Assembly: GCF_030730945.1 (NCBI RefSeq) | Contig: NZ_JAVAMS010000004.1 | Coordinates: 1-64,000 of the forward strand | Direction: 5' to 3' | DNA from: Aurantiacibacter poecillastricola | GTDB taxonomy: Bacteria > Pseudomonadota > Alphaproteobacteria > Sphingomonadales > Sphingomonadaceae | DNA: 64,000 nt | Shown here: positions 1 through 64,000 of the stretch, piece by piece | Position numbering within the stretch: the first letter of the stretch is position 1 | Layout: every line of letters begins with the position of its first letter | Notes under the pieces: generated by a model | What the model was told of the DNA's origin: nothing | Database searches by the model: none | The model's input: only the letters and a program-made list of their open reading frames with translations | Position numbers and translations under genes: made by a program

Positions 1-2
1 CC

Positions 3-1796
3 GACGGAATCTATCTTGGGATCAATGCAGGCGTTGTGCTCGACAATTTCGATCTCGAGGGGATCGAGGTGTTGCGCGGCCCGCAGGGACTTCTTTTCGG
101 CCGCAATGTAACGGGTGGGGCGGTCGTGATGCGGACGACGCGCCCGGATTTCAATTTCAGGGCCAGTACCAAGGCATCGGTGGAAACCGGTCTGAAGAAA
201 ACCGTCAGTGCAATGGTCACAGGACCGATCGCTGAGGACGTCCTGGCCGCAAAGTTGGCCGTCTACTACAGCAAGGATGAGGGATGGTTCCGCAATCAGT
301 TTGATCAAAGCAGCTTTGGCAAATCCCGCGACATCATCATTCGCCCCGCGCTTAGCGTAAAGGGCGGCGACAACTTCCGGATGGATCTGCGCTATGAGCA
401 CGGCGACATTGATGGCGATGGCGCGCCAGTGCAGAGTCACGCGATTTTCCCGCGCGACACGTTCGGAATATCGATCGATTTTCCGGGGTACTATAATGCG
501 ACCTGGAATCAAGCAATCGCAGAGACCAACATCGATGTCGGCCTTGGAGACGGTGTGATAACCAACATCATGGGTTATCGGCAATTTCGGTCGAGGACTG
601 CCAGCGATATTGACGGGACGCCACAGCATTTTTTCAACGGCTACTTTAACATCAATCAAGAACAGATCAGCGATGAACTGCGTTATTCAGGAAAGATCGG
701 CGCCGTCGAGGTGACAACCGGGCTATATTACTTCGCGCAGGACCTGGCATACGCAGAGCAACGCGACCTTTTGGGCGGTGCGAGGATCGTATCGGGTGGC
801 GGGACTCAGGACCAAACAACCTGGGGAGCGTTCGCGTCAGCTGACTGGCATTTCAGCAATACGCTCACGCTCAATATCGGCGGGCGATACAGTTGGGAAC
901 GCAAGGCCGTGCGCATCGCACCGCTGGGTGCAAATGGGTGTGACGTGAACACGTTGCGCTGTGCCACGAACTTCATCGATGACGAAAGCTGGAAAAGCTT
1001 TACTCCGAAGCTTGGGCTACAATGGCAGCCGGATAATCAAACCCAAATCTATGGCTTCTATACCCGCGGCTTCCGCAGCGGTGGCTACAATTTGCGCAAT
1101 ACCGATCCCGGTGTTCCGCCCGGCCCTTTCGATCAGGAAACGCAGGACAGCTTCGAGATAGGCGCGAAGAAGCAGTTCGGAAGAAGCCGCCTCAACATCG
1201 CCTCGTTCTACAACCAGATGAAGAACCTCCAACGCGAAATCAACCTCCCGGGCCCGCTGGGAGTCAGCCAAGTGATCCGCAATACGGCGGATGCAACAAT
1301 CACGGGCTTCGAAGCGGAAGGCCAGTTCTTCATTGTGCCAAATCTGGTGCTCTCAGGACAGGTTGGCTATGTTCACGGGAAATATCGCAATATCCAGTTT
1401 GACATAAGCGGCGATGGCGTCATCAACGATGTAGATCGCGACCTGAAGCTTCCCAGGCTTTCACCGTGGACCTATGGTGCCGGGCTGACCTACGATCAGA
1501 CACTCGGCTCAGCAGGTACTGCAACGGCCCGCATAGACTTCACTCATCGTGACAGTGCCCGGTTCACTGACAATAATGCTGGGTTTCTGTCGCCAGCAGA
1601 CATGCTCGATGCAAGTCTGACATACAAAACCGCGGACCAGATCTGGCGCTTTTCGGTTTATGGGCGCAATCTACTCAACGAGGTTACATATGGCGGTGAT
1701 ACGCCGTTGACAGCCGCGTTCGGTGGCCCAGGCGCCAGCTTGTCACCCCTGAATAAGGGTCGGACGATCGGCGGAGAAGTGGCGCTGAGTTTCTAG
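3..1796 (+). CDS. TonB-dependent outer-membrane receptor (5' truncated)
   Basis: The gene is cut by the left window edge and is open from base 3, giving 597 visible residues. The visible N-terminus is the second half of a plug domain, with the typical VLRGPQGLLFGRN segment followed by GGAVVMRT. The remainder has the aromatic, alternating pattern of a 22-strand barrel and ends in Phe (VALSF). Such receptors import siderophores, vitamin B12 or glycans across the outer membrane using TonB energy. The substrate cannot be told from the sequence. The convergent LysR gene downstream may be a regulator, but this is inference. Base composition looks less GC-rich than the rest of the window. Confidence 0.93.
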   Translation, partial: DGIYLGINAGVVLDNFDLEGIEVLRGPQGLLFGRNVTGGAVVMRTTRPDFNFRASTKASVETGLKKTVSAMVTGPIAEDVLAAKLAVYYSKDEGWFRNQFDQSSFGKSRDIIIRPALSVKGGDNFRMDLRYEHGDIDGDGAPVQSHAIFPRDTFGISIDFPGYYNATWNQAIAETNIDVGLGDGVITNIMGYRQFRSRTASDIDGTPQHFFNGYFNINQEQISDELRYSGKIGAVEVTTGLYYFAQDLAYAEQRDLLGGARIVSGGGTQDQTTWGAFASADWHFSNTLTLNIGGRYSWERKAVRIAPLGANGCDVNTLRCATNFIDDESWKSFTPKLGLQWQPDNQTQIYGFYTRGFRSGGYNLRNTDPGVPPGPFDQETQDSFEIGAKKQFGRSRLNIASFYNQMKNLQREINLPGPLGVSQVIRNTADATITGFEAEGQFFIVPNLVLSGQVGYVHGKYRNIQFDISGDGVINDVDRDLKLPRLSPWTYGAGLTYDQTLGSAGTATARIDFTHRDSARFTDNNAGFLSPADMLDASLTYKTADQIWRFSVYGRNLLNEVTYGGDTPLTAAFGGPGASLSPLNKGRTIGGEVALSF

Positions 1797-1851
1797 AGTG
1801 ATCTGTGATTGATTGACCAACTTCACACGAACAAACGAAGATAAAAAGGTC

Positions 1852-1889
1852 ATAGCCTGTTCCGATTCCACAAAATCGGGACAGGCTAT
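1852..1889. terminator. Long hairpin between convergent genes
   Basis: A 16-bp inverted repeat (arms 1852-1867 and 1874-1889, with one T-G pair) surrounds a 6-base loop. It lies between the ends of the TonB receptor and the LysR gene. On the minus strand it is followed within a few bases by a T5 run (1844-1848 complemented), so it suits the LysR transcript best and may work in both directions. Its unusually long stem could also be a small palindromic repeat element. Confidence 0.55.
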
Positions 1890-1959
1890 ATACTGAGGGT
1901 CTGTCATTTGACCTTTACGATGCGAGCATGCATATGGCCGGACATATACTTGCTCCAGC

Positions 1960-2877
1960 CTACTGTTTCTGAGCATTAGACTCTGATGACCAATTCTGTC
2001 GCACTCGGGCGATGAGATCCCTAGCGGCGGGCTTGACCGGCCAGCGAGCACGTGCGGCGTACGCTAGCACCAGCGGTTCCAGCAGACCAGTATGTGGCAG
2101 CGTGACAAATTCGTCGCGAAACCATCCGGCAGAGGTGAATGCGCTAGCCACCAATCCGACGGAATCGGTAGCGGCCACGATCCTGCGAACGAGCGGAAAA
2201 TAATCCGTCATATGGATGCGATCTTCCGGGCGCTGATCGTTCACTTCGTATATCTGTCGAATGATAGGTGTATACGGCTCGGACGACGAAGGGACGACGA
2301 AGTCGCATCGCGCCAACATCTGCTTATCGATTGCAGTTTCGGAAAGGATCGGATGGTCTTTGCGAACGAAAGGCATGATATCAACCGCTGCAATCCGCTC
2401 GCATTTGAACTGAGGCCAACCGGCAAGCGCAGCCTCGAGCCCGAAGGCGACGTCGATGTCTCCGCGCGACAGCAATTGCACTGCGCGCTCACTATTTCCC
2501 GATACGATCTCGAGACGAACTCCCTCGTGGCGTTTGAGCAACCCGATTGCGGCGTCGTTGATTAGCCAGTCCATTGAACCTGGAAAAAGGCCAATTCTGA
2601 GGAGCCCAGCGTAAGGATCAGCACCACGATTGCGTTCTCTGAACAAATCGTCTGCATCCGCGAGCAAGCGCGCCGCGCGATCGATGAAGTCGCGACCCTC
2701 AGGCGTCACCAAGATGCCGCGCGACGTTCGATTGAAGAGAGCAATTCCGAGTTGTTGCTCCAGATCGGCGACGCTCTTAGTCACAGCTGACTGTGTCACG
2801 CCCACGGCATTGGCCGCTCCTGTGAAGGAACCTATTCGAGCAACTGCGACCGCATATTTGAGACGGGAATCAAGCAC
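1960..2877 (-). CDS. LysR-family transcriptional regulator
   Basis: This is a 305-residue protein of normal LysR length. Residues about 1-60 form the winged helix-turn-helix, including GSFTGAANAVGVTQSAVTKS and the LEQQLGIALFNR wing. Residues about 90-295 form the periplasmic-binding-like effector domain. The start is GTG, preceded by AAGG at 8 bases. It converges on the TonB receptor. An IS3 element lies only 45 bases upstream, so the native promoter or a divergent partner gene may have been separated. The target and inducer are not known. Confidence 0.92.
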   Translation of the reverse strand: MLDSRLKYAVAVARIGSFTGAANAVGVTQSAVTKSVADLEQQLGIALFNRTSRGILVTPEGRDFIDRAARLLADADDLFRERNRGADPYAGLLRIGLFPGSMDWLINDAAIGLLKRHEGVRLEIVSGNSERAVQLLSRGDIDVAFGLEAALAGWPQFKCERIAAVDIMPFVRKDHPILSETAIDKQMLARCDFVVPSSSEPYTPIIRQIYEVNDQRPEDRIHMTDYFPLVRRIVAATDSVGLVASAFTSAGWFRDEFVTLPHTGLLEPLVLAYAARARWPVKPAARDLIARVRQNWSSESNAQKQ

Positions 2878-2996
2878 AGATGGGCCTTCTATGGGTTCTC
2901 GACTCCCTACGCTACAGGGAGGTGTCCGTCGTCAGAACATTTGGCACAACTCGCGGCGTGTGCTTGCGGAGTGTGGGCCTCGTCTTGGATTGATGT

Positions 2997-4049
2997 TTAA
3001 GCGGCGAGCTTGCGGTGTTGCAAGCGCCGATATTCGAGTGTCTGTCGTTTGATCCTTTCTCGTCGTTTGATGATCTCGGGTGCCCTGCCGAAGTAGGCGT
3101 CGGCAGGTGTCACATTGTCGAGGCTCTCGTGGTAGCGCTGGTGATTGTAGTGCTCGACGAACGCCTCGATTTGCTGTTCGAGATCGCCGGGCAGGCAGTA
3201 GTTTTCCAGCAGGACGCGGTTCTTCAATGTCTGGTACCAGCGCTCGATCTTGCCCTGTGTCTGCGGATGGAAGGGCGCACCGCGCACATGGTCCATTTGT
3301 TTGCCGTCGAGATAATCCGCCAGTTCCCCGGCGATGTAGTTGGGGCCATTGTCGCTGAGCAGACGCGGCCTATGCAAGACATTGGCATGATCACAGCCTG
3401 AGGCTTTCAGCGCCATATCGAGCGTTTCAGTGACGTCGCTGGCGCACATGGTCGAACACAGCCGCTAGGCGATGATGTAGCGTGAGTAATCGTCGAGCAC
3501 CGTCGATAGATACATCCAACCCCACCCGATGATCTTGAAGTAGGTAAAGTCCGTCTGCCACATCTCGTTCGGGCGGGTGGTCTTCGTATGGAACACCTCT
3601 GCCGCCTTGATGACCGTGTAGGCCGGGCTGGTGATCAGATCATGGGCCTTGAGCAGAAGGTAAACCGTGGCTTCCGATACGAAGTAGCGCTTCTCGTCGG
3701 TGAAGCGCACCGCCAGTTCGCGCGGAGACAGATCGGTCTGTTCCAGCGCCATCTCGACGATCTCATCCTGGACCTCGGGCGCGATCCTGTTCCACACCCG
3801 GCTTGGCGCAGATGGCCGGTCTGCCAGTGCCTCCGGTCCGCCTTCAAGGAAGCGGTCATACCAGCGGTGGAAAGTGCGCCTTGCCACGCCGAGCTGGTCC
3901 AGCGTGCGCGTGGCTGGCAGGTGCGACTGCTCGACGATCCGGATAATCCCCAGCTTCTCGGATGCGGGATATCTCATTCTTCGTCTCCCCCATCCGCGAT
4001 CATGCTTTTTTTGAGCAACCGATTCTCCAGGGTGAGGTCCGCTACGCAT
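2997..4049 (-). pseudogene. IS3-family transposase OrfB, broken by an in-frame stop
   Basis: The OrfB frame carries the DDE integrase core of the IS3 family. The first Asp is in WQTDFTYFK, upstream of a TAG at 3465-3467. The second Asp (LSDNGPNY) and the Glu (KIERWYQTLKNR) lie downstream of it. Both halves are in the same frame, and relatives usually have Trp at this position (IIAW), so a single TGG-to-TAG change explains the break. No start codon near 3449 would rebuild the triad, so transposase activity should be lost. Confidence 0.88.
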
Positions 4050-4348
4050 TCCTTCAGATCGCGGGCCTCACGGCGAAGATCCTTCACCTCGTCAGTGGTC
4101 GCAGAACGGGCCGTATCGCCAGCAAGCCTGCGCTTGCCGGCCTCCATGAACTCCTTGGACCAGGTGTAATACAGGCACTGGGCAATGCTCTCACGGCGGC
4201 ACAGTTCGGCAATGGAAGCATCGCCGCGCAGACCCTCCAGAACGATCCGGATCTTGTCGTCGGCGGAGAAGTGTCGGCGAGTCTTGCGCCGAATGTCCTT
4301 TACGACCTGCTCGGCAGGCATCTTGGATTTTGAGGATTTGGGCTTCAT
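3974..4348 (-). CDS. IS3-family transposase OrfA
   Basis: A 124-residue protein with an N-terminal helix-turn-helix of the IS3 OrfA type (FSADDKIRIVLEGLRG, then SIAELCRRE, then YYTWSKEF). A C-terminal leucine-zipper-like coiled coil follows (EVKDLRREARDLKE, LENRLLKK). It binds the element ends. The zero frame runs through AAA AAA AGC at 4006-4012. A -1 slip there enters the OrfB frame, giving the OrfAB transposase in related elements. The reading frame is intact. Confidence 0.9.
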   Translation of the reverse strand: MKPKSSKSKMPAEQVVKDIRRKTRRHFSADDKIRIVLEGLRGDASIAELCRRESIAQCLYYTWSKEFMEAGKRRLAGDTARSATTDEVKDLRREARDLKECVADLTLENRLLKKSMIADGGDEE

Positions 4349-4521
4349 CTTCGTTCCTTCGTCACTACGACGAAGCCCAAATCCTCCTTAACTTACAACC
4401 TCAAATCTGTGCCATAGGCGCTGACGGGGAACAAGTCCGGATGTGATGCCTCTTCTGCCTGCCTTTAGCTCAAGTTTTTCGAAGCCGACCTGCTCCATGG
4501 TTTCACCGAACCGTGGAATTT

Positions 4522-4761
4522 TCAAGTCGCCTCGACCGACTTGATCCAGTCGTCAATTTCTGACTCGATCCAGACAGTACATTTCGAACCCAGCGATCGA
4601 GAGCGGGGGAATGACCCGTCCCGCATCCGCTGATAGATCGCTGATCGTCGCATTCCGACGCGGGCCATAACTTCGGGTAGCCGAACAAGCCGCTCCTGAA
4701 ATCTGGCTTCTCGATTAACCGTGCCGGATAATTCGGCACTCTCGCGCTTCGGGTCTGACAT
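4522..4761 (-). CDS. AlpA-family / excisionase-like DNA-binding protein
   Basis: A 79-residue protein starting at the ATG at 4761 with AGGA upstream. It holds the AlpA pattern: RLVRLPEVMARVGMRRSAIY, then MRDGSFPRSRSL, then WIESEIDDWIKS. AlpA proteins are small winged-helix regulators found on integrated phages and islands, where they act on integrase or excision genes. It lies about 280 bases from the 3' end of a tRNA-Val gene, a common integration site. No integrase lies beside it, so it is probably the leftover of a decayed element. Confidence 0.82.
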   Translation of the reverse strand: MSDPKRESAELSGTVNREARFQERLVRLPEVMARVGMRRSAIYQRMRDGSFPRSRSLGSKCTVWIESEIDDWIKSVEAT

Positions 4762-5043
4762 CCTGTCTTCCTGGTAACATAGCGATCCTCCCCAGGATTG
4801 ATTGCGGGATACCAAACGCTCTCAGGTGTAGGAAAGCAAGAAGAACAGAAAAAGAACAAGCAGCATTGGAATGAAGCGTTTGCGAATGTGCCGGCTCAGG
4901 TGTCTGTGCGTCGGGCCCTGGACAGACCACTGATCCGACATTTTTCACCAGCAAGCTGCTTCAGCACCGCACGCAGTGACCACGAATCTTTTTCATACTT
5001 TTTTCATACACAATCCATGATGTCAGCTAAATACCTGAAATCA
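4762..5043. other. Gene-free gap between alpA-like gene and tRNA-Val
   Basis: About 280 bases without a convincing gene. It contains a 10-base direct repeat TTTTTCATAC at 4989-4998 and 5000-5009, just beyond the tRNA 3' end. It is A/T-richer than its surroundings. It may be the scar of a lost integrase or attachment region. That is inference only. Confidence 0.4.
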
Positions 5044-5118
5044 TGGTGGGCGCGGCAGGGATTGAACCTGCGACCCCACCCGTGTGAAGGGTGTGCTCTA
5101 CCACTGAGCTACGCGCCC
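5044..5118 (-). tRNA. tRNA-Val (CAC anticodon)
   Basis: A cloverleaf folds on the minus strand. The acceptor arms are GGGCGCG and CGCGCCC, and the CCA end is encoded at 5044-5046. The anticodon stem CACCC/GGGTG encloses the loop TTCACAC, which places CAC at positions 34-36. The T-loop GGTTCAATCC is present. Length is 75 nt including CCA. Its 3' end faces the AlpA/IS region, as expected if the tRNA served as an integration site. Confidence 0.96.
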
Positions 5119-5199
5119 GCCGATTCACGGCAGGGGCGCGCCTTTGCCAGTTTCGATGCCTCAAGACAAGGCCTGATTGCGCGGGTGGGCTATCCCCTG

Positions 5200-7104
5200 T
5201 CAGTCGAGGCCTAGCTTCGAGAACAATGCCAGCCACGTACCATTGCCGACCTGATTGGAAATGGTGCCACGGCTTCCCGGGACGAGGGCGCACTCCAGGC
5301 ACCTTGCCTGCACGCCTTCCACTGCCATGAGGCGGTCGATACCCGATATGGCTTCACCCAGGCGCGCGACTTCACGGCGGGCAAAGATCGAGGCGATGTC
5401 GCGCGCGCCTTCCTCGCTTGCCTCGTCATTTCCCATGAGCAGGCGAGCCAGCAGCGTGTCGTAGCTGGGAATGTCGGACCCCAGATAGTCGACCTCGTAT
5501 GAGCCGGCTTCGAGCCCCGCGCGTTCCGCGGTCCAGGCGATAGCCGTGGGAAGATCGCCGAACTGGTCGACCAGACCCAGTTGCCGCGCCGCGCCGCCAT
5601 CCCATACGCGGCCCTGGCCCAGCTCGTCCGCGCGTTCGGGCGTAATGCCGCGCGCCTGCGATACGAGGGCGAGGAAGCGCGAATAGAAGTTGCTGGTCGA
5701 AGCCTGCAGCACGGCATCGGCCTCCGGTGTGAAGCCTGCGAGCACGTTTGGCTGGCCTGATAGGCCCGTGGTGCGGACGCCATCGGTGGCGACGCCATAC
5801 TCGGCCAGCAATTCCTCGAAACTGGGCACGATCAGGAAAACCCCGATCGAGCCGGTGATCGTCTCGGGTTCGGCGAAAATGCGTTCGCCCGGCGTGGCGA
5901 TCCAGTAGCCGCCGCTGGCCGCGGTGTTGGCCATGGATACTGCAACCGGGGTCCCTGCCTCGCGGTGGCGCATGATGGCGCGGCGAATGGTTTCGGATCC
6001 CGTGACCGTGCCGCCGGGCGAGTTGATGCGCACGACCAGCCCGTCGAGGTCATCGTTCAGGGCATCGTCCAGCAGCCGCGAAATGCGCGCCGCACCGGCT
6101 GATCCCGGCCCGGCCTCTCCGTCGGAAATCTCACCATCGACGGTGATGACGGCAATGTGGCCTTCCGTGCCGAACTCTCGCGAGCGACGCACTTCGGCGA
6201 GCCACGGATCGAAGCCGGTCGAGGCGAAAGCGCCGGGCTGGTCGCTCCATTCATCTTCGCCAACCTCCGTTGCGATGCGCTCGCCCCATTCCTCGCGGCT
6301 GCCGATCCGGTCGGCAAGACCCGCGGCAAGCGAGGCCTCGGCAATGTCGTTGGAAGAGGCCGCGAGCCAGCCCCCCACATCGCCGGTAACAAGATCGATA
6401 TCGGCCTGCGGCCGTGCGGAGGTGACGTTCGCCAGCCATTCCTGCCACAGCGCCGTGTAGATCTGCGAGATGTTCTCCCGCGCTTCGGGGGACATGCTGT
6501 CCTGCGTGTAGGGTTCGACCGCGCTCTTGTAGGTGCCCACGCGGTAGACGTTGGCCGTGATGTTGAAGCGTTCCAGCGCGTCTCCGAAATAGGGCCGCTC
6601 GCCGCCAGGGCCTGAAATCGCGACGCCGCCCATGGGATCCACCCAGATCTCGTCCGAATGCGAGGCAAGCAGCATGCCATCGTCGCTGTAGGCGTAGGCA
6701 TAGGTATAGATCGGCTTGCCAGCGGCGCTGAAGCGGTCGAGCGCGCCGGCAATCTCGGCCAAGTGCACCGCACCTCCGCCGAGGAAGCCGGTAAGATCCA
6801 GTGCCAGCACCTTCACCCGCTCGTCGGCAGCGGCGCCGTCAATGGCCTCGATCAGGTCACGCGCGGCATATTCGCGCAAGGGGAGCGTGTCCGAAAGTAC
6901 CAGCTGCATAAGGTCTATGGGAGCAACCTCCTCCACCACGCTGCCGTTGATATCTAGCAGCAGCGCCCCTTCGCGCACGACGCCCGGATTGGGCCGCGCG
7001 CTCAGCACCGCAAACAGGGCAACGAAGAACAGCAGCAGGAAGACCAAGGCCAAAGCATCCTTGATGCCGACCAGCAGCCTCCAGACCTTGCCTGCAAATG
7101 CCAT
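5200..7104 (-). CDS. sppA: Signal peptide peptidase SppA, 67K type
   Basis: This is a 634-residue inner-membrane serine protease that degrades cleaved signal peptides. I chose the ATG at 7104 (MAFAGK), which has AAAGGGG upstream and places one membrane segment at about residues 13-36. Two tandem peptidase S49 domains follow. The expected Ser/Lys dyad is visible: Lys about 193 in VGTYKSAVEPYT in the first half, and Ser about 397 in NTAASGGYW in the second half. These match the spacing of the E. coli enzyme (Lys209, Ser409). It is divergent from pyrB, with a shared 113-bp gap. Confidence 0.95.
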   Translation of the reverse strand: MAFAGKVWRLLVGIKDALALVFLLLFFVALFAVLSARPNPGVVREGALLLDINGSVVEEVAPIDLMQLVLSDTLPLREYAARDLIEAIDGAAADERVKVLALDLTGFLGGGAVHLAEIAGALDRFSAAGKPIYTYAYAYSDDGMLLASHSDEIWVDPMGGVAISGPGGERPYFGDALERFNITANVYRVGTYKSAVEPYTQDSMSPEARENISQIYTALWQEWLANVTSARPQADIDLVTGDVGGWLAASSNDIAEASLAAGLADRIGSREEWGERIATEVGEDEWSDQPGAFASTGFDPWLAEVRRSREFGTEGHIAVITVDGEISDGEAGPGSAGAARISRLLDDALNDDLDGLVVRINSPGGTVTGSETIRRAIMRHREAGTPVAVSMANTAASGGYWIATPGERIFAEPETITGSIGVFLIVPSFEELLAEYGVATDGVRTTGLSGQPNVLAGFTPEADAVLQASTSNFYSRFLALVSQARGITPERADELGQGRVWDGGAARQLGLVDQFGDLPTAIAWTAERAGLEAGSYEVDYLGSDIPSYDTLLARLLMGNDEASEEGARDIASIFARREVARLGEAISGIDRLMAVEGVQARCLECALVPGSRGTISNQVGNGTWLALFSKLGLD

Positions 7105-7217
7105 GACGCAGCGTACCCCTTTCGTTTGCCTTTCCCTCCATTTAGGGAGCCGCGAAGGCAAGGGCCAGAGATAAGAGCTTGAGCCGCCGATACCCCTCGA
7201 TTAAGGGCTTGGCTTTA

Positions 7218-8249
7218 ATGACATCGCCGCACAATCCCTCAACAGGCAGCCGTTTCCCGAAAGGTGGCCGGGCCTTTCCGCATCGCGACCTCCTCGCCAT
7301 TTCGGCGCTGGAGCGGCACGAGATCCTGTACCTGCTGGCAGAGGCCGAGCAGTACGTTGCGTTCAATCGCCAGGCGTCCAAGCATTCGGAGAAACTGGCG
7401 GGCCTTACGACCATCAACGCCTTCTTCGAGAATTCGACCCGCACGCTGCTTTCCTTCGAGATCGCGGGCAAACGACTTGGCGCCGATGTCGTGAACATGC
7501 ATGCCGCCCAGTCCAGCGTGAAGAAGGGTGAGACGCTGATCGACACCGCGGTTACATTGAACGCCATGCGCGCCGATGCGATCGTGATCCGCCACGGCAG
7601 CAGCGGGGCGGTGGGCCTGATCGCACGGCATGTCGATTGCCCGGTGCTCAATGCCGGCGACGGGCAGCACGAACACCCGACCCAGGCCCTGCTCGATGCG
7701 CTGGCGCTGCGCCACAAGCTGCGCGAGAGAGGGCACGAAGCCGAGGATTTTACCGGCCTGACGGTTACCATCTGCGGCGATATCCTGCACAGCCGGGTCG
7801 CTCGGTCAAACATACTCTGCCTGCAGGCGCTGGGAGCGACCGTGCGCCTGTGCGCGCCGCCCGCGCTCATGCCTTCGGGTATCGTCAACATGGGCGCAGA
7901 GCCGTTTCACGATTTCGATGCCGCGCTGGACCGGGCGGATGTGGTGATGATGCTGCGCTTGCAGAACGAGCGGATGGATGGGCAGTTCATCCCTTCGCCG
8001 CGCGAATACCGCCACCTTTACGGTTTGACGCCTGAACGCCTTGCGCTGGCGAGGGACGATGCAATCATCATGCATCCCGGCCCGATGAACCGCGGCGTGG
8101 AGATCGACAGCGCGGTGGCCGACCTTGCGGGACGTTCGATCATCACTTCGCAAGTGGAAATGGGCGTCGCGATCCGCATGGCCTGTCTCGACGTGCTGAC
8201 CCGCAAGGCGCGCGGCGTGCCCGGATGGGGCAAGGGGGAGTGGGTATGA
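7218..8249 (+). CDS. pyrB: Aspartate carbamoyltransferase catalytic subunit
   Basis: This 343-residue enzyme joins carbamoyl phosphate and aspartate in the second step of pyrimidine synthesis. The ATG at 7218 has AAGGG at 7203-7207. The carbamoyl-phosphate motif FFENSTRT is near residue 75, the aspartate-loop region HGSSGAV near 130, and HPGPMNRG near 290. No regulatory pyrI is present. The stop overlaps the start of the next gene (ATGA at 8246), so the two are translationally coupled. In Pseudomonas-type enzymes PyrB forms a dodecamer with an inactive dihydroorotase homologue, and the same arrangement is likely here. Confidence 0.96.
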
Positions 8250-9469
8250 AACAGGTTCGCCCACTGGCAATCACGAACGGCACCCTGGTCACGCCATCGG
8301 GTTTGATCGAGGGCGCTCTCCGATGCGAGCAATGCCTGATTACCCAAGGGGAACCGCAAGACGGAGACGAAATTGTCGACGCGCGCGGCAAGCTCGTAGT
8401 ACCGGGCATCGTCGACCTTGGCGTATTCTCCATCGACAAGCCTGCCTTCCATTTCGGTGGCATCACTCGCGCGGCATTGATGCCCGACCTTTCCCCACCG
8501 CTCGATCACCCGGCGCGCGTGCGGTTCCTCGCCCAGAGCGGCAAGCCGGACCTGTGGGTCCATCCGCTGGCGAGCGCCACGCAGGGGCTTGAGGGTAGGC
8601 AACTCGCAGAGATCGCTCTCATGCGCGAGGCCGGGGCGAAGGCGATCGCCACGGGCCGCAAGTGGATCGGTGATAGCGGCGTGATGCTGCGCCTGCTGCA
8701 ATATGCCGCGATGCTCGACATGGTCGTCGTCACCCATGCAGAGGATGCAGGGGTCGCGGGCAATGCCGCGGCCACGGCTGGCGAAATGGCGACACGTCTC
8801 GGCCTGCCGAGCGCGCCGAAAGAAGCTGAAACGCTTGCGCTTGCGCGGGACATTGCCCTTGCCGAGATCTGCGGCGCCCGCATCCACGCGCGGCAGGTCA
8901 CGACTCGTGCCGGGCTGGACTTGGTGCGGCAGGCCAAGGCGCGCGGGGTGGCGATTACCGCGGGCGTCACGCCGGCGCATTTCATGCTCTCCGACTTGGC
9001 AATGGGCGACTATCGCACCTTTACGCGCCTTTCCCCGCCTTTGCGCGAGGAGGAGGACCGAAGGGCCGTCGTGGAAGCCATTGGCGACGGCACGATCGAT
9101 GTCATCGCCAGCGGCCACGACCCGCGCGGGCCGGAAGACAAGAACCTGCCTTTCGCCGATGCCGCCGCAGGAATGGCCGGGGCCGAGACCCTGCTCGCCA
9201 TGACGCTGACGCTGGTGCGCGACGAGGTGATCGACCTGCCTCGGGCCTTCGACTTGCTGGCGCGCAATCCCGCCCGATTGCTGGGTGTGGAGGCCGGCTC
9301 GCTCGAAACCGGCTACGAAGCGGATATCGCGCTGGTCGATCCGGAAGAGCCCTGGGTGGTGGATTCACGGCAAATGGCAGCTGCTGCGGGCAATACCCCG
9401 TTTGATCGACAGCCCGTGCAGGGGCGGGTCAAGGCCTTGTGGAAGGGAGGTGTACGCGTTGACCTATGA
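8246..9469 (+). CDS. Dihydroorotase homologue, probably catalytically inactive (PyrC'-like)
   Basis: This 407-residue amidohydrolase-fold protein aligns with class I dihydroorotases along its length ([45 protein letters not shown]). Several metal and catalytic residues are missing. The first HxH after PGIVD is replaced by LGVF. The second-metal His region reads IHARQVT. The catalytic Asp region, normally TDHAPH, reads SGHDPRG. Only the His of VVTHAED is retained. It starts at 8246 inside the pyrB stop. By analogy with pyrBC' of Pseudomonas it probably acts as a structural partner of PyrB. A real dihydroorotase should be encoded elsewhere. Confidence 0.85.
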
Positions 9470-10220
9470 TTTCTCGGGGAATTGCGTCCTCGTGACAGGA
9501 GCGGCCTCGGGTATCGGGGCGGCAGCCGCGAAGGCGCTGGCGGAATCCGGTGCAGGGCACCTTGTCCTCGTCGATCTCGACAACGATGCGCTCGAGGCGT
9601 TGAGCCTGCCGTGCAAGACATCCTGCCACGTAGGCGACGTAGCGGACGAAGCCTTGTGGTCCGAGATCGAGAACCAGGGTTATTCGTTCGACGCCGCCTT
9701 CTGCAACGCGGGCATACCCGGCGCGGCAGCGCCAATTGCCAAGCTCTCGCTATCGGACTGGCGGCGCGTCATGTCGGTCAATCTCGATGGCCTCTTCCTC
9801 TCGCTGCGCTGTGCCATGCGACTGGCGAAGGATGGAGCCTCGATCGTCCTCACCGCCTCTGTTGCAGGGCTGAAGGCGGAGCCGGGGATCGCATCATACG
9901 CAGCATCGAAGGCCGGTGCCATTCACCTTGCGAAGGTCGCTGCCAAGGAGGGCGCGCCGCGCCGCATCCGCGTCAACGCACTTGCGCCGGGCGGCGTCGA
10001 TACCGCGATATGGGATGGAGTGCCTTTCTTCGAGGATCTCAAGGCGAAGCACCAGGGTGACCGGGCCGGAGCGCTGGCGGCACTCGCCGGTCTGATGACG
10101 CCGATGGGGCGCTTCGAGACTGCCGAGGAAGTCGCGCGGCAGGCGCTGTTCCTGCTTTCCGATGCCTCGGGCACGATGACGGGAAGCGTGCTCGTCAGCG
10201 ATGGTGGATATTCGCTATAG
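9459..10220 (+). CDS. SDR-family oxidoreductase
   Basis: A 253-residue classical short-chain dehydrogenase. I chose the TTG at 9459 because GGAAGGGAGG ends 8 bases before it and no better start fits the Rossmann fold. The NAD(P)-binding motif TGAASGIG is at about residues 10-17, the NAG motif (CNAGIPG) near 80, the catalytic Ser in LTASVAG, and YAASK near 145. The C-terminus GSVLVSDGGYSL is typical of 3-ketoacyl-ACP reductase-like members. It overlaps the dihydroorotase homologue by 11 bases and so probably belongs to the pyrB transcript. The substrate is unknown. Confidence 0.9.
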   Translation: MTYDFSGNCVLVTGAASGIGAAAAKALAESGAGHLVLVDLDNDALEALSLPCKTSCHVGDVADEALWSEIENQGYSFDAAFCNAGIPGAAAPIAKLSLSDWRRVMSVNLDGLFLSLRCAMRLAKDGASIVLTASVAGLKAEPGIASYAASKAGAIHLAKVAAKEGAPRRIRVNALAPGGVDTAIWDGVPFFEDLKAKHQGDRAGALAALAGLMTPMGRFETAEEVARQALFLLSDASGTMTGSVLVSDGGYSL

Positions 10221-10232
10221 GCAAAAGAATTT

Positions 10233-10257
10233 CCCTCCCGGCATGAAGCAGGGAGGG
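10233..10257. terminator. Hairpin between convergent SDR and SPOR genes
   Basis: A perfect 7-bp inverted repeat (CCCTCCC at 10233-10239 and GGGAGGG at 10251-10257) with an 11-base loop lies in the 65-base gap between two convergent genes. There is no clear T run on either side, so rho-independent activity is uncertain. Confidence 0.4.
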
Positions 10258-10285
10258 GGTACCAGTCGGTCTTCGAACTTGTGGA

Positions 10286-11707
10286 TCAGCGGCTGGCGAG
10301 GCGCACGGCATTGTCGATGGCGCCGGGCAGCGGGCTGCTGGCGGCCCAGGTGATGCAACCTTCGCCATTGGAGGAGCTATTCACGCTGGAGCACATCGAA
10401 CGGCTTGAATCAGGGTTGAAACCGCCTGCCGAAACGCGCCAGTAGCGCTTGCCCCGCACCACGGCCTGCGTGATCACCATCTCGTGGTTGGCCAGTTCCG
10501 GATGACGGCTGACATAGATGCCCCACGCACGGCGGGCACCTTGTTCGCTGGAGAAGCTGCCAAGCTGCACCAGATGCGTCGGATCGCCTGCGCTGGCGAG
10601 GCTCGCCTGCTGACGGGACGGAGCGCGCGCCGCAGAAGCGACCGAAGCGGCCGACCTGGCACGTCGAGTTGCAGGACGCGATGCAGCTTCGGCAGCGGCA
10701 CTGTGACGGGCTGCCGTCGTCTGCACCACCGGCGAAGAAACGAAACGCATCGTGTCGGTGGTGACATCGGCGAGCGAGGCACCGGCAGGTGCGGGAGCCG
10801 CGAAGGCCTCGGCGAAGTTCACCGGCGGCGCACCGTCGGCGCGCGCATAGGTGTCGAGCCCAATCTCCGGCTTCGTGGCGGCAGGCAGTTCGCCGGAAGT
10901 ATCGGCGACGACCGGCTCCGCCTGCGGCGCCGCGGCGACCGCATGACCGCTGGCTTCAGCCGCGAGCTGTTCGAGATCGGAATCGACATTAAGGGCGAGA
11001 TGCACAGGCTGTCCGGCATCGCGCACATTGACTGGCACACCCAGCAAGCCCGCGACTCGGTGCTGATAGGCTTCCGCATGGCTCATGCGCGCCCATTCTT
11101 CCATGCGCTTGCCGACCTGATCAGCGGGCACGTCCTGCGAGACCATCAGACGAGCCTCGCGCCAGCGACCGGCGACGGCATAGGAATAGGCGAGATTCTG
11201 ACGCACCTTGGCCGTGTTCTGGCCCTGACGGATGGCGTTGCTGAGGATGTGAATGCCGCGCTCGGGGTCTCCCGCCAGGGAGAAGGCCAAGCCAAGGTCG
11301 GGTGCGGCGATCTCGCCTTCCCAGTCGCGCAGCAGGGCGGAAGCCTCGGCGAAACGGCCTTCGCCTGTCAGCGCGAGGGCGAGACTGAGCGCGGCGCGCG
11401 GGCTGTTGTCGCCCAGCGTCATCGCGTCCTCGAAGCTGGTCGAAGCGGATGCGAAACGGCCCTCCTCGAGGTAGGCATTGCCCAGCATTAGGCGGTAGCC
11501 TGCATTGCGCGGCTCGGCGGCAACGGCGCTTTCGGCGTGGCGGATTGCTTCGCTGGTGCGACCATGATCGAGAGCCGCCTCGGCATCGGCCGCGGCAACT
11601 TCGGCGCGCGGCATGCTCTGGCTCGTGCAGCCGGCCAGCAGAACGGCGGCCATGGCGCTCGAAACGCCCAGGCCGAGCAACGGGTTGCGGTTGTCCTTGC
11701 CGTACAT
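10286..11707 (-). CDS. TPR-repeat lipoprotein with C-terminal SPOR domain
   Basis: This 473-residue protein starts at the ATG at 11707, which has GAGGGGGAA upstream. A lipoprotein signal ends in LLAGC near residue 27. Residues about 35-200 form tetratricopeptide-like repeats (AEAALDHGRTSEAIRHAESA, then YRLMLGNAYLEEGRFA). A low-complexity Ala/Pro/Ser linker follows. The C-terminus is a SPOR domain (HLVQLGSFSSEQGARRAWGIY, then ITQAVVRGKRYWRVSAGGF), which binds denuded septal peptidoglycan. It probably acts in the periplasm at the division site. It lies 14 bases after the RHH protein gene, in one transcript with parA-like. Confidence 0.88.
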   Translation of the reverse strand: MYGKDNRNPLLGLGVSSAMAAVLLAGCTSQSMPRAEVAAADAEAALDHGRTSEAIRHAESAVAAEPRNAGYRLMLGNAYLEEGRFASASTSFEDAMTLGDNSPRAALSLALALTGEGRFAEASALLRDWEGEIAAPDLGLAFSLAGDPERGIHILSNAIRQGQNTAKVRQNLAYSYAVAGRWREARLMVSQDVPADQVGKRMEEWARMSHAEAYQHRVAGLLGVPVNVRDAGQPVHLALNVDSDLEQLAAEASGHAVAAAPQAEPVVADTSGELPAATKPEIGLDTYARADGAPPVNFAEAFAAPAPAGASLADVTTDTMRFVSSPVVQTTAARHSAAAEAASRPATRRARSAASVASAARAPSRQQASLASAGDPTHLVQLGSFSSEQGARRAWGIYVSRHPELANHEMVITQAVVRGKRYWRVSAGGFNPDSSRSMCSSVNSSSNGEGCITWAASSPLPGAIDNAVRLASR

Positions 11708-11721
11708 CGGTTGTTTCCCCC

Positions 11722-12177
11722 TCAGGACTTGATGGTCTTGCCCGCGATATGCGCGGCGATGGAATCGAGTTCGGGTATCTCGCTCAGGAAGCGGTCGAGC
11801 GCCTCGGTCACCAGTTGCTGCGAGCTGCAATCGCGCAGCGTGCTGGCGAGACGCAGCTTCATGTGGCGTTCGGCGTCGAGGCGCAGCGTGAAAGCGGCGC
11901 GGCGACCACGGTCGAAAGCCCGGCGACGCGGCTTCGGCGACTTGCGGGCCAGCAGCAGATCGCGCTCAGCTGCGCCGCGAAACGGGACGACGTGATCGTC
12001 ATCGCCCATGTCGTTCCAGCCCAGCGCGGACTGGCTATGGGCGAGGGTGTCGAAGGAGTCCCCGAGTTCGGAAGTGCGGTCACCCTGGGTCAGCTCGACG
12101 CGCATGGCGGGCTTGGCAGTGCCCTTGCGGGCAAGCAGCATGGGGCCGAGCGAGGCGAAAGAAGATCCGTCCGTCAT
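11722..12177 (-). CDS. Ribbon-helix-helix-like partner of the ParA-like ATPase
   Basis: A 151-residue protein. Its C-terminal third fits a ribbon-helix-helix fold: a strand FTLRLDAE, helix HMKLRLASTLRD, a turn with SSQQ, and helix LVTEALDRFLSE. The N-terminal half is polar, with a short motif FASLGPMLLARKG. The start at 12177 or an upstream ATG at 12189, sharing a base with the parA stop (TAATG), are both possible. Its position right behind a parA-like gene suggests a DNA- or scaffold-binding partner of that ATPase. The fold is my reading of the pattern, not a search result. Confidence 0.7.
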   Translation of the reverse strand: MTDGSSFASLGPMLLARKGTAKPAMRVELTQGDRTSELGDSFDTLAHSQSALGWNDMGDDDHVVPFRGAAERDLLLARKSPKPRRRAFDRGRRAAFTLRLDAERHMKLRLASTLRDCSSQQLVTEALDRFLSEIPELDSIAAHIAGKTIKS

Positions 12178-12188
12178 GGCGCGCCCCA

Positions 12189-12905
12189 TTACTGTGCCAC
12201 ACGGCGACCGAAGCCACCCTGCGCACGCGCTGCACCGTTGGCCTGCGCACCCTTGTTGGGAGCGGCGAAGACGGTGCGGCGGAAATTCTTCTCGAGGCGA
12301 TCGGCGATATAGTGCCACAGCGCGGTCACTTCCTGCGCGCTGCGACCTTCGGGCTCTATCTCCATCACAGTGCGACCGTCGATCATCGATGCGGCGAAGT
12401 CGGTGCGGTGGTGAATGGTGATGGGCGCGACCGTGCCGTGCTGCGACAGGGCGACAGCGGCTTCGGACGTGATCTTCGCCTTGGGCGTCGCGGCGTTGAC
12501 CACGAAGATCAGCGGCTTGCCGGCGCGCTCGCACAGGTCGACCGTGGCTCCCACGGCGCGCAGGTCATGCGGGCTGGGGCGGGTCGGGACGACCATCAGT
12601 TCTGCCACCGAGATTACCGACTGGATCGCCATGGTAATAGCAGGCGGCGTGTCGATCACGGCCAGCTTGAATCCCTGCTGACGAAGGATCGCCAGGTCGT
12701 TCGCGAGACGCGCCACGGTGGTCTGCGCAAAGGCAGGAAACTCTGCCTCGCGCTCGTTCCACCAGTCGGCGAGCGAACCCTGCGGATCGATGTCGATGAG
12801 CACGACCGGACCTGCGCCGGCGCGCTGCGCCTGAACGGCGAGGTGCCCGGACAAGGTGGTCTTTCCCGAGCCACCCTTCTGCGATGCCAATGCCAAAACG
12901 CGCAA
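12189..12905 (-). CDS. ParA-family ATPase
   Basis: A 238-residue P-loop ATPase of the ParA/MinD class. The deviant Walker A motif KGGSGKTT, with the signature Lys, lies near residue 12. The A' motif is LIDIDPQGSLADW and Walker B is LAVIDTPPA. I chose the TTG at 12905 because GGGGGAA precedes it at 6 bases and the ATPase strand begins directly after. These proteins position plasmids, chromosomes or protein clusters by ATP-driven patterning. Here the gene is chromosomal, without a parB gene beside it, and leads into an RHH-like gene and a TPR-SPOR lipoprotein gene. This suggests placement of cell-division or envelope machinery. Confidence 0.92.
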   Translation of the reverse strand: MRVLALASQKGGSGKTTLSGHLAVQAQRAGAGPVVLIDIDPQGSLADWWNEREAEFPAFAQTTVARLANDLAILRQQGFKLAVIDTPPAITMAIQSVISVAELMVVPTRPSPHDLRAVGATVDLCERAGKPLIFVVNAATPKAKITSEAAVALSQHGTVAPITIHHRTDFAASMIDGRTVMEIEPEGRSAQEVTALWHYIADRLEKNFRRTVFAAPNKGAQANGAARAQGGFGRRVAQ

Positions 12906-13139
12906 GGCGATTCCCCCTAGAACAAGCGACCCGACCAAGTCTCGATTGCGGGCCTTCGCCTAAGGGCTTCGCAGACTACCCTTTATTTTGAGTTAACTTG
13001 CAAACACCCCATCATCGCTTTTTCGTAAGGCGGGAACGAGATCTGATGTTCGCCCGCAAGCGAGTATTCAGCTGGATAAACGCTTTGCTAACAACAGGTT
13101 TACTATGGCATCGGAGTAGAACGCTTGCAGAAAGGCTGA

Positions 13140-14240
13140 ATGACTATGGCTGATTGCTTCACGACCCGCCTTGGAAGCGCCATTGCCGCGCTCGCCTTGA
13201 TTGCCACAAGTTTTCCTGCCGCTGCAAACGTGCGCGAAGGGGTGGAAGCCTGGTCGCGCGGCGAATACGAGGCCGCCGTCGCGCAATGGGAAGGTCCGGC
13301 GCAGGCTGGCGATCCCGACGCGATGTTCAATCTCGGCCAGGCCTATCGCCTGGGACGCGGTGTGTCGATGGACCTCGCGCAGGCGGAGCAACTCTATCGC
13401 GACGCTGCCGAAGCGGGGCATATGCAGGCGGCCGATACCTACGGACTGATGCTGTTTCAGGATGGTCGCCGGGAAGAAGCTCTGCCTTTCGTGCAGGCGG
13501 CAGCGGGGCGGGGCGACCCGCGCGCGCGGTACCTGCTCGGCATCGCGCTTTTCAACGGCGACATCGTGGAGCGCGACTGGGAGCGCGCCTACGCCCTGAT
13601 GACGCTGGCCAATAGCGCGGGGCTGTCGCAGGCCGGGCCAGCGATCGTGGAAATGGATACGCACATCCCTCTAGAGCAGCGCCAGAATGCTGCAGCACTG
13701 GCACGGCAGATCGAACAGGATGCGGACCAGGCCGCGGCGGTGCAACTGGCCGCAGCGGATCTTGGCGCAGGTTCGATTGGCGCGATCGCTGTGAGCGAAG
13801 CTTCCCGGACTGCCGCTTCCGCCACGGAGACTGTGCCATCGCTTGCAGTGTCGCCCGAGGTTGCCGCTGCGCGTGAAGCAGTTGCGCAGGCACGGCAGGC
13901 GACGGGCACGGACGATCCGGCACAGGCCGGGGCAAGCTACGCCGGCGCAGAAACGCCGAGCGCCGCTCCGGTCGCGGTTCAGCCTGCTCCTGCTCACCAG
14001 CAGCGGGCATCGGGACCGTGGCGCGTCCAGCTTGGCGCTTTCGGCGTGCCCGGCAATGCGCAGCGCCTGTGGGATCGTGTCTCCCGCCGAGACGAGGTTT
14101 CCGGGCGCGAGCGGTTGTTCATTCCAAGCGGCCGCGTAACGCTTGTGCAAGCGGGCGGCTACGCATCGCAGGCGGAGGCGCGGGAGGCGTGTTCCAGCCT
14201 CAAGCGGGCGGGCTTCGAATGCCTTGTGACGCGTAGCTGA
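13140..14240 (+). CDS. Exported SEL1-repeat protein with SPOR domain
   Basis: This is a 366-residue protein. A signal peptide is visible (about residues 1-28, ending PAAANV). SEL1-type repeats follow, with the pattern GDPDAMFNLGQAYRLGRGV, then AAEAGHMQAADTYGLML. An Ala/Gln-rich linker precedes a C-terminal SPOR domain (GPWRVQLGAFGVPGNAQRLW, then SLKRAGFECLV). The ATG at 13140 has AAAGG only 4 bases upstream. The ATG at 13146, six bases on, has better spacing and may be used. It is divergent from the parA-like operon, which also carries a SPOR protein, so the two probably act on the same septal process. Confidence 0.88.
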   Translation: MTMADCFTTRLGSAIAALALIATSFPAAANVREGVEAWSRGEYEAAVAQWEGPAQAGDPDAMFNLGQAYRLGRGVSMDLAQAEQLYRDAAEAGHMQAADTYGLMLFQDGRREEALPFVQAAAGRGDPRARYLLGIALFNGDIVERDWERAYALMTLANSAGLSQAGPAIVEMDTHIPLEQRQNAAALARQIEQDADQAAAVQLAAADLGAGSIGAIAVSEASRTAASATETVPSLAVSPEVAAAREAVAQARQATGTDDPAQAGASYAGAETPSAAPVAVQPAPAHQQRASGPWRVQLGAFGVPGNAQRLWDRVSRRDEVSGRERLFIPSGRVTLVQAGGYASQAEAREACSSLKRAGFECLVTRS

Positions 14241-14306
14241 CCTCTTCGCTTTGCAAACTTGGCCTCCCGGCATAGAAGCGCCGCGGCTTCAAAGGGGGCG
14301 CGCGAA

Positions 14307-15581
14307 ATGGAAGAACAGGCCATACCTGACGGCCATGCCGAGGAGATCGCTCCTGCGACACGTACCGAACGGATCGCCAGCCTGGATATCATTCGCGGGA
14401 TCGCAGTCCTCGGCATCCTCGCCGCCAACATCGTCGCCTTCGGCCAGCCCTGGAGCGCCTATAGCTGGCCGGGCGGCTTCCTTTCGGGACATGATTCCAC
14501 TTCCGACTGGCTATGGGTAGCGCAGTTCGTGCTGGTGGATGGCAAGATGCGCGGCCTCTTCTCGCTTCTGTTCGGGGCGGGAATGGTCCTTTTCATGGAA
14601 CGCGCAAGGCAACGTGGAGCAAGTGAGATGCTGCTCGCGCGCCGGCTCGCCATCCTGCTCCTCTTCGGCCTCATCCATTTCTACTTCATCTGGCGCGGCG
14701 ACATCCTGGTACTTTATGCCATCTCGGGGCTTGCCGGCATGATGTTCCTTAAATTCCCGGCGGAACGTGCGCTGACGCTGGGGCTGATCGGCTACGTCAT
14801 CGGCGCAATAGTCTATGGCGTCGCCCTCGGCTCGGCCTATCTCGTCTCGGACACGGCCTTCGGCGCCCAGCCAGGCATGGAAGCGTCCCGCGGTTCGGTG
14901 GCCGAGGCGAAGCAGGCGACCCTTGAAGACGATCGCATTGAAATCCCCATCATGACCGAGGGGACCTATAGCGACTTCGTCTCCCACAACTTGGCCGAGC
15001 ACCTGTTCGATCCTTTCGACAACCTCGTCCTACTGATGCTCGAGACGGTTCCGCTCATGATCATGGGCATGGGGTTCTATCGCTTCGGCTGGTTCAACCC
15101 GGGAGGGGATGAAGGCGAGCGCAGGACATGGGGTTGGGCCCTAGTGCTGCTGGGCGGAGGAGCCTCGCTGACCATGGGACTATGGATCAAGTCAGGGGGG
15201 CTTACCTACTGGGGCACGATGTCGGCAATCAGCGCGTTTTCCCTGCTGCCACGGCTGCCGATGATAATCGGCCTTGCGCTGCTGCTCGCTCTCTATGGCA
15301 ACGCGGCAAGCGGATGGCTGGCGGAGCGGCTCGCGGCGGCAGGGCGGGCGGCTTTCAGCAACTATATCGGCACCTCTTTGCTGATGATGCTTGTTTTCCA
15401 TTCCTGGGCCGGCGGATTGTGGGGCGAGCTGACCCGACCGGAGCTTTATCTCGTCGTCCTGCTGGGCTGGGCGATGATGCTGGCGTGGTCCGGACCTTGG
15501 CTGTCGCGCTATCGCTACGGCCCGCTCGAATGGCTGTGGCGCTGCCTGACTTATGGCAGGCTTTTCGCGTTCAAGAGATGA
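14307..15581 (+). CDS. DUF418 family membrane protein
   Basis: A 424-residue integral membrane protein. The ATG at 14307 has AAAGGGGG 8 bases before it. The N-terminal ERIASLDIIRGIAVLGILAAN is the typical opening of DUF418 proteins. Around ten hydrophobic segments follow, with the conserved LLFGLIHFYFIWRGDIL in the middle. The C-terminal half carries the DUF418 domain proper (GRAAFSNYIGTSLLMMLVF). The function of the family is not established. Transport or acyl-transfer roles have been proposed on fold grounds. Confidence 0.9.
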   Translation: MEEQAIPDGHAEEIAPATRTERIASLDIIRGIAVLGILAANIVAFGQPWSAYSWPGGFLSGHDSTSDWLWVAQFVLVDGKMRGLFSLLFGAGMVLFMERARQRGASEMLLARRLAILLLFGLIHFYFIWRGDILVLYAISGLAGMMFLKFPAERALTLGLIGYVIGAIVYGVALGSAYLVSDTAFGAQPGMEASRGSVAEAKQATLEDDRIEIPIMTEGTYSDFVSHNLAEHLFDPFDNLVLLMLETVPLMIMGMGFYRFGWFNPGGDEGERRTWGWALVLLGGGASLTMGLWIKSGGLTYWGTMSAISAFSLLPRLPMIIGLALLLALYGNAASGWLAERLAAAGRAAFSNYIGTSLLMMLVFHSWAGGLWGELTRPELYLVVLLGWAMMLAWSGPWLSRYRYGPLEWLWRCLTYGRLFAFKR

Positions 15582-15595
15582 CGACAGAAACAGTT

Positions 15596-15610
15596 TGAGA
15601 ATTGTTCTCA
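15596..15610. promoter_or_regulatory. Fur-like palindrome 1 upstream of bfd
   Basis: TGAGAA and TTCTCA form perfect 6-bp arms around TTG. The site resembles the 7-1-7 iron box (TGATAAT-N-ATTATCA) at 11 of 14 positions. It lies about 68 bases before bfd, between the DUF418 stop and the second palindrome. Binding by Fur is inferred from the pattern and the iron-related genes downstream. Confidence 0.5.
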
Positions 15611-15618
15611 TATCGCTT

Positions 15619-15643
15619 GCTAATGCAATCCATTCGCATTAGC
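15619..15643. promoter_or_regulatory. Fur/Irr-like palindrome 2 upstream of bfd
   Basis: Perfect 8-bp arms GCTAATGC and GCATTAGC enclose 9 bases. The inner part, TGCAATCCATTCGCA, is close to iron-responsive operators of alphaproteobacteria as I recall them. It ends about 34 bases before the bfd start, a place suited to repression. Fur and Irr are both possible binders. Confidence 0.5.
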
Positions 15644-15677
15644 TTGGCAGGGTTAGGCAAGAGAGACTCGGTCAAGC

Positions 15678-15869
15678 ATGTACACCTGCATCTGCAACGC
15701 CATCAAGGAAAGCGACCTGCGCAAGGCGGCTCGTCAACATCGCGGCGGGGCGGAGAGTGTCTATGCCAAGCTCGGCAAGCGCCCCAATTGCGGGCATTGC
15801 CTCGAGGAGGCGGAAGACATCATTCTCGAGGAGCGCGAAGCCTTGGCGACGCCGCTCGCGGCCGCCTGA
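15678..15869 (+). CDS. bfd: Bacterioferritin-associated ferredoxin
   Basis: A 63-residue [2Fe-2S] protein of the Bfd family. The cluster ligands follow the CxC then CxxC pattern: MYTCICNAI at the N-terminus and RPNCGHCLEEAED near residue 37. Bfd docks on bacterioferritin and delivers electrons to release stored iron. The bfr gene follows 129 bases downstream on the same strand, so they share one iron-handling job. Two palindromic iron-box candidates precede the gene. The ribosome site is weak. Confidence 0.95.
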   Translation: MYTCICNAIKESDLRKAARQHRGGAESVYAKLGKRPNCGHCLEEAEDIILEEREALATPLAAA

Positions 15870-15998
15870 CCTATTCCTGACTTGCATTCGCAATAGCGCG
15901 GTTTTCCGCCATTTTTTCGGCCTTCCACTACCTCTTTTCCTTGCCACGACCCGGCAATCGGGTCCAATGGCGGGCAGGCAATTTCAGGAGGCATGGCC

Positions 15999-16502
15999 AT
16001 GAAGGGCGACGAAAAGGTCATCGACTATCTCAACCGGGCGCTCACCAACGAGCTGACCGCGATCAACCAGTACTGGTTGCACTACCGCGTCCTCAACGAC
16101 TGGGGAGTCTACAAGCTCGCTGAATATGAGCGGCATGAGAGCATCGACGAGATGAAGCATGCCGACTGGCTTGCCGACCGCATCCTCTTCCTCGACGGCC
16201 TTCCCAATTTCCAGGCGCTGCACAAGCTGAAGGTGGGAGAGACGGTTGAGGAAATCCTGAAGGCCGACCTCGCCCTGGAGAACGAGGCGATTCCGCTTCT
16301 GAAGGAGGCCGCCGACTACTGTCAGCAGGTGAAGGACTTCACCTCTGGTCAACTGTTCGAAAACATCCTCGCCAGCGAGGAAGAGCATGTCGATTTCCTT
16401 GAAACGCAGTTCGACATGATCGCTCGGATGGGGATCGAGAACTACGTCCAGCTCAATAGCAAGGCTGCGGGCGAAGGGGAAAACGACGCGGGCGCCGCCT
16501 GA
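15999..16502 (+). CDS. bfr: Bacterioferritin
   Basis: A 167-residue ferritin-like protein that stores iron as a 24-subunit shell. The ATG at 15999 (MKGDEKVIDYLN) has AGGAGG 7 bases before it. The ATG at 15993 is too close to that site. Di-iron residues are visible (NELTAINQYW, then EYERHESIDEMKHADWL, then ALENEAIPLL, then SEEEHVDFLE). The Met about 52 in DEMKHAD is the expected haem-b axial ligand, so this is a haem-containing bacterioferritin rather than a plain ferritin. It follows bfd. Confidence 0.96.
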   Translation: MKGDEKVIDYLNRALTNELTAINQYWLHYRVLNDWGVYKLAEYERHESIDEMKHADWLADRILFLDGLPNFQALHKLKVGETVEEILKADLALENEAIPLLKEAADYCQQVKDFTSGQLFENILASEEEHVDFLETQFDMIARMGIENYVQLNSKAAGEGENDAGAA

Positions 16503-16509
16503 GCGCTGC

Positions 16510-16707
16510 TCAGCTCACGTGCCAATAGGGCGAAGAGCCATTACCGCGCTTCTCGATCCGGGCGAGGACCTTCTCGCCTTCCAGGATCTGTGCGGTGCCG
16601 CTGGTGAGGTTGATGTCTGCCACCACTAGTGCAGTCACCAGGTCGGGCACGTCGAGGCTGTGCTCCTCGGCGTTGCCGTGGTCGAAACTGACCTGGTAGC
16701 GTTGCAT
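16510..16707 (-). CDS. Small conserved-looking protein of unknown function
   Basis: A 65-residue soluble protein. The ATG at 16707 has GGGAGGATT upstream, a strong ribosome site, and this supports a real gene. The sequence begins MQRYQVSFDHGNAEEH and alternates strands with a helix (PDLVTALVVADINL), suggesting a small alpha/beta fold. There is no signal peptide or known motif. It converges on bfr with a gap of 7 bases. I do not recognise a family. Confidence 0.65.
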   Translation of the reverse strand: MQRYQVSFDHGNAEEHSLDVPDLVTALVVADINLTSGTAQILEGEKVLARIEKRGNGSSPYWHVS

Positions 16708-16859
16708 GGTGAATCCTCCCTTGGATGCGATGAGCACCCTTTTGCCACCACAACGTGTCAGTAATGCGGACGATCCCCCGATTGGCCGCAAAACCGAAAC
16801 AATTCGGCAAGTTGCGTCCGTTTCCGGTCCGGTGCAAGGCCGGAATCCAAGCCTGACCA

Positions 16860-17369
16860 TCACCTGTTTTGCGAATCACTCTGGCGGGCAACGAGCTCCC
16901 GACTGCGCTTGCGCCGCTCGCGCACGCTGGCTGACGCAAGGCTGGTCTCGCGGAAGAACAGGGCCAGTGCGACCGAGAGCTGGAACATTGTCGCGATCCA
17001 GAGGAACGCGACGACGGTGCCGATGCGAGGTTCGACGAAAGCGCTGATAAACAGGATGGCGATGACGATGCAGATGGTGAGCGCAGCCGAAGTGCTGAGG
17101 TTCACTGCCATCTGCGCGAAACGCTGACGTTGGCGCAGCGCGGGCAATTCCTCGCTCTCGCGTTCGTCCAGCCCCTCTTCCTCCCGGCGCTCGATGAATT
17201 CGATGCGATCGAACAACCAGGTGAGGCGAAGGTTCATCACGTTCAGCATCGCGCCGATACCGGCCAGCAGGAAGACGGGAGCAAGCGAGAGCTGCACCAT
17301 TTCCTGCACGCGAATGGTGCTGGAGGTACGCTCTATCAGCTCACCGGTCAGGGATAGTGTCTCGAACAT
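16860..17369 (-). CDS. DUF2721 family membrane protein
   Basis: A 169-residue protein with three hydrophobic segments (about residues 26-47, 92-115 and 120-142) and charged loops (FDRIEFIERREEEGLDERESEE). The segment LSLAPVFLLAGIGAMLNVMNLRL is typical of DUF2721. The role of the family is unknown. It lies 10 bases after der on the same strand, so it is probably co-transcribed with it. Confidence 0.88.
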   Translation of the reverse strand: MFETLSLTGELIERTSSTIRVQEMVQLSLAPVFLLAGIGAMLNVMNLRLTWLFDRIEFIERREEEGLDERESEELPALRQRQRFAQMAVNLSTSAALTICIVIAILFISAFVEPRIGTVVAFLWIATMFQLSVALALFFRETSLASASVRERRKRSRELVARQSDSQNR

Positions 17370-17379
17370 CCCAAGAGAC

Positions 17380-18864
17380 CTAGTCGCGGCCCTGGCCGCC
17401 GCTGAATTTTCCGCCGCCGCCGCGATTGGAATCGTAGGGGTTCTTCGGACTCTTTAGGGTCAAGCGGACAGGCACCGCGCCGAAGCCCAGTTTCTTGCGG
17501 ATATCGTTTAGCAGGTAACGCTCGTAACTGGCGGGCAGATCGTCCAGCCGTGTGCCGAAGATCACGAAACGCGGCGGGCGGGTGCCGACCTGGGTGATGT
17601 AGCGCAGCTTGATGCGCCGGCCACCTGGGGCAGGCGGAGGATTAGCGCCTAGCGCATCGTCGAACCAGCGATTGAGCGCGGCGGTCGGGACGCGGCGGCT
17701 CCACGCCTCGCGAAGGTCGAAGGCCGCCCCAAGGAGCGGATCGAGCCCCTTGCCGGTCATTGCTGATACTGCAAATAGCGGCACGCCCTTAAGCTGCGAG
17801 AGCCCTTCTTCCAGCGCGCCACGAATACCATTGAACAGGGCGCTGGGATCCTCGGCGATGTCCCACTTGTTGATCGCCACCATCAGTGCGCGGCCTTCTT
17901 CTATCACCTTGTTGGCGATCTTCAGGTCCTGCACTTCCAGCCCGCGCGTCGCATCCAGCAGCAGCACCACGACCTCGGCATAGTCGACTGCGCGCAAGCC
18001 GTCGGCAACCGAGAGTCTCTCCAGCTTGTCGACCACCTTGGCGCGTTTGCGCATCCCGGCGGTGTCGATCAGCTTGATGATGCGCGTTTCGCCCGAGCGC
18101 GGATCGGTCCATTCCCAGTCGACGGCGATGGAATCGCGCGTGATGCCTGCCTCTGGTCCGGTCAGCAGCCGGTCTTCTCCCAAAAGCCGGTTTACAAGCG
18201 TGGACTTGCCGGCATTCGGCCTCCCCACGATAGCCAGGCTGAGGGGAGCGGAGGGATCGATTTCCTCGAGCTCCTCGCCAGCCTCGGCCGCGGCCTTTGC
18301 GCGGTCGGCGGCAATGGCGGCCTCGGCTTCTTCCTCCAGCTGCATCTGGTCGGCCTTCTCGCCGATCAGCGGGATGAGCGCAGTGTAGAGTTCGGCCACG
18401 CCCTCGCCATGCTCGGCGCTGACGGCGATCGGTTCGCCGAGGCCGAGCGAATAGGCTTCGTAGATGCCCGATTCGCCAGCGGTGCCTTCCGCCTTGTTGG
18501 CGATGAGGACCACGGGGACTTCCTGCTCGCGCAGCCAGCGACCGATCTCCTCGTCCAGCGGCGTGAGCCCGGCGCGGGCATCGACGACGAACAGCGCGGC
18601 ATCGGCGCCTTTCAGCGAAACCTGCGTCTGCGCGCGCATCCGGCCGGGGAGGGAGGCATCGTCTTCATCCTCCCATCCGGCCGTGTCCACTGCCTCGAAC
18701 TCGATCCCGGCAAGGCCGGCCAGCCCCATCCGCCTGTCACGCGTTACGCCGGGCTGGTCATCGACCAGGGCCAGCCGCTTGCCCACCAGCCTGTTGAACA
18801 GGGTGGACTTGCCGACATTGGGGCGACCGATAATGACCACCTGGGGAAGCCTGCGCGCTTTCAT
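17380..18864 (-). CDS. der: Ribosome-assembly GTPase Der (EngA)
   Basis: A 494-residue GTPase needed for 50S subunit maturation. Two tandem G domains are visible. The first P-loop is GRPNVGKST near residue 12, with DTAGWE and NKAEG. The second P-loop is GRPNAGKST near 215, with DTAGMRKR and NKWDI. A C-terminal KH-like domain ends the protein (PPRFVIFGTRLDDLP, YLLNDIRKKLGF). The ATG at 18864 (MKARRLPQVVIIG) puts the first strand at the usual place. An acidic stretch between the G domains (EEEAEAAIAADRAKAAAEAG) is longer than in E. coli. Confidence 0.96.
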   Translation of the reverse strand: MKARRLPQVVIIGRPNVGKSTLFNRLVGKRLALVDDQPGVTRDRRMGLAGLAGIEFEAVDTAGWEDEDDASLPGRMRAQTQVSLKGADAALFVVDARAGLTPLDEEIGRWLREQEVPVVLIANKAEGTAGESGIYEAYSLGLGEPIAVSAEHGEGVAELYTALIPLIGEKADQMQLEEEAEAAIAADRAKAAAEAGEELEEIDPSAPLSLAIVGRPNAGKSTLVNRLLGEDRLLTGPEAGITRDSIAVDWEWTDPRSGETRIIKLIDTAGMRKRAKVVDKLERLSVADGLRAVDYAEVVVLLLDATRGLEVQDLKIANKVIEEGRALMVAINKWDIAEDPSALFNGIRGALEEGLSQLKGVPLFAVSAMTGKGLDPLLGAAFDLREAWSRRVPTAALNRWFDDALGANPPPAPGGRRIKLRYITQVGTRPPRFVIFGTRLDDLPASYERYLLNDIRKKLGFGAVPVRLTLKSPKNPYDSNRGGGGKFSGGQGRD

Positions 18865-18921
18865 GGGAGCGCAGGTGGCCCTTTGCGGAGAGATTGGCAA
18901 GCCTTCGCTGAGCGCCGGGTT

Positions 18922-19359
18922 CTACCAGCTACCCGTGTTCTCCATGCTCGCCCAGGGCTCCTGCGGATCGAGATAGCCTTCCTGCAGCAACTCGACGCTG
19001 ATCCCGTCGGGCGAGCGCACGAAGGCCATGTGCCCGTCGCGCGGCGGGCGATTGATAGTGACGCCCGCGTCCATCAGCTTCTGGCAGGTCTCGTAGATAT
19101 TTTCCACGCGGTAGGCGAGATGACCGAAGTTGCGTCCGCCGTCATAGGTTTCAGGCGCGCTGCCATCTTCGGGCGGCCAGTTGTAGGTCAGCTCCAGTTC
19201 GGCAACGTCTTCCTGTCCCGGTGCGGCAAGGAAGATCAGCGTGAAGCGCCCCTTATCGCTTTCCTTGCGGCGGACCTCCTCCAGTCCGATCAGCTTGAAG
19301 AAGTCGATCGCGGCATCGGGATCGGCGACGCGGATCATCGTGTGCAGGTAGTGGACCAT
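18922..19359 (-). CDS. gloA: Lactoylglutathione lyase (glyoxalase I)
   Basis: A 145-residue VOC-fold enzyme that converts the methylglyoxal-glutathione adduct to lactoylglutathione. The four expected metal ligands are visible: His in HYLHTMIRV, Glu in LELTYNW, His in FGHLAYRV, and Glu in SVELLQ. The GloA hallmark YNWPPEDG (usually YNWG) follows the first Glu. The ATG at 19359 has GGAG 8 bases upstream. Length matches the short bacterial class. Confidence 0.9.
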
Positions 19360-19444
19360 CGGGGAACTCCATTCATCTCTATTCAAACACGGTTCATCGC
19401 TCTCGCGGCAGGAAGTGAAGGACACACGACCCGGGAGAGCATGC

Positions 19445-20184
19445 ATGAGCGCATATAGTGACGACCCCGTCCAGCGCACCACCGCTTTCTGGACAAAGCC
19501 TCCTGTGCTCGCTTCCGCCATCCTTGCCATCGGGCTTGGCGTGGGCGGTTTCCTGACAGGCGACGGTTTGGTGCGGGCCAAGTTGGCCGATCGCACGGTG
19601 ACCGTGCGGGGCCTTGCCGAGCGGGACGTTGTGGCGGATCTTGCCGTCTGGACCTTGTCTTATTCAGCCACCGCAACGAACCTTGCCGCGGCACAGTCCA
19701 GCGTCGATCGCGATACCGAGCAGCTGCGCGAGTTTTTCGCAGGCCTCGGTTTTCCGGCAGATGCGCTGGAGGCCGTTTCAGTCAACGCCTCGAGCTATAC
19801 GCCTGACGATGGCATCACCCGCTATACGGTCAACCAGCGCATGAGCCTGCGCACCGAGGATATCGAGCGGGCACAGCGGCGGTGCGACAGGAGGCCGACC
19901 TCGTGCGTCGGGGAGTGCTGCTGCAAAGCTCGACGATGAGTTTCACCTTTACGGGCCTCAATGTCATCAAGCCGGCGATGGTGGCCGCAGCAACGCAGGA
20001 CGCGCGTGCGGCAGCCGAGCAGTTCGCACTCGATTCCGGCGCGGATGTCGGAAGTATTCGCCGGGCAACGCAGGGCTATTTCTCGATCACCGCGCGTGAC
20101 GGCGATGCCGAGGGATGGGGCGCGGCTGATTCCCCGTTCAAGAAGGTGCGCGTGGTGACGACTGTCGATTTCATGCTCCATTGA
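19445..20184 (+). pseudogene. SIMPL-domain (DUF541) protein, frameshifted
   Basis: The N-terminal part (MSAYSDD to RTEDIERAQR) has a membrane anchor at about residues 20-40 and the start of a SIMPL domain ([20 protein letters not shown]). The frame then fails near 19871-19880. The missing C-terminal half continues in the next frame (VRQEADLVRRGVLLQ to TVDFMLH, stop 20182-20184). Adding one G to the GG of CAGCGGCGGTGCG restores a continuous protein. Either the gene is broken or the base was lost in sequencing. SIMPL proteins sit in the envelope, with unclear function. Confidence 0.85.
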
Positions 20185-20255
20185 GCCTGAAAAGGCGAGA
20201 AGGCCCGCACCGTTGCCGGTACGAGCCTTCCCGTTCCTCGCTTTGCGCGATTGGC

Positions 20256-21026
20256 TTAGAAACTGGCGGACAGCGAGACGACGACCGCGTCGTCGGTGAA
20301 GGTGCCGTCTGGATCGACAAGGGCGTCGCCCTCGACACCAACATAGGCGACGCCGACTGCAAGCGGCGTACCGGGCACGGCGAGCTCTGCACCCACCGAC
20401 CAGTCGAGAGCTTCCGCATCCTCGGTAAAGGTCAGGAAGCCGTCCGTGTAGCCGAGGTGACCGGTGATGCTTACCGGAGTGCCCGGCAGGCCGAAACCGG
20501 CGTCGGCATAGAGGTAGAGGTTGTCGGTGCCGCCAAGCGAGTCCTGCTCGGGGGCATAGGCGATGCCCAAGGTGACGTCGGCCGGGCCGAGGCCCGCGCC
20601 CACCGAGCCATAGAATTCGACATAGTCGAAGTCGCCGGCCCCGGCGTCGGGATAGATGTACATGATCACACCGACATCGGTGGAGATGTTGCCGAACTCG
20701 CCGGCCCAGCCGCCATACAGGTCAAGCTCGGTGCTGCCGTACCCAACGGTCTGCTCGTCCAGTGACGAGGCCCAGGTGCCGACATAGAATCCGGCGGGCA
20801 GGCCGACATCGACGCCGCCCTGGATGGCGAATTCGCCGCCCGAGAGGTCGACACCGCGGAAGCGATATTCGCTGACCATCGCGACATTAGCCGAAACCTC
20901 GACACCGATACCGCCATCATCGACTTCATCGGATGGCATCGTGGTCTGCGCCAGGGCAGGGGCGGCAAATGCGGTGGAAAGTGCAAAAACAGAAGCAGCC
21001 GTGAGGCTGCGGACGGACGTAAGCAT
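20256..21026 (-). CDS. TorF-family putative porin
   Basis: A 256-residue outer-membrane barrel. The ATG at 21026 has GAGGAA at 8 bases. A signal peptide spans about residues 1-26 (cut after PALA). The signature segment VSEYRFRGVDLSGG is typical of the TorF group common in proteobacteria. Regular alternating strands follow (FYVGTWASSLDEQ, STELDLYGGWAG) and the C-terminus is Phe (SLSASF). The name TorF is historic and the solute is not known. Confidence 0.9.
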   Translation of the reverse strand: MLTSVRSLTAASVFALSTAFAAPALAQTTMPSDEVDDGGIGVEVSANVAMVSEYRFRGVDLSGGEFAIQGGVDVGLPAGFYVGTWASSLDEQTVGYGSTELDLYGGWAGEFGNISTDVGVIMYIYPDAGAGDFDYVEFYGSVGAGLGPADVTLGIAYAPEQDSLGGTDNLYLYADAGFGLPGTPVSITGHLGYTDGFLTFTEDAEALDWSVGAELAVPGTPLAVGVAYVGVEGDALVDPDGTFTDDAVVVSLSASF

Positions 21027-21308
21027 GGGGCAATTCCTCAATTGCTTGGAGTGAACAATGCTTCGTCCCACCTGCGCTACTCGCGTGATGGCATCTTTGA
21101 CGTGCCATTCTCCGCTCAAGCGCAATTAACATGCATATTCATGCTGCGGCGCACAAGAGAAATTACAAGATGTCGCAGCTGCGGGCATATGTGTGTTCTT
21201 TTGGTACCACATTCAGCATCCCGACACACATTCGCGGCCATGGTCGAAAGGACGCGAACCCTTTTCGCCCCGATGCGTCCTCACTATGTGTTCAAAGCAA
21301 ACCTGACC

Positions 21309-22118
21309 ATGTTCGACTTCTTCAAATCTCGACGGGCGGAAGCCCCGGCCTCGCAAATCGCGGCCAGTGTGCCCGACGGGCAACGGGTCTATGCAATCGG
21401 CGATATTCACGGTCGCAGCGACCTGCTTATTGCCCTGATCGAGGCGATCGAACGCCACAATCGCGAGGAAGGCCGCTTGCAGGTTACCGTCGTCATGCTG
21501 GGCGACCTCGTCGACCGGGGCCCGGACAGCATGAACGTGCTGGCCCTGGCGCGGGAATGGCAGAAGTTCCGTGATGTGCGCATCCTTGCCGGCAACCATG
21601 AGGAAATGTTCCTGCGCGCCTTCGACAGCCCCGACATGCTGCGCCATTTCCTGCGCCATGGCGGCCGTGAGACGTTGATGAGCTACGGCATGAACAAGCG
21701 CGACTATGCCCGGGCTACCATCGAGGAAGTGCAGGAGATGATGGCGAAGATCGTTCCGAAGGAGGATATCGAGTTCATCGAAAGCTTCGAGAACATCGTC
21801 TCCATTGGCGACTACATCTTCGTGCATGCGGGGATCGAGCCGGGCGTGCCGCTGGAAGAGCAGTCGACCGCGAAACTGCGCTGGATACGCGAGCCATTCC
21901 TCAGCCACGCCGAGCCGTTCGACGGGGTGATCGTGCATGGCCACACTATCTCCGACGATCCGGTTGACCAGGGCAACCGGATCGGCATCGATACCGGCGC
22001 CTATGCCAGCGGTCGGTTGACCGCGCTTGTGCTGGAAGGCAGCGGGCGGCGTTACCTGAGCGCGATCGACGATGGCGAGGGGAACATATCCATCTCCACA
22101 GAGCAGGTCTCGCACTAG
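21309..22118 (+). CDS. Metallophosphoesterase, PPP-type serine/threonine phosphatase-like
   Basis: A 269-residue enzyme. All metal-binding motifs of the PPP/ApaH superfamily are present: GDIHGRSD near residue 31, GDLVDRGPDS near 62, GNHEEM near 97, and later HAGIEPG and VHGHTI. It may act on phosphoproteins or nucleoside polyphosphates. The sequence alone does not decide between them. The ATG at 21309 is the first sensible start before MFDFFKS, although its ribosome site is weak. It converges on the RNase P RNA gene with only 6 bases between. Confidence 0.9.
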   Translation: MFDFFKSRRAEAPASQIAASVPDGQRVYAIGDIHGRSDLLIALIEAIERHNREEGRLQVTVVMLGDLVDRGPDSMNVLALAREWQKFRDVRILAGNHEEMFLRAFDSPDMLRHFLRHGGRETLMSYGMNKRDYARATIEEVQEMMAKIVPKEDIEFIESFENIVSIGDYIFVHAGIEPGVPLEEQSTAKLRWIREPFLSHAEPFDGVIVHGHTISDDPVDQGNRIGIDTGAYASGRLTALVLEGSGRRYLSAIDDGEGNISISTEQVSH

Positions 22119-22124
22119 GAAATT

Positions 22125-22527
22125 GCCGGGGAGCCTGTAAGCCGGGTTCTGTCCCGCAGCCGGTTTCCCCGAAGGGACCTGCGCCGCGGGGGCAGCCATT
22201 CATCTCGGCGCCGGATTGCTCCCGCGCTCAAGCAACCAACCCGGGTCTCTCGGAGCGAAACACTCCTGCCAGCAAGTGGCGCGAGACCCCTATGCGGTCT
22301 TGCTCCGGGTGGGGTTTGCCATGACGGACCGTGTTGCCACGCTCCCGGTGCGCTCTTGCCGCACCCTTTCACCCTTGCCTGTGCGCTTCAGGCGCCATCG
22401 GCGGTATACTCTCTGTGGCACTTTCCCTGGGCTTTCACCCGGCGGGCGTTACCCGCCACCCTTGTTTCGTGGAGCCCGGACTTTCCTCGAACGCCGTGAA
22501 GCGCACGCGGCTGCCCGGCTCCCCGGC
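22125..22527 (-). ncRNA. rnpB: RNase P RNA (bacterial type A)
   Basis: The minus strand carries the universal block GAGGAAAGTCCGGGCTCC near its 5' end (around 22470-22490). The ends form an 11-bp P1 helix: GCCGGGGAGCC at 22527-22517 pairs with GGCTCCCCGGC at 22135-22125. The ACAGAACCCGGCTTA block, also universal, precedes the 3' arm. The length of about 403 nt is normal. This ribozyme matures tRNA 5' ends. The boundaries are taken from P1 and may be off by a few bases. Confidence 0.95.
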
Positions 22528-22535
22528 GAGGGCCA

Positions 22536-22563
22536 TATAGGCCCGGGTTCCAGTCTAGGGAAG
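22536..22563 (-). promoter_or_regulatory. Possible rnpB promoter
   Basis: On the minus strand TATATG (about 22541-22536) lies 8 bases before the predicted RNA 5' end. A weak -35-like TTCCCT is 17 bases further upstream. The spacing is right for the housekeeping sigma factor, but the -35 match is poor. Confidence 0.35.
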
Positions 22564-22575
22564 AGCGGAGAGGAA

Positions 22576-23334
22576 CTAGCGCGTGATGCCGCGATCGCGG
22601 TCGAGCAGCAACTGGTAGAGGATGGCGCGAACCTCTCCGTCGATCATCCCGTCGATCCGGCCGGGCCGCCAGCGTCGCTGAAAGGCTTCCACTGCCTTGT
22701 GCCCGTCGGTGATGTCGTAGCCGAAGCGTTCGAGCGCGAGATAAAAGGCCGCGTCATTGTCGAAAGGGTCGCCCAGATCGAGCTTCTCCGGCCGTGGCAG
22801 GCACAGGCCGTATTCGGCCAGGCGGTCCCACGGGAAAAGTTCGCCCGGATCGATCTTGCGCCCCGGTGCGACATCGGAATGGCCGACCACGTTGGCGCGC
22901 GGGATGTCGTAGGCCTTCACCATGCGTGCCACCAGCGGCACGAGCGCCTTGAACTGCGCCTCGTTGAAGCCGCGATAGCCGTATTTGTGGCCCGGGTGGT
23001 CGAGCTCGATCCCGATGCTGGCGGAGTTCACGTCCTTGTGGCCGCGCCAGTAGGATACGCCGGCATGCCAGGCGCGCTTCTCCTCCGGCACGAGTCGCAC
23101 GACTTCGCCCTGTTCGCCGATCAGGTAATGGGCGGAAACCTTCGCTTCGGGATCGCACAGGCGTTCGATCGCAAAGCCCTTGTCCTCCATCTCGGTGTAG
23201 TGGATCACCACCATGGAAATGGGCAATGTCCGCTCGTCATGGTTGGGCGAGAGGACCTCGCGGTGGACGAGTTCGTCATCGCTCAAGGGCAGTTGCCTGC
23301 CGACATTTCCGAAGTCGGAACCCCTGTCACTCAC
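22576..23334 (-). CDS. N-acetylmuramoyl-L-alanine amidase, AmpD/AmiD type
   Basis: A 252-residue Amidase_2 (AmpD-fold) enzyme that cuts the bond between MurNAc and the peptide stem. The start is GTG at 23334 with AGGAG 9 bases upstream. The zinc ligands are visible: His in VVIHYTEM, His in VVGHSDVAPGRKIDPG, and the downstream Asp. SAHYLIGEQG and WHAGVSYWRG are typical. The C-terminal part (ALERFGYDITDGHKAVEAFQ) looks like a peptidoglycan-binding domain. No signal peptide is seen, so a cytoplasmic wall-recycling role is likelier than an exported one. Confidence 0.9.
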   Translation of the reverse strand: MSDRGSDFGNVGRQLPLSDDELVHREVLSPNHDERTLPISMVVIHYTEMEDKGFAIERLCDPEAKVSAHYLIGEQGEVVRLVPEEKRAWHAGVSYWRGHKDVNSASIGIELDHPGHKYGYRGFNEAQFKALVPLVARMVKAYDIPRANVVGHSDVAPGRKIDPGELFPWDRLAEYGLCLPRPEKLDLGDPFDNDAAFYLALERFGYDITDGHKAVEAFQRRWRPGRIDGMIDGEVRAILYQLLLDRDRGITR

Positions 23335-23364
23335 GATGATAGCTCCTGCTAGCCGAGGCGACGA

Positions 23365-24018
23365 TCAACCGATCAGACCCTCGGGATCGGGTAGGATGGC
23401 GCCTAGTACCAGCGCTCCTTCGCTGTGGTGATACTGCACGTTGCCCTCGTCCCGCTCCACGATCAGGCGAATGAGATGCGCAGGAGCGGTGCGACCGGAG
23501 AGTTCGCTGGCTTCGAGCGAGCCGTCGAGCGCCTTGCCGATGTTCGCATCGAAAGCGATGCGCGGGCCAGATGCGCGAATGGCGATCTCGGTATTGCCGG
23601 CATTGCGCTCCGCCCCGACGGCCAGCGTTCCGCCGCGGACCAGCGAATCGAGGCCCATGGCGGCAAGATTCAGCAGTACCTTGACTGCGGGTTTCGAAAG
23701 GCTGCTTTCGCTTACCGCCCAGTCCAGCGTCAGCCGCTCGTCCGATGCCGTCAGCGATTCGAGCAATTCATGCGGTTCCTCCGTCGGCACCTGTTCGCCG
23801 AAGCCCCCGGCCGCGCCATAGGCGAGGCGGAAGAACTTGAGCTTGTTGGCGGAGATCTTCGCGCTCTGCTCCAGCAGGTCGAGGCAGCGCTGGCGCATCG
23901 CCGGGTCCTTCTCGTCGGCGAGCAGTTCCAGTCCGTTATTCAACGCTCCCACGGGGCTGAGCATGTCATGGCAAAGGCGCGAACAGAGCAGGGAGGCAAG
24001 ATCGAGGGAAGAGGTCAT
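23365..24018 (-). CDS. chpT: Histidine phosphotransferase ChpT
   Basis: A 217-residue pseudo-histidine-kinase that passes phosphate from CckA to CtrA and CpdR, the alphaproteobacterial cell-cycle relay. The phospho-accepting His is in CSRLCHDMLSPVGALNN at about residue 17. The remainder has the degenerate HATPase-like fold of ChpT (VKVLLNLAAMGLDSLVRGG, then GALVLGAILP) without ATP-binding N and G boxes. It lies 30 bases upstream of the amidase gene on the same strand. Confidence 0.92.
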   Translation of the reverse strand: MTSSLDLASLLCSRLCHDMLSPVGALNNGLELLADEKDPAMRQRCLDLLEQSAKISANKLKFFRLAYGAAGGFGEQVPTEEPHELLESLTASDERLTLDWAVSESSLSKPAVKVLLNLAAMGLDSLVRGGTLAVGAERNAGNTEIAIRASGPRIAFDANIGKALDGSLEASELSGRTAPAHLIRLIVERDEGNVQYHHSEGALVLGAILPDPEGLIG

Positions 24019-24157
24019 TTCAGGAGGAGGGGCCTTGCATTTGGGCTAATGTGGAACACCTGGAACACAGTCCTAGGGCAAAATTTCCGCCCTGCCACCC
24101 GGGCCTGTAAAAAAGGGTGCGGGAGAGGGCTTCGAAATCCTGCATCGGCCGCACTCT

Positions 24158-24853
24158 CTAGGCGTTGAGGACCCGGTAGGGAAGCTCCGCAAAACCTCTG
24201 GGCGCATCGCGCCACCAGCCGATCTCGTTCCTGCCGACGATAGCCCACACCGCGCCGTCATGCGCGGCTTCGGCCCAGTCGGTTTTCGACGGACGCGGCG
24301 AACCGGTTGGATGCGAATGGTAATAGCCGAGCACCTGCGGTCCGCCGACACGCGCGGCACGATGGGCATCTATTAGCGCTTGCGGGTCGATCTCGAAATG
24401 CGCCTGCGGCGCGGGGTGAACGTTGCGGGCGGGCAGGGCAGCGCTGATGGTGTCGCCCTGCCCGAGGAGGATGCCGCAACATTCATGCGGATGGGCGCGC
24501 GCGGCTTCGAAGCGGATCAGGTGGAGAACTCTGCTTTCAACCCGAACCGGCTGCCCTAAGCCTGTCGAAGGGCTGCCCTTGCTTCTGGCATGGTGCGAGA
24601 GGGCATCCCAATCCCCGCGGATGAGAGCGAGCTTCTTCCTTCTCGACCACCTCTTGATCTGTTTTTCTGCCGCCTTCGCCTCCTCGCGCGTGCCGAACTC
24701 CTGCGACCAGACCAGCTTTACCGGCAAATGATCGCGGGTGAAGCCTGCCAGTTCTCCGCGCTCGTGCTGAGGGATACGCCGCTCGAGGTCGTCGGTGTGG
24801 CCAGTGTAAAAATAGCCGCCATTGCAATGGAGGAGATAGGTCCAGAAAGGCAC
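24158..24853 (-). CDS. GIY-YIG nuclease domain fused to a JAMM/M67 metallopeptidase
   Basis: One 231-residue frame holds two domains. Residues 1-90 are a GIY-YIG endonuclease of the small stand-alone type (YLLHCNGGYFYTGHTDDLERR, then EFGTREEAKAAEKQIKRW). Residues about 105-231 are a JAB1/MPN/Mov34 peptidase with all JAMM residues: Glu in HECCGILLG, then YYHSHPTGSP followed by SKTD. The joint (KGSPSTGLGQPVRV) is encoded by a 34-bp repeat that recurs inverted just before the start. Between the repeat and the JAMM core there is no ATG, GTG or TTG in frame, so the peptidase should be made only as a fusion. The start is GTG at 24853. Confidence 0.85.
   Translation of the reverse strand: MPFWTYLLHCNGGYFYTGHTDDLERRIPQHERGELAGFTRDHLPVKLVWSQEFGTREEAKAAEKQIKRWSRRKKLALIRGDWDALSHHARSKGSPSTGLGQPVRVESRVLHLIRFEAARAHPHECCGILLGQGDTISAALPARNVHPAPQAHFEIDPQALIDAHRAARVGGPQVLGYYHSHPTGSPRPSKTDWAEAAHDGAVWAIVGRNEIGWWRDAPRGFAELPYRVLNA
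24547..24580 (+). repeat. 34-bp REP-like repeat, copy A
   Basis: This copy matches copy B (24870-24903, opposite strand) at 30 of 34 positions. The core TGTCGAAGGGCTGCC is identical in both. It lies inside the coding region at the joint of the GIY-YIG and JAMM parts. The core has short internal complementarity (GCCCT and AGGGC), as in repetitive extragenic palindromes. Confidence 0.85.
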
Positions 24854-24869
24854 GGGCAGTGGCTAAAAG

Positions 24870-24903
24870 AAAGGCAGCCCTTCGACAAGCTCAGGGCAGT
24901 CGG
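24870..24903 (-). repeat. 34-bp REP-like repeat, copy B (inverted)
   Basis: The inverted partner of copy A lies 17 bases upstream of the GIY-YIG start and 11 bases before the rluD-like start. Together the two copies bracket a 357-bp unit that contains only the GIY-YIG part, like terminal repeats of a mobile cassette. I found no target duplication outside them. Confidence 0.85.
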
Positions 24904-24914
24904 TAAAGGAAGGT

Positions 24915-25868
24915 GTGCCTGAACTCCAAACCCTCACCGGAACCGTTACGACGAACGCCCGCCTCGACAAGGCGCTTGCCGAAGCGACCGAATTGTCGAG
25001 GGAGCGAGTCAAGGCTCTCATCGCCGAGGGGAAGATCGAGGTTGAGGGCAAGGTGGCCACCAACGCCTCGATGAAGGTCGAAGCAGGCGCGGCGTTCCTT
25101 ATCCACCTGCCACCCCCCAGCAATCCACAGGCTCGTCCACAGGATATCCCCATAGCTGTCACCTATGAGGACGAGCACCTGATCGTGGTGGACAAGCCTG
25201 CCGGAATGGTGGTCCACCCGGCAGCGGGCAATCCGGACGGCACGCTGGTGAACGCACTCCTCCACCATTGCCGCGGGCAGCTTTCGGGCATCGGCGGTGT
25301 GGCACGGCCGGGCATCGTCCACCGAATCGACAAGGATACGTCGGGGCTTCTCGTCGTCGCCAAGTCGGATGCGGCGCATGAGGGACTGGCGAGACAGTTC
25401 GCCGACCACTCGCTGGAGCGGGCCTATCTCGCCGTCTGCGGCGGGCACCCTGTGCCGCCTTCGGGGACGGTCAATGCGCGGTTGGGGCGCTCCGATGCGA
25501 ATCGCAAGAAGATGGCCGTGCTGCCCGACGAATCGAGCCGCGGGAAGCATGCCGTTACGCATTACCGAACGCTGGAACGCCTCGATCACTGCACATTGAT
25601 CGAATGCCGTCTCGAAACAGGGCGAACCCACCAGGTCCGGGTTCACCTTGCGTCAATCGGTCATGCGCTAATAGGTGACCCTGTGTACGGACGCACTCCC
25701 GCCGCATTACGCCCCGTTCTCAAGGGCCTGGGTTTCCAGCGTCAGGCGCTGCATGCGGCGAGGCTGGGGTTCATTCATCCCGTGACCGGTAACCATCTGT
25801 CGTTTGCCAGCGAAATCCCGTCCGATATGCGGGAACTGATCGACGAAACCGGTCATTCCAATCGATGA
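24915..25868 (+). CDS. rluD: RluD-like 23S rRNA pseudouridine synthase
   Basis: A 317-residue RluA-family enzyme that isomerises uridines of helix 69 in 23S rRNA if it is a true RluD. An N-terminal S4 domain (NARLDKALAEATELSRERVK) precedes the catalytic core, with the nucleophilic Asp in HRIDKDTSGLL near residue 140 and ETGRTHQVRVHL near 240. The start is GTG at 24915, close behind AAAGGA. The REP-like repeat ends 11 bases before it and may have altered its leader. RluC is also encoded in this window, at 58017-59165. Confidence 0.88.
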   Translation: MPELQTLTGTVTTNARLDKALAEATELSRERVKALIAEGKIEVEGKVATNASMKVEAGAAFLIHLPPPSNPQARPQDIPIAVTYEDEHLIVVDKPAGMVVHPAAGNPDGTLVNALLHHCRGQLSGIGGVARPGIVHRIDKDTSGLLVVAKSDAAHEGLARQFADHSLERAYLAVCGGHPVPPSGTVNARLGRSDANRKKMAVLPDESSRGKHAVTHYRTLERLDHCTLIECRLETGRTHQVRVHLASIGHALIGDPVYGRTPAALRPVLKGLGFQRQALHAARLGFIHPVTGNHLSFASEIPSDMRELIDETGHSNR

Positions 25869-25991
25869 AATGCACCCTATATCGGCCTGCGGTGCGCTAT
25901 AAGAGAGTTGCACCCAATGTGACCGCCAAACTCAGGTGCCCATAAGGGGCTTGAACCGAGTGGTCGACAAAAGAGAAAGGTTTGGGACAAA

Positions 25992-26894
25992 GTGAGTAAC
26001 AATCGACCATCTGTTCCGGCGCTCGGCGGAGAGCAAGGCCTCAACCGCTACTTGTCGGAAATCAAGAAATTCCCCGTGCTGACGCCCGAGCAGGAATACA
26101 TGCTCGCCGTGCGCTACAAGGAGCACGAGGATCCCGACGCTGCTGCGCAGCTCGTCACCTCGCACCTGCGTCTCGTGGCCAAGATCGCCATGGGCTATCG
26201 CGGCTACGGCCTGCCGGTGTCGGACCTCATCTCCGAAGGCAATGTCGGCTTGATGCAGGGCGTGAAGAAGTTCGAGCCCGATCGTGGTTTCCGTCTTGCG
26301 ACCTATGCGATGTGGTGGATCAAGGCTAGCATCCAGGAATTCATCCTGCGCTCGTGGAGCCTCGTGAAAATGGGCACCACCGCCGCGCAGAAGAAGCTGT
26401 TCTTCAATCTTCGCCGAATGAAGAAGCAGCTGGAGGCCTATGAAGACTCCGACCTGTCGCCGGAAGACGTCACGAAGATCGCAACCGATCTCGGCGTGCC
26501 GGAGCAGGAAGTGGTCAACATGAACCGCCGGATGATGATGGGCGGCGACGGGTCGCTCAACACGCCGATGCGCAATGGCGAGGAAGGCTCGGGCGAATGG
26601 ATGGACTGGCTGACGGACGACCGTCCGTTGCAGGACACCATCGTCGCCGATGCTGAGGAAGCCGATGTGCGCCGCGAAATGCTTGTGGAAGCGATGGAAG
26701 CGCTTAACGAGCGTGAGCAGCACATCCTTACCGAGCGCAGGCTGACGGAAAACCCGCAAACGCTGGAAGAGCTCAGCCAGGTCTACGACGTGTCGCGCGA
26801 ACGCATCCGCCAGATCGAAGTGCGCGCGTTCGAGAAGCTGCAGAAGGCGATGCAGAGGATCGCTGGCGAGAGGCTGATGCCGCAGGCTGCGTAA
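25992..26894 (+). CDS. rpoH: Heat-shock sigma factor RpoH (sigma-32)
   Basis: A 300-residue group 3 sigma factor. It starts with GTG at 25992, with AGAAAGG about 10 bases before. Region 2 is visible (HLRLVAKIAMGYRGYG, SEGNVGLMQGVKKF, FRLATYAMWWIKASIQE) and includes the RpoH-type box QKKLFFNLRRMKK after it. Region 4 ends with YDVSRERIRQIEVRAFEKL. It directs transcription of chaperone and protease genes, several of which (clpX, clpP, tig) lie within 13 kb. Strong intrinsic terminator downstream. Confidence 0.96.
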   Translation: MSNNRPSVPALGGEQGLNRYLSEIKKFPVLTPEQEYMLAVRYKEHEDPDAAAQLVTSHLRLVAKIAMGYRGYGLPVSDLISEGNVGLMQGVKKFEPDRGFRLATYAMWWIKASIQEFILRSWSLVKMGTTAAQKKLFFNLRRMKKQLEAYEDSDLSPEDVTKIATDLGVPEQEVVNMNRRMMMGGDGSLNTPMRNGEEGSGEWMDWLTDDRPLQDTIVADAEEADVRREMLVEAMEALNEREQHILTERRLTENPQTLEELSQVYDVSRERIRQIEVRAFEKLQKAMQRIAGERLMPQAA

Positions 26895-26917
26895 TCGCAC
26901 CGGATACGAGGCAAGAG

Positions 26918-26946
26918 GGGCCGGGCGGAAACGTCCGGCCCTTTTT
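26918..26946 (+). terminator. Intrinsic terminator of rpoH
   Basis: A 10-bp G/C stem (26918-26927 with 26932-26941, one G-T pair) is closed by a GAAA tetraloop and followed by T5. This is a textbook rho-independent terminator 23 bases after the rpoH stop. Confidence 0.92.
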
Positions 26947-26987
26947 CATGCCTTCATTGTCCGGATGGCCTTATGTAAGGAGCGCTG

Positions 26988-27659
26988 ATGATGCTGCGCA
27001 TATTCATGTTCCTCGCCAAGCTCGTCATCTGGTTCATCCTCGTCAGCCTGGTGCTGGTGATCGTCTTCCGTTTCGTGCCGGTGCCTTACACGGCCACCAT
27101 GGTGTTGGACGAGCGCAGCGTGACGCGCGATTGGGAGCCGCTCAGCCGCATCGATCGCAACATGGTGAGCGCCGTCATCGCGGCGGAGGACAGCAAGTTC
27201 TGCCAGCATGACGGGTTCGACCGCGAGGCGATCGAGGAAGCCCTGGAGGAGCGTGCAAGAGGGGAGCGCCAGCGCGGTGCCTCCACCATCAGCCAGCAGA
27301 CTGCCAAGAACGTGTTCCTGTGGCAGGGAGGCGGCTGGTTTCGAAAGGGGCTCGAGGCGTGGTTCACCTTCCTCATCGAGAATATGTGGGACAAGCGCCG
27401 GATCATGGAAGTCTATCTCAACGTCGCCGAAACGGGGCTGGGCACATATGGCGTGGAAAGCGGCTCACAGCGTTATTTCGGCCACTCCGCCGCACGTCTC
27501 TCTGCCGACGAGGCGAGCCGGATTGCCGCTGTCCTGCCTTCGCCGAAAACGCGCGAAGCGGTGAACCCGGGCGGTTTCACTGCACGCTATGGCAACACCA
27601 TCGAAGCGCGCATTGGCGTTGTAAGGCGTGACGGACTCGATTCCTGCGTCTACGAGTAG
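26988..27659 (+). CDS. mtgA: Monofunctional peptidoglycan glycosyltransferase
   Basis: A 223-residue GT51 enzyme that polymerises lipid II into glycan strands at the outer face of the inner membrane. One N-terminal membrane anchor spans about residues 5-30. The catalytic motifs are EDSKFCQHDGFD (with the catalytic Glu) near residue 67 and RGASTISQQTAKN near 103, then RRIMEVYLNVAETG. There is no transpeptidase domain. AAGGAGCG lies just before the ATG pair at 26988/26991. The next gene starts 4 bases after its stop. Confidence 0.95.
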   Translation: MMLRIFMFLAKLVIWFILVSLVLVIVFRFVPVPYTATMVLDERSVTRDWEPLSRIDRNMVSAVIAAEDSKFCQHDGFDREAIEEALEERARGERQRGASTISQQTAKNVFLWQGGGWFRKGLEAWFTFLIENMWDKRRIMEVYLNVAETGLGTYGVESGSQRYFGHSAARLSADEASRIAAVLPSPKTREAVNPGGFTARYGNTIEARIGVVRRDGLDSCVYE

Positions 27660-27663
27660 GCGA

Positions 27664-28593
27664 ATGGGGGCGCACCACTCGCACAATCATTCGCATGAGC
27701 AGGGCCACGGACACGGCCACAGCCATGCGCCGGCCGACTTCGGGCGCGCCTTCGCCATCGGGATCGTGCTCAATACGGGTTTCGTCATCGTCGAAGTGGT
27801 GTTCGGCATCCTCTCGGGTTCGATGGCGCTGGTCGCCGATGCCGGGCACAATCTTTCGGACGTGCTGGGCTTGCTGATCGCCTGGGGCGCCAGCATCGCC
27901 GCAAAGCGCCCGCCATCGGCGCGTTTTACCTACGGCCTCAAGAGCTCGACCATTCTCGCTGCCTTCGCCAATGCAGTCCTGCTGCTGGTGGCCATCGGCG
28001 TGATCCTTTACGAGACCGTGCACCGCCTCATAGATCCGATAGAGCCCGAGGGATGGACGATGATCTGGGTGGCAGGCATCGGCATCGTCATCAATACCGC
28101 GACGGCGCTGATGTTCATGCGCGGCCGCAAAGACGACCTGAATATTCGCGGCGCGTTCCTGCATATGGCCGCCGACGCTCTTGTGAGCGTGGGCGTGGTG
28201 ATTGCCGGCGTGGCCATTCTGCTTAGCGGGGTGGTAATCATCGATCCCATCGTCAGTCTCGTGATCGTGGCGGTGATCGCCTGGGGCACGTGGGGCCTCT
28301 TAAAAGACAGCGTGAAGATGAGCCTCCTCGCCGTACCGGACGGTGTGGAGGAAAAGGACGTGCGCGCACTGCTTCACGCCCTGCCGGGAGTTGAGGCCGT
28401 ACACGACCTGCACATCTGGCCCATGAGCACGACCGAAACGGCCCTTACCGCGCATATCGTCATGCCGGGCGGGCATCCCGGCGATGGCTTCCTGCACGAT
28501 GCCGCGCACCAACTCGAGCACGAGCACGCCATCAGCCATGTTACCCTTCAGGTGGAAGTGACTTTCGACCGATGCGGAGATGGGTGCTCCTGA
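27664..28593 (+). CDS. Cation diffusion facilitator (zinc/cobalt/cadmium efflux)
   Basis: A 309-residue CDF transporter. The N-terminus is a His-rich metal-binding stretch (HHSHNHSHEQGHGHGHSH). Six hydrophobic segments follow. The transport-site residues are HxxxD-like in VADAGHNLSDVLG in the second helix and MAADALVSVGVV in the fifth. The C-terminal cytoplasmic domain contains HDLHIWPMSTTETALTAHI. It exports divalent metals in exchange for protons. The ATG at 27664 lies 4 bases after mtgA, suggesting co-transcription. Confidence 0.93.
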   Translation: MGAHHSHNHSHEQGHGHGHSHAPADFGRAFAIGIVLNTGFVIVEVVFGILSGSMALVADAGHNLSDVLGLLIAWGASIAAKRPPSARFTYGLKSSTILAAFANAVLLLVAIGVILYETVHRLIDPIEPEGWTMIWVAGIGIVINTATALMFMRGRKDDLNIRGAFLHMAADALVSVGVVIAGVAILLSGVVIIDPIVSLVIVAVIAWGTWGLLKDSVKMSLLAVPDGVEEKDVRALLHALPGVEAVHDLHIWPMSTTETALTAHIVMPGGHPGDGFLHDAAHQLEHEHAISHVTLQVEVTFDRCGDGCS

Positions 28594-28651
28594 GCCTGCC
28601 AGCGTGCGGGCGTCGAACGGAAGCCGTTCTGGAGATGGACTGGCGGTAAAT

Positions 28652-28681
28652 AAAAAGGGCGACCCGCGGGCCGCCCTTTCT
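28652..28681. terminator. Bidirectional terminator between convergent genes
   Basis: AAAGGGCG (28654-28661) pairs with CGCCCTTT (28672-28679) around a G/C-rich inner palindrome. A-rich and T-rich flanks are on both sides, so it can stop the CDF transcript and the small gene on the other strand. Confidence 0.75.
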
Positions 28682-28685
28682 CGTA

Positions 28686-28892
28686 TCACTCGCCTTGCGG
28701 CTGTGCCTCGGCAGGATCCTGAGTCGGCACTTCGCCGGTGGGATCGCCTTCGACCAACTGTGCCACCTGATCGTAGACCTCGGCATTCTGGTTCATCTGG
28801 TCCGCGACAGGCGGGTTCTGCTCGCCCACCTGGCGGAAGAACATCGAGGCATCGCGCAGCATCTTGGCGGCGAGTTCGGCATTGGTCGGCAT
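28686..28892 (-). CDS. Small conserved-looking acidic protein, unknown function
   Basis: A 68-residue soluble protein with a clear ribosome site (AAGGAGAT) before the ATG at 28892. The N-terminal helix MPTNAELAAKMLRDASMFFR is followed by VADQMNQNAEVYDQVAQLVE, and the tail is rich in Pro, Gln and Glu. It may be a small helical-pair protein. I do not recognise a family. It ends in the shared terminator with the CDF gene. Confidence 0.7.
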   Translation of the reverse strand: MPTNAELAAKMLRDASMFFRQVGEQNPPVADQMNQNAEVYDQVAQLVEGDPTGEVPTQDPAEAQPQGE

Positions 28893-28957
28893 AGGTTAAT
28901 CTCCTTCATTGCCCCTTTTGGGGGTAGTGAGGCGTGACCTGTTACAGGCACGCGAAA

Positions 28958-28979
28958 GGGCGGCCCGAAAGGACCGCCC
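28958..28979 (-). terminator. Terminator downstream of clpX
   Basis: On the minus strand GGGCGGTCC and GGGCCGCCC form a 9-bp stem (one mismatch-type pair) with loop TTTC, followed by TTT. It lies about 55 bases after the clpX stop and fits the end of the clpP-clpX transcript. Confidence 0.7.
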
Positions 28980-29032
28980 GTGATTTCCGGAAAAGGTGGT
29001 AGACCGGTGGGAGGCGAATTGGCGGCAGGCGA

Positions 29033-30304
29033 TTACGCGGCCGCTTCCTTCTTCTTCCCGTTGTCGTTGGCCAGCACGCGGACAGGCTCCTTGCGGCCTT
29101 CCACCACGTCGGCGTCGACGACGACTTCGCTCACATCGTCCATGCTCGGCAGGTCGAACATGGTGTCGAGCAGCAAGCCCTCCACGATGGAACGCAGGCC
29201 GCGCGCGCCGGTCTTGCGCTGGATCGCCTTCTTGGCAATCGCCTCGAGCGCTTCGTCGGTGAAGGTCAGCTCCACCTCTTCCAGCTCGAACAGCTTGGCG
29301 TACTGCTTCACCAGCGCGTTGCGCGGTTCCTTGAGGATGGTGACGAGCGCCGGCACATCGAGATCGTGCAGCGTCGCGATCACCGGCAGGCGACCGACGA
29401 ATTCGGGAATAAGGCCGAACTTGAGCAGGTCTTCCGGCTCGCACTTTTCCAGCATCGCGCCGATCTTGGCCTTGCCCGGCTCGGCGATATTCGCGCCGAA
29501 ACCGATCGAACGCTTCTGCAAGCGGTCGCCGATGATCTTCTCGAGACCGGCAAAGGCGCCGCCACAGATGAACAGGATGTTCGTGGTGTCCACCTGCAGG
29601 AATTCCTGCTGCGGATGCTTGCGCCCGCCCTGCGGCGGCACGGAGGCGGTAGTGCCTTCCATCAGCTTCAGCAGGGCCTGCTGCACGCCTTCGCCCGACA
29701 CGTCGCGCGTGATGGAGGGGTTCTCGGCCTTGCGGGTAATCTTGTCGATCTCGTCGATATAGACGATGCCGTGCTGCGCCTTCTCGACATTGTAGTCGGA
29801 CGCCTGCAGCAGCTTGAGGATGATGTTCTCCACGTCCTCACCCACATATCCCGCTTCGGTCAGCGTTGTGGCGTCGGCCATGGTGAAGGGTACGTCGAAC
29901 GTGCGCGCCAGCGTCTGGGCGAGCAGCGTCTTGCCGCAGCCGGTGGGGCCGACGAGCAGGATGTTCGACTTCGCCAGTTCCACATCGCCCGACTTGCCGG
30001 CGTGGCGAAGCCGCTTGTAGTGGTTGTGCACGGCGACGGAGAGCACGCGCTTGGCGCGCTCCTGCCCGATAACGTAGTCGTTCAGGGTATCGCAGATCTC
30101 GACCGGGGCGGGCACGCCGCCATCCTTGCGGCCACCAAGACCGCTCTTCGCTTCCTCGCGAATGATATCATTGCACAGCTCCACGCATTCATCGCAGATG
30201 AAGACGGTGGGACCGGCGATCAGCTTGCGGACCTCGTGCTGGCTCTTGCCGCAGAAGCTGCAATAGAGGGTGCTTTTGCTATCGGTTCCGCTCAATTTGG
30301 TCAT
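29033..30304 (-). CDS. clpX: ClpX, ATPase subunit of Clp protease
   Basis: A 423-residue AAA+ unfoldase that feeds substrates to ClpP. The N-terminal C4 zinc finger has Cys15, Cys18, Cys37 and Cys40 (YCSFCGKS, then ICDECVELC). Walker A is GPTGCGKT near residue 120. Walker B is VYIDEIDKI near 185. The RKH-like pore region and the IGF-type ClpP-binding loop (RSIGFGANI) follow. It is encoded 174 bases after clpP on the same strand. A G/C hairpin (30361-30390) lies in that gap and may allow partial termination between them. Confidence 0.97.
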
Positions 30305-30478
30305 AGCTTTCTACCTGTGCGCCCGAATTCAGGCCCATGCAAGGGGCGTGGGCACTTGGAGTCGGCCTCCCAATTTAGGGGAGGACCGACGAATATCAAT
30401 CAGTGGCATCCTTAACATCCACGGCTTGCGCCAGACTGAACCTTCAGGGTTGCCAAATTCCTACGCGAAGAAGGGTAT

Positions 30479-31174
30479 TTATTCGCTGTCCTGCGTCGGC
30501 GCTCCGCCGGTGCCGTCGCGATCGTGTTCGTGATCGTCCTTCGGACGGTGCGCGAAGACTGCATCGACGATCCCGAATTTCTTGGCTTCTTCCGCCTCCA
30601 GGAAGGTGTCGCGGTCCAGCGCCTTCTCGATGTCGGTCAGGGTCTGGCCGGTATACTCGGCGTAGAGGTCGTTCATGCGCTTGCGAATGCGCAGGATTTC
30701 CTTCGCCTGGATCTCGATGTCGGATGCCATGCCGCGTGCACCGCCGCTGGGCTGGTGGACCATGATGCGCGCATTGGGAAGCGCTACACGCATGCCCGGC
30801 TCGCCCGCGGCCAGGAGGAAGCTGCCCATCGAGGCTGCCTGGCCGACCACCACGGTGCGCACCTTGGGCTTGATGTACTGCATGGTGTCATGGATCGCCA
30901 TGCCTGCCGTCACCACGCCGCCGGGCGAGTTGATATACATGGAGATGTCCTGCGAGTTCTCGCTCTCGAGGAAGAGCAGCTGGGCCACGATCAGCGAGGC
31001 CATGTTGTCTTCCACCTGGCCGGTCACGAAAACGATGCGCTCGCGGAGCAGGCGGCTGAAGATGTCGAAGCTGCGTTCGCCCCGGCTCGTGGACTCGACG
31101 ACGACAGGCACGAGGGCGCCGGTCACGGGATCGGTGGTGAACTGGTCTTTCTTGTCGCCGAACAGGTCGAACAT
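30479..31174 (-). CDS. clpP: ClpP, proteolytic subunit of Clp protease
   Basis: A 231-residue serine peptidase that forms the 14-subunit chamber. The triad is visible: Ser in [14 protein letters not shown] near residue 110, His in [11 protein letters not shown] near 135, and Asp in [10 protein letters not shown] near 185. The C-terminal tail ([16 protein letters not shown]) is polar and extends beyond the usual end. In many proteobacteria tig precedes clpP. Here tig is 6 kb away, separated by a TonB receptor/amidase cluster. Confidence 0.96.
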
Positions 31175-31363
31175 GCGTGGTCCTTCTCTTGCGTTGCGAG
31201 GGTCTATGTCGCGTCTTGGCGCTTCGGGTTCAAGGGGGTGTTAACACGGCCATCCGGAATCCCTTGATCGGGCGAGCATCGACGCTTGTCGATAAGGACA
31301 GGCGGGGACTCGAGGTTTCGCCTGTAACCGCTCTCGACTACAGATGTGGGCGAGAGGATAACA

Positions 31364-33475
31364 TTGAAAACCGGCGATTTTCTGCAAGGGGCGGCTGCCC
31401 TGGCACTGCTTGGCGCGGCTTCTCCGGCGGCGGCGCAGGGGACAGTTGAGGACGATGTGGGGACGGATAAGGCTATCGCGCCGCCACCTGATGCGCTCGA
31501 TGCCACAAGCGGGGCGCGCGTTTTCCTGCCTGCCGATTTCGCCCGCTTCGCCCCGCGCAATGCGCTCGACATGCTCGAGGAGACACCCGGCTTTACCATT
31601 CGCGGCGAATCCGAATCGCGCGGGCTGGGGCAGGCCAGCGCCAACGTGCTGATCGACGGGGAGCGGATCACCAACAAGTCGGAGGGCGTCTTCACCCAGC
31701 TTCGCAGGATCGGCACCGACCGCGTGGTGCGGATCGAGATCGTCGAGGGCGCCAGTCTTGGCGTTGCCGGCCTTTCCGGCCAGGTCGCCAACGTCATCAC
31801 CCGTCCCGACCCGCTGAGCGGCCGCTTCACCTATCGCGCCAATTTCCGGCCGAAATATGCCGAGCCCAGCTTCATCGGCGGGGAGGTTTCCCTGAGCGGG
31901 GCCGGCGAGACGCTGGAATGGACCGTGGCCCTTGCCAACGGGGTGGGCCGCGGCGCGGCGGGGGGAGGCAATGCCTTCATCTACGATCCCGACGGCACGC
32001 TGGTGGAAAGGCGCGACATCCGCATGCAGTTCGTCGGCGATTTTCCGCGAATTTCCGGTCAGGGCAAGTGGACCAGCCCGGGCGGCACCGTGGTGAACGC
32101 CAATGCCAGCTATCGGCGCAATTACGAGAATTTCCGGGAGGACCAGTTTCGCGACAGCGTGACCGGACCCGACTATCTGCGCGATTTCGACGACCGCTAC
32201 CGGGGCTGGGGCTACGAACTGGGCGGCGACGTGTCTTTCAGTCTCGGACCGGGGGATCTCAAGCTGATCGGGCTTGAGAGCTACAGCCGCAATCGCAACC
32301 GGTCGCAATCGCTCGACCTCTACGACGATGACAGCCTCGATGCCGGCAGCCTGTTCACCTCCCTCACGGAAACGGGGGAGCGTATCGGGCGGGCCGAATA
32401 CAGCTGGGCGATGCTGGGCGGGGACTGGCAACTCGATGCCGAAGCGGCCTTCAACCGCCTGGACCAGTCTGCCCAGCTGTTCGAGCTGGGAGCGAATGGC
32501 GAATTCGTGGAGCTCGACTTTCCCGGCGGTACCGGCGGTGTGACCGAGGATCGCTACGAGATGATCCTCACCCACAGCCGGTCGCTGGCGAGCGGCCTTT
32601 CCCTCCAGATCGGTGCGGGCGGGGAGTATTCGACCATCGCGCAGACCGGGGCGAACGGCCTCACGCGCAGTTTCTGGCGGCCCAAGGGTTCGGTCAATCT
32701 CGCCTGGGCTGTCGAGGACGGCCTCGACATCTCGCTGGAGGCCGCGCGCACCGTGGGCCAGCTTTCCTTCGGCGATTTCCTTGCCAGCGTCTCGCTCAAC
32801 CAGGGCCAGGCCAATGCCGGGAACGTGGAGCTGAAGCCGCCGCAATCGTGGGAGATCGAGGCGGAGGCGGTGAAGGACCTCGGCGAATGGGGCAGCACAG
32901 AGCTCAAGGTCTTCGCCCGCTTCATCGAGGACTATATCGAGTTCATCCCGGTCGAGGGCGGTCTGGAAACGCGGGGCAATATCGAATCCGCGCGGCTGTT
33001 CGGCCTGCGCTGGAACAGCACGTTCCAGCTCGAACCCATCGGCTTTACCGGCGCCCAGCTGGAAGTAACGCTGCAGATCGAGGAAAGCGAGCTGACCGAC
33101 CCGCTGACCGGCGTGAAGCGCGCCTTCGGCGGCATCGAGGACCGCGAGCTCGACATGGAACTGCGCCACGACATTCCCGGCAGCGACTGGGCCTGGGGTG
33201 CGGGCTTCGAATACAACCACGAACTCGATTACTACCGCCTCGGCGAATTCGGCCTGAACGCCGAAGGCCCGACATACACCTATGCCTTCATCGAGCATAA
33301 GGACGTGTTCGGCATGACCGCCAATTTCTCGATCTTCAACCTGACCGACGGACGCGGGATGATGGATCGCTACGTCTATGACGGCTATCGCGATCGCAGC
33401 CCGCTCCTGTTCCGCGAGACGCAGGACCTGTCGGTCCAGCCGATCTTCAACTTCCGCCTGACCGGAGATTTCTAG
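31364..33475 (+). CDS. TonB-receptor-like plug/barrel protein, paralogue 1
   Basis: A 703-residue outer-membrane protein. I chose the TTG at 31364 because AGAGGA precedes it at 6 bases. A signal peptide ends near residue 25 (SPAAAQG). A short plug follows (PRNALDMLEETPGF, then RGLGQASANVLIDGERI, then VVRIEIVEG), then a barrel ending in Phe (RLTGDF). The substrate is unknown. It shares long collinear similarity with the protein at 35105-37240, for example GQLSFGDFLASVSL against GQLDFGDFLASVNL. An exported amidase lies between them. It is divergent from clpP. Confidence 0.88.
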   Translation: MKTGDFLQGAAALALLGAASPAAAQGTVEDDVGTDKAIAPPPDALDATSGARVFLPADFARFAPRNALDMLEETPGFTIRGESESRGLGQASANVLIDGERITNKSEGVFTQLRRIGTDRVVRIEIVEGASLGVAGLSGQVANVITRPDPLSGRFTYRANFRPKYAEPSFIGGEVSLSGAGETLEWTVALANGVGRGAAGGGNAFIYDPDGTLVERRDIRMQFVGDFPRISGQGKWTSPGGTVVNANASYRRNYENFREDQFRDSVTGPDYLRDFDDRYRGWGYELGGDVSFSLGPGDLKLIGLESYSRNRNRSQSLDLYDDDSLDAGSLFTSLTETGERIGRAEYSWAMLGGDWQLDAEAAFNRLDQSAQLFELGANGEFVELDFPGGTGGVTEDRYEMILTHSRSLASGLSLQIGAGGEYSTIAQTGANGLTRSFWRPKGSVNLAWAVEDGLDISLEAARTVGQLSFGDFLASVSLNQGQANAGNVELKPPQSWEIEAEAVKDLGEWGSTELKVFARFIEDYIEFIPVEGGLETRGNIESARLFGLRWNSTFQLEPIGFTGAQLEVTLQIEESELTDPLTGVKRAFGGIEDRELDMELRHDIPGSDWAWGAGFEYNHELDYYRLGEFGLNAEGPTYTYAFIEHKDVFGMTANFSIFNLTDGRGMMDRYVYDGYRDRSPLLFRETQDLSVQPIFNFRLTGDF

Positions 33476-33516
33476 CACGCTTGCAAGGCGGAACCGGGCA
33501 GCGCACAAGGCCTGTC

Positions 33517-35019
33517 ATGAGAAGGCCTCTTGCCGCGGCGCTTGCCGCTTTCGCCCTTGCTGCTCCGCTATCTGTCACCTGGGCGAAGGATGCGCCTGCC
33601 GATGCGCAAACCTACCTGCGGCGCATCGCTGCACTCGACGATGCCGGTCCGCAGATCAATGCGGTGATCGTCACCGCCGATGATGCGGGGGAGCAGGCGA
33701 GGCAATACGCGGGCTCGACGCCGCTGGATGGCCGCACGGTCCTGGTGAAGGACAATATCGAGACCCGCGAGTGGCCGACCACGGCAGGCAGCCTCGCGCT
33801 GGCGGACAACGCCACGGGACGGGACGCCACGCTGATCGCAAACCTGCGCGCGGCGGGCGGCGTGGTGCTGGGCAAGACCAACCTTTCCGAATGGGCGAAC
33901 TTCCGCAGTAACGCCTCCACCAGCGGGTGGAGCGCGGTGGGCGGCATTACGCGCAATCCGCATGCCACGGACCGCAATGCCTGCGGTTCCTCGTCGGGCA
34001 GCGGCGCGGCGGTTGCGGCAGGCTTTGCCTGGGCAGCCATCGGCACCGAGACCGACGGTTCGATCACCTGCCCCGCCAGCGTGAACGGGGTGGTCGGTTT
34101 CAAGCCCACCGTGGGCCTCGTCAGCCGCACCCATGTCGTGCCGCTCAGCGCCAGCCAGGATACCGCCGGGCCTATGGCGCGCAGCGTCGAGGATGCCGCG
34201 ATGCTGCTCAAGGCCATCGCCGGCAGCGACCCGCTGGACCCCGCGACTGCCGAGGCCGACGCGCATCTCGTGGATTTCTCCGAGGGGCTTGGCACCGCCA
34301 CGCTGGAAGGCGTGCGCATCGGTGTCGTCCGCGGCCGCTATGGCGGGTTCGAGCCGCTGGGGCAGGTGTGGGAACAGGCGCTCGCCGACCTGCGCCGCGC
34401 CGGGGCCGTGCTGGTCGATGTCGAATATGAACCGAGCGACGAAATGGGCGAGGCGGAATACATCGTGCTGCTCCACGAATTCCAGCGTGACATCGAAAGC
34501 TACCTGAAGGGCTCGCCCGCCGACATCCCGGTCCGATCGCTGGAGGACCTCATTGCCTTCAATGCCGTGCACGCGCTGTCCGAAATGCGCTGGTTCGGGC
34601 AGGACGTCTTTGAAGCCGCACTCGAATCGAGAGATGTTGCCGCCTACGAGGAAGCGCTCGTCACATCGCGCAGGCTTGCGCGCGAGGAGGGCATCGACAG
34701 GCTGCTGAGCGAGAACGACGTCGCCTTCCTGATCGCGCCCACTCGCGGCCCGGCCTGGAATATCGACCTTGTGCTGGGCGATCACTGGATCGGTGGTATC
34801 GGCATAGGCAGCATGGCCGCCGTCGCCGGTTACCCGCACCTCACCGTTCCCATGGGCCATGTGGAGGGGCTGCCTGTCGGTCTCTCCTTCATCGGCAGCC
34901 AGTGGGACGATCATGCCATCCTGCGCGCGGGTGCCGCATACGAGAAGGCGCGTTCGGTGGAGATTCCAGAGCCATCCTTCAGGCCCTGGGCGCCCTGGGG
35001 CGCGACCGCCGCCGAGTAA
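33517..35019 (+). CDS. Exported amidase-signature family hydrolase
   Basis: A 500-residue amidase of the Ser-cisSer-Lys class. The ATG at 33517 starts a signal peptide (about residues 1-26). The catalytic Lys is in VLVKDNIET near residue 77. CGSSSGSGAAVAAG holds the cis-Ser, and GTETDGSITCPAS holds the nucleophilic Ser. Such enzymes split amides or acylated amino compounds. Export places this one in the periplasm. It lies between two paralogous TonB receptors, with gaps of 41 and 85 bases, so it may process the compound they import. Confidence 0.92.
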   Translation: MRRPLAAALAAFALAAPLSVTWAKDAPADAQTYLRRIAALDDAGPQINAVIVTADDAGEQARQYAGSTPLDGRTVLVKDNIETREWPTTAGSLALADNATGRDATLIANLRAAGGVVLGKTNLSEWANFRSNASTSGWSAVGGITRNPHATDRNACGSSSGSGAAVAAGFAWAAIGTETDGSITCPASVNGVVGFKPTVGLVSRTHVVPLSASQDTAGPMARSVEDAAMLLKAIAGSDPLDPATAEADAHLVDFSEGLGTATLEGVRIGVVRGRYGGFEPLGQVWEQALADLRRAGAVLVDVEYEPSDEMGEAEYIVLLHEFQRDIESYLKGSPADIPVRSLEDLIAFNAVHALSEMRWFGQDVFEAALESRDVAAYEEALVTSRRLAREEGIDRLLSENDVAFLIAPTRGPAWNIDLVLGDHWIGGIGIGSMAAVAGYPHLTVPMGHVEGLPVGLSFIGSQWDDHAILRAGAAYEKARSVEIPEPSFRPWAPWGATAAE

Positions 35020-35104
35020 CGCGCGGCAGGCAAGGCTCTGCTTTACCTTGCGGTTGATCTGGTCTAGCCCGCCGGACAAAATCAATTTGGGAGTTTCCGG
35101 AGCC

Positions 35105-37240
35105 GTGCCTCTTCGCTGTCCGCAGGCTGCCCGTGGGGCGCTGGTCGCGGCTTGCCTCTTTCATGTTCTCTATCCTGCCGGGCCTGCCGCTGCACAGGAT
35201 CTCGATCCCAGCGACGCGGGACCGCCCGACGCAGTGGAGCTCCCGCCCGAAGGAACGCCCGCGTCCGATGCCGCGGCCCGGGAAGTCTACCTCCCGGTCG
35301 ATTTCGAACGCTTCGCGCCGCGCAATGCCGCCGACCTGATCGAGGAAATCCCCGGCTTCGAGATCGATGATTCGGGCGGAGGAAGCCGCGGGCTGGGGCA
35401 GGCCCAGGGCAATCTCCTGATCAACGGCGACCGGCTTTCCAGCAAGAGCACCAGCACGGCCGAAGCGCTGGCCCGCATCCCGGTGGAAAACGTCATCCGG
35501 ATCGAGGTGGTGGACGGTGCCACGCTGGACATTCCGGGCCTCTCGGGCCGGGTCGCCAACATCATCGTGGAGCAGGGCGGCCTGTCGGGACAGTTCGAGT
35601 GGCGACCGCAGGCCGCTGCGGGGCCTTCGGATATCAGCCTGCTGGAGGGCGAGGTATCGATTTCCGGGAGCACGGGCTGGGCCGACTACACCATCGCGTT
35701 CGAGAACAGCACTTTCTACACCGGCTCCGACGGGTCGGCGATCTTCGTCGATGCCCTAGGCACGGTAGACGAGCGTTTCAACGTCGCGGTGGGCAATACC
35801 GACCGACCGACCCTGAACGGCCAGTTCCGCTTCGACTTCGCCCCCGGGGTAGTCGCCAACCTCAATCTTGCGGGCGGGCTGGAGTTCTTCCGCTTTCGCG
35901 AGAACGAAAAGCGCATTCCCGGCAACCCGCTACCGCTGCTCGCCGAGAATTTCCGCACCACGAATGACGAGTGGTTTTACGAGGTCGGCGGGGATATCGA
36001 GTTTCCTCTGGGACCGGGACGGCTGAAGCTGATCGCGCTGGAGAGCTTCGAGGATAGCGACTTCACCAGCCGCTCGCTGCTCGAAACAACAGGGTTTCCC
36101 GCGTCAGGCACGCAGTTCCTTCGCGACCGGCAGGAGGGGGAGCGCATCGGCCGGGGTGAATATAGCTGGGGCATGTTCGGCGCGGACTGGCAGGTTGCAG
36201 GCGAAGCGGCCTTCAATCGCCTGGACCAGCTTGGCCTGCTCTTCGCCTACGATCCCGGCGCCGGCGAATATCGCGAGATCGCCTTTCCCGCAGGGGTGGG
36301 CGGTGTGCGCGAGGATCGGTACGAGGGATCGCTGAGCACCGGCTTCCCGCTGGCGGCGAACCTTTCCGTCCAGCTCGTTGCAGGGGCGGAATATTCGCAG
36401 ATCTCGCAGACCGGTGCCAATGCCCTGTCGCGCACGTTCGAGCGGCCCAAGGGTGCGCTCAGCCTTGCCTGGGCGCCTGCCGAGGGTCTGGACATCAACC
36501 TCGAACTGGCGCGCCGCGTGGGCCAGCTCGATTTCGGCGATTTTCTCGCCAGCGTGAACCTGTCGGACGACCAGCAGAACGCCGGCAACAACGACCTGCG
36601 CCCGCAGCAGAACTGGGACGTCAATCTCGAGATCGCGAAGAACTTCGGCGTGTGGGGGTCGGCCACGCTGACCCTCTTCGACGAGCGGATCGAGGACCTG
36701 GTGCTGATCGTTCCGGTCCGGGGAGGGGGCGAAGCGCGGGGCAACATTGCCGATGCACGCCGCTACGGCGCATCGTTGACCGGGCGGCTGGAACTGGAGC
36801 CGCTGGGCTGGCGCGGCGCGCAACTGGACGTGCAGCTGGATATCGAGGATTCAGAGCTCATCGATCCCGTCACCAGCGTGGACCGGCGGTTCGACGGCAA
36901 CAACCCGTTCCAGCTCGAGCTGGACCTGCGCCACGACGTTCCCCGCACCGACTTCGCCTGGGGCCTGGAATTCCGCGATACCGAACGCGCGGCCCGGTTC
37001 CGCGTGCGGGAACAGTACTTCGAATACGGGCCGAGCACGATGGGGGCGGTGTTCGCCGAGCATAAAGACGTGCTTGGAGCGACGGTGCGCCTGCGGGTGA
37101 GCAACCTCTTCCGCTCGAACAGCACGCTGCTGCGCACGGTTTACGATGGACCACGAGACAGCTCGGCAGTGCTCTTCACCGAGGAACGCCGACGGGAAAT
37201 CGGCCAGGTATTCAACCTGAGCGTGGCGGGAAGCTTCTAG
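35105..37240 (+). CDS. TonB-receptor-like plug/barrel protein, paralogue 2
   Basis: A 711-residue outer-membrane protein, paralogous to the one at 31364-33475. The start is GTG at 35105 (GGAG lies just before it). A TTG at 35087 is an alternative. A signal peptide ends near AAAQD. The plug contains PRNAADLIEEIPGF and RGLGQAQGNLLINGDRL, then VIRIEVVDGATLDIPG. The barrel ends in Phe (SVAGSF). Both paralogues keep the EHKDV segment near the end. The substrate is unknown. Confidence 0.88.
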   Translation: MPLRCPQAARGALVAACLFHVLYPAGPAAAQDLDPSDAGPPDAVELPPEGTPASDAAAREVYLPVDFERFAPRNAADLIEEIPGFEIDDSGGGSRGLGQAQGNLLINGDRLSSKSTSTAEALARIPVENVIRIEVVDGATLDIPGLSGRVANIIVEQGGLSGQFEWRPQAAAGPSDISLLEGEVSISGSTGWADYTIAFENSTFYTGSDGSAIFVDALGTVDERFNVAVGNTDRPTLNGQFRFDFAPGVVANLNLAGGLEFFRFRENEKRIPGNPLPLLAENFRTTNDEWFYEVGGDIEFPLGPGRLKLIALESFEDSDFTSRSLLETTGFPASGTQFLRDRQEGERIGRGEYSWGMFGADWQVAGEAAFNRLDQLGLLFAYDPGAGEYREIAFPAGVGGVREDRYEGSLSTGFPLAANLSVQLVAGAEYSQISQTGANALSRTFERPKGALSLAWAPAEGLDINLELARRVGQLDFGDFLASVNLSDDQQNAGNNDLRPQQNWDVNLEIAKNFGVWGSATLTLFDERIEDLVLIVPVRGGGEARGNIADARRYGASLTGRLELEPLGWRGAQLDVQLDIEDSELIDPVTSVDRRFDGNNPFQLELDLRHDVPRTDFAWGLEFRDTERAARFRVREQYFEYGPSTMGAVFAEHKDVLGATVRLRVSNLFRSNSTLLRTVYDGPRDSSAVLFTEERRREIGQVFNLSVAGSF

Positions 37241-37255
37241 ATCGACCACGCAAGA

Positions 37256-37291
37256 AAAATGGCGGCGGGCCCGGGGACCTGCCGCCATTTT
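37256..37291. terminator. Bidirectional terminator between paralogue 2 and tig
   Basis: AAAATGGCGGC (37256-37266) pairs perfectly with GCCGCCATTTT (37281-37291). The T4 that ends one arm serves each strand. It sits 15 bases after the receptor stop and 44 bases after the tig stop on the other strand. Confidence 0.88.
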
Positions 37292-37335
37292 CATGTGCGG
37301 GATGCTGTACCGAACCGCGGTTCGATAAGGAACCC

Positions 37336-38946
37336 TTACTCCGCGTCCTTCTTGGCGGCAGCCTTCTTGGCCGGTGCCTTTTTAGCAGGAGCCTTTTTCG
37401 CAGGAGCCTTCTTTGCAGCGGGCTTCGCGTCCTCGGAAGCCTTGTCCTCGGTCTTCTTGTCCGCCGCCTTCTTCGCGGGAGCCTTCTTGGCCGGGGCCTT
37501 CTTCGCCGCGGGCTTGTCCTCGCCGGCATCGTCGGCTTCGGCCTTCTTGGCAGGCGCTTTCTTCTTGGCGGGAGCCTTCTTGGCGGCCGGCTTCTTGGCC
37601 TTGTCGGCTTCGGCCTCTTCCTCGGCCTCGATCGCGGCTTCGAGTTCCTCGCGCGTCACTTCGCGCTCGGTCACCTCGGCCTTGTCGAACAGGAAGTCGA
37701 CAACCTTGTCTTCATACAGCGGAGCGCGCAGCTGCGCCTGGGCCATCGGCTCGTTGCGGACATATTCCACGAACCGTTCGCGGTCTTCCGGGCGATACTG
37801 CTGGGCAGCCTGCTGGATCAGCATCTGCATTTCCTGCTGGCTGATCTCCACGCCATTGGCCTGGCCGATTTCGGAGAGCAGCAGGCCGAGGCGCACGCGG
37901 CGTTCGGCGATACGCTTGTAGTCGTCCTTCTCGCTCTCGATTTCCTTGAGCGCGGCCTCGGGATCTTCCTCCTTGGCGGCTTCGGCCTGGAGCTGGTTCC
38001 AGATCTGCTCGAACTCGGCTTCCACCATGGTGGGCGGGACCGGGAAATCGTGGTCGGCAGCCAGCTTGTCGAGCAGCTGGCGCTTCATCTGCGTGCGGGT
38101 GAGACCGGCGCTTTCCTGCTCGATCTGGCCCTTCATCAGCTCTTTCAGCTTGTCGATGCTCTCAAGACCAAGACCCTTGGCGAACTCATCGTCGATCTTG
38201 GTCTCGGCCTCGACCTTCACCTGCTTCACGGTGACGTCGAATTCGGCGTCCTTGCCGGCGAGGTGCTTGGCCGGATAGTCCTCGGGGAAGGTGACGGTGA
38301 TGGTCTTCTCATCGCCGGTCTTCACGCCTGCAAGCTGCTCCTCGAAACCGGGGATGAACTGGCCCGAACCGATCACCAGCGGCGCGTCCTCGGCCTTGCC
38401 GCCTTCGAATTCCTCGCCGTCCACGCGGCCGACGAAATCGATGATCAGCTGGTCGCCATCGGCGGCCTTCTTGGTCTTGGCGGCGTCCTTGTAGCTCTTC
38501 TGGTTCTCGGCAAGGCGGCCCAGCGCCTCGTCCAGCTGCTCGTCAGAGACGGGCACGGTGAGCTTTTCCAGCTTCAGACCCTCGATCTCGGGCGCCTCGA
38601 TATCGGGCAGCACCTCGACCTCGACCTTGAGCTCGGCATCCTTGCCCTGCTCGTAGCCCTCGGTCATCTCGACCTTGGGCTGGAGGGCCGGGCGCAGCTT
38701 CCTGTCCTTGATCAGGCCATCCACTGATTCGCGCACGGCGGTGTTGAGGATATCGGCATGCAGCGCATCGCCATGCATCTTGCGCACGAGATTGGCGGGA
38801 ACCTTGCCGGGGCGGAAGCCGGGCATGCGCACTTGCGGCGCGACCTTCTTCACCTCGGCATCGATCTTCTCATCGATCTCCTTGGCCGGAATGGTGACGG
38901 TATAGGCGCGCTTGAGGCCTTCATTGGTGGTTTCGACGATCTGCAT
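37336..38946 (-). CDS. tig: Trigger factor with a long Lys/Ala/Pro tail
   Basis: A 536-residue ribosome-bound chaperone. The ATG at 38946 starts MQIVETTNEGLKRAY. The ribosome-binding loop GFRPGKVP (from the signature FRxGxxP) is near residue 45. The FKBP-type domain (DGDQLIIDFVGRVDGEEF) spans about 150-240. The helical chaperone arms follow. Trigger factor is usually 430-450 residues. Here about 95 extra residues of PAKKAPAKKA-type repeats, broken by acidic patches, are attached. The tail resembles histone H1-like sequence and could bind nucleic acid or ribosome. Confidence 0.95.
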   Translation of the reverse strand: MQIVETTNEGLKRAYTVTIPAKEIDEKIDAEVKKVAPQVRMPGFRPGKVPANLVRKMHGDALHADILNTAVRESVDGLIKDRKLRPALQPKVEMTEGYEQGKDAELKVEVEVLPDIEAPEIEGLKLEKLTVPVSDEQLDEALGRLAENQKSYKDAAKTKKAADGDQLIIDFVGRVDGEEFEGGKAEDAPLVIGSGQFIPGFEEQLAGVKTGDEKTITVTFPEDYPAKHLAGKDAEFDVTVKQVKVEAETKIDDEFAKGLGLESIDKLKELMKGQIEQESAGLTRTQMKRQLLDKLAADHDFPVPPTMVEAEFEQIWNQLQAEAAKEEDPEAALKEIESEKDDYKRIAERRVRLGLLLSEIGQANGVEISQQEMQMLIQQAAQQYRPEDRERFVEYVRNEPMAQAQLRAPLYEDKVVDFLFDKAEVTEREVTREELEAAIEAEEEAEADKAKKPAAKKAPAKKKAPAKKAEADDAGEDKPAAKKAPAKKAPAKKAADKKTEDKASEDAKPAAKKAPAKKAPAKKAPAKKAAAKKDAE

Positions 38947-39006
38947 CACTAGCCTTTGTTCAATCCATCATGCGATTCGACAGGCGCCTTGAGCCAGCCT
39001 TGGAAC

Positions 39007-39091
39007 TGGTGCGGGCGAAGGGACTCGAACCCCCACATCTTGCGATACTGGTACCTAAAACCAGCGCGTCTACCAATTCCGCCACGCCCGC
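39007..39091 (-). tRNA. tRNA-Leu (TAG anticodon)
   Basis: The minus strand folds as a class II tRNA with a variable arm. The acceptor arms are GCGGGCG and CGCCCGC, and CCA is encoded at 39007-39009. The anticodon stem CTGGT/ACCAG encloses TTTAGGT, placing TAG at positions 34-36. The D-loop has AATTGGTAGACG. Length is 85 nt including CCA. It is upstream of tig on the same strand, with about 60 bases between. Confidence 0.96.
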
Positions 39092-39250
39092 GGCCCGACG
39101 AACCGTGCAGGCAGGACGCCTGCGAAACGAAGCGGTGCCCATAGGGGTGACAGGCGAAAAGGGCAAGGATCACGATAGCCGGAACGTGCAGGAGGAACGG
39201 GGAAGGGCATGCGGTGGTTGTCATATCGACACTTTCGAAGGATCCCCGCG

Positions 39251-39526
39251 ATGACGACCAAGGATGACAAGACGCCTGCCGGCGAAGGCCCCGGCCCGAA
39301 ATTCGACCCCGCGACAAAGCCCCTCAAGGCATCGGAACTGGCAGCGGACGAGGGCGGGCAGGACAGTGACGCCTGGCACGGCGCCCGCGACCGCAAGGGC
39401 GTGAACAAGGATCGTACCAAACCGGACGAGATCGACATCGAGCGCGGAGACATCGACAAGCCCGGCGATACGCCCGACGAAATTCCCACCGGCGTACCCG
39501 ACGAGGAAATACTGCCTCCGGACTGA
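39251..39526 (+). CDS. Small acidic hydrophilic protein of unknown function
   Basis: A 91-residue protein starting at the ATG at 39251, with AAGGATC before it. It is strongly polar and rich in Asp, Glu, Lys and Pro (KPDEIDIERGDIDKPGDTPDE). It has no hydrophobic core and is probably disordered. It precedes the DUF3297 gene by 37 bases on the same strand. I do not recognise it, and its low complexity makes the call less certain. Confidence 0.6.
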   Translation: MTTKDDKTPAGEGPGPKFDPATKPLKASELAADEGGQDSDAWHGARDRKGVNKDRTKPDEIDIERGDIDKPGDTPDEIPTGVPDEEILPPD

Positions 39527-39563
39527 TTGCTTTTTGCGCGGGCGATAGTAGGGGCTTGTCGCC

Positions 39564-39848
39564 ATGAGCGAAGACAACACCACCGACACCCCGCCCGATC
39601 ACCTCTCGATCGATCCGCGCAGCGAGCACTTCGATGGCGACAAGCTGCAACGCGGCGTCGGCATCCGCTTCAAGGGCAAGCAGCGCACCGATATCGAGGA
39701 ATACTGCATCTCCGAAGGCTGGGTGCGTGTGCAGGCGGGCAAGACGGTGGACCGCAAGGGCCGCCCGCTGACGATCAAGCTGAAAGGCCCGGTCGAGGCG
39801 TGGTACGAGGATTTGGGCGAGAACCCGCCGGTGGCGAAGGTGGATTGA
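39564..39848 (+). CDS. DUF3297 family protein
   Basis: A 94-residue soluble protein. The family pattern is clear: PPDHLSIDPRSEHFD near the start, then GVGIRFKG, then EEYCISEGWVRV, and KGRPLTIKLKGPVEAWYED at the end. DUF3297 is conserved in proteobacteria and has no assigned function. Length matches the family. Confidence 0.9.
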   Translation: MSEDNTTDTPPDHLSIDPRSEHFDGDKLQRGVGIRFKGKQRTDIEEYCISEGWVRVQAGKTVDRKGRPLTIKLKGPVEAWYEDLGENPPVAKVD

Positions 39849-39970
39849 GGCTGATCAAGGCGGCGGGCGATCTCTTGGGCCGCTGCGACAACTGCCCAAA
39901 CCAGGATATGCTGTCGCACGGAAAGTAGCGTCTGCTACTTGGTGGGAAGTTGCCGTTCTGAGTGTAAGTG

Positions 39971-40384
39971 ATGCTTATGGGCAGATTAGGACAATCGGCA
40001 GCAACACTAGGCTTCTATGGTGACGATCTCGATCCCGATGAAGTGAGCATCCTTCTTCAAGTGCAACCTACGGTCGGAGTAACGAAAGGCGGACGGTGGC
40101 GGACATCTCTTGGCACGGAGAAAATCGCACATACCGGCTCTTGGAGAATCGAGGCCGTCCGTTGCGAACCCGAAGACTTGAGCAGCCAGGTCGAAGCTCT
40201 GCTTGCGCTGACAACCTCCGACTTAAGCGTGTGGCGTGCTTTGACCGCCCGGTTTCGGGGAGTGATATTTTGCGGGCTCTGGCTGGATACATACAATGAC
40301 GGTTTGGAATTAAGGCCCCAAGTTCTCTCGGCCATAGCTGAGCGAGGCTTGATCCTCGATTTTGACATCTACGTGGGCGACTAA
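39971..40384 (+). CDS. DUF4279-like protein
   Basis: A 137-residue protein with the DUF4279 pattern: ATLGFYGDDLDPDEVSILLQ at the N-terminus, GSWRIEA in the middle, and LRPQVLSAIAERGLILDFDIY at the end. There is no clear ribosome site, and starts at 39968, 39971 or 39977 are all possible. The region looks less GC-rich than its neighbours, and codon use seems less biased. That may mean recent acquisition. Function unknown. Confidence 0.78.
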   Translation: MLMGRLGQSAATLGFYGDDLDPDEVSILLQVQPTVGVTKGGRWRTSLGTEKIAHTGSWRIEAVRCEPEDLSSQVEALLALTTSDLSVWRALTARFRGVIFCGLWLDTYNDGLELRPQVLSAIAERGLILDFDIYVGD

Positions 40385-40393
40385 GTCTGAACT

Positions 40394-40407
40394 TCCGCAA
40401 TCGGGTC
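40394..40407. repeat. 14-bp direct repeat, left copy
   Basis: TCCGCAATCGGGTC recurs exactly at 40871-40884. The two copies flank a 477-bp segment with the small zinc-ribbon gene. No transposase is present. Confidence 0.7.
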
Positions 40408-40528
40408 GCTAGCCGTCAGGCGGCTTTTGGTTCGAGGCGGGGCAAAGCTGCCAGTCCGCTCTTGGACGGATCGTCCCTGTCACCGAACGTCTGGTATTGG
40501 GTGGAAAGCGGTCGTAATCTGCCAGCTA

Positions 40529-40822
40529 TCACCACTGCTCTTTGCGTTGTTCTGGGACAAAGCAACTAGCGCACCTTCGCGAAAGAAAGAAAGAGGTCGG
40601 ACTCCGCGAATAATAGCGCCCATCACAGTTGGGGCATTTCGCGAAGAGCATCTGCCACAAGATGATGGACACCGATGAGAAGGATAGTGCGAAAGCTAGA
40701 AGCAGAATGCCGGCGAGCCAGCCACTCTGCTTGGGATCACCGATTATCACGAAAACCATGTACACGGGAAAAACGAGAAATCCGCATGACAACAAGCTTC
40801 GTCTCGTTTCCAATGTTATCAT
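40529..40822 (-). CDS. Small membrane protein with a zinc-ribbon-like tail
   Basis: A 97-residue protein with two hydrophobic segments (about residues 10-28 and 35-58). A C-terminal pair of Cys motifs follows (KCPNCDGRYY, then RRCASCFVP), which fits a small zinc ribbon. The start at 40822 lacks a strong ribosome site. It is flanked by a 14-bp direct repeat and looks lower in GC. It may be an acquired gene. I do not recognise a named family. Confidence 0.62.
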   Translation of the reverse strand: MITLETRRSLLSCGFLVFPVYMVFVIIGDPKQSGWLAGILLLAFALSFSSVSIILWQMLFAKCPNCDGRYYSRSPTSFFLSRRCASCFVPEQRKEQW

Positions 40823-40870
40823 CGAAGTTCAAAAATTAGCATTGAAATCAGCTATCGTATGAGTGGAGTG

Positions 40871-40884
40871 TCCGCAATCGGGTC
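40871..40884. repeat. 14-bp direct repeat, right copy
   Basis: An exact copy of 40394-40407 in the same orientation, located between the zinc-ribbon gene and nhaA. See the left copy. Confidence 0.7.
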
Positions 40885-40931
40885 ATCAGCAGACATACCG
40901 CTAACCAGCGTCAGTCAGACAAGACCAACCT

Positions 40932-42158
40932 TCACACCACCGGGCTGCTCGGGTCGTCCGCCGCTTCCTCGGGGTGCGTCGTTGTCAGGCGCAGGATTGT
41001 GTAGCCCATGATCGCCGAGATCAGCGAGCCTGTCAGGATGCCGATCTTCGCCTCGTCGCGAAGCAGGCGGGCGACTTCGCTCGTACCCTCGAAGGCGAGT
41101 TCGCCGATGAACAGGCTCATGGTGAAGCCAATGCCGGTGAGGATCGAGACACCCCACACTTCCATCCAGCTGCAGCCGGGAGGCATTTTCACGATGCCCA
41201 GTTTCACGGTTGCCCAGACGGTGCTGAAGATGCCCACCTGCTTGCCGATCACGAGGCCGGCGGCAATCGCGAGCGGCAGCGGATCCAGCAGGTTCTCGAG
41301 GCCCAGTCCCGATAGGCTGACACCCGCATTGGCAAAGCCGAAGATCGGCACCACCAGATAGGCGCTCCACGGGACGAGCGAGTGCTCGACATTGTCGAGC
41401 ATCGAATAGCCGTCCTTGGTCTGCATCGGGATAGTGAAAGCGGCCAGCACGCCGGCGATGGTGGCATGCACGCCCGAGTTCAGCACGCAGTACCACAGCG
41501 CCACCGTGCCGATCACGAACAGCGAGAGGTGGCGCACCTTATAGCGGTTCATGGCCAGCATCACGATAAAGACCGCGAGCGAGATCAGCAGCCACATGAG
41601 GTTGGGATCGGAATAGAAGATCGCGATGATCGCCACCGCGCCGATATCGTCGACGATGGCGACGGTCAGCAGGAACAGTCGCAGCGATTTGGGCACGCGG
41701 GTACCCAGCAGGCCGATCACGCCCATGGCAAAGGCGATGTCGGTCGCCGCCGGGATCGCCATGCCCGCGCTGTATTCTGCCGCGCCCCCGGTCACCAGCA
41801 GGAACACCCCGATGGGCGCCGCCATGCCCGCGACCGCGGCCATGATGGGCAGGGTGCGCTGCTTGGGATCGGAGAGGTTCCCGCAGATGAGCTCGCGCTT
41901 CACCTCCAGCCCCACGACGAAGAAGAACACCACCATCAGCCCATCGTTGATCCACAGGTGCAGGGTGTTCAGGTAGAATGTCTCTTTCGGCCAGAGATAG
42001 CCGTTGAACATCTCGAAATATGCGGGCGCGATGCCGGAGTTGGCCACCACCAGCGCCACGATCGCCACCGCGATCAGCAGGATGCCTTCGAAAGCATCGG
42101 CCTTGAAGAGCGCCTTGAAATTACGGACTGCGGAGACGAGCGGGTTTGATTGTGCCAT
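40932..42158 (-). CDS. nhaA: Na+/H+ antiporter NhaA
   Basis: A 408-residue inner-membrane antiporter that expels sodium in exchange for two protons. The ATG at 42158 begins MAQSNPLVSAV. Twelve hydrophobic segments fit the family. The ion-binding Asp pair is visible in LTVAIVDDIGAVAI, and the unwound helix sequence GMAIPAATDIAFAMGV precedes it. This fits a marine or saline life style, as is common in the Erythrobacteraceae. Confidence 0.95.
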   Translation of the reverse strand: MAQSNPLVSAVRNFKALFKADAFEGILLIAVAIVALVVANSGIAPAYFEMFNGYLWPKETFYLNTLHLWINDGLMVVFFFVVGLEVKRELICGNLSDPKQRTLPIMAAVAGMAAPIGVFLLVTGGAAEYSAGMAIPAATDIAFAMGVIGLLGTRVPKSLRLFLLTVAIVDDIGAVAIIAIFYSDPNLMWLLISLAVFIVMLAMNRYKVRHLSLFVIGTVALWYCVLNSGVHATIAGVLAAFTIPMQTKDGYSMLDNVEHSLVPWSAYLVVPIFGFANAGVSLSGLGLENLLDPLPLAIAAGLVIGKQVGIFSTVWATVKLGIVKMPPGCSWMEVWGVSILTGIGFTMSLFIGELAFEGTSEVARLLRDEAKIGILTGSLISAIMGYTILRLTTTHPEEAADDPSSPVV

Positions 42159-42294
42159 GCAGCATGCCCTTCCCCAAAATGCGCGTTCTTTGCAAGCCCG
42201 CAAAAAAATTCGCGCAAGGACGGGCGCGTCGCATTGCCTTTTGAAGCCTCCCCTTTATCAATAAGGACAAGTACTTAGGGTTTGGGGTCGCGCA

Positions 42295-43722
42295 ATGGGG
42301 ATGGACGCAGGGTCCGCGCTGCACTGGCTGGCGCTGGTCGAGCATGAATTGCTGTTGTTCGCGGGCTTCTTCTTCCTGCTCGGCGCGCTCGACGAGTTTG
42401 CGATGGATTGCGCCTGGCTCTGGCTGCGCTTTACCGGCCGCGCGAACACGCCGGTGCTCCGCCGCCGCGACCTTTGCGGCAATCCCCTGAAAGGCCGTGC
42501 CGCGGTGTTCATTCCCGCATGGCAGGAGGAAAGCGTGATCGCCCACACGCTGCGGCATGCGCTCGCCGTCTGGCCGCAGGAGGAGCTGCGCATCTATGTC
42601 GGCACCTATCGCAACGATCCCGCGACGCTTGCAGCCGCCGCGCACGGTGCGGGCGGTGACCACCGCGTGCGGCTGGTGGTGTATGACAGGGACGGGCCCA
42701 CCACCAAGGCCGATTGCCTCAACCGTCTCTACCAGGCGCTGCAACAGGACGAGCGGCGCGAGGGGCACGAGGCGCGTTTCGTTCTGCTGCAGGATGCGGA
42801 AGACATGGTCGACCCCGCCGGTCTCGTGCTGCTCGACCGCGCGATCGGGCCGGACGAGGCGGATGCGCAATTCGTCCAGTTGCCGGTGATGCCCGTGCCG
42901 CAGCGCGCGTCGCGCTGGGTGGGCAGCCATTATTGCGAGGAATTCGCCGAATCGCATGGCAAGGCGATGGTGGTGCGCGGTGCCCTCGGCGCGAGCCTGC
43001 CCGCTGCCGGCGTCAGCTGCGCGTTCGAGCGGCAGATGCTGGCGCGCATCGCCGCGGGCGAGATCGGGACCGGGGCGGGCAACGGTCCGTTCGACGCGGA
43101 CTCGCTGACCGAGGATTACGAACTGGGCATGAAGGTAGCGGCGCTTGGCGGGCGATCGAAATTCCTGCGCGTGCGGGGGGAGGACGGGCAACTCGTTGCC
43201 ACCCGCGCCTATTTCCCCACCCGGCTCGGCCCGGCGGTGCGGCAAAAGGCGCGCTGGATGCACGGCATCGCCCTGCAGGGCTGGGACCGGCTCGGCTGGA
43301 CCGGCGGCGCGGGCGAGTGGTGGATGCGCGTGCGCGACCGGCGCGGGCCGCTCTCGGCCCTGGTGCTGTGCGCGGGCTATACGCTGATGATCGTGGCGCT
43401 GCTGGTCGCGGCGCTGGACCTGGCCGGTTACGCCGTACCCTGGCAGCCGAGCGCGCTGCTCTTCGCCGTCATCTCGCTCAATATTGCGAGCTTTGCCTGG
43501 CGGGCTTTCATGCGTTTCGCTTTCACCCGCGCCGAGTATGGATGGGCAGAAGGCCTGCGCGCGGTGCTGCGCATACCGGTAGCGAACGTGATCGCGATCA
43601 TGGCGGGTTACCGCGCCCTGTTCGCCTATTCGCGTACCCTTCGCGGGGAACAGCCGCGCTGGGAGAAAACCGTGCATGACGGCCACCCTTCGCGCCCGGC
43701 GATGCTGGAACCGGCGGAGTGA
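42295..43722 (+). CDS. NfrB-like inner-membrane glycosyltransferase (GT2)
   Basis: A 475-residue protein. One N-terminal membrane segment (LLLFAGFFFLLGALDEF) precedes a GT2 domain, with AAVFIPAWQEESVI near residue 68, an LLQDAEDMVD acidic motif, DSLTEDYELGMKV, and QKARWMHG (the QxxRW-type acceptor motif). Two to four membrane segments close the protein. This fits the synthase part of NfrB, the phage-N4 adsorption protein B. E. coli NfrB also has a C-terminal cyclic-di-GMP-binding domain, and I do not see it here. The downstream gene starts inside its stop. Confidence 0.85.
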   Translation: MGMDAGSALHWLALVEHELLLFAGFFFLLGALDEFAMDCAWLWLRFTGRANTPVLRRRDLCGNPLKGRAAVFIPAWQEESVIAHTLRHALAVWPQEELRIYVGTYRNDPATLAAAAHGAGGDHRVRLVVYDRDGPTTKADCLNRLYQALQQDERREGHEARFVLLQDAEDMVDPAGLVLLDRAIGPDEADAQFVQLPVMPVPQRASRWVGSHYCEEFAESHGKAMVVRGALGASLPAAGVSCAFERQMLARIAAGEIGTGAGNGPFDADSLTEDYELGMKVAALGGRSKFLRVRGEDGQLVATRAYFPTRLGPAVRQKARWMHGIALQGWDRLGWTGGAGEWWMRVRDRRGPLSALVLCAGYTLMIVALLVAALDLAGYAVPWQPSALLFAVISLNIASFAWRAFMRFAFTRAEYGWAEGLRAVLRIPVANVIAIMAGYRALFAYSRTLRGEQPRWEKTVHDGHPSRPAMLEPAE

Positions 43723-44792
43723 AGCCTGCACTATCGCCCCGGCGCGGCGGGCCGCTGGTCTCGCTCGCCATCGTGCTCGGCGGTTGGGCGATGATGCGGG
43801 TCGCCGTGTGGGAAGCGCCTTTTGCAAACCCGGTTTCCGCGCGGGGAGACGAGCATGCAATGGCTTTCGAGGGTAGTCCGCCGGTGGTTTCCGGCGCGAG
43901 CGATAGCGAGCCTGTGTCTTTCGCGGCTCAGGATGCTCGCAGGCACGAGATATTTTTCGGGCCGCGTCCTGTTGCCGCCATCGGACCAGCCGTCCCGACG
44001 CCAGAGCGGGAGCTTGCCTCCTCCGCGCAGCCCGCCTTTTCGCAAAGCGGCCCGGACCCCGCTGCCCCTCGGCCCCAGCCCGCCACCCGACCCGTCGCGC
44101 CGGGTATCCTGCAATCCCCGCCCGTCGTTACGAGGACCGAGGGCAAGCGCTGGTCGCTCGATGCCTGGGCGCTGTGGCGCGAGGACACGACGACGCCTCT
44201 TACCTCGGGCCGTCCCAGTTATGGCCGCAGCCAGGCTGGCGCGGTGCTGCGATATCGCCTTGCGCCTGGTAGCGGTCATGCGCCGCAGGCGCATCTGCGA
44301 GCAGTGCGCGCACTCGACGGTGAGAGCGAAACCGACATTGCCGCCGGTCTCTCGGCCCGGCCGCTTCCCGCCATTCCCGTTCGCCTTGCAGCCGAGGCGC
44401 GGGTGAGCGAAACGGATCGCGGCACCGAGCTTCGCGGCGCTGCCTATGCGGTGACGGAGCTTGCGCCGATCGATCTTCCGGCGGGTCTTAGCGGCGAGGC
44501 CTATCTGCAAGGCGGCTACGTCACCGGCGAATACGCCACGGCCTTCGTGGACGGACAGGCGCGCGTTACCAAGGGCCTTGCCGGCAGCAGCACCTTCAAA
44601 CTGACGGCAGGCGGCGGTGCATGGGGCGGGGCGCAGGAGGATGGGCGACGCCTCGATATCGGCCCTACCGCCGCGCTCGAATTCGGCATTGGCGGCGCGC
44701 GTGGGCGGATTTCGGCGGATTACCGCTTCCGCGTGGCGGGCAATGCCGAGCCCTCTAGTGGCCCTGCGCTCACACTCACGGCAGGATTTTAG
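43719..44792 (+). CDS. NfrA C-terminal-like envelope protein
   Basis: A 357-residue protein. GTG at 43719 overlaps the stop of the glycosyltransferase (GTGA). An N-terminal signal or anchor spans about residues 14-30. A Pro/Ala-rich linker follows. Residues about 145-357 are strand-rich and end in Phe (LTLTAGF). The segment AYLQGGYVTGEYATAFVDGQA is like the C-terminal barrel part of NfrA. In E. coli, NfrA is the outer-membrane exporter of the glycan made by NfrB. This version lacks the TPR part, so it is a reduced form. The family call rests on pattern only. Confidence 0.7.
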   Translation: MKPALSPRRGGPLVSLAIVLGGWAMMRVAVWEAPFANPVSARGDEHAMAFEGSPPVVSGASDSEPVSFAAQDARRHEIFFGPRPVAAIGPAVPTPERELASSAQPAFSQSGPDPAAPRPQPATRPVAPGILQSPPVVTRTEGKRWSLDAWALWREDTTTPLTSGRPSYGRSQAGAVLRYRLAPGSGHAPQAHLRAVRALDGESETDIAAGLSARPLPAIPVRLAAEARVSETDRGTELRGAAYAVTELAPIDLPAGLSGEAYLQGGYVTGEYATAFVDGQARVTKGLAGSSTFKLTAGGGAWGGAQEDGRRLDIGPTAALEFGIGGARGRISADYRFRVAGNAEPSSGPALTLTAGF

Positions 44793-44846
44793 GCGGCACG
44801 CGCCATTCACCTTCAATCAACCGCGGCTTTGCATTAGGCGCGGTTC

Positions 44847-45764
44847 ATGGACGTCTATCTCCCCATCGCCAATCTTGCCGTGAACGGTCTCGTGATCGTT
44901 GCGCTCGGCCTGGCGACGGGTATCCTTTCCGGCGTTTTCGGCGTTGGCGGAGGCTTCCTGACGACGCCGCTGCTGATCTTCTACGGCATCCCCCCCACCG
45001 TCGCCGCAGCCTCTGCCGCATCGCAGGTGACGGGGGCCAGCATCTCTGGCGTCTTCGCGCACAGCCGTAATGACGGGGTGGACTACCAGATGGGTGTCGT
45101 CACCGTGACAGGCGGCATGGTTGGCGCGCTGCTGGGCGCCCTCCTGTTCAACCTGTTGCGCGCGGCAGGGCAGATCGATGTCGTGATCAACGTGCTCTAC
45201 GTGCTGATGCTGGGCACCATCGGCTCGCTGATGGCGCGCGAGAGCATCGAGGCGCTGCGCAATCGCGGCGGATCGTCGGGCGGCAAGCGCGCGGCGAAGC
45301 GACGCCACCACCCGATGATCGCCAACCTGCCCTATCGCTGGCGCTTCTATCGCTCCGGCCTCTACATCTCGCCGCTGGGACCGCTGATCCTGGGCGTGGT
45401 GGTTGGCATCCTTACCATGCTGATGGGCGTTGGCGGCGGCTTCTTCATGGTGCCGGCCATGCTCTACATCCTCGGCATGAGCGCGAAGGTCGTGGTGGGG
45501 ACCAGCCTGTTCAACATCCTCTTCATCACCATGCTCGTTACGATGGTGCACGCCTTTACCACCCGCGCGGTGGACATCGTGCTGGCGGGGCTGCTGCTGA
45601 TCGGCTCCGTCACCGGCGCGCAGCTGGGCACCAAGATCGCCGGCTTCGCCAAGCCCGAACACCTGCGCCTCGTGCTCGCCATGATCGTGCTGGCCATCGC
45701 CGCGCAGATGGCCTGGGGCCTCGGCGTAAGGCCGGACGAGGTGTATACGGTGGTGCCCTTGTGA
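44847..45764 (+). CDS. TSUP (TauE/SafE) family permease
   Basis: A 305-residue membrane protein with the duplicated TSUP motif: GVFGVGGGFLTTPLL near residue 30 and LMGVGGGFFMVPAML near 195. About eight hydrophobic segments and a basic loop (SGGKRAAKRRHHP) lie between the halves. These proteins export or import sulfite, sulfonates or thiosulfate-like anions. Its stop overlaps the start of the following TIGR02186-type gene, so the two should work together. Confidence 0.92.
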   Translation: MDVYLPIANLAVNGLVIVALGLATGILSGVFGVGGGFLTTPLLIFYGIPPTVAAASAASQVTGASISGVFAHSRNDGVDYQMGVVTVTGGMVGALLGALLFNLLRAAGQIDVVINVLYVLMLGTIGSLMARESIEALRNRGGSSGGKRAAKRRHHPMIANLPYRWRFYRSGLYISPLGPLILGVVVGILTMLMGVGGGFFMVPAMLYILGMSAKVVVGTSLFNILFITMLVTMVHAFTTRAVDIVLAGLLLIGSVTGAQLGTKIAGFAKPEHLRLVLAMIVLAIAAQMAWGLGVRPDEVYTVVPL

Positions 45765-46534
45765 GCCGGATCCTCGCCTTCCTCGTGGCGGCGCTGTTCG
45801 CCCTGCCGCTTGCCGCGCCCGCCACCGCGCAGGAGCAGGATCCGATCCTCGTGCCCGATATCTCGCAGCACGAAATCGTCCTGCGGCAAGGCTTTACCGG
45901 CGCGAACCTCATCCTGTACGGCGCGGTGCTCGACCCTGCGGACAGCGCTACGCAGTACGACATCGTGGTCGTCCTGAAGGGACCGACAGAGCCCATCCTG
46001 CTGCGCGAGAAGGAGCGGATCTTCGGCATCTGGGTGAACTCGCAAAGCACGGCCTACCGTTCCGTACCGTCATTCTACGCCGTGGCGAGCTCGCGTCCGA
46101 TCCTGGAAATCGTGGATGAACGCACGGCGGCGATCTACGAACTGGGGCTCGACTACCTCCAGCTCTCGCCAACCGGCTCGATCGATCCGGGAGAACAGCA
46201 GCGCTTCTCGGAAGGTCTTGTCGACCTGCGCCAGCGGCAGGGGCTCTACGCGCAGTACGACCAGGGTGTGGAGATCTCCGAAGGCGTGCTTTACCGCGCG
46301 GACATTCCCATTCCCTCCAACGTGGTCGCAGGCCGCTATGTGGCGGAGACCTTCGCGATCATCGATGGCCGCGTCATCACCTCCGCAACGTCGGAGGTGC
46401 AGGTGTTCAAGGAAGGCTTCGAACTGGGCGTGGAGGACGCGGCGAACGAGAACGGCTTCCTTTACGGCATGTTCGCGGTGGGCCTCTCGGTCTTCATGGG
46501 CTGGGCGGCCGGGCGGCTTTTTGCCCTGATCTGA
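45761..46534 (+). CDS. TIGR02186-like periplasmic/membrane partner of TSUP permease
   Basis: A 257-residue protein. GTG at 45761 lies within the TSUP stop (GTGA). A signal peptide spans about residues 1-23 (ATAQE). The body is beta-rich, with HEIVLRQGFTGANLILYGAV and GIWVNSQSTAYRSVPSFYAV. One C-terminal membrane segment (FLYGMFAVGLSVFMGWAAG) anchors it. It matches the alphaproteobacterial TIGR02186 group, usually found beside a TSUP permease. The exact role is not known. Confidence 0.85.
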   Translation: MSRILAFLVAALFALPLAAPATAQEQDPILVPDISQHEIVLRQGFTGANLILYGAVLDPADSATQYDIVVVLKGPTEPILLREKERIFGIWVNSQSTAYRSVPSFYAVASSRPILEIVDERTAAIYELGLDYLQLSPTGSIDPGEQQRFSEGLVDLRQRQGLYAQYDQGVEISEGVLYRADIPIPSNVVAGRYVAETFAIIDGRVITSATSEVQVFKEGFELGVEDAANENGFLYGMFAVGLSVFMGWAAGRLFALI

Positions 46535-46632
46535 GGCGGCTGGCCTCTGCCAGCGTGTCAGGATTTATCCGATCTTAACTCGCCGGCAGGTAACTCCTCG
46601 CAGTCACTCCATGCCGCAAAGAGCGAGCCACC

Positions 46633-48396
46633 ATGAACGATATGTCCGGGAAAGTGCCAGGCTTCAATTCCATTCCCAGCGGGGACTTCGGCACGCGCCC
46701 GAGCCCGGCACCCACGCCCGCTGCGTCACCTCCCGCGCCCCAGCCGTCGAACACTGCCCCGCACGGCGAGTACGACGAGGACGCCATGGATAGCGCGCGG
46801 GATCCAATCGGTGTCGTCCTCGATATCGCCGGTTCGGGTTCGCAGGTCGCGCTCGACCTGCAGCGGCTGAACGAATGCATGGATCATGCGGACCCCTCCA
46901 TCGCGCTTGCCGGCCAGGTCGGCAGCCAGATCAAGATCCGCACGCGCGACGGCTGGCTGCTTGCCTCGGTCCGCAACCAGAAGCAGGACCGCCGGAACGA
47001 CGGCAATTGCGTGGTCGCCAACATCGACTTCATGGGCGAGGGCAAGGAAGAAAAGCTGACCGGCAAGATCCACGGCTTCCGCCGCGGCGTCACCCGCTAT
47101 CCGATCCCGGGCGCGATGGTGTATCCCGCCACGACCGAGGATCTGCGGCAGATCTATGCCAGCGACGGGCGCAGCTCGATCCAGATCGGCACCGTCTATC
47201 CCACCAGCGACATTCGTGCAGGCGTCTATATCGACGCGATGCTGGGCAAGCATTTCGCGCTGCTCGGCTCCACCGGTACGGGCAAGTCCACCAGCGCGGC
47301 GCTGATCCTGCACCGCATCTGCGAGGCCGCCCCGCAGGGGCACGTGCTGATGATCGACCCGCACGGCGAATACTCCGCCGCGTTCAAGAATTACGGGATG
47401 ATCTTCGACGTCTCGAACCTGCAGATGCCATACTGGCTGATGAATTTCGAGGAGCACTGCGAAGTGCTGCTGAAATCCAGCGGCAACGACCTGCAGAACG
47501 ACCGCGACATCCTTGCCAAGTGCCTGCTGGCGGCCCGTTCCAAGAACCGGCTGGCGGCGAACATGGGCAAGATCACCGTGGATTCGCCGATCCCCTATCT
47601 GCTCTCCGACCTCACCGGCATGATCCAGGACGAAATGGGCAAGTTGGACAAGGCGACCAACACCGCGCCCTACATGCGCATCAAGACCAAGATCGAGGAA
47701 CTGAAGGCCGATCCGCGCTACCAGTTCATGTTCTCAGGGATGCTGGTCGGCGATACGATGGGCGAGTTCATCTCCAAGCTCTTCCGCATGCCCGGCGATG
47801 GCAAGCCGATCTCCATCGTCGACGTGTCGGGCGTGCCGTCCGACATCACCAGCACAGTGGTGGCAGTGCTCAGCCGCCTCGTGTTCGATTTCGCCATCTG
47901 GGGGCGCAGCGAGAAGACCAATCCGATCCTGCTCGTGTGCGAGGAGGCGCACCGCTACGTGCCGAACGAGCGCAATGCCGACGGCAACTCGGTAGGCCGC
48001 GTGCTGTCGCGGATCGCCAAGGAAGGCCGTAAGTACGGCATCTCGCTGGGCCTCATCACGCAGCGCCCGTCCGACCTTGCCGAGGGCGTGCTGTCGCAAT
48101 GCGGCACCATCATCTCGATGCGCCTCAACAACGACCGCGACCAGGCCTTCGTGAAAGCCGCCATGCCTGAAGGCGCGCGCGGGTTCCTCGATTCGATCCC
48201 GGCGCTGCGCAATCGCGAATGCATCATCTGCGGCGAGGGTGTGTCGATCCCCATCCGCGTGTCCTTCGACAATCTCGAGGAAGCCAAGCGCCCCGCATCG
48301 GAGGATCCCAGCTTCGTGGAACTGTGGAACCAGGGCGGCGGCGAGGAAGACGCCGTTTTCCGCACCGTGCAACGCTGGCGCGCGCAGGGCTGTTGA
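46633..48396 (+). CDS. HerA-like P-loop ATPase / helicase
   Basis: A 587-residue ATPase of the HerA/FtsK superfamily. A Pro-rich N-terminus is followed by a HAS-like barrel (QVALDLQRLNECMDHADP, GQVGSQIKI). Walker A is GSTGTGKST near residue 214. MIDPHGEYSAAF is next. Walker B is ILLVCEEAHRYVP near 435. The sensor/arginine-finger part is GLITQRPSDLAEGVLSQCG. HerA proteins form hexamers that pump DNA, often with NurA nuclease. No nurA gene is adjacent. Its stop abuts the queE stop on the other strand. Confidence 0.88.
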   Translation: MNDMSGKVPGFNSIPSGDFGTRPSPAPTPAASPPAPQPSNTAPHGEYDEDAMDSARDPIGVVLDIAGSGSQVALDLQRLNECMDHADPSIALAGQVGSQIKIRTRDGWLLASVRNQKQDRRNDGNCVVANIDFMGEGKEEKLTGKIHGFRRGVTRYPIPGAMVYPATTEDLRQIYASDGRSSIQIGTVYPTSDIRAGVYIDAMLGKHFALLGSTGTGKSTSAALILHRICEAAPQGHVLMIDPHGEYSAAFKNYGMIFDVSNLQMPYWLMNFEEHCEVLLKSSGNDLQNDRDILAKCLLAARSKNRLAANMGKITVDSPIPYLLSDLTGMIQDEMGKLDKATNTAPYMRIKTKIEELKADPRYQFMFSGMLVGDTMGEFISKLFRMPGDGKPISIVDVSGVPSDITSTVVAVLSRLVFDFAIWGRSEKTNPILLVCEEAHRYVPNERNADGNSVGRVLSRIAKEGRKYGISLGLITQRPSDLAEGVLSQCGTIISMRLNNDRDQAFVKAAMPEGARGFLDSIPALRNRECIICGEGVSIPIRVSFDNLEEAKRPASEDPSFVELWNQGGGEEDAVFRTVQRWRAQGC

Positions 48397-49131
48397 TCAC
48401 GTCCCTCGCGTATCGCCGAACAGGTGGATATGCAGGCGGTCGCTGAGGCGAAAGCCGTGTTCCAGGCATAGCGGCACCAGCCATTCCATGCGGCTGCGCA
48501 GCGTGGCGCCGTCTGTCCCCTCGGGCATCAGGAAGATGCGGCGGGCGGGAATCATGTACGTTTGCGCCAGGGCACGGACCTCCTCGATATCGCCGGGCGC
48601 AGCCAGCACGAATTTGAAGAATGCGCGCTCGTCGGTGGCCCAACGGTCGAGCATTTCCGGCTTCAGAGCCAGCTCCGCCGGATTGCCGCTATGCGCCAGC
48701 TTGGGACTGACATTGTACTGGTCCACACGGATATCGAGGCGCGCGGGCGGATCGACGGTGCCGTTGGTCTCGATCTCCACCTGCATGTCCGGCAGGTGCT
48801 CCAGCATCTCGGCAAGCTTGCCCGCCTGCATCAGCGGCTCGCCTCCGGTGATGACAAGGCGCTTCTGCCCGGTCTCGGCGATCCTGCGTGCGACCTCGGC
48901 CTCGTTTAGGACAAGCTGGTTGGGCCTGCGCTCGTAAGTCTCGCCAGACCGGTGCGGGCGCTCGTCGCCTTCGAAATGCCAGGTATAGGCGGTGTCGCAC
49001 CACACACAGGCAAGGTTGCAGCGCGACAGGCGCAGGAACGCGACCGGCATGCCCGCCGATGGTCCCTCGCCCTGGAGGCTGGCGAAGATTTCCGGCTCAT
49101 CGGGAGCCTGGGTGGCGAGTGTCAGCGGCAT
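48397..49131 (-). CDS. queE: 7-carboxy-7-deazaguanine synthase QueE
   Basis: A 244-residue radical-SAM enzyme of queuosine synthesis. It turns carboxytetrahydropterin into 7-carboxy-7-deazaguanine. The substrate loop FASLQGEGPSAGMPVAFLRL is near residue 16. The radical-SAM cluster motif is CNLACVWCD (CxxxCxxC) near 38. Glycine-rich ITGGEPLMQ and the adenosyl-methionine contact region VEIETNGTV follow. No other queuosine genes are in the window. It is convergent with the HerA-like gene. Confidence 0.94.
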   Translation of the reverse strand: MPLTLATQAPDEPEIFASLQGEGPSAGMPVAFLRLSRCNLACVWCDTAYTWHFEGDERPHRSGETYERRPNQLVLNEAEVARRIAETGQKRLVITGGEPLMQAGKLAEMLEHLPDMQVEIETNGTVDPPARLDIRVDQYNVSPKLAHSGNPAELALKPEMLDRWATDERAFFKFVLAAPGDIEEVRALAQTYMIPARRIFLMPEGTDGATLRSRMEWLVPLCLEHGFRLSDRLHIHLFGDTRGT

Positions 49132-49146
49132 TTCGGGGGACCGGGG

Positions 49147-49521
49147 TCAAGCACCCGGATCAGGGTCATAGACGGTCACTTCCACGCGCATCCCCTCGGG
49201 ATCGCGGAAGAACGTGGCGGTTTCGCCCTTGAACTGCTGGATCTCCGGCACATCGAAACCGGCTGCCGCCATGCCATCGCGAACCGCATCCAGGGCGGCG
49301 CGGTCCGGTGCGGTGAAGCCGAGGTGGTTGAGGCCCGGGGCATATCGGCCATAATCCGGCGTTTCCGCCTTCGCCTGCTTCAGGTCGATCGCAAGGCCGT
49401 CCTTGTTCACCCACACGTGGTCGCGGCTTTTGGCAAAGCCGATGAGTCCAAGCATGGCCTCGTACCACGGCAGGCTGGCTTCCAGCGAGCGGACCATGAC
49501 GACCATGTGATCGAGCTTCAT
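49147..49521 (-). CDS. VOC-family protein (glyoxalase/dioxygenase superfamily)
   Basis: A 124-residue single VOC domain: KLDHMVVMVRSLEASLPWYEAMLGL at the start, then LNHLGFTAPDRAALDAV, then ATFFRDPEGMRVEV at the end. His in KLDHMVV, His in NHLGF and Glu in VEV are likely metal ligands. The substrate is unknown. It lies 5 bases after valS on the same strand, so it is probably co-transcribed. It is distinct from the glyoxalase I at 18922-19359. Confidence 0.88.
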   Translation of the reverse strand: MKLDHMVVMVRSLEASLPWYEAMLGLIGFAKSRDHVWVNKDGLAIDLKQAKAETPDYGRYAPGLNHLGFTAPDRAALDAVRDGMAAAGFDVPEIQQFKGETATFFRDPEGMRVEVTVYDPDPGA

Positions 49522-49526
49522 GCTGC

Positions 49527-52238
49527 CTATCCCAATCGTTCGAGAGCCGCGTTCAGCCGCTCGATCTCCTCGCGCTGGAAGGCGTGGTCGGCCCTGGCCT
49601 TCTCCACCGCTTCAGGCTTCGCGCGTTCGACGAAGTTGGGATTGTCGAGCCGTTTCACAAGGCTGTCCCGCTCCTTCACCGCAGCGTCGCGCGCCTTGAT
49701 GAGGCGGGCACGCTCGGCCTCGATGTCGATCACGCCTTCCAGCGGCACGATGAAGACATCGCTACCCGATCCCACCTGCATCGCAGCCCCGGCGGGCGCT
49801 TCGCCCACGGTGACGGGCGCGAGGCGGGCGAGGCGTTCGATGGCGGCGCTGCTGCGATCGAGAACGCCCTGCGCGAGGGGGGAGGGGCTCTCGATATAGG
49901 CCGCCAGCTTCTCGCCCGGCGAAATGCCCAGCTCATTACGCGCGCTGCGGGTGGCGGTGGTGAGGTCGATCACCCAGTCGATGGCGTCGGTGGCATCCTT
50001 GCTCACCTCGGCCTCGGGCTTCGGCCATTTGGCGTGGATGAGATCGTAGGGGCGCGATCCTTGCGCGTGCCAGAGTTCCTCGGTCACGAAGGGCATGAAG
50101 GGGTGGAGCATGACCATGATCTGGTCGAGCGCCCAGCCGGCGACCTCGCGGGTTTCCTTCGCCAGCATCGAATCCGGATCGCCCTGGAACACCGGTTTGA
50201 TGAGTTCCAGGTACCAGTCGCAGAAACGGTCCCAGGTGAAGTGGTAGATGGTGCTGGCCGCGGCATCGAAGCGCAAATCCGCCATCGCCTTGTCCAGCGC
50301 CTCGACGGTCTGCTGCACTTCGCCGATGATCCACTGATTGGCGGCGAGGCGCGCGGGCGGGGCCTTGATCGTGGTCGAGGCACCGATGCCCTGCGACTGG
50401 CAGAAGCGCGTGGCGTTCCAAAGCTTGGTGGCGAAGTTGCGATAGCCCTCGACCCGCTTTTCATCCATCTTGATGTCGCGGCCCTGGCTTTCCATCGCCG
50501 CCATGAAAAAGCGCAGCGCATCGGCGCCGTACTGGTCGATCAGGCCGAGTGGATCGACGACATTGCCCTTGGACTTCGACATCTTGGAGCCGTCGGCTGC
50601 GCGCACGAGGCCGTGCAAATACAGCTTCTCCCACGGCCGCTCGTCCATGTTGTAGTAGCCCATCATCATCATGCGGGCGTCCCAGAAGAACAGGATGTCG
50701 AAGCCGGAGATGAGCAGCGAGTTGGGGTAGTGCTTGTCCACCCGCGCCTCGGCATCGGGCCAGCCGAGCGTGGCAAAGGGCCAGAGGGCGGAGGAGAACC
50801 ACGTGTCGAGGACATCCTCGTCTCGGCGAAGGGCAACGCCTTCCCCGGCCTTGGCCTGCGCCTCTTCCTCGGTCTCGGCGACGAACACGTTGCCATCCTC
50901 GTTATACCAGGCCGGAATCCGGTGCCCCCACCATAGCTGGCGCGAGACGCACCACGGCTGGATGTTCTCCATCCAGTTGAAGAAGGTCTTCTCCCACGTC
51001 GCGGGGACAATCTCGATCTCGCCCGACTTCACCGCCTCGATGGGGCGCTTGGCCAGTTTCTCTGCGTCGACATACCACTGGTCGGTCAGCCACGGCTCGA
51101 TCACCACGCCACCACGGTCGCCGAAAGGCGTCGCGATGGTGCGCGGTTCGGCGTCGGCGACAATCTCCTCGCCCTTCTTGTTCGTGCTGACATGCGGCAC
51201 GAGGTGGCCGCTGGCCTTCAGCATCTCCACAACTACCCGGCGCGCTTCGAAGCGGTCGAGGCCGAGCAGCTCCTCGGGGATCAGCCCGTCGGCGGTCTGG
51301 CACACGGCAGCATCGGCATCGAGCATGTTCAGCATCTCGGCAGGCGCGATACCTGCCCGCTTGCTCACCTCGAAGTCGTTGAAGTCGTGCCCCGGCGTGA
51401 TCTTCACCGCGCCCGAACCTAACTCCGGATCGGCGTGCTCGTCCGCCACGATGGGAATCTCGCGGCCTGTGATCGGCAGCTTCACCTTCGCCCCGCGTGC
51501 GACGAGGTCCTTGTAACGCTCGTCTTCCGGGTGAACGGCCACCGCCATGTCGGCCAGCATGGTTTCGGGCCGCGTGGTGGAGACGCGGATCTCGCCCGAG
51601 CCGTCCGCCAGCGGATAGATGAAGGTCCAGAAATGACCCTTAACGTCGCGCGTTTCCACCTCGAGGTCGGAAATCGCGGTGCGAAGCTTCGGGTCCCAGT
51701 TCACCAGCCGCTTGTCGCGGTAGATGAGGCCATCGTTGTAGAGGTCCACGAACACCTTGAGCACGGCTCTGGTGAAATGCTCGTCCATGGTGAACTGCTC
51801 GCGGCTCCAGTCCATCGAACAGCCGAGGCGGCGCAGCTGGCGGGTAATGGTGCCGCCGCTCTCTTCCTTCCAGTCCCACACCTTCTGCACGAAATCCTCG
51901 CGCGAATAGTTGGTGCGCTTGTCCTGCCGCTCCTCGAGCTGACGCTCCACCACCATCTGCGTGGCGATACCCGCGTGGTCGGTGCCCACAACCCACAGCG
52001 CATCCTTGCCGCGCAGCCGTTCGTAGCGGATGACGATATCCTGCAGCGTGTTGTCGAGCGCATGGCCGATATGCAGCGAGCCGGTGACATTGGGCGGCGG
52101 GTTGACGATGGTGAAGGGCTCCGCATCCGGGCGATCGGGACGGAAGGCGCCGGTCTCTTCCCAATGCCTGTACCATTTCGCTTCAATGGAGGCGGGATCG
52201 AAGGTCTTTGCCAAGGTATCGTGAGGTTCGCTGGTCAT
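49527..52238 (-). CDS. valS: Valyl-tRNA synthetase
   Basis: A 903-residue class I synthetase. The ATG at 52238 ([11 protein letters not shown]) is chosen over an upstream extension that lacks conserved sequence. The HIGH motif is in [15 protein letters not shown] near residue 50. KMSKS is in [15 protein letters not shown] near 555. The editing domain lies between ([14 protein letters not shown]). A C-terminal coiled coil ([20 protein letters not shown]) is typical of ValRS. It charges tRNA-Val, one of which is encoded at 5044-5118. Confidence 0.97.
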
Positions 52239-52324
52239 GGCCAGAGCCACTGCCACCGAGTTCCCCCGAGGGCAACACGCGAAAGCCTTGCTGCGAGCCG
52301 CTTTTGTGCCCATAGCAGCGACCG

Positions 52325-53434
52325 ATGCGCGAATGGGCTGAATACACTATCGAGGAGGCGGGGGGCCGGGCCACGGTCATCATCACCGGGCCGCTGGTGG
52401 TGTCGAGCATTGGCAAGCTCGATCCCGAACTGCGCGGCATCACCGACTCCATCCAGGCCATCGACATCTCCGAGGCAGGACCGATCGACACGGTGGGCGC
52501 GTGGATCGTCTTCCGCTTCTCGCAGCGCACCGGCGCCGATATCGTCGGCGCGAGCGAGCAGGCCGAAGTGCTGCTCGACGCGGTCGAAAGCGCCGAAAGC
52601 GATGCCGAGGTCTCGCCCTACAGGCGGCAGACCCTTGGCCGCGTGACCGAGCATGTCGGCACCAAGGTCATCGAATTCATGGGCGGCGTGCGCTCGTCGG
52701 TCGCCTTTCTCGGCGCGATCCTGATTGCGATGGCCAGCCTTGCGATCCATCCCCGGCGCTTCCGCGTCAAGGCGCTGGTGCGGCAGATGGAACTGGTGGG
52801 CGTATCATCCCTGCCGATCATCGGCCTGATGAGCTTCCTGATCGGTATCGTCATCGCCCAGCAGGGCGCAGTACAGTTGCAGCAATTCGGGGCCGAGACG
52901 CTGACAGTGAACCTCGTCGGCCGCATCACCATGCGCGAGCTGGGCGTACTGATGACGGCAATCATGGTGGCAGGCCGCTCCGGCAGCGCCTTTGCCGCGC
53001 AGATCGGCACGATGAAGCTTACCGAGGAAATCGACGCGATGCGCACCATCGGCGTCTCCCCGATGGAGGCGCTGGTTATCCCGCGCATCCTGGCAGCCGT
53101 GCTGATGATGCCGCTGCTGGGCTTCTATGCCTCGTGCATCGCCATTATCGGCGGTGCGGTGATCGGCGACGTGATGCTGGGTATTCCCTTCTGGACCTTC
53201 CTTGCCCGCGTGCAGGAAGTGGTGCCGACCTACGATTTCTGGGTCGGCATGGTGAAGGCGCCGGTCTTCGGCCTGATCGTGGCGATGGCAGGCTGCTATC
53301 AGGGCATGCAGGTTTCCGGCAACGCCGAGGAGGTGGGCCTGCGCACCACGGCAGCCGTGGTGCAGGCGATCTTCATGGTAATCGTGCTCGACGCGTTCTT
53401 CGCGGTATTCTTCACGGAGATCGGCTGGGCATGA
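52325..53434 (+). CDS. mlaE: Mla lipid-transport permease with N-terminal STAS domain
   Basis: A 369-residue inner-membrane permease of the MlaE type. Residues about 1-95 form a STAS domain ([19 protein letters not shown], then [15 protein letters not shown]), in place of a separate MlaB. The permease follows, with the signature [21 protein letters not shown] and the hallmark [20 protein letters not shown]. The pathway moves phospholipids between outer and inner membranes. Its stop overlaps the start of mlaF (ATGA at 53431). Confidence 0.93.
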
Positions 53435-54252
53435 GCGAAGAAGAAACCGACTTCCCCATCCGCATTCGCGGCCTCACCAACGCCTTTGGCGACTTCGTGG
53501 TGCACGAGGACCTCGACCTCGACGTGCGGCGCGGGGAGATCCTGGGCGTGGTGGGCGGTTCGGGCACTGGCAAGAGCGTGCTGATGCGCTCCATCATCGG
53601 GCTGCAACCACCGGTGAAAGGCGATATCGAGGTTTTCGGTCACAACATTACCCAGGCCGAGCCGGACGAAGTGATCGGCGTGCGCAATCGCTGGGGCGTG
53701 CTGTTCCAGGGCGGCGCGCTGTTCTCCACCCTGTCGGTGGGCGAGAACGTGCAGGTGCCGCTGAAGCAGTTCTACCCCGAGCTGAAGCAGCAACTGCTCG
53801 ACGAGATCTCGCGCTACAAGGTCGTCCTCACCGGCCTGCCGGAGGATGCGGCAGCCAAGTTTCCGTCCGAGCTTTCGGGCGGCATGAGGAAGCGCGCCGG
53901 TCTCGCCCGTGCGCTGGCGCTCGATCCCGAACTGCTGTTCCTCGACGAGCCCACGGCGGGCCTCGATCCCATCGGCGGCGCCAAATTCGATCAGCTGACG
54001 CGCGAGCTTACCGATACGCTGGGCCTCACCGTCTTCCTCATCACGCACGACCTGGACACGCTGTACGCCATTTGCGACCGGGTCGCGGTACTGGCGGACA
54101 AGAAGGTGATCGCGGTCGGCACGATCCCGGAACTGCTCGAGCACGACCATCCGTGGATACAGGAATATTTCAACGGACCGCGTGCGCGCGCCGCCTCGGC
54201 AACGCATGAACGGGGGAAAGCGTTGGACAAGCACGGCAGCGAGAAGGCATAG
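53431..54252 (+). CDS. mlaF: Mla lipid-transport ATPase
   Basis: A 273-residue ABC ATPase. Walker A is GGSGTGKSVL near residue 43, the Q-loop is in GVLFQGGALFSTL, the signature is LSGGMRKRAGLARAL, Walker B is LLFLDEPTAGLDP, and the H-loop is ITHDLDT. The GALFSTL Q-loop sequence is typical of MlaF. It drives the MlaE permease. A polar tail (ASATHERGKALDKHG) extends its C-terminus. It overlaps mlaE and is followed by mlaD 9 bases later. Confidence 0.95.
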   Translation: MSEEETDFPIRIRGLTNAFGDFVVHEDLDLDVRRGEILGVVGGSGTGKSVLMRSIIGLQPPVKGDIEVFGHNITQAEPDEVIGVRNRWGVLFQGGALFSTLSVGENVQVPLKQFYPELKQQLLDEISRYKVVLTGLPEDAAAKFPSELSGGMRKRAGLARALALDPELLFLDEPTAGLDPIGGAKFDQLTRELTDTLGLTVFLITHDLDTLYAICDRVAVLADKKVIAVGTIPELLEHDHPWIQEYFNGPRARAASATHERGKALDKHGSEKA

Positions 54253-54261
54253 GCGAAACGG

Positions 54262-55209
54262 ATGGAAACACGGGCAAACCATGTCTGGGTCGGCGTTATC
54301 ACGCTCCTGCTGCTGGCGGGGGCGGCGGTGTTCTTCGTCTGGCTCGCGGGGCTGAATGAGCGCAACCGCAAGGAATACGACATCTTCTACGAACAATCGG
54401 TGGGCGGCGTCGCGGAAGGTTCCGTCGTCACCTATTCGGGTGTGCCCGTGGGACAGGTCTCCGACATCTCCATCTGGGAACGCGATCCCGAATTCGTGAA
54501 GGTGCGCATCCGGGTGAACGGCGATACGCCGATCCTGGTGGGCACCACGGCCAGTATCTCGGCCAGCTTCACGGGCGTATCCAATATCAGCCTGTCGGGC
54601 GGACGGTCCAGCCAGCCTCCGATCAGCTGCGACACCACCAGCTGCCCCGAAGGCGTGCCTGTCATCCCGCCCGCGCAGGGTGCGGTGGGCGAGATCCTCG
54701 CCAGCGCGCCGCTGCTGCTGGAGCGGCTGGCGACCTTGACCGACCGCCTGACCCGCGTGCTCGACGATGAGAACCAGGAAGCGATCTCCGGCATCCTCAA
54801 CAACACTGATGCCATCAGCGCGGAGCTTGCTGCGAGTTCGCCGGAAATCCAGCGCACCTTGCAGGAACTGCAGCTCACGCTGGCGCAATCGACCGAGACG
54901 CTCGCCGCTTTTGAAGGCACGCTGGAGACGACCGACCAGCTGCTCGAGAGCGAGGGTCCCGCGCTCGCCAACGACTTGCGCGCGACGCTCGCCTCCGCGC
55001 GGGAAGCCGCCAATTCCCTGGAAGGCTCGCTCGCCAATGTCGAGCCGCTGACGCGGCAGCTGAACGAGAACACGTTGCCCGCTGCCACCGCCACGCTGCG
55101 TGACCTGAGGCAGACCAGCCAGAACCTGCGCATGATGACGGAGCGACTGGAAACCGAGGGTGCCGGGTCGCTGCTGGGCGGTCAGGAACTGCCGGATTAC
55201 GAGCCCTGA
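54262..55209 (+). CDS. mlaD: Mla MCE-domain protein
   Basis: A 315-residue protein with one N-terminal membrane helix (about residues 8-30) and a single MCE domain (EYDIFYEQSVGGVAEGSVVTYSGVPVGQVSDI). A long coiled-coil-rich C-terminal region follows (LLERLATLTDRLTRVLDDENQ, then QLTLAQSTETLAAFEGTLE). MCE proteins form hexameric rings that carry lipid between membranes. The insert PISCDTTSCPEGVP with two Cys may form a disulfide. It follows mlaF in the operon. Confidence 0.93.
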   Translation: METRANHVWVGVITLLLLAGAAVFFVWLAGLNERNRKEYDIFYEQSVGGVAEGSVVTYSGVPVGQVSDISIWERDPEFVKVRIRVNGDTPILVGTTASISASFTGVSNISLSGGRSSQPPISCDTTSCPEGVPVIPPAQGAVGEILASAPLLLERLATLTDRLTRVLDDENQEAISGILNNTDAISAELAASSPEIQRTLQELQLTLAQSTETLAAFEGTLETTDQLLESEGPALANDLRATLASAREAANSLEGSLANVEPLTRQLNENTLPAATATLRDLRQTSQNLRMMTERLETEGAGSLLGGQELPDYEP

Positions 55210-55223
55210 GGCCGAGGACCAAG

Positions 55224-55823
55224 ATGGTGACCACGAGAATGACCAAGACCAAACTCCTCGCCGCAATCGCCTCGGTAACTGCGCTTGCAGGCTGCATCAG
55301 CTTCGGCTCCGAGCCGCCCGAGCAATTGCTCACCCTGACGCCGAGCGCCACGATCCCGGCAGGCGCGGCCGCGGAAGGCGAGGTTACCGCGGCCCTGGCC
55401 GTGCGGGTTCCCGACACGACGCAGCGCCTCAACGTAACCCGCGTGCCGGTGACCACCAGCGACAGCTCGCTCGCCTATCTGCAGGAAGCTTTCTGGGTCG
55501 AGAAACCCGCCCAGCTGTTCCGCAACGTGCTGGCCGAAACGATCCGCGCCAAGGGCAATCGCCTGGTGGTGGGCGGCGGCGAAATGGAATATGCGGCGGA
55601 AACGCAGCTTTCCGGCCAGCTCGTCGACATGGGTTACGATGCCACTACCGGCAGTGCGGTCGTGCGTTTCGATGCAGTGCTGCAGGCGGCCGACGGCACG
55701 GTGCGCACGCGCCGGTTCGAGGAGCGGATCGAGGGGATCCCCGCCGAAGCCGATGCCGTGGGCAGCGCCCTGAACGATGCGGCGAACCTCGTCGCGGACC
55801 AGGTCGCCGAGTGGGTAGGCTAG
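55224..55823 (+). CDS. ABC-type transport auxiliary lipoprotein (PqiC/LetC-like)
   Basis: A 199-residue lipoprotein. The lipobox is LAGC near residue 24. The body has the ABC-transport auxiliary fold (LAVRVPDTTQRLNVTRVPV, then LAYLQEAFWVEKPAQLFRNVLAETI). Such proteins accompany MCE transport systems as outer-membrane partners. The ATG at 55224 or at 55239 may be used. Its stop codon is the first TAG of a 10-bp tandem repeat. It is the last gene of the Mla operon. Confidence 0.88.
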   Translation: MVTTRMTKTKLLAAIASVTALAGCISFGSEPPEQLLTLTPSATIPAGAAAEGEVTAALAVRVPDTTQRLNVTRVPVTTSDSSLAYLQEAFWVEKPAQLFRNVLAETIRAKGNRLVVGGGEMEYAAETQLSGQLVDMGYDATTGSAVVRFDAVLQAADGTVRTRRFEERIEGIPAEADAVGSALNDAANLVADQVAEWVG

Positions 55824-55854
55824 GTAAGGCTAGGTAAGGCTAGGTAAGGCTAGG
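55821..55854. repeat. 10-bp tandem repeat holding the stops of two convergent genes
   Basis: The unit TAGGTAAGGC is repeated exactly 3.4 times. The stop (TAG, 55821-55823) of the auxiliary lipoprotein and the stop (55850-55852, minus strand) of the ATP12 gene both lie inside it. Each CTAG in the array gives a stop on both strands. Confidence 0.95.
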
Positions 55855-56551
55855 ACCGGGCGCGCGCCGCATCCGCAAACTCCGCCGCCTTCCTGAATTC
55901 CGCCAGTTTCATGTCCCTGACGGCCTGCGCCTCGTGGTCGCGGCCCCATAGTTCTGCTTGCCAGTCCTCTTCCAGGTTGGAAGCCGCGAACAGGGCTTCG
56001 GCGTCTGCACCACCTTCCAGCATGGCCAGTCCTACCACCAGCGAAGTGGCGAGCGAAGTCAGCGTCAACAGCGCCGCGAGGGTGAAGGCGTCTTCTGCTT
56101 CCAGTCGGCGTCGCAGGGCGGCAGTCGTCGTCTCTGACTGCGGGCGGTGGACGATCCCGCTCGCCCGTTCCAGCTTCACGCCATGCGCTGTCTCGCAGGC
56201 GGTGACGATCGGCTCCCAGACAGTCTCCTGTCGGCGGAACAGCGGCTCGTCCGGGTCGGCGCGGTAGCACAGCGTATCGGTCTCGGCATAAGCGAGCAGC
56301 TTCGTGATATGCGTTGCGCGGTCGGGTGCGACGATGTCGATGGCATAGTCGGCCATGTCGCGGTGCACGAAGGCTCCGAGATCGATCTCTTCCCCCTGCG
56401 CGGCAAATTCCGCCGCGACGAGGTCGGCCATCGCACGGGTCGGCAGCAATTGCGGATTGCGCCCCTGCGTCTTCACCGCGCGGCTGTCCAGCAACACCTG
56501 CCACGCATCGCCGTGCGGCTCGACCGCCACGTCTTTCCAGAAGCGTTTCAT
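55850..56551 (-). CDS. ATP12-family F1-ATPase assembly chaperone
   Basis: A 233-residue protein of the ATP12 family, found in mitochondria and alphaproteobacteria, which helps assemble the F1 alpha subunit. The typical pattern is visible: MKRFWKDVAVEPHGDAWQV, then MADLVAAEFAAQGEEIDL, then TDTLCYRADPDEPLF, then NLEEDWQAELWGRDHEA. The ATG at 56551 overlaps the stop of the upstream small gene (ATGA). It is the last gene of a chain of overlapping genes. Confidence 0.92.
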   Translation of the reverse strand: MKRFWKDVAVEPHGDAWQVLLDSRAVKTQGRNPQLLPTRAMADLVAAEFAAQGEEIDLGAFVHRDMADYAIDIVAPDRATHITKLLAYAETDTLCYRADPDEPLFRRQETVWEPIVTACETAHGVKLERASGIVHRPQSETTTAALRRRLEAEDAFTLAALLTLTSLATSLVVGLAMLEGGADAEALFAASNLEEDWQAELWGRDHEAQAVRDMKLAEFRKAAEFADAARARS

Positions 56552-56775
56552 CGTTTCTCGTTCGTGCTCCACATGCGCGAGAGCAGGGTAGGAGTGACGA
56601 AGGTCTCGACCATGCCCAGCACGATCAGTACCCAGCCAGCCCAGTCGGGCAGGGGCAGCGCCTCGTTGAACACCGCGATGCCTGCAAGGATCATGACCAC
56701 CCCGGCGATACGCATGGCGTTTATGAGCATGAAGCGGTTGCGCGCCTCTGCATCTGTCGGCGTATCGTCATGCAT
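56548..56775 (-). CDS. Small two-helix membrane protein
   Basis: A 75-residue protein with two hydrophobic segments (about residues 17-36 and 43-62). It begins with a polar stretch (MHDDTPTDAEARNRF) and ends in a charged tail (WSTNEKR). It overlaps the upstream HAD gene by 8 bases and the downstream ATP12 gene by 4 bases. That gives strong support that it is a real gene of the operon. No known family is recognised. Confidence 0.8.
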   Translation of the reverse strand: MHDDTPTDAEARNRFMLINAMRIAGVVMILAGIAVFNEALPLPDWAGWVLIVLGMVETFVTPTLLSRMWSTNEKR

Positions 56776-57421
56776 GGATCAGGCTCTCCAGTTCGGTGAC
56801 ATCGCCGGCCACCGCGACGGCGCCCGCTTCAAGCAGTTCGGCAGGCTCGTGATAGCCCCAGGCAACGCCTATCGCCCGCACGTCCGCAGCCTTCGCCATC
56901 TGCATGTCGAACACCGTATCGCCGATCATGCAGGTTGTCTCGGGCTGGGCGAGGCAGGCGTCCATTGCTGCTTGCAGCATGGCGGGATGAGGCTTCGACG
57001 GGTGACGGTCGGCGGTATGCAGGCTGACGAACAGGTCTGCGAGGCCATGCACGGCCAGCGTGCTCGCAAGCCCGCGGTCGGATTTCCCCGTCGCCACGCC
57101 AAGCAACCATCCATCGGCATGAAGGCGGTGAAGCAGGTCTGCCATCCCATCGAACAGCGGTTCCCGCAGGGAGCCGTCCTCGCGCGAGCGGCGAAACGCC
57201 TGCTTGTAGGCTTCGACCACCTCGGCTTGCGTTGCATTGGGCAGGTCGGGAGCGAGCTGGCGGATCGCCTGCGGCAGGCTGAGACCGACGATGCGGCGCA
57301 CCTGCGCGTGGGGAGGGGCGGGGGAGCCGACATGGGCAAAGGCTGCATCCATGGCGTTCACGACGCCTGCCTGCCCGTCGCTCAGCGTCCCGTCGCAATC
57401 GAAGACGGCGAGGCGGGTCAC
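56768..57421 (-). CDS. HAD-IA family hydrolase, phosphoglycolate phosphatase-like
   Basis: A 217-residue HAD hydrolase. The nucleophile motif is FDCDGTLSDGQ at about residues 6-16, motif II Thr is in LLGVATGKSD, and the acidic motif is CMIGDTVFDMQMAKAA. The helical cap between them is of the subfamily IA type. The start is GTG at 57421, inside the stop of the upstream FMN-binding gene (GTGA). The substrate may be phosphoglycolate or another small phosphoester. In other alphaproteobacteria a similar HAD often follows a RluC gene. Confidence 0.9.
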   Translation of the reverse strand: MTRLAVFDCDGTLSDGQAGVVNAMDAAFAHVGSPAPPHAQVRRIVGLSLPQAIRQLAPDLPNATQAEVVEAYKQAFRRSREDGSLREPLFDGMADLLHRLHADGWLLGVATGKSDRGLASTLAVHGLADLFVSLHTADRHPSKPHPAMLQAAMDACLAQPETTCMIGDTVFDMQMAKAADVRAIGVAWGYHEPAELLEAGAVAVAGDVTELESLIHA

Positions 57422-58017
57422 CGCGCGGTCTCGCGGTAGAGCCGAGCCATGGCGGGGTGGCCGGCACGCTCCATTCCCTCGGCAATGCGCGCGCGCTCGG
57501 GCGCGGACTTGCGCTGCGACAGCTTGACCGTCGCGCGCCAGTCGCGCACTTCCATCTCGAAGCCGGTGATGCCCCCGATCAGCTTGTCCCAGACTTCGCC
57601 CGGCGTTTCGCTCGCGGTGAAGGATGTTCCGGGAATGGCTGTTTCGTATTTTTCGATGAGTGTGTGCAGCAGTCCTTCCAGCCCGTCGCGATCCATCCGG
57701 CGAACCCGTCCCTCGATCTCGAGCGCGACGTAGTCCCACGTGGGGACCGTCGCCCGGTCGTCATACCAGCGCGGCGATACATACGCATCCGGGCCGTTCA
57801 CCACGACCAGCGGCGCGGCCCCTACCAGATGCGCGGTCAGCGCGTTGGCATTCGCAAGATGGAACTGGATCGCGCCATCGCCGGTGGAGAGCAAAGGGGT
57901 ATGCGCAACGCGCGGGCCCCCGGGCGTGGCGAGGAAGATCATGCCGAACCCGACCTGGTCGATCAGCGCCTCCATCATGGCGCGGTCATGCGCGTGATAG
58001 GAAGGGTTGGGATGCAT
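57418..58017 (-). CDS. FMN-binding negative transcriptional regulator-like protein (PaiB family)
   Basis: A 199-residue protein with the split-barrel flavin-binding fold of PaiB. The pattern is HAHDRAMMEALIDQVGFGMI, then HLANANALTAHLVGAAPLVVV, then DAYVSPRWYD, then TGFEMEVRDWRATVKLSQRK. The start at 58017 shares a base with the rluC stop (TGATG). PaiB of Bacillus is linked to sporulation and protease control. In proteobacteria the role is unclear and may be enzymatic. Confidence 0.9.
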   Translation of the reverse strand: MHPNPSYHAHDRAMMEALIDQVGFGMIFLATPGGPRVAHTPLLSTGDGAIQFHLANANALTAHLVGAAPLVVVNGPDAYVSPRWYDDRATVPTWDYVALEIEGRVRRMDRDGLEGLLHTLIEKYETAIPGTSFTASETPGEVWDKLIGGITGFEMEVRDWRATVKLSQRKSAPERARIAEGMERAGHPAMARLYRETAR

Positions 58018-59165
58018 CAGCGCGGACCTTTCGCGCCAGGCCCGCTCCGCTTCTTGCCGCCGGGCTGGGCCCGCCGCTTGCGCTCTCCGCGCCGCGCCTT
58101 GCGATATTGCTTGGCATGGGCCTTTGCCGCCTGCTTCTTTTCCGCCTTGGAGCGTTCCGGCGGCGGCGTGAGGACAGGTTCTGCCTCGCTCAATGAAAGA
58201 TCGAAACCCAGCTGTTCCATGCTCTGCGCGAAATGCTCGGGCAGGTCGGCGGTCACGTCCAGCTTGCCGCCGCCCGGTGCCTCTATGATGAGACGGCGGG
58301 CGTGGAGGTGCATCTTGCGACTGACGCTGCCGGTGAGGAAAGCATCCTGCCCGCCATACTTGCCATCGCCCACGATGGGATGACCCATTGCCGCCATGTG
58401 CACGCGAAGCTGGTGGGTGCGACCCGTCAGGGGCTGCAATTCCACCCATGCGGCGGCATTCCCCGCACGTTCCACCACGCGGTACACCGTTTTCGCGGGC
58501 TGCCCGTTCTCATGGTCGACATGCATCTTCTCGCCGCCCGTGCCCGGCTGCTTGGCCAGCGGCGCCTCGATCTCGCCCTCGTGTATATCCGGAACGCCAA
58601 CGACCAGCGCCCAGTATATCTTCTTGGCGCTGCGACCGGAGAAGCGCTTGGAGAAGAACGCTGCGCTGCCCGGTGTGCGAGCGACGAGCAGGATGCCGCT
58701 CGTATCCTTGTCCAGCCGGTGAACCAGGCGCGGGCGCGGTTCATCCTCGCCGGCATAGGCGTCGAGCAGTCCGTCGACGTGGCGATTGGTCTTGGTGCCG
58801 CCCTGGGTCGCCAGGCCCGGCGGCTTGTTGATGACGAGCGCCGCCTTGGTGCGGGTGATGAGGATGTCGTCTGCGAGGGACTCTTCCTCGGGCGTCAGCT
58901 CGCGCCGGCCGCGCTGCGTTCGCGCCGTGTCCTCGCCGCCCGGCGGCACGCGCAGCACCTGTCCCTGCGCCAGCCTGTCGTCCACCTTGGCGCGCTTTCC
59001 GTCCACCCGCAACTGCCCGGTTCGCGCCCAGCGGCTGACGGTGCCAAAGCCGACCTGGGGCAAATGGCGCTTGAACCAGCGGTCCAGCCGCACACCATCG
59101 TCGTCCTCGCCAACGGTGAACTGGCGGACTTCGCCGCTATCGGTATTCGAGGCAGGCCCGCTCAC
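58017..59165 (-). CDS. rluC: RluC-like 23S rRNA pseudouridine synthase
   Basis: A 382-residue RluA-family enzyme. The S4 domain (GVRLDRWFKRHLPQVGFGTV) is at about residues 24-60. The nucleophilic Asp is in HRLDKDTSGILLVA near 150. PLTGRTHQLRVHMAAMGHPI follows. The C-terminal 50 residues are a basic tail (KKQAAKAHAKQYRKARRGER), longer than in E. coli RluC. GTG at 59165 overlaps the crcB stop (GTGA). The paralogue at 24915-25868 is RluD-like. Confidence 0.9.
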   Translation of the reverse strand: MSGPASNTDSGEVRQFTVGEDDDGVRLDRWFKRHLPQVGFGTVSRWARTGQLRVDGKRAKVDDRLAQGQVLRVPPGGEDTARTQRGRRELTPEEESLADDILITRTKAALVINKPPGLATQGGTKTNRHVDGLLDAYAGEDEPRPRLVHRLDKDTSGILLVARTPGSAAFFSKRFSGRSAKKIYWALVVGVPDIHEGEIEAPLAKQPGTGGEKMHVDHENGQPAKTVYRVVERAGNAAAWVELQPLTGRTHQLRVHMAAMGHPIVGDGKYGGQDAFLTGSVSRKMHLHARRLIIEAPGGGKLDVTADLPEHFAQSMEQLGFDLSLSEAEPVLTPPPERSKAEKKQAAKAHAKQYRKARRGERKRRAQPGGKKRSGPGAKGPR

Positions 59166-59575
59166 GAGAACAACCGCGTCACGGTAAGGCCGAAGACGAA
59201 GCCCGATACGCCAAGCCCGATGGAGAGCATGAAGTAGATCGCCGCGAGGCCCAGCTGGCCGCGCTGGACGAGATAGGCAAGCTCCAGGCTGAAGGCGCTG
59301 AAGGTGGTGAAACCGCCCAGCAGGCCGACGCCGAGCAATAGTCGCAACTGGTCCGCATTCTCGGGATTGCCGCGTACCAGCCAGCCGGCCAGCAGGCCCA
59401 TGAACAGGCTGCCGATGGTATTCACCGCCAGCGTGGCGAAGGGAAAGGCGGTGACCGCGGGCGCACCCAGCCAGCTCGTCATGAAGCGGCCAAGCTGGTA
59501 GCGGGCAAGGGCGCCGATCCCCCCTCCCAGCGCGACCGAAAGCGAGGCGTAGAGTTGCGGAGTTGCGTTGGACAT
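59162..59575 (-). CDS. crcB: Fluoride exporter CrcB/Fluc
   Basis: A 137-residue fluoride channel with four hydrophobic segments. The family motif GGIGALARYQLGR is near residue 17, TLAVNTIGSLFMG near 50, and GGFTTFSAFSLE, with the Phe box and Ser/Thr of the pore, near 85. The ATG at 59575 (MSNATPQ) is the natural start. It is the first gene of the overlapping chain. No fluoride riboswitch consensus is obvious upstream. Confidence 0.94.
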   Translation of the reverse strand: MSNATPQLYASLSVALGGGIGALARYQLGRFMTSWLGAPAVTAFPFATLAVNTIGSLFMGLLAGWLVRGNPENADQLRLLLGVGLLGGFTTFSAFSLELAYLVQRGQLGLAAIYFMLSIGLGVSGFVFGLTVTRLFS

Positions 59576-59630
59576 GGATGGGTATCTAGTCACACGTGCG
59601 CTCAAGCGGAACCCAAAAGGGCTCACCGCC

Positions 59631-59658
59631 TTGCTTTTTCCCGCCGATTCGCTTATCT
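59631..59658 (+). promoter_or_regulatory. Possible housekeeping promoter of rpsU
   Basis: TTGCTT at 59631-59636 and TTATCT at 59653-59658 are separated by 16 bases. This arrangement fits a housekeeping promoter and would give a leader of about 115 bases before rpsU. Confidence 0.4.
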
Positions 59659-59671
59659 ACGACCTCGTGAT

Positions 59672-59702
59672 GCCGGCCCGCGAAGGGATTCGGCGCTTTT
59701 TT
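59672..59702 (+). terminator. Attenuator-like hairpin in the rpsU leader
   Basis: A short stem (59672-59675 with 59691-59694, and 59677-59679 with 59685-59687) is followed almost at once by T6 at 59697-59702. It sits between the proposed promoter and the rpsU start. If used, it would reduce expression of S21 under some conditions. Confidence 0.4.
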
Positions 59703-59780
59703 CGTTTGTTTTCCGGTGCAATTCCCGCGCCATTCGCTCGCGGGCTCTGGCCGTTTTGATCAGAAGGTTGGCTTAGGTTT

Positions 59781-59987
59781 ATGCAGATCATCGTTCGCGA
59801 TAACAATGTCGAGCAGGCTCTCCGTGCGCTGAAGAAGAAGCTGCAGCGTGAGGGGGTGTATCGCGAAATGAAACTGCGTCGCCATTACGAAAAGCCTTCC
59901 GAGAAGCGCGCCCGTGAAAAGGCCGCCGCCGTGCGCCGCGCCCGCAAGCTGGAGCGCAAGCGCGCAGAGCGCGACGGCAGCCGGTAA
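59781..59987 (+). CDS. rpsU: 30S ribosomal protein S21
   Basis: A 68-residue basic protein. The start [20 protein letters not shown] and the arginine-rich C-terminus ([11 protein letters not shown]) match S21, the small 30S protein near the anti-Shine-Dalgarno region. The ATG at 59781 has a poor ribosome site, as is common for rpsU genes. A strong terminator follows. Confidence 0.96.
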
Positions 59988-60046
59988 GCGGCTCAAGGCT
60001 TTCGCGGCTTCACGAAGCTTGAAAGCCCATCGCAGCTAAGCCAAAG

Positions 60047-60075
60047 GGGCGTGGACGAAAATCCGCGCCCTTTTT
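60047..60075 (+). terminator. Intrinsic terminator downstream of rpsU
   Basis: A 9-bp stem (GGGCGTGGA at 60047-60055 with TCCGCGCCC at 60062-60070, one G-T pair) has a 6-base loop and is followed by T5 at 60071-60075. It is a clear rho-independent terminator. Confidence 0.9.
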
Positions 60076-60124
60076 GCTGGGCGCGTCACTGGCAGACCTG
60101 AGTTCGATACGGGATCACAACACC

Positions 60125-60697
60125 ATGGCCGAAGTCACCCGCGTACCGTTGCAGCCGATTTCCAAGGGCTCGCTCACCAAGCTGTGGGTGGGTATCGTCC
60201 TTGCCGTATTGCTGGCGGCGGGCATTGCCTGGGCCGCGGCGCCCAAGGGCCTGAGCGTGACGACGCTGACCGAAGGCGAGGGCCCGGCGCCTACCGCCGA
60301 CAGCGTGGTGTTCGTGGAATATGTGGGCACACTGCCGGACGGCACCGAATTCGACCGTTCCCCGCCCTCGGCAAACCTGCCGCCTTTCATCGCCGACGAG
60401 ATCCCGCAAGGCATCCCGATGCAGCTGCAGGGCGTGGTCGAGGGTTTCCGCGATGGCATGCTGCAGACGCGCGAAGGCGGCACCTATCGCCTCGAGGTTC
60501 CCGCCGAGCTCGCTTACGGCGACTCGCCGCCGCCGGGGTCGCCGATCCCTGCCAACGCCGATCTCACATTCGAGGTAACGGTTCATGAGATCCTGACGGA
60601 GCAGGAATTCGAGCAGCTCTCGCAGCGCGTGCAGATGCTGATGATGCAGCAACAGATGCAGCAGCAGGGGGCAGAGATGCCGGCGCCGGGTCAGTAA
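60125..60697 (+). CDS. FKBP-type peptidyl-prolyl isomerase, membrane-anchored
   Basis: A 190-residue protein starting at the ATG at 60125. A membrane anchor or signal segment spans about residues 20-40. The FKBP domain follows: DSVVFVEYVGTLPDGTEFDRS, then VVEGFRDGMLQTREGGTYRLEVPAELAYGD, then LTFEVTVHEI. The tail is rich in Gln and Met (MLMMQQQMQQQG). It should assist protein folding in the periplasm. It is upstream of gatC by about 75 bases. Confidence 0.92.
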   Translation: MAEVTRVPLQPISKGSLTKLWVGIVLAVLLAAGIAWAAAPKGLSVTTLTEGEGPAPTADSVVFVEYVGTLPDGTEFDRSPPSANLPPFIADEIPQGIPMQLQGVVEGFRDGMLQTREGGTYRLEVPAELAYGDSPPPGSPIPANADLTFEVTVHEILTEQEFEQLSQRVQMLMMQQQMQQQGAEMPAPGQ

Positions 60698-60772
60698 TCC
60701 CGGCAATTTACCGCTCCGCATGGGCGTGAAGCGCCTTGAAGCGCGGGGCGCCCGCGTCTAACGCTCTCGCCC

Positions 60773-61075
60773 ATGTCAGTCACTCGAGAAGAAGTCGCCA
60801 AGATTGCCAGTCTGGCGCGCATCAACATGGACGAGCACGCGCTCGACCATATGGTGCCCGAACTCAACAATATCCTCGCCTGGGTGGAACAGCTGGGCGA
60901 GGTCGATACCAGCGATGTCGAGCCAATGACCGCCGTCATCGGGCAGGAACTGCGCCTGCGCGACGATGTGGTGGACGCCGATCCCAAGACAGGGGGTGGC
61001 CGCCGCGACGATATCCTTGCCAACGCGCCGGTTGCCGAACACGGCTTTTTCGGCGTGCCGAAGGTGATCGAATAG
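60773..61075 (+). CDS. gatC: Asp/Glu-tRNA amidotransferase subunit C
   Basis: A 100-residue GatC. The start [20 protein letters not shown], the helix [29 protein letters not shown], and the C-terminal [14 protein letters not shown] are typical. GatC holds GatA and GatB together in the complex that makes Gln-tRNA(Gln) or Asn-tRNA(Asn) from mischarged tRNAs. Its TAG stop shares a base with the GTG start of gatA. Confidence 0.96.
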
Positions 61076-62556
61076 TGACCGATTTCACGACACTCGGCAT
61101 CAAGGCCATCCGCGACGGAGTGGCCGCCGGCGACTTCACCGCGCGCGAGGTGGCCGAGGCGCATAACGAAGCCGTCTCCGCCGCCAGCGAACTGAACGCC
61201 TTCATCGTCACTACGCCCGACCATGCGCTCGCCGCAGCCGACCGCGTGGACGCGGCGCGCGCGGCTGGCGAAGAGCTCGGCCCGATGGCCGGCGTGCCCA
61301 TCGGCATGAAAGACCTGTTCGCCACCAATGGCGTGCAGTCCACCGCTGCCAGCCACATCCTCGAAGGCTTTACGCCGCCTTACGAATCCACGGTCTCGCA
61401 GAAGTTGTGGGATGCGGGCGCGGGCATGCTGGGCAAGCTCAACATGGACCAGTTTGCCATGGGCTCCTCGAACGAGACGAGCCATTTCGGCGCGGTGAAA
61501 AGCCCCTGGCGCAAGGAAGGCAGCAACGCCGCGTTGACGCCTGGCGGCTCTTCGGGCGGTTCTTCCGCCGCGGTGGCCGCGCGCCTTTGCCCGGCTGCGA
61601 CCGGGACCGATACCGGGGGCTCGATCCGCCAGCCTGCCGCCATCACTGGCATCACCGGCATCAAGCCGACCTATGGCCGCTGCTCGCGCTGGGGCATCGT
61701 GGCTTTCGCCAGCTCGCTCGACCAAGCCGGGCCGATGGCCCGCAATGTCGAGGATTGCGCGATCATGCTGGGCGCAATGGCGGGTTTCGATCCGAAGGAT
61801 TCGACCAGCCTCGATGCGCCGGTGCCCGACTGGGCGGCATCGCTCGATGCCAATCTCGAAGGCAAGACCGTGGGCATTCCGCGCGAATACCGGATGGATG
61901 GCATGGATGCCGAGATCGAGGCCAGCTGGGAGCAGGGCAAGGAATGGCTGCGCGATGCGGGCGCAAAGGTCGTCGACGTGTCGCTCCCGCACACCAAGTA
62001 CGCGCTACCGGCCTACTACATCATTGCTCCTGCCGAGGCTTCGTCGAACCTCGCGCGCTATGATGGCGTGCGCTACGGCCTGCGCGACCTGCCGGAAGGC
62101 GCCGGCTTGCAGGACATGTACGCCGCCACCCGCTCCGCCGGGTTCGGCGATGAGGTGAAGCGGCGCATCCTGATCGGCACCTATGTGCTTTCCGCCGGTT
62201 TCTACGATGCCTATTATACACAGGCGCAGAAGGTTCGAACGCTGGTGCAGAAGGACTTTACGGACGCCTTTGGAGAAGTGGACGTTATCCTCGCGCCGAC
62301 GACCCCGAACGCGGCTTTCGCCCTTGGCGAGATGAGCGACGACCCGCTTGCGATGTATCTGAACGACGTGTTCTCGGTTCCTGCCTCGCTGGCCGGCCTT
62401 CCCGCCATGAGCGTACCTGCGACGCTCAACAAGGACGGACTGCCGCTTGGCCTGCAACTGGTGGGCAAGCCGATGGACGAGCAGGGCGTTCTGAACGCTG
62501 GCCTCGCCATCGAGCAGCGCGCAGGCTTTACCGCGCAGCCGGAGAAATGGTGGTGA
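61075..62556 (+). CDS. gatA: Asp/Glu-tRNA amidotransferase subunit A
   Basis: A 493-residue amidase-signature enzyme that frees ammonia from glutamine. The start is GTG at 61075 (TAGTG with the gatC stop). The Ser-cisSer-Lys triad is visible: Lys in [11 protein letters not shown] near residue 79, then [13 protein letters not shown], and the nucleophilic Ser in [12 protein letters not shown]. The relation to the exported amidase at 33517-35019 is only through the shared fold. The following small gene starts at the gatA stop (GTGA at 62553). Confidence 0.96.
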
Positions 62557-62915
62557 GCGGTTTCGAGGTCCTCGTCATCGTTCTGCTCATCGGCGGGCTG
62601 ATCCTGCCGATCTGGGCGCTGGTGGCGACCGTGCATTTCGCCAATGCCAAGGCCCGCCACAAGGCGCAGTCGGCACAGCGGTGCATGGCCTTTACCGCGG
62701 TGATGGACCGTCTGCTGAACGAACTGCGGGCCGACAGGAAGCGCGCACCTATCGTGCTCGCCTGTATCCGCGAGCTCCAGACCTTCCCCGAATATCGCGA
62801 CATCTCCGTGACGTTGATCAACGACATCAATGTCAGCGGCAATACCCCGTACGACAACATGCTCCGCAACGAGTTGCAGAAGACCGAGGCGTTCCTGCTG
62901 GAGGCGCAGCCGTGA
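62553..62915 (+). CDS. Small single-helix membrane protein inserted in gatCAB
   Basis: A 120-residue protein. I prefer GTG at 62553 (overlapping the gatA stop, with GGAGA 9 bases upstream) over the ATG at 62547. An N-terminal membrane segment ([21 protein letters not shown]) spans about residues 4-25. A soluble helical domain follows ([20 protein letters not shown]), with a middle part [21 protein letters not shown] do not recognise a family. It overlaps the next gene by 4 bases. Confidence 0.8.
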
Positions 62916-63268
62916 GCGAGAATGCCGACTCAGGCGAACTTTCCGCCTTCGTCGAAAGCACCCTCCGGGCCATCGCCACGGGCATTGCGAATGCCCAGGA
63001 CCTGAAGATCGCCTCGGCGCATGGATCCGGCGTATCCGGCTTCACCGCTCCGCGTTCCGTCGAGTTCGACATAGCGGTATCGGCGAAGAAGACCGGCACG
63101 TCCGGAGCGGGGCTGAAAGTGGCCGTTTTCGGGATCGGCGCGAATGCGGGCGGCGAGATCGCCGGTGAAAGCTCCACCGTGAGCCGTATCAGGTTCAGCG
63201 TACCCATGAATTTCAAATCCACCGGCGACGGCGATGTCGAAGGTCTGATAAGTTGGAAGCCGCAATGA
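62912..63268 (+). CDS. trypco2-like small protein inside gatCAB
   Basis: A 118-residue protein. GTG at 62912 overlaps the previous stop (GTGA), and its stop overlaps the gatB start (ATGA). The N-terminal helix [20 protein letters not shown] is followed by a strand-rich half: VEFDIAVSA, then [17 protein letters not shown], then [12 protein letters not shown]. This resembles the trypco2 domain reported from conflict-system surveys, as I recall it. In those systems it goes with trypsin-like peptidases or NTPases, and none is adjacent here. The family call is tentative. Confidence 0.65.
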
Positions 63269-64000
63269 GTAATTACCGTGTCCACGGCGCAACCGGCGAG
63301 TGGGAGGTCGTGATTGGCCTCGAAGTCCATGCGCAGGTGACGAGCAATGCCAAGCTGTTCTCCGGCGCCTCCACCGCCTTCGGGGCGGAGCCCAATTCGC
63401 AGGTCTCGCTGATAGACGCCGCGATGCCCGGCATGCTGCCCGTGCCCAACCGCGAGTGCATCCGCCAGGCGGTGCGCACCGGCATGGCGATCGAGGCGCA
63501 GATCAACAGCTGGAGCCGCTTCGACCGCAAGAACTACTTCTACGCAGACCTGCCGCAGGGCTACCAGATCAGCCAGCTCTACCATCCGCTCGTGGGCGAG
63601 GGGCAACTGGTGATCGAGGCTGACGAGAAGGCCGGCATCCCGGAAGACAAGGTGATCCGCATCGAGCGCATCCACGTGGAGCAGGACGCGGGCAAGCTGA
63701 TGCACGACCAGCATCCGACCATGTCCTATGTCGACCTCAACCGCACCGGCGTCGCGCTGATGGAGATCGTTTCGCGCCCCGACATGACCTCTCCGGCAGA
63801 GGCAGGGGCCTATATCCGCAAGCTGCGCGCGATCCTGCGCTATGTCGGCAGTTGTGACGGCAACATGGAGGAAGGCTCCATGCGCGCTGACGTCAACGTT
63901 TCGGTACGCAAGGTGGGCGATACCGAACTCGGCACGCGGACCGAGACGAAGAACGTAAACTCCGTGCGCTTTGTGATGCAGGCGATCGAGCACGAGGTGC
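63265..64000 (+). CDS. gatB: Asp/Glu-tRNA amidotransferase subunit B (3' truncated)
   Basis: The gene is cut by the right edge. 245 residues are visible from the ATG at 63265, which overlaps the stop of the trypco2-like gene. The GatB cradle domain is clear: [21 protein letters not shown], then [19 protein letters not shown], then [12 protein letters not shown], then [19 protein letters not shown], and [16 protein letters not shown]. It binds tRNA and catalyses transamidation with ammonia from GatA. It is part of the gatC-gatA-x-y-gatB operon. Confidence 0.96.

Follow-up and report, generated by a model that had tools for sequence, protein, structure and literature searches.

A small GIY-YIG nuclease gene between REP-like inverted repeats, a putative mobile cassette of sphingomonads and other bacteria

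We analysed a stretch of 64,000 nucleotides of Aurantiacibacter poecillastricola (contig NZ_JAVAMS010000004.1, positions 1 to 64,000), here called the window, in which a GIY-YIG domain is enclosed by two inverted repeats that together form a unit of 357 bp (Table 1). Direct alignment of the two arms (24547-24580 and 24870-24903) yields 30 identical positions out of 34, exactly as the original prediction had it, while the best inverted pair of 34 nt in the base-shuffled region of 1,601 nt reached 26 matches in 100 shuffles. Extended by one base each, the arms are 35 nt long and 89% complementary. It had also been claimed that the repeats enclose just one small GIY-YIG gene. This holds for the domain, but not for the reading frame, which the cassette does not close: from its start at 24853 the frame runs through the left arm, which encodes the tail KGSPSTGLGQPV, and continues in-frame into Prok-JAB up to the stop at 24158. 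In cassette-free relatives the JAB gene appears, as judged by eye, to start at its own ATG. The two arms in the window begin with CCGGCTGCC and CCGACTGCC, respectively, and have no CGTC tag before the hairpin. A search of Rfam with the 357-bp unit returned nothing at the gathering score, and a REP consensus used as a pattern had zero matches within the window.

Table 1. Coordinates of the cassette, its arms and the neighbouring genes in the window
Feature	Position	Strand	Remarks
ChpT-like histidine phosphotransferase	23365..24018	-	site context
Open frame, 231 aa, GTG start	24158..24853	-	GIY-YIG + repeat-encoded linker + Prok-JAB
Prok-JAB domain PF14464	24212..24532	-	cassette at 5' end of JAB gene
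Left terminal inverted repeat, REP-like	24546..24580	-	core 24555-24571
GIY-YIG nuclease domain PF01541, small Slx1-like/UPF0213-like type	24632..24847	-	57.6 bits
Right terminal inverted repeat	24870..24904	+	core 24879-24895 CCTTCGACAAGCTCAGG; upstream of GIY-YIG start
RluA-family pseudouridine synthase	24915..25868	+	other flank of insertion site
rpoH sigma factor	25992..26894	+	site context

The cassette gene carries PF01541 rather than PF01797, the domain of the HUH tyrosine transposases. Among solved structures, the single GIY-YIG domain of the window's protein best matches 1zg2 (E 1e-14) and 1ywl (E 1.4e-10) rather than UvrC, no chain of which appears at E ≤ 1. Both structures have been assigned to the Slx1 family, with a predicted role in repair (PMC1564403, in the part used here). 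We then compared 131 small GIY-YIG loci, which are among the best-scoring matches listed and not a random draw (none in a batch of 100 of them is from family f8). According to the alignment score to the window's protein they were split into subfamily A, which includes the window's own protein (68 loci), and subfamily B (63 loci). When a subfamily-B profile is compared with the solved structures, UvrC comes third (E 0.016).

Inverted 20-mers that match at 18 or more positions bracket 46 of the 68 subfamily-A genes and 30 of the 63 subfamily-B genes; the remaining 22 and 33 genes have no arms at this threshold. Shuffled sequences gave no such pairs, and swapping the partners between loci gave them in only 20% (A) and 3% (B) of the cases. 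Thus, the arms resemble the partner at their own locus more than those of other loci. Moreover, arm types cluster on the enzyme trees, with 9 changes compared to 16.4 after shuffling for subfamily A, and 10 compared to 14.4 for subfamily B, values reached in 0 of 200 shuffles each. These tests measure clustering only, with species relatedness still included, and cover 46 of the 68 subfamily-A loci (unique, with the same arm type on both sides) and 71 labelled subfamily-B loci, drawn from the 63 and from a further set of 76 described below. Two enzymes of the same genome can have different arm types, as in G057 and G279. On the basis of these comparisons, enzyme and repeat co-vary. The REP-bounded kind does not include every small GIY-YIG gene: of the 16 genes of family f8 (among loci L027-L054), none has bracketing arms at 18/20. 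The f8 loci also have a lower GC content (mean 43%, compared to 61% for L085-L184).

The original prediction suggested that small GIY-YIG proteins of alphaproteobacteria often end in repeat-derived peptides, and indeed 40 of the 68 subfamily-A proteins have a repeat-derived tail motif. Fusion of the GIY-YIG frame to an RNA methyltransferase that is TrmJ-like by its sequence motif, often via a repeat-encoded peptide, is seen in 20 of the 68 loci (L031, L051, L055, L056, L088, L091-L094, L096, L100, L101, L103, L104, L112, L114, L121, L133, L134 and L163). The trmJ-linked copies are spread over about ten genera, and it is possible that this site is long-lived, perhaps domesticated, which weighs against the enzyme as a mover. 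At another subfamily-A locus, L164, the GIY-YIG frame (300 aa) continues into a further protein downstream.

The repeats are not confined to the cassette. With up to two mismatches, the core CCTTCGACARGCTCAGG is found at 23 places in the window's genome, the reversed control at one. Of these places, 17 fall in inverted pairs, namely the cassette arms and eight gene-less pairs (REPINs), one partner having been accepted with three mismatches. The cores of the eight REPINs lie 55-64 nt apart and have the same relative orientation as in the cassette arms, and by eye their inner ends are similar to those of the cassette. One REPIN forms a long hairpin when folded as DNA (z -5.6). The same genome has two PF01541 matches, the cassette gene and one in a frame of 714 aa, which we take to be UvrC. 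A RAYT-type gene was not found in it; its sole Y1 match is an IS200-type TnpA of 139 aa, encoded elsewhere.

In 297 genomes of the order, the number of core repeats per genome ranges from 0 to 220, and that of PF01541 matches from 0 to 12. The repeat number tracks the GIY-YIG number (rho 0.59 in 236 genomes of the family), including in a within-genus permutation (z 6.7, reached by 0 of 1000 shuffles). Of the 73 family genomes with at most one GIY-YIG match, which we take as UvrC, 43 are without any core repeat and the median is 0, compared to 23 for the 35 family genomes with four to five further matches. Similar repeat numbers in genomes without the gene would have refuted the original prediction but were not found, and by genome comparison the copy number of the repeats is dependent on the enzyme. 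On one side, more than one GIY-YIG match is present in 74 of the 77 family genomes with at least 10 repeats, the exceptions being 3 of the 73 genomes with a single match, and G010 from outside the family has 15 repeats. On the other side, eight family genomes with at least three further GIY-YIG matches have zero core repeats; three of these (G186, G238 and G239) hold 52, 1 and 2 copies of one other variant, and 2, 9 and 2 of a second. Other arm types are dispersed as well, CYTCGACTTCGCTC with up to 180 and CTGAACTTGTTTCAG with up to 105 copies in a set of 80 genomes, with no more than two copies in any of the 14 genomes that have only one GIY-YIG match. Since these two patterns miss close variants, e.g. 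arms with TCTCGACTTCGCTC, zero counts such as those in G187, G263 and G252 are no proof of absence.

The insertion site itself can be compared between relatives. The JAB gene was located in 28 of the 33 genomes of the same genus, including the window's own, and the JAB-RluD site holds a GIY-YIG cassette in 13 of them, a decayed cassette remnant in one (L080, by eye) and is empty in 14. An inverted core pair directly flanks the gene in 12 of the 13 cassettes; in the remaining one, L082, there is a REPIN on one side. All 14 empty sites lack the repeat core, even when up to three mismatches are allowed. In 13 of them JAB and Rlu are 38-69 nt apart, and in L078 the site contains 152 nt of other sequence. 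At the position that the cassette occupies in L073, its sister L072 contains about 16 nt, as judged by eye. Half of the orthologous sites are thus without cassette or repeat core; a lack of empty sites would have refuted the tiny mobile unit that had been proposed. Presence changes at least eight times on the tree of the flanks, a number that is soft because 10 of the 25 inner branches are open. The GIY-YIG gene is reversed in L081 and L083. Moreover, L081 and L082 are sisters by their flanks (96/73), and their GIY-YIG genes fall on opposite sides of a supported branch (96/94). Because sister species have different GIY-YIG clades, some copies are reversed and presence changes, we read the site as one of repeated insertion or replacement, to judge from the aligned relatives, and not of one old insertion alone. 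The GIY-YIG genes of the site are under purifying selection, with dN/dS values of 0.03-0.17 in unsaturated pairs and a median pN/pS of 0.23 (55 pairs from 11 of the 13 genes, two with shorter matches being left out). The dN of L290, one of the G258 copies described below, was dropped due to a frame offset. The junctions were read by eye, and the relatives are too diverged for a target-site duplication or the exact excision product to be read. Two further features were seen by eye: a second REPIN lies beside the cassette in L082, and in L082 and L084 extra sequence inside one arm represents a nested insertion.

We consider it very likely that the unit in the window is a mobile, REP-bounded GIY-YIG cassette. 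Comparative evidence also makes it probable that the cognate REPs are moved by the Slx1-like GIY-YIG nuclease, in the way that GTAG REPs are moved by RAYTs but with an unrelated chemistry. In a homing-type process, the enzyme would cut an existing REP or REPIN, repair between the flanking REPs would copy the gene in, and the REPs themselves would spread otherwise. Such a process would draw on the known role of free-standing GIY-YIG genes as homing endonucleases, on the ready homology that the REP arms offer and on the different cassettes that one site can carry in sister species. We regard it as unlikely, however, since the 14 empty JAB-RluD sites without repeat core mean that the empty allele has no recognition (REP) site, the short stretch in L072 points the same way, and homing would not predict a median of zero REPs where a genome has only one GIY-YIG match.

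Further evidence of mobility comes from another site and from multiple copies. The era gene was found in 60 of the 61 genomes of the genus of genome G258, and among the best 30 of these 60 loci five have a GIY-YIG gene within about 900 nt downstream of era. At least two types, about 54% alike, are represented among these genes, and both orientations occur. Gene-less inverted REP pairs were seen by eye near era in L325 and L326, and L330 and L349 also have REPs. As the sequence that follows era varies, this site provides weaker evidence. G258 itself has 12 PF01541 matches. It contains seven full-length cassettes at different places, about 92-97% identical, three of which have an in-frame stop, and two more partial copies that end at contig ends. 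In G091 there are two cassette copies, 94% alike over 525 nt. The cassette is thus present or absent at orthologous sites and occurs in several copies, as transposable elements do. When a target-site duplication was sought by eye in the G258 copies, the shared sequence was found to continue beyond the REPs, about 35 nt to the left and 25-45 nt to the right, into another dispersed sequence. Another element is therefore a possible carrier in this genome, and a larger dispersed repeat may have helped to spread its cassettes. All seven copies (L273, L276, L281, L286, L290, L295 and L296) lie next to an additional dispersed sequence, GCTGCCRTTCRGCWAKCGACCCC...CCACCCAC, and one like it occurs near era in L331, where there is no cassette. 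We read it as another repeat family, used as a target or carrier.

These copies bear on a second alternative, according to which palindrome-rich genomes keep an Slx1-like nuclease to resolve cruciforms, so that the linkage between enzyme and repeats is selected and not transpositional. It is in line with the correlation between repeat copy number and GIY-YIG number and with the nearest structure, 1zg2, being in the family of the structure-specific Slx1, but it leaves the matched arms around the gene, the near-identical multiple copies, some of them with stops, and the orientation flips unexplained, and we give it little credence. Least probable of all is that an HUH tyrosine transposase (RAYT/IS200-type) or another transposase moves the unit in trans with the GIY-YIG gene as a passenger: a Y1 match is present in 20 of the 77 repeat-rich but in only 3 of the 71 repeat-free family genomes, and the repeated unit of G258 reaches past its REPs, yet 57 of the 77 repeat-rich genomes have no match in this survey of Y1 transposases, for which reason a RAYT was rejected as the general mover despite the enrichment, the window's genome has only the short TnpA, and the sections of a published REP survey drawn on here do not report any transposase gene with CGTC REPs at its flanks (PMC3733652).

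The same 2013 survey divides REPs into GTAG and CGTC families and links RAYTs to the former, whereas CGTC REPs, in the words of the portion cited, 'apparently lack a dedicated transposase' (PMC3733652). It reports CGTC REPs from five phyla and all alphaproteobacterial orders, with hosts including S. chlorophenolicum and S. wittichii, and counts dRS3 of Neisseriae (as CGTC-1) and RPE-4/RPE-6 of Rickettsia among them (PMC3733652). Many small GIY-YIG genes of subfamily B are bracketed by repeats of this kind. Both S. species just named are sphingomonads. A subfamily-B profile had at least 553 matches, the best 80 of which were taken regardless of repeats. Their source genomes are assigned to many phyla by their labels, and a large part are MAGs, whose contigs can be misplaced (one 'Halobacteria' contig has 4.2 kb). 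The 76 loci that were scored, four with short flanks having been left out, have arms at 18/20 in 40 cases. Outward GTC-tagged hairpins occur on both sides of the gene in 36 of the 76 loci, compared to a single one among 138 distant windows and none among 380 shuffles. By the definition given in the survey, as far as it was available (PMC3733652), the subfamily-B arms have the C/TGTC tag, the short hairpin and the CCA tail; the tail and the tag's first base were judged by eye, and CCA is missing from some arms.

Furthermore, 14 of the 50 matches listed from a plasmid collection were inspected. Arms at 18/20 or better are present in Rhizobium CIAT894, Neorhizobium, Azospirillum lipoferum, Shinella, Aeromonas caviae, Novosphingobium aromaticivorans, Sphingomonas parapaucimobilis and Methylobacterium bullatum, and weaker ones (17/20) in S. 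meliloti. Arms at 18/20 are absent from the loci of Photobacterium, Rhizobium K1/93, S. paeninsulae and Cupriavidus metallidurans in this collection. In a Neisseria gonorrhoeae record dRS3-like repeats flank the GIY-YIG gene (by eye), the best pair (19/20) being a different sequence. This record (L309, NZ_CP119142.1) has 2.17 Mb and is filed as a plasmid but resembles a chromosome in size, and its GIY-YIG gene has no listed annotation. In Azospirillum lipoferum (L312, AZO_p3) the GIY-YIG gene bracketed by CGTC REPs lies between sufB and sufC. The Methylobacterium bullatum locus (L322) is a match to the subfamily-A query bracketed by CCTCATCCTGAGG-type repeats, which suggests that Hyphomicrobiales have yet another cognate repeat type.

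How might such a cassette move? The minimal mobile element would be a single-domain Slx1-like GIY-YIG gene between two inverted, hairpin-forming repeats, and the gene-less REPINs elsewhere in the genome would be its non-autonomous derivatives. In single-stranded or extruded DNA, the two REPs of an element would pair or each would fold into a hairpin. The nuclease would then recognise the hairpin together with its foot, which starts with CCG in subfamily A and is the C/TGTC tag in subfamily B, and would nick or cut at the hairpin foot. A hairpin would suit the cassette enzyme as a substrate, because Slx1 is a structure-specific nuclease. Finally, the REP-bounded segment would be copied to a new site, often between genes, by repair or replication. 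In this scheme we infer the nuclease as the catalyst, the position of cleavage, the copying route and the descent of REPINs from the cassette. More broadly, and with some reserve, we favour the idea that stand-alone Slx1-like GIY-YIG proteins are a new class of bacterial transposition enzymes that carry their own gene and spread two large groups of REPs without a known RAYT. One group would be the CGTC REPs, which occur in many phyla and include dRS3 of Neisseria, the other the sphingomonad repeats of the CCTTCGACAAGCTCAGG type. The enzymes would read a hairpin instead of a linear sequence, each clade having its cognate hairpin.

The proposal supplies a directly testable candidate enzyme for the mover of CGTC REPs, which the 2013 survey, in the part cited, left open (PMC3733652). 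If true, it would add a nuclease fold to the bacterial mobilising enzymes, provide a structure-guided DNA cutter of about 90 aa with many natural cognate pairs and account for the in-frame fusions of repeat-encoded peptides to proteins like TrmJ and JAB. Among the matches listed in a literature search, which leaves preprints and most subscription journals outside, no publication ties GIY-YIG to REPs, REPINs, dRS3 or CGTC REPs, and priority is therefore uncertain. Apparent co-mentions of GIY-YIG and 'rayt' were rejected, as 'rayt' is an author name.

GIY-YIG nuclease domains are found in other selfish elements, namely the GIY-YIG homing endonucleases and the Penelope-like elements. In contrast to these, the cassette has no intron, no DNA-binding add-on and no reverse transcriptase, and is bounded by REPs. 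MITEs are gene-less elements that have the same terminal inverted repeats as a gene-carrying autonomous parent; unlike such parents, the cassette ends in REP hairpins and its gene is no known transposase. By sequence, the cassette protein belongs to the same single-domain family as the Slx1-like prokaryotic GIY-YIG proteins (UPF0213; 1zg2 and 1ywl), which the part of PMC1564403 used here does not tie to cassette repeats or mobility. The arms of subfamily B resemble CGTC-tagged REPs in their C/TGTC tag, short perfect stem, mostly present CCA tail and arrangement as inverted dimers, but whereas these REPs have no dedicated transposase in the cited part of PMC3733652, here a small GIY-YIG gene is bracketed by such repeats. 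The window's subfamily-A arms differ from them in having no CGTC tag and form a separate group. The closest parallel in organisation is the REPtron, consisting of RAYT/TnpA_REP, GTAG REPs and REPINs: like the cassette system, it has a small enzyme gene that inverted hairpin repeats adjoin or enclose, pairs of such repeats dispersed in the genome (eight gene-less ones in that of the window) and repeat-specific enzymes. The REPtron enzyme, however, is an HUH tyrosine transposase and that of the cassette a GIY-YIG nuclease, and the REPtron repeats carry GTAG, which the cassette repeats lack, having a C/TGTC tag in subfamily B and a CCG-starting foot in subfamily A instead. Since it has no HUH enzyme, the cassette is not a member of the REPtron family, yet it would work like one.
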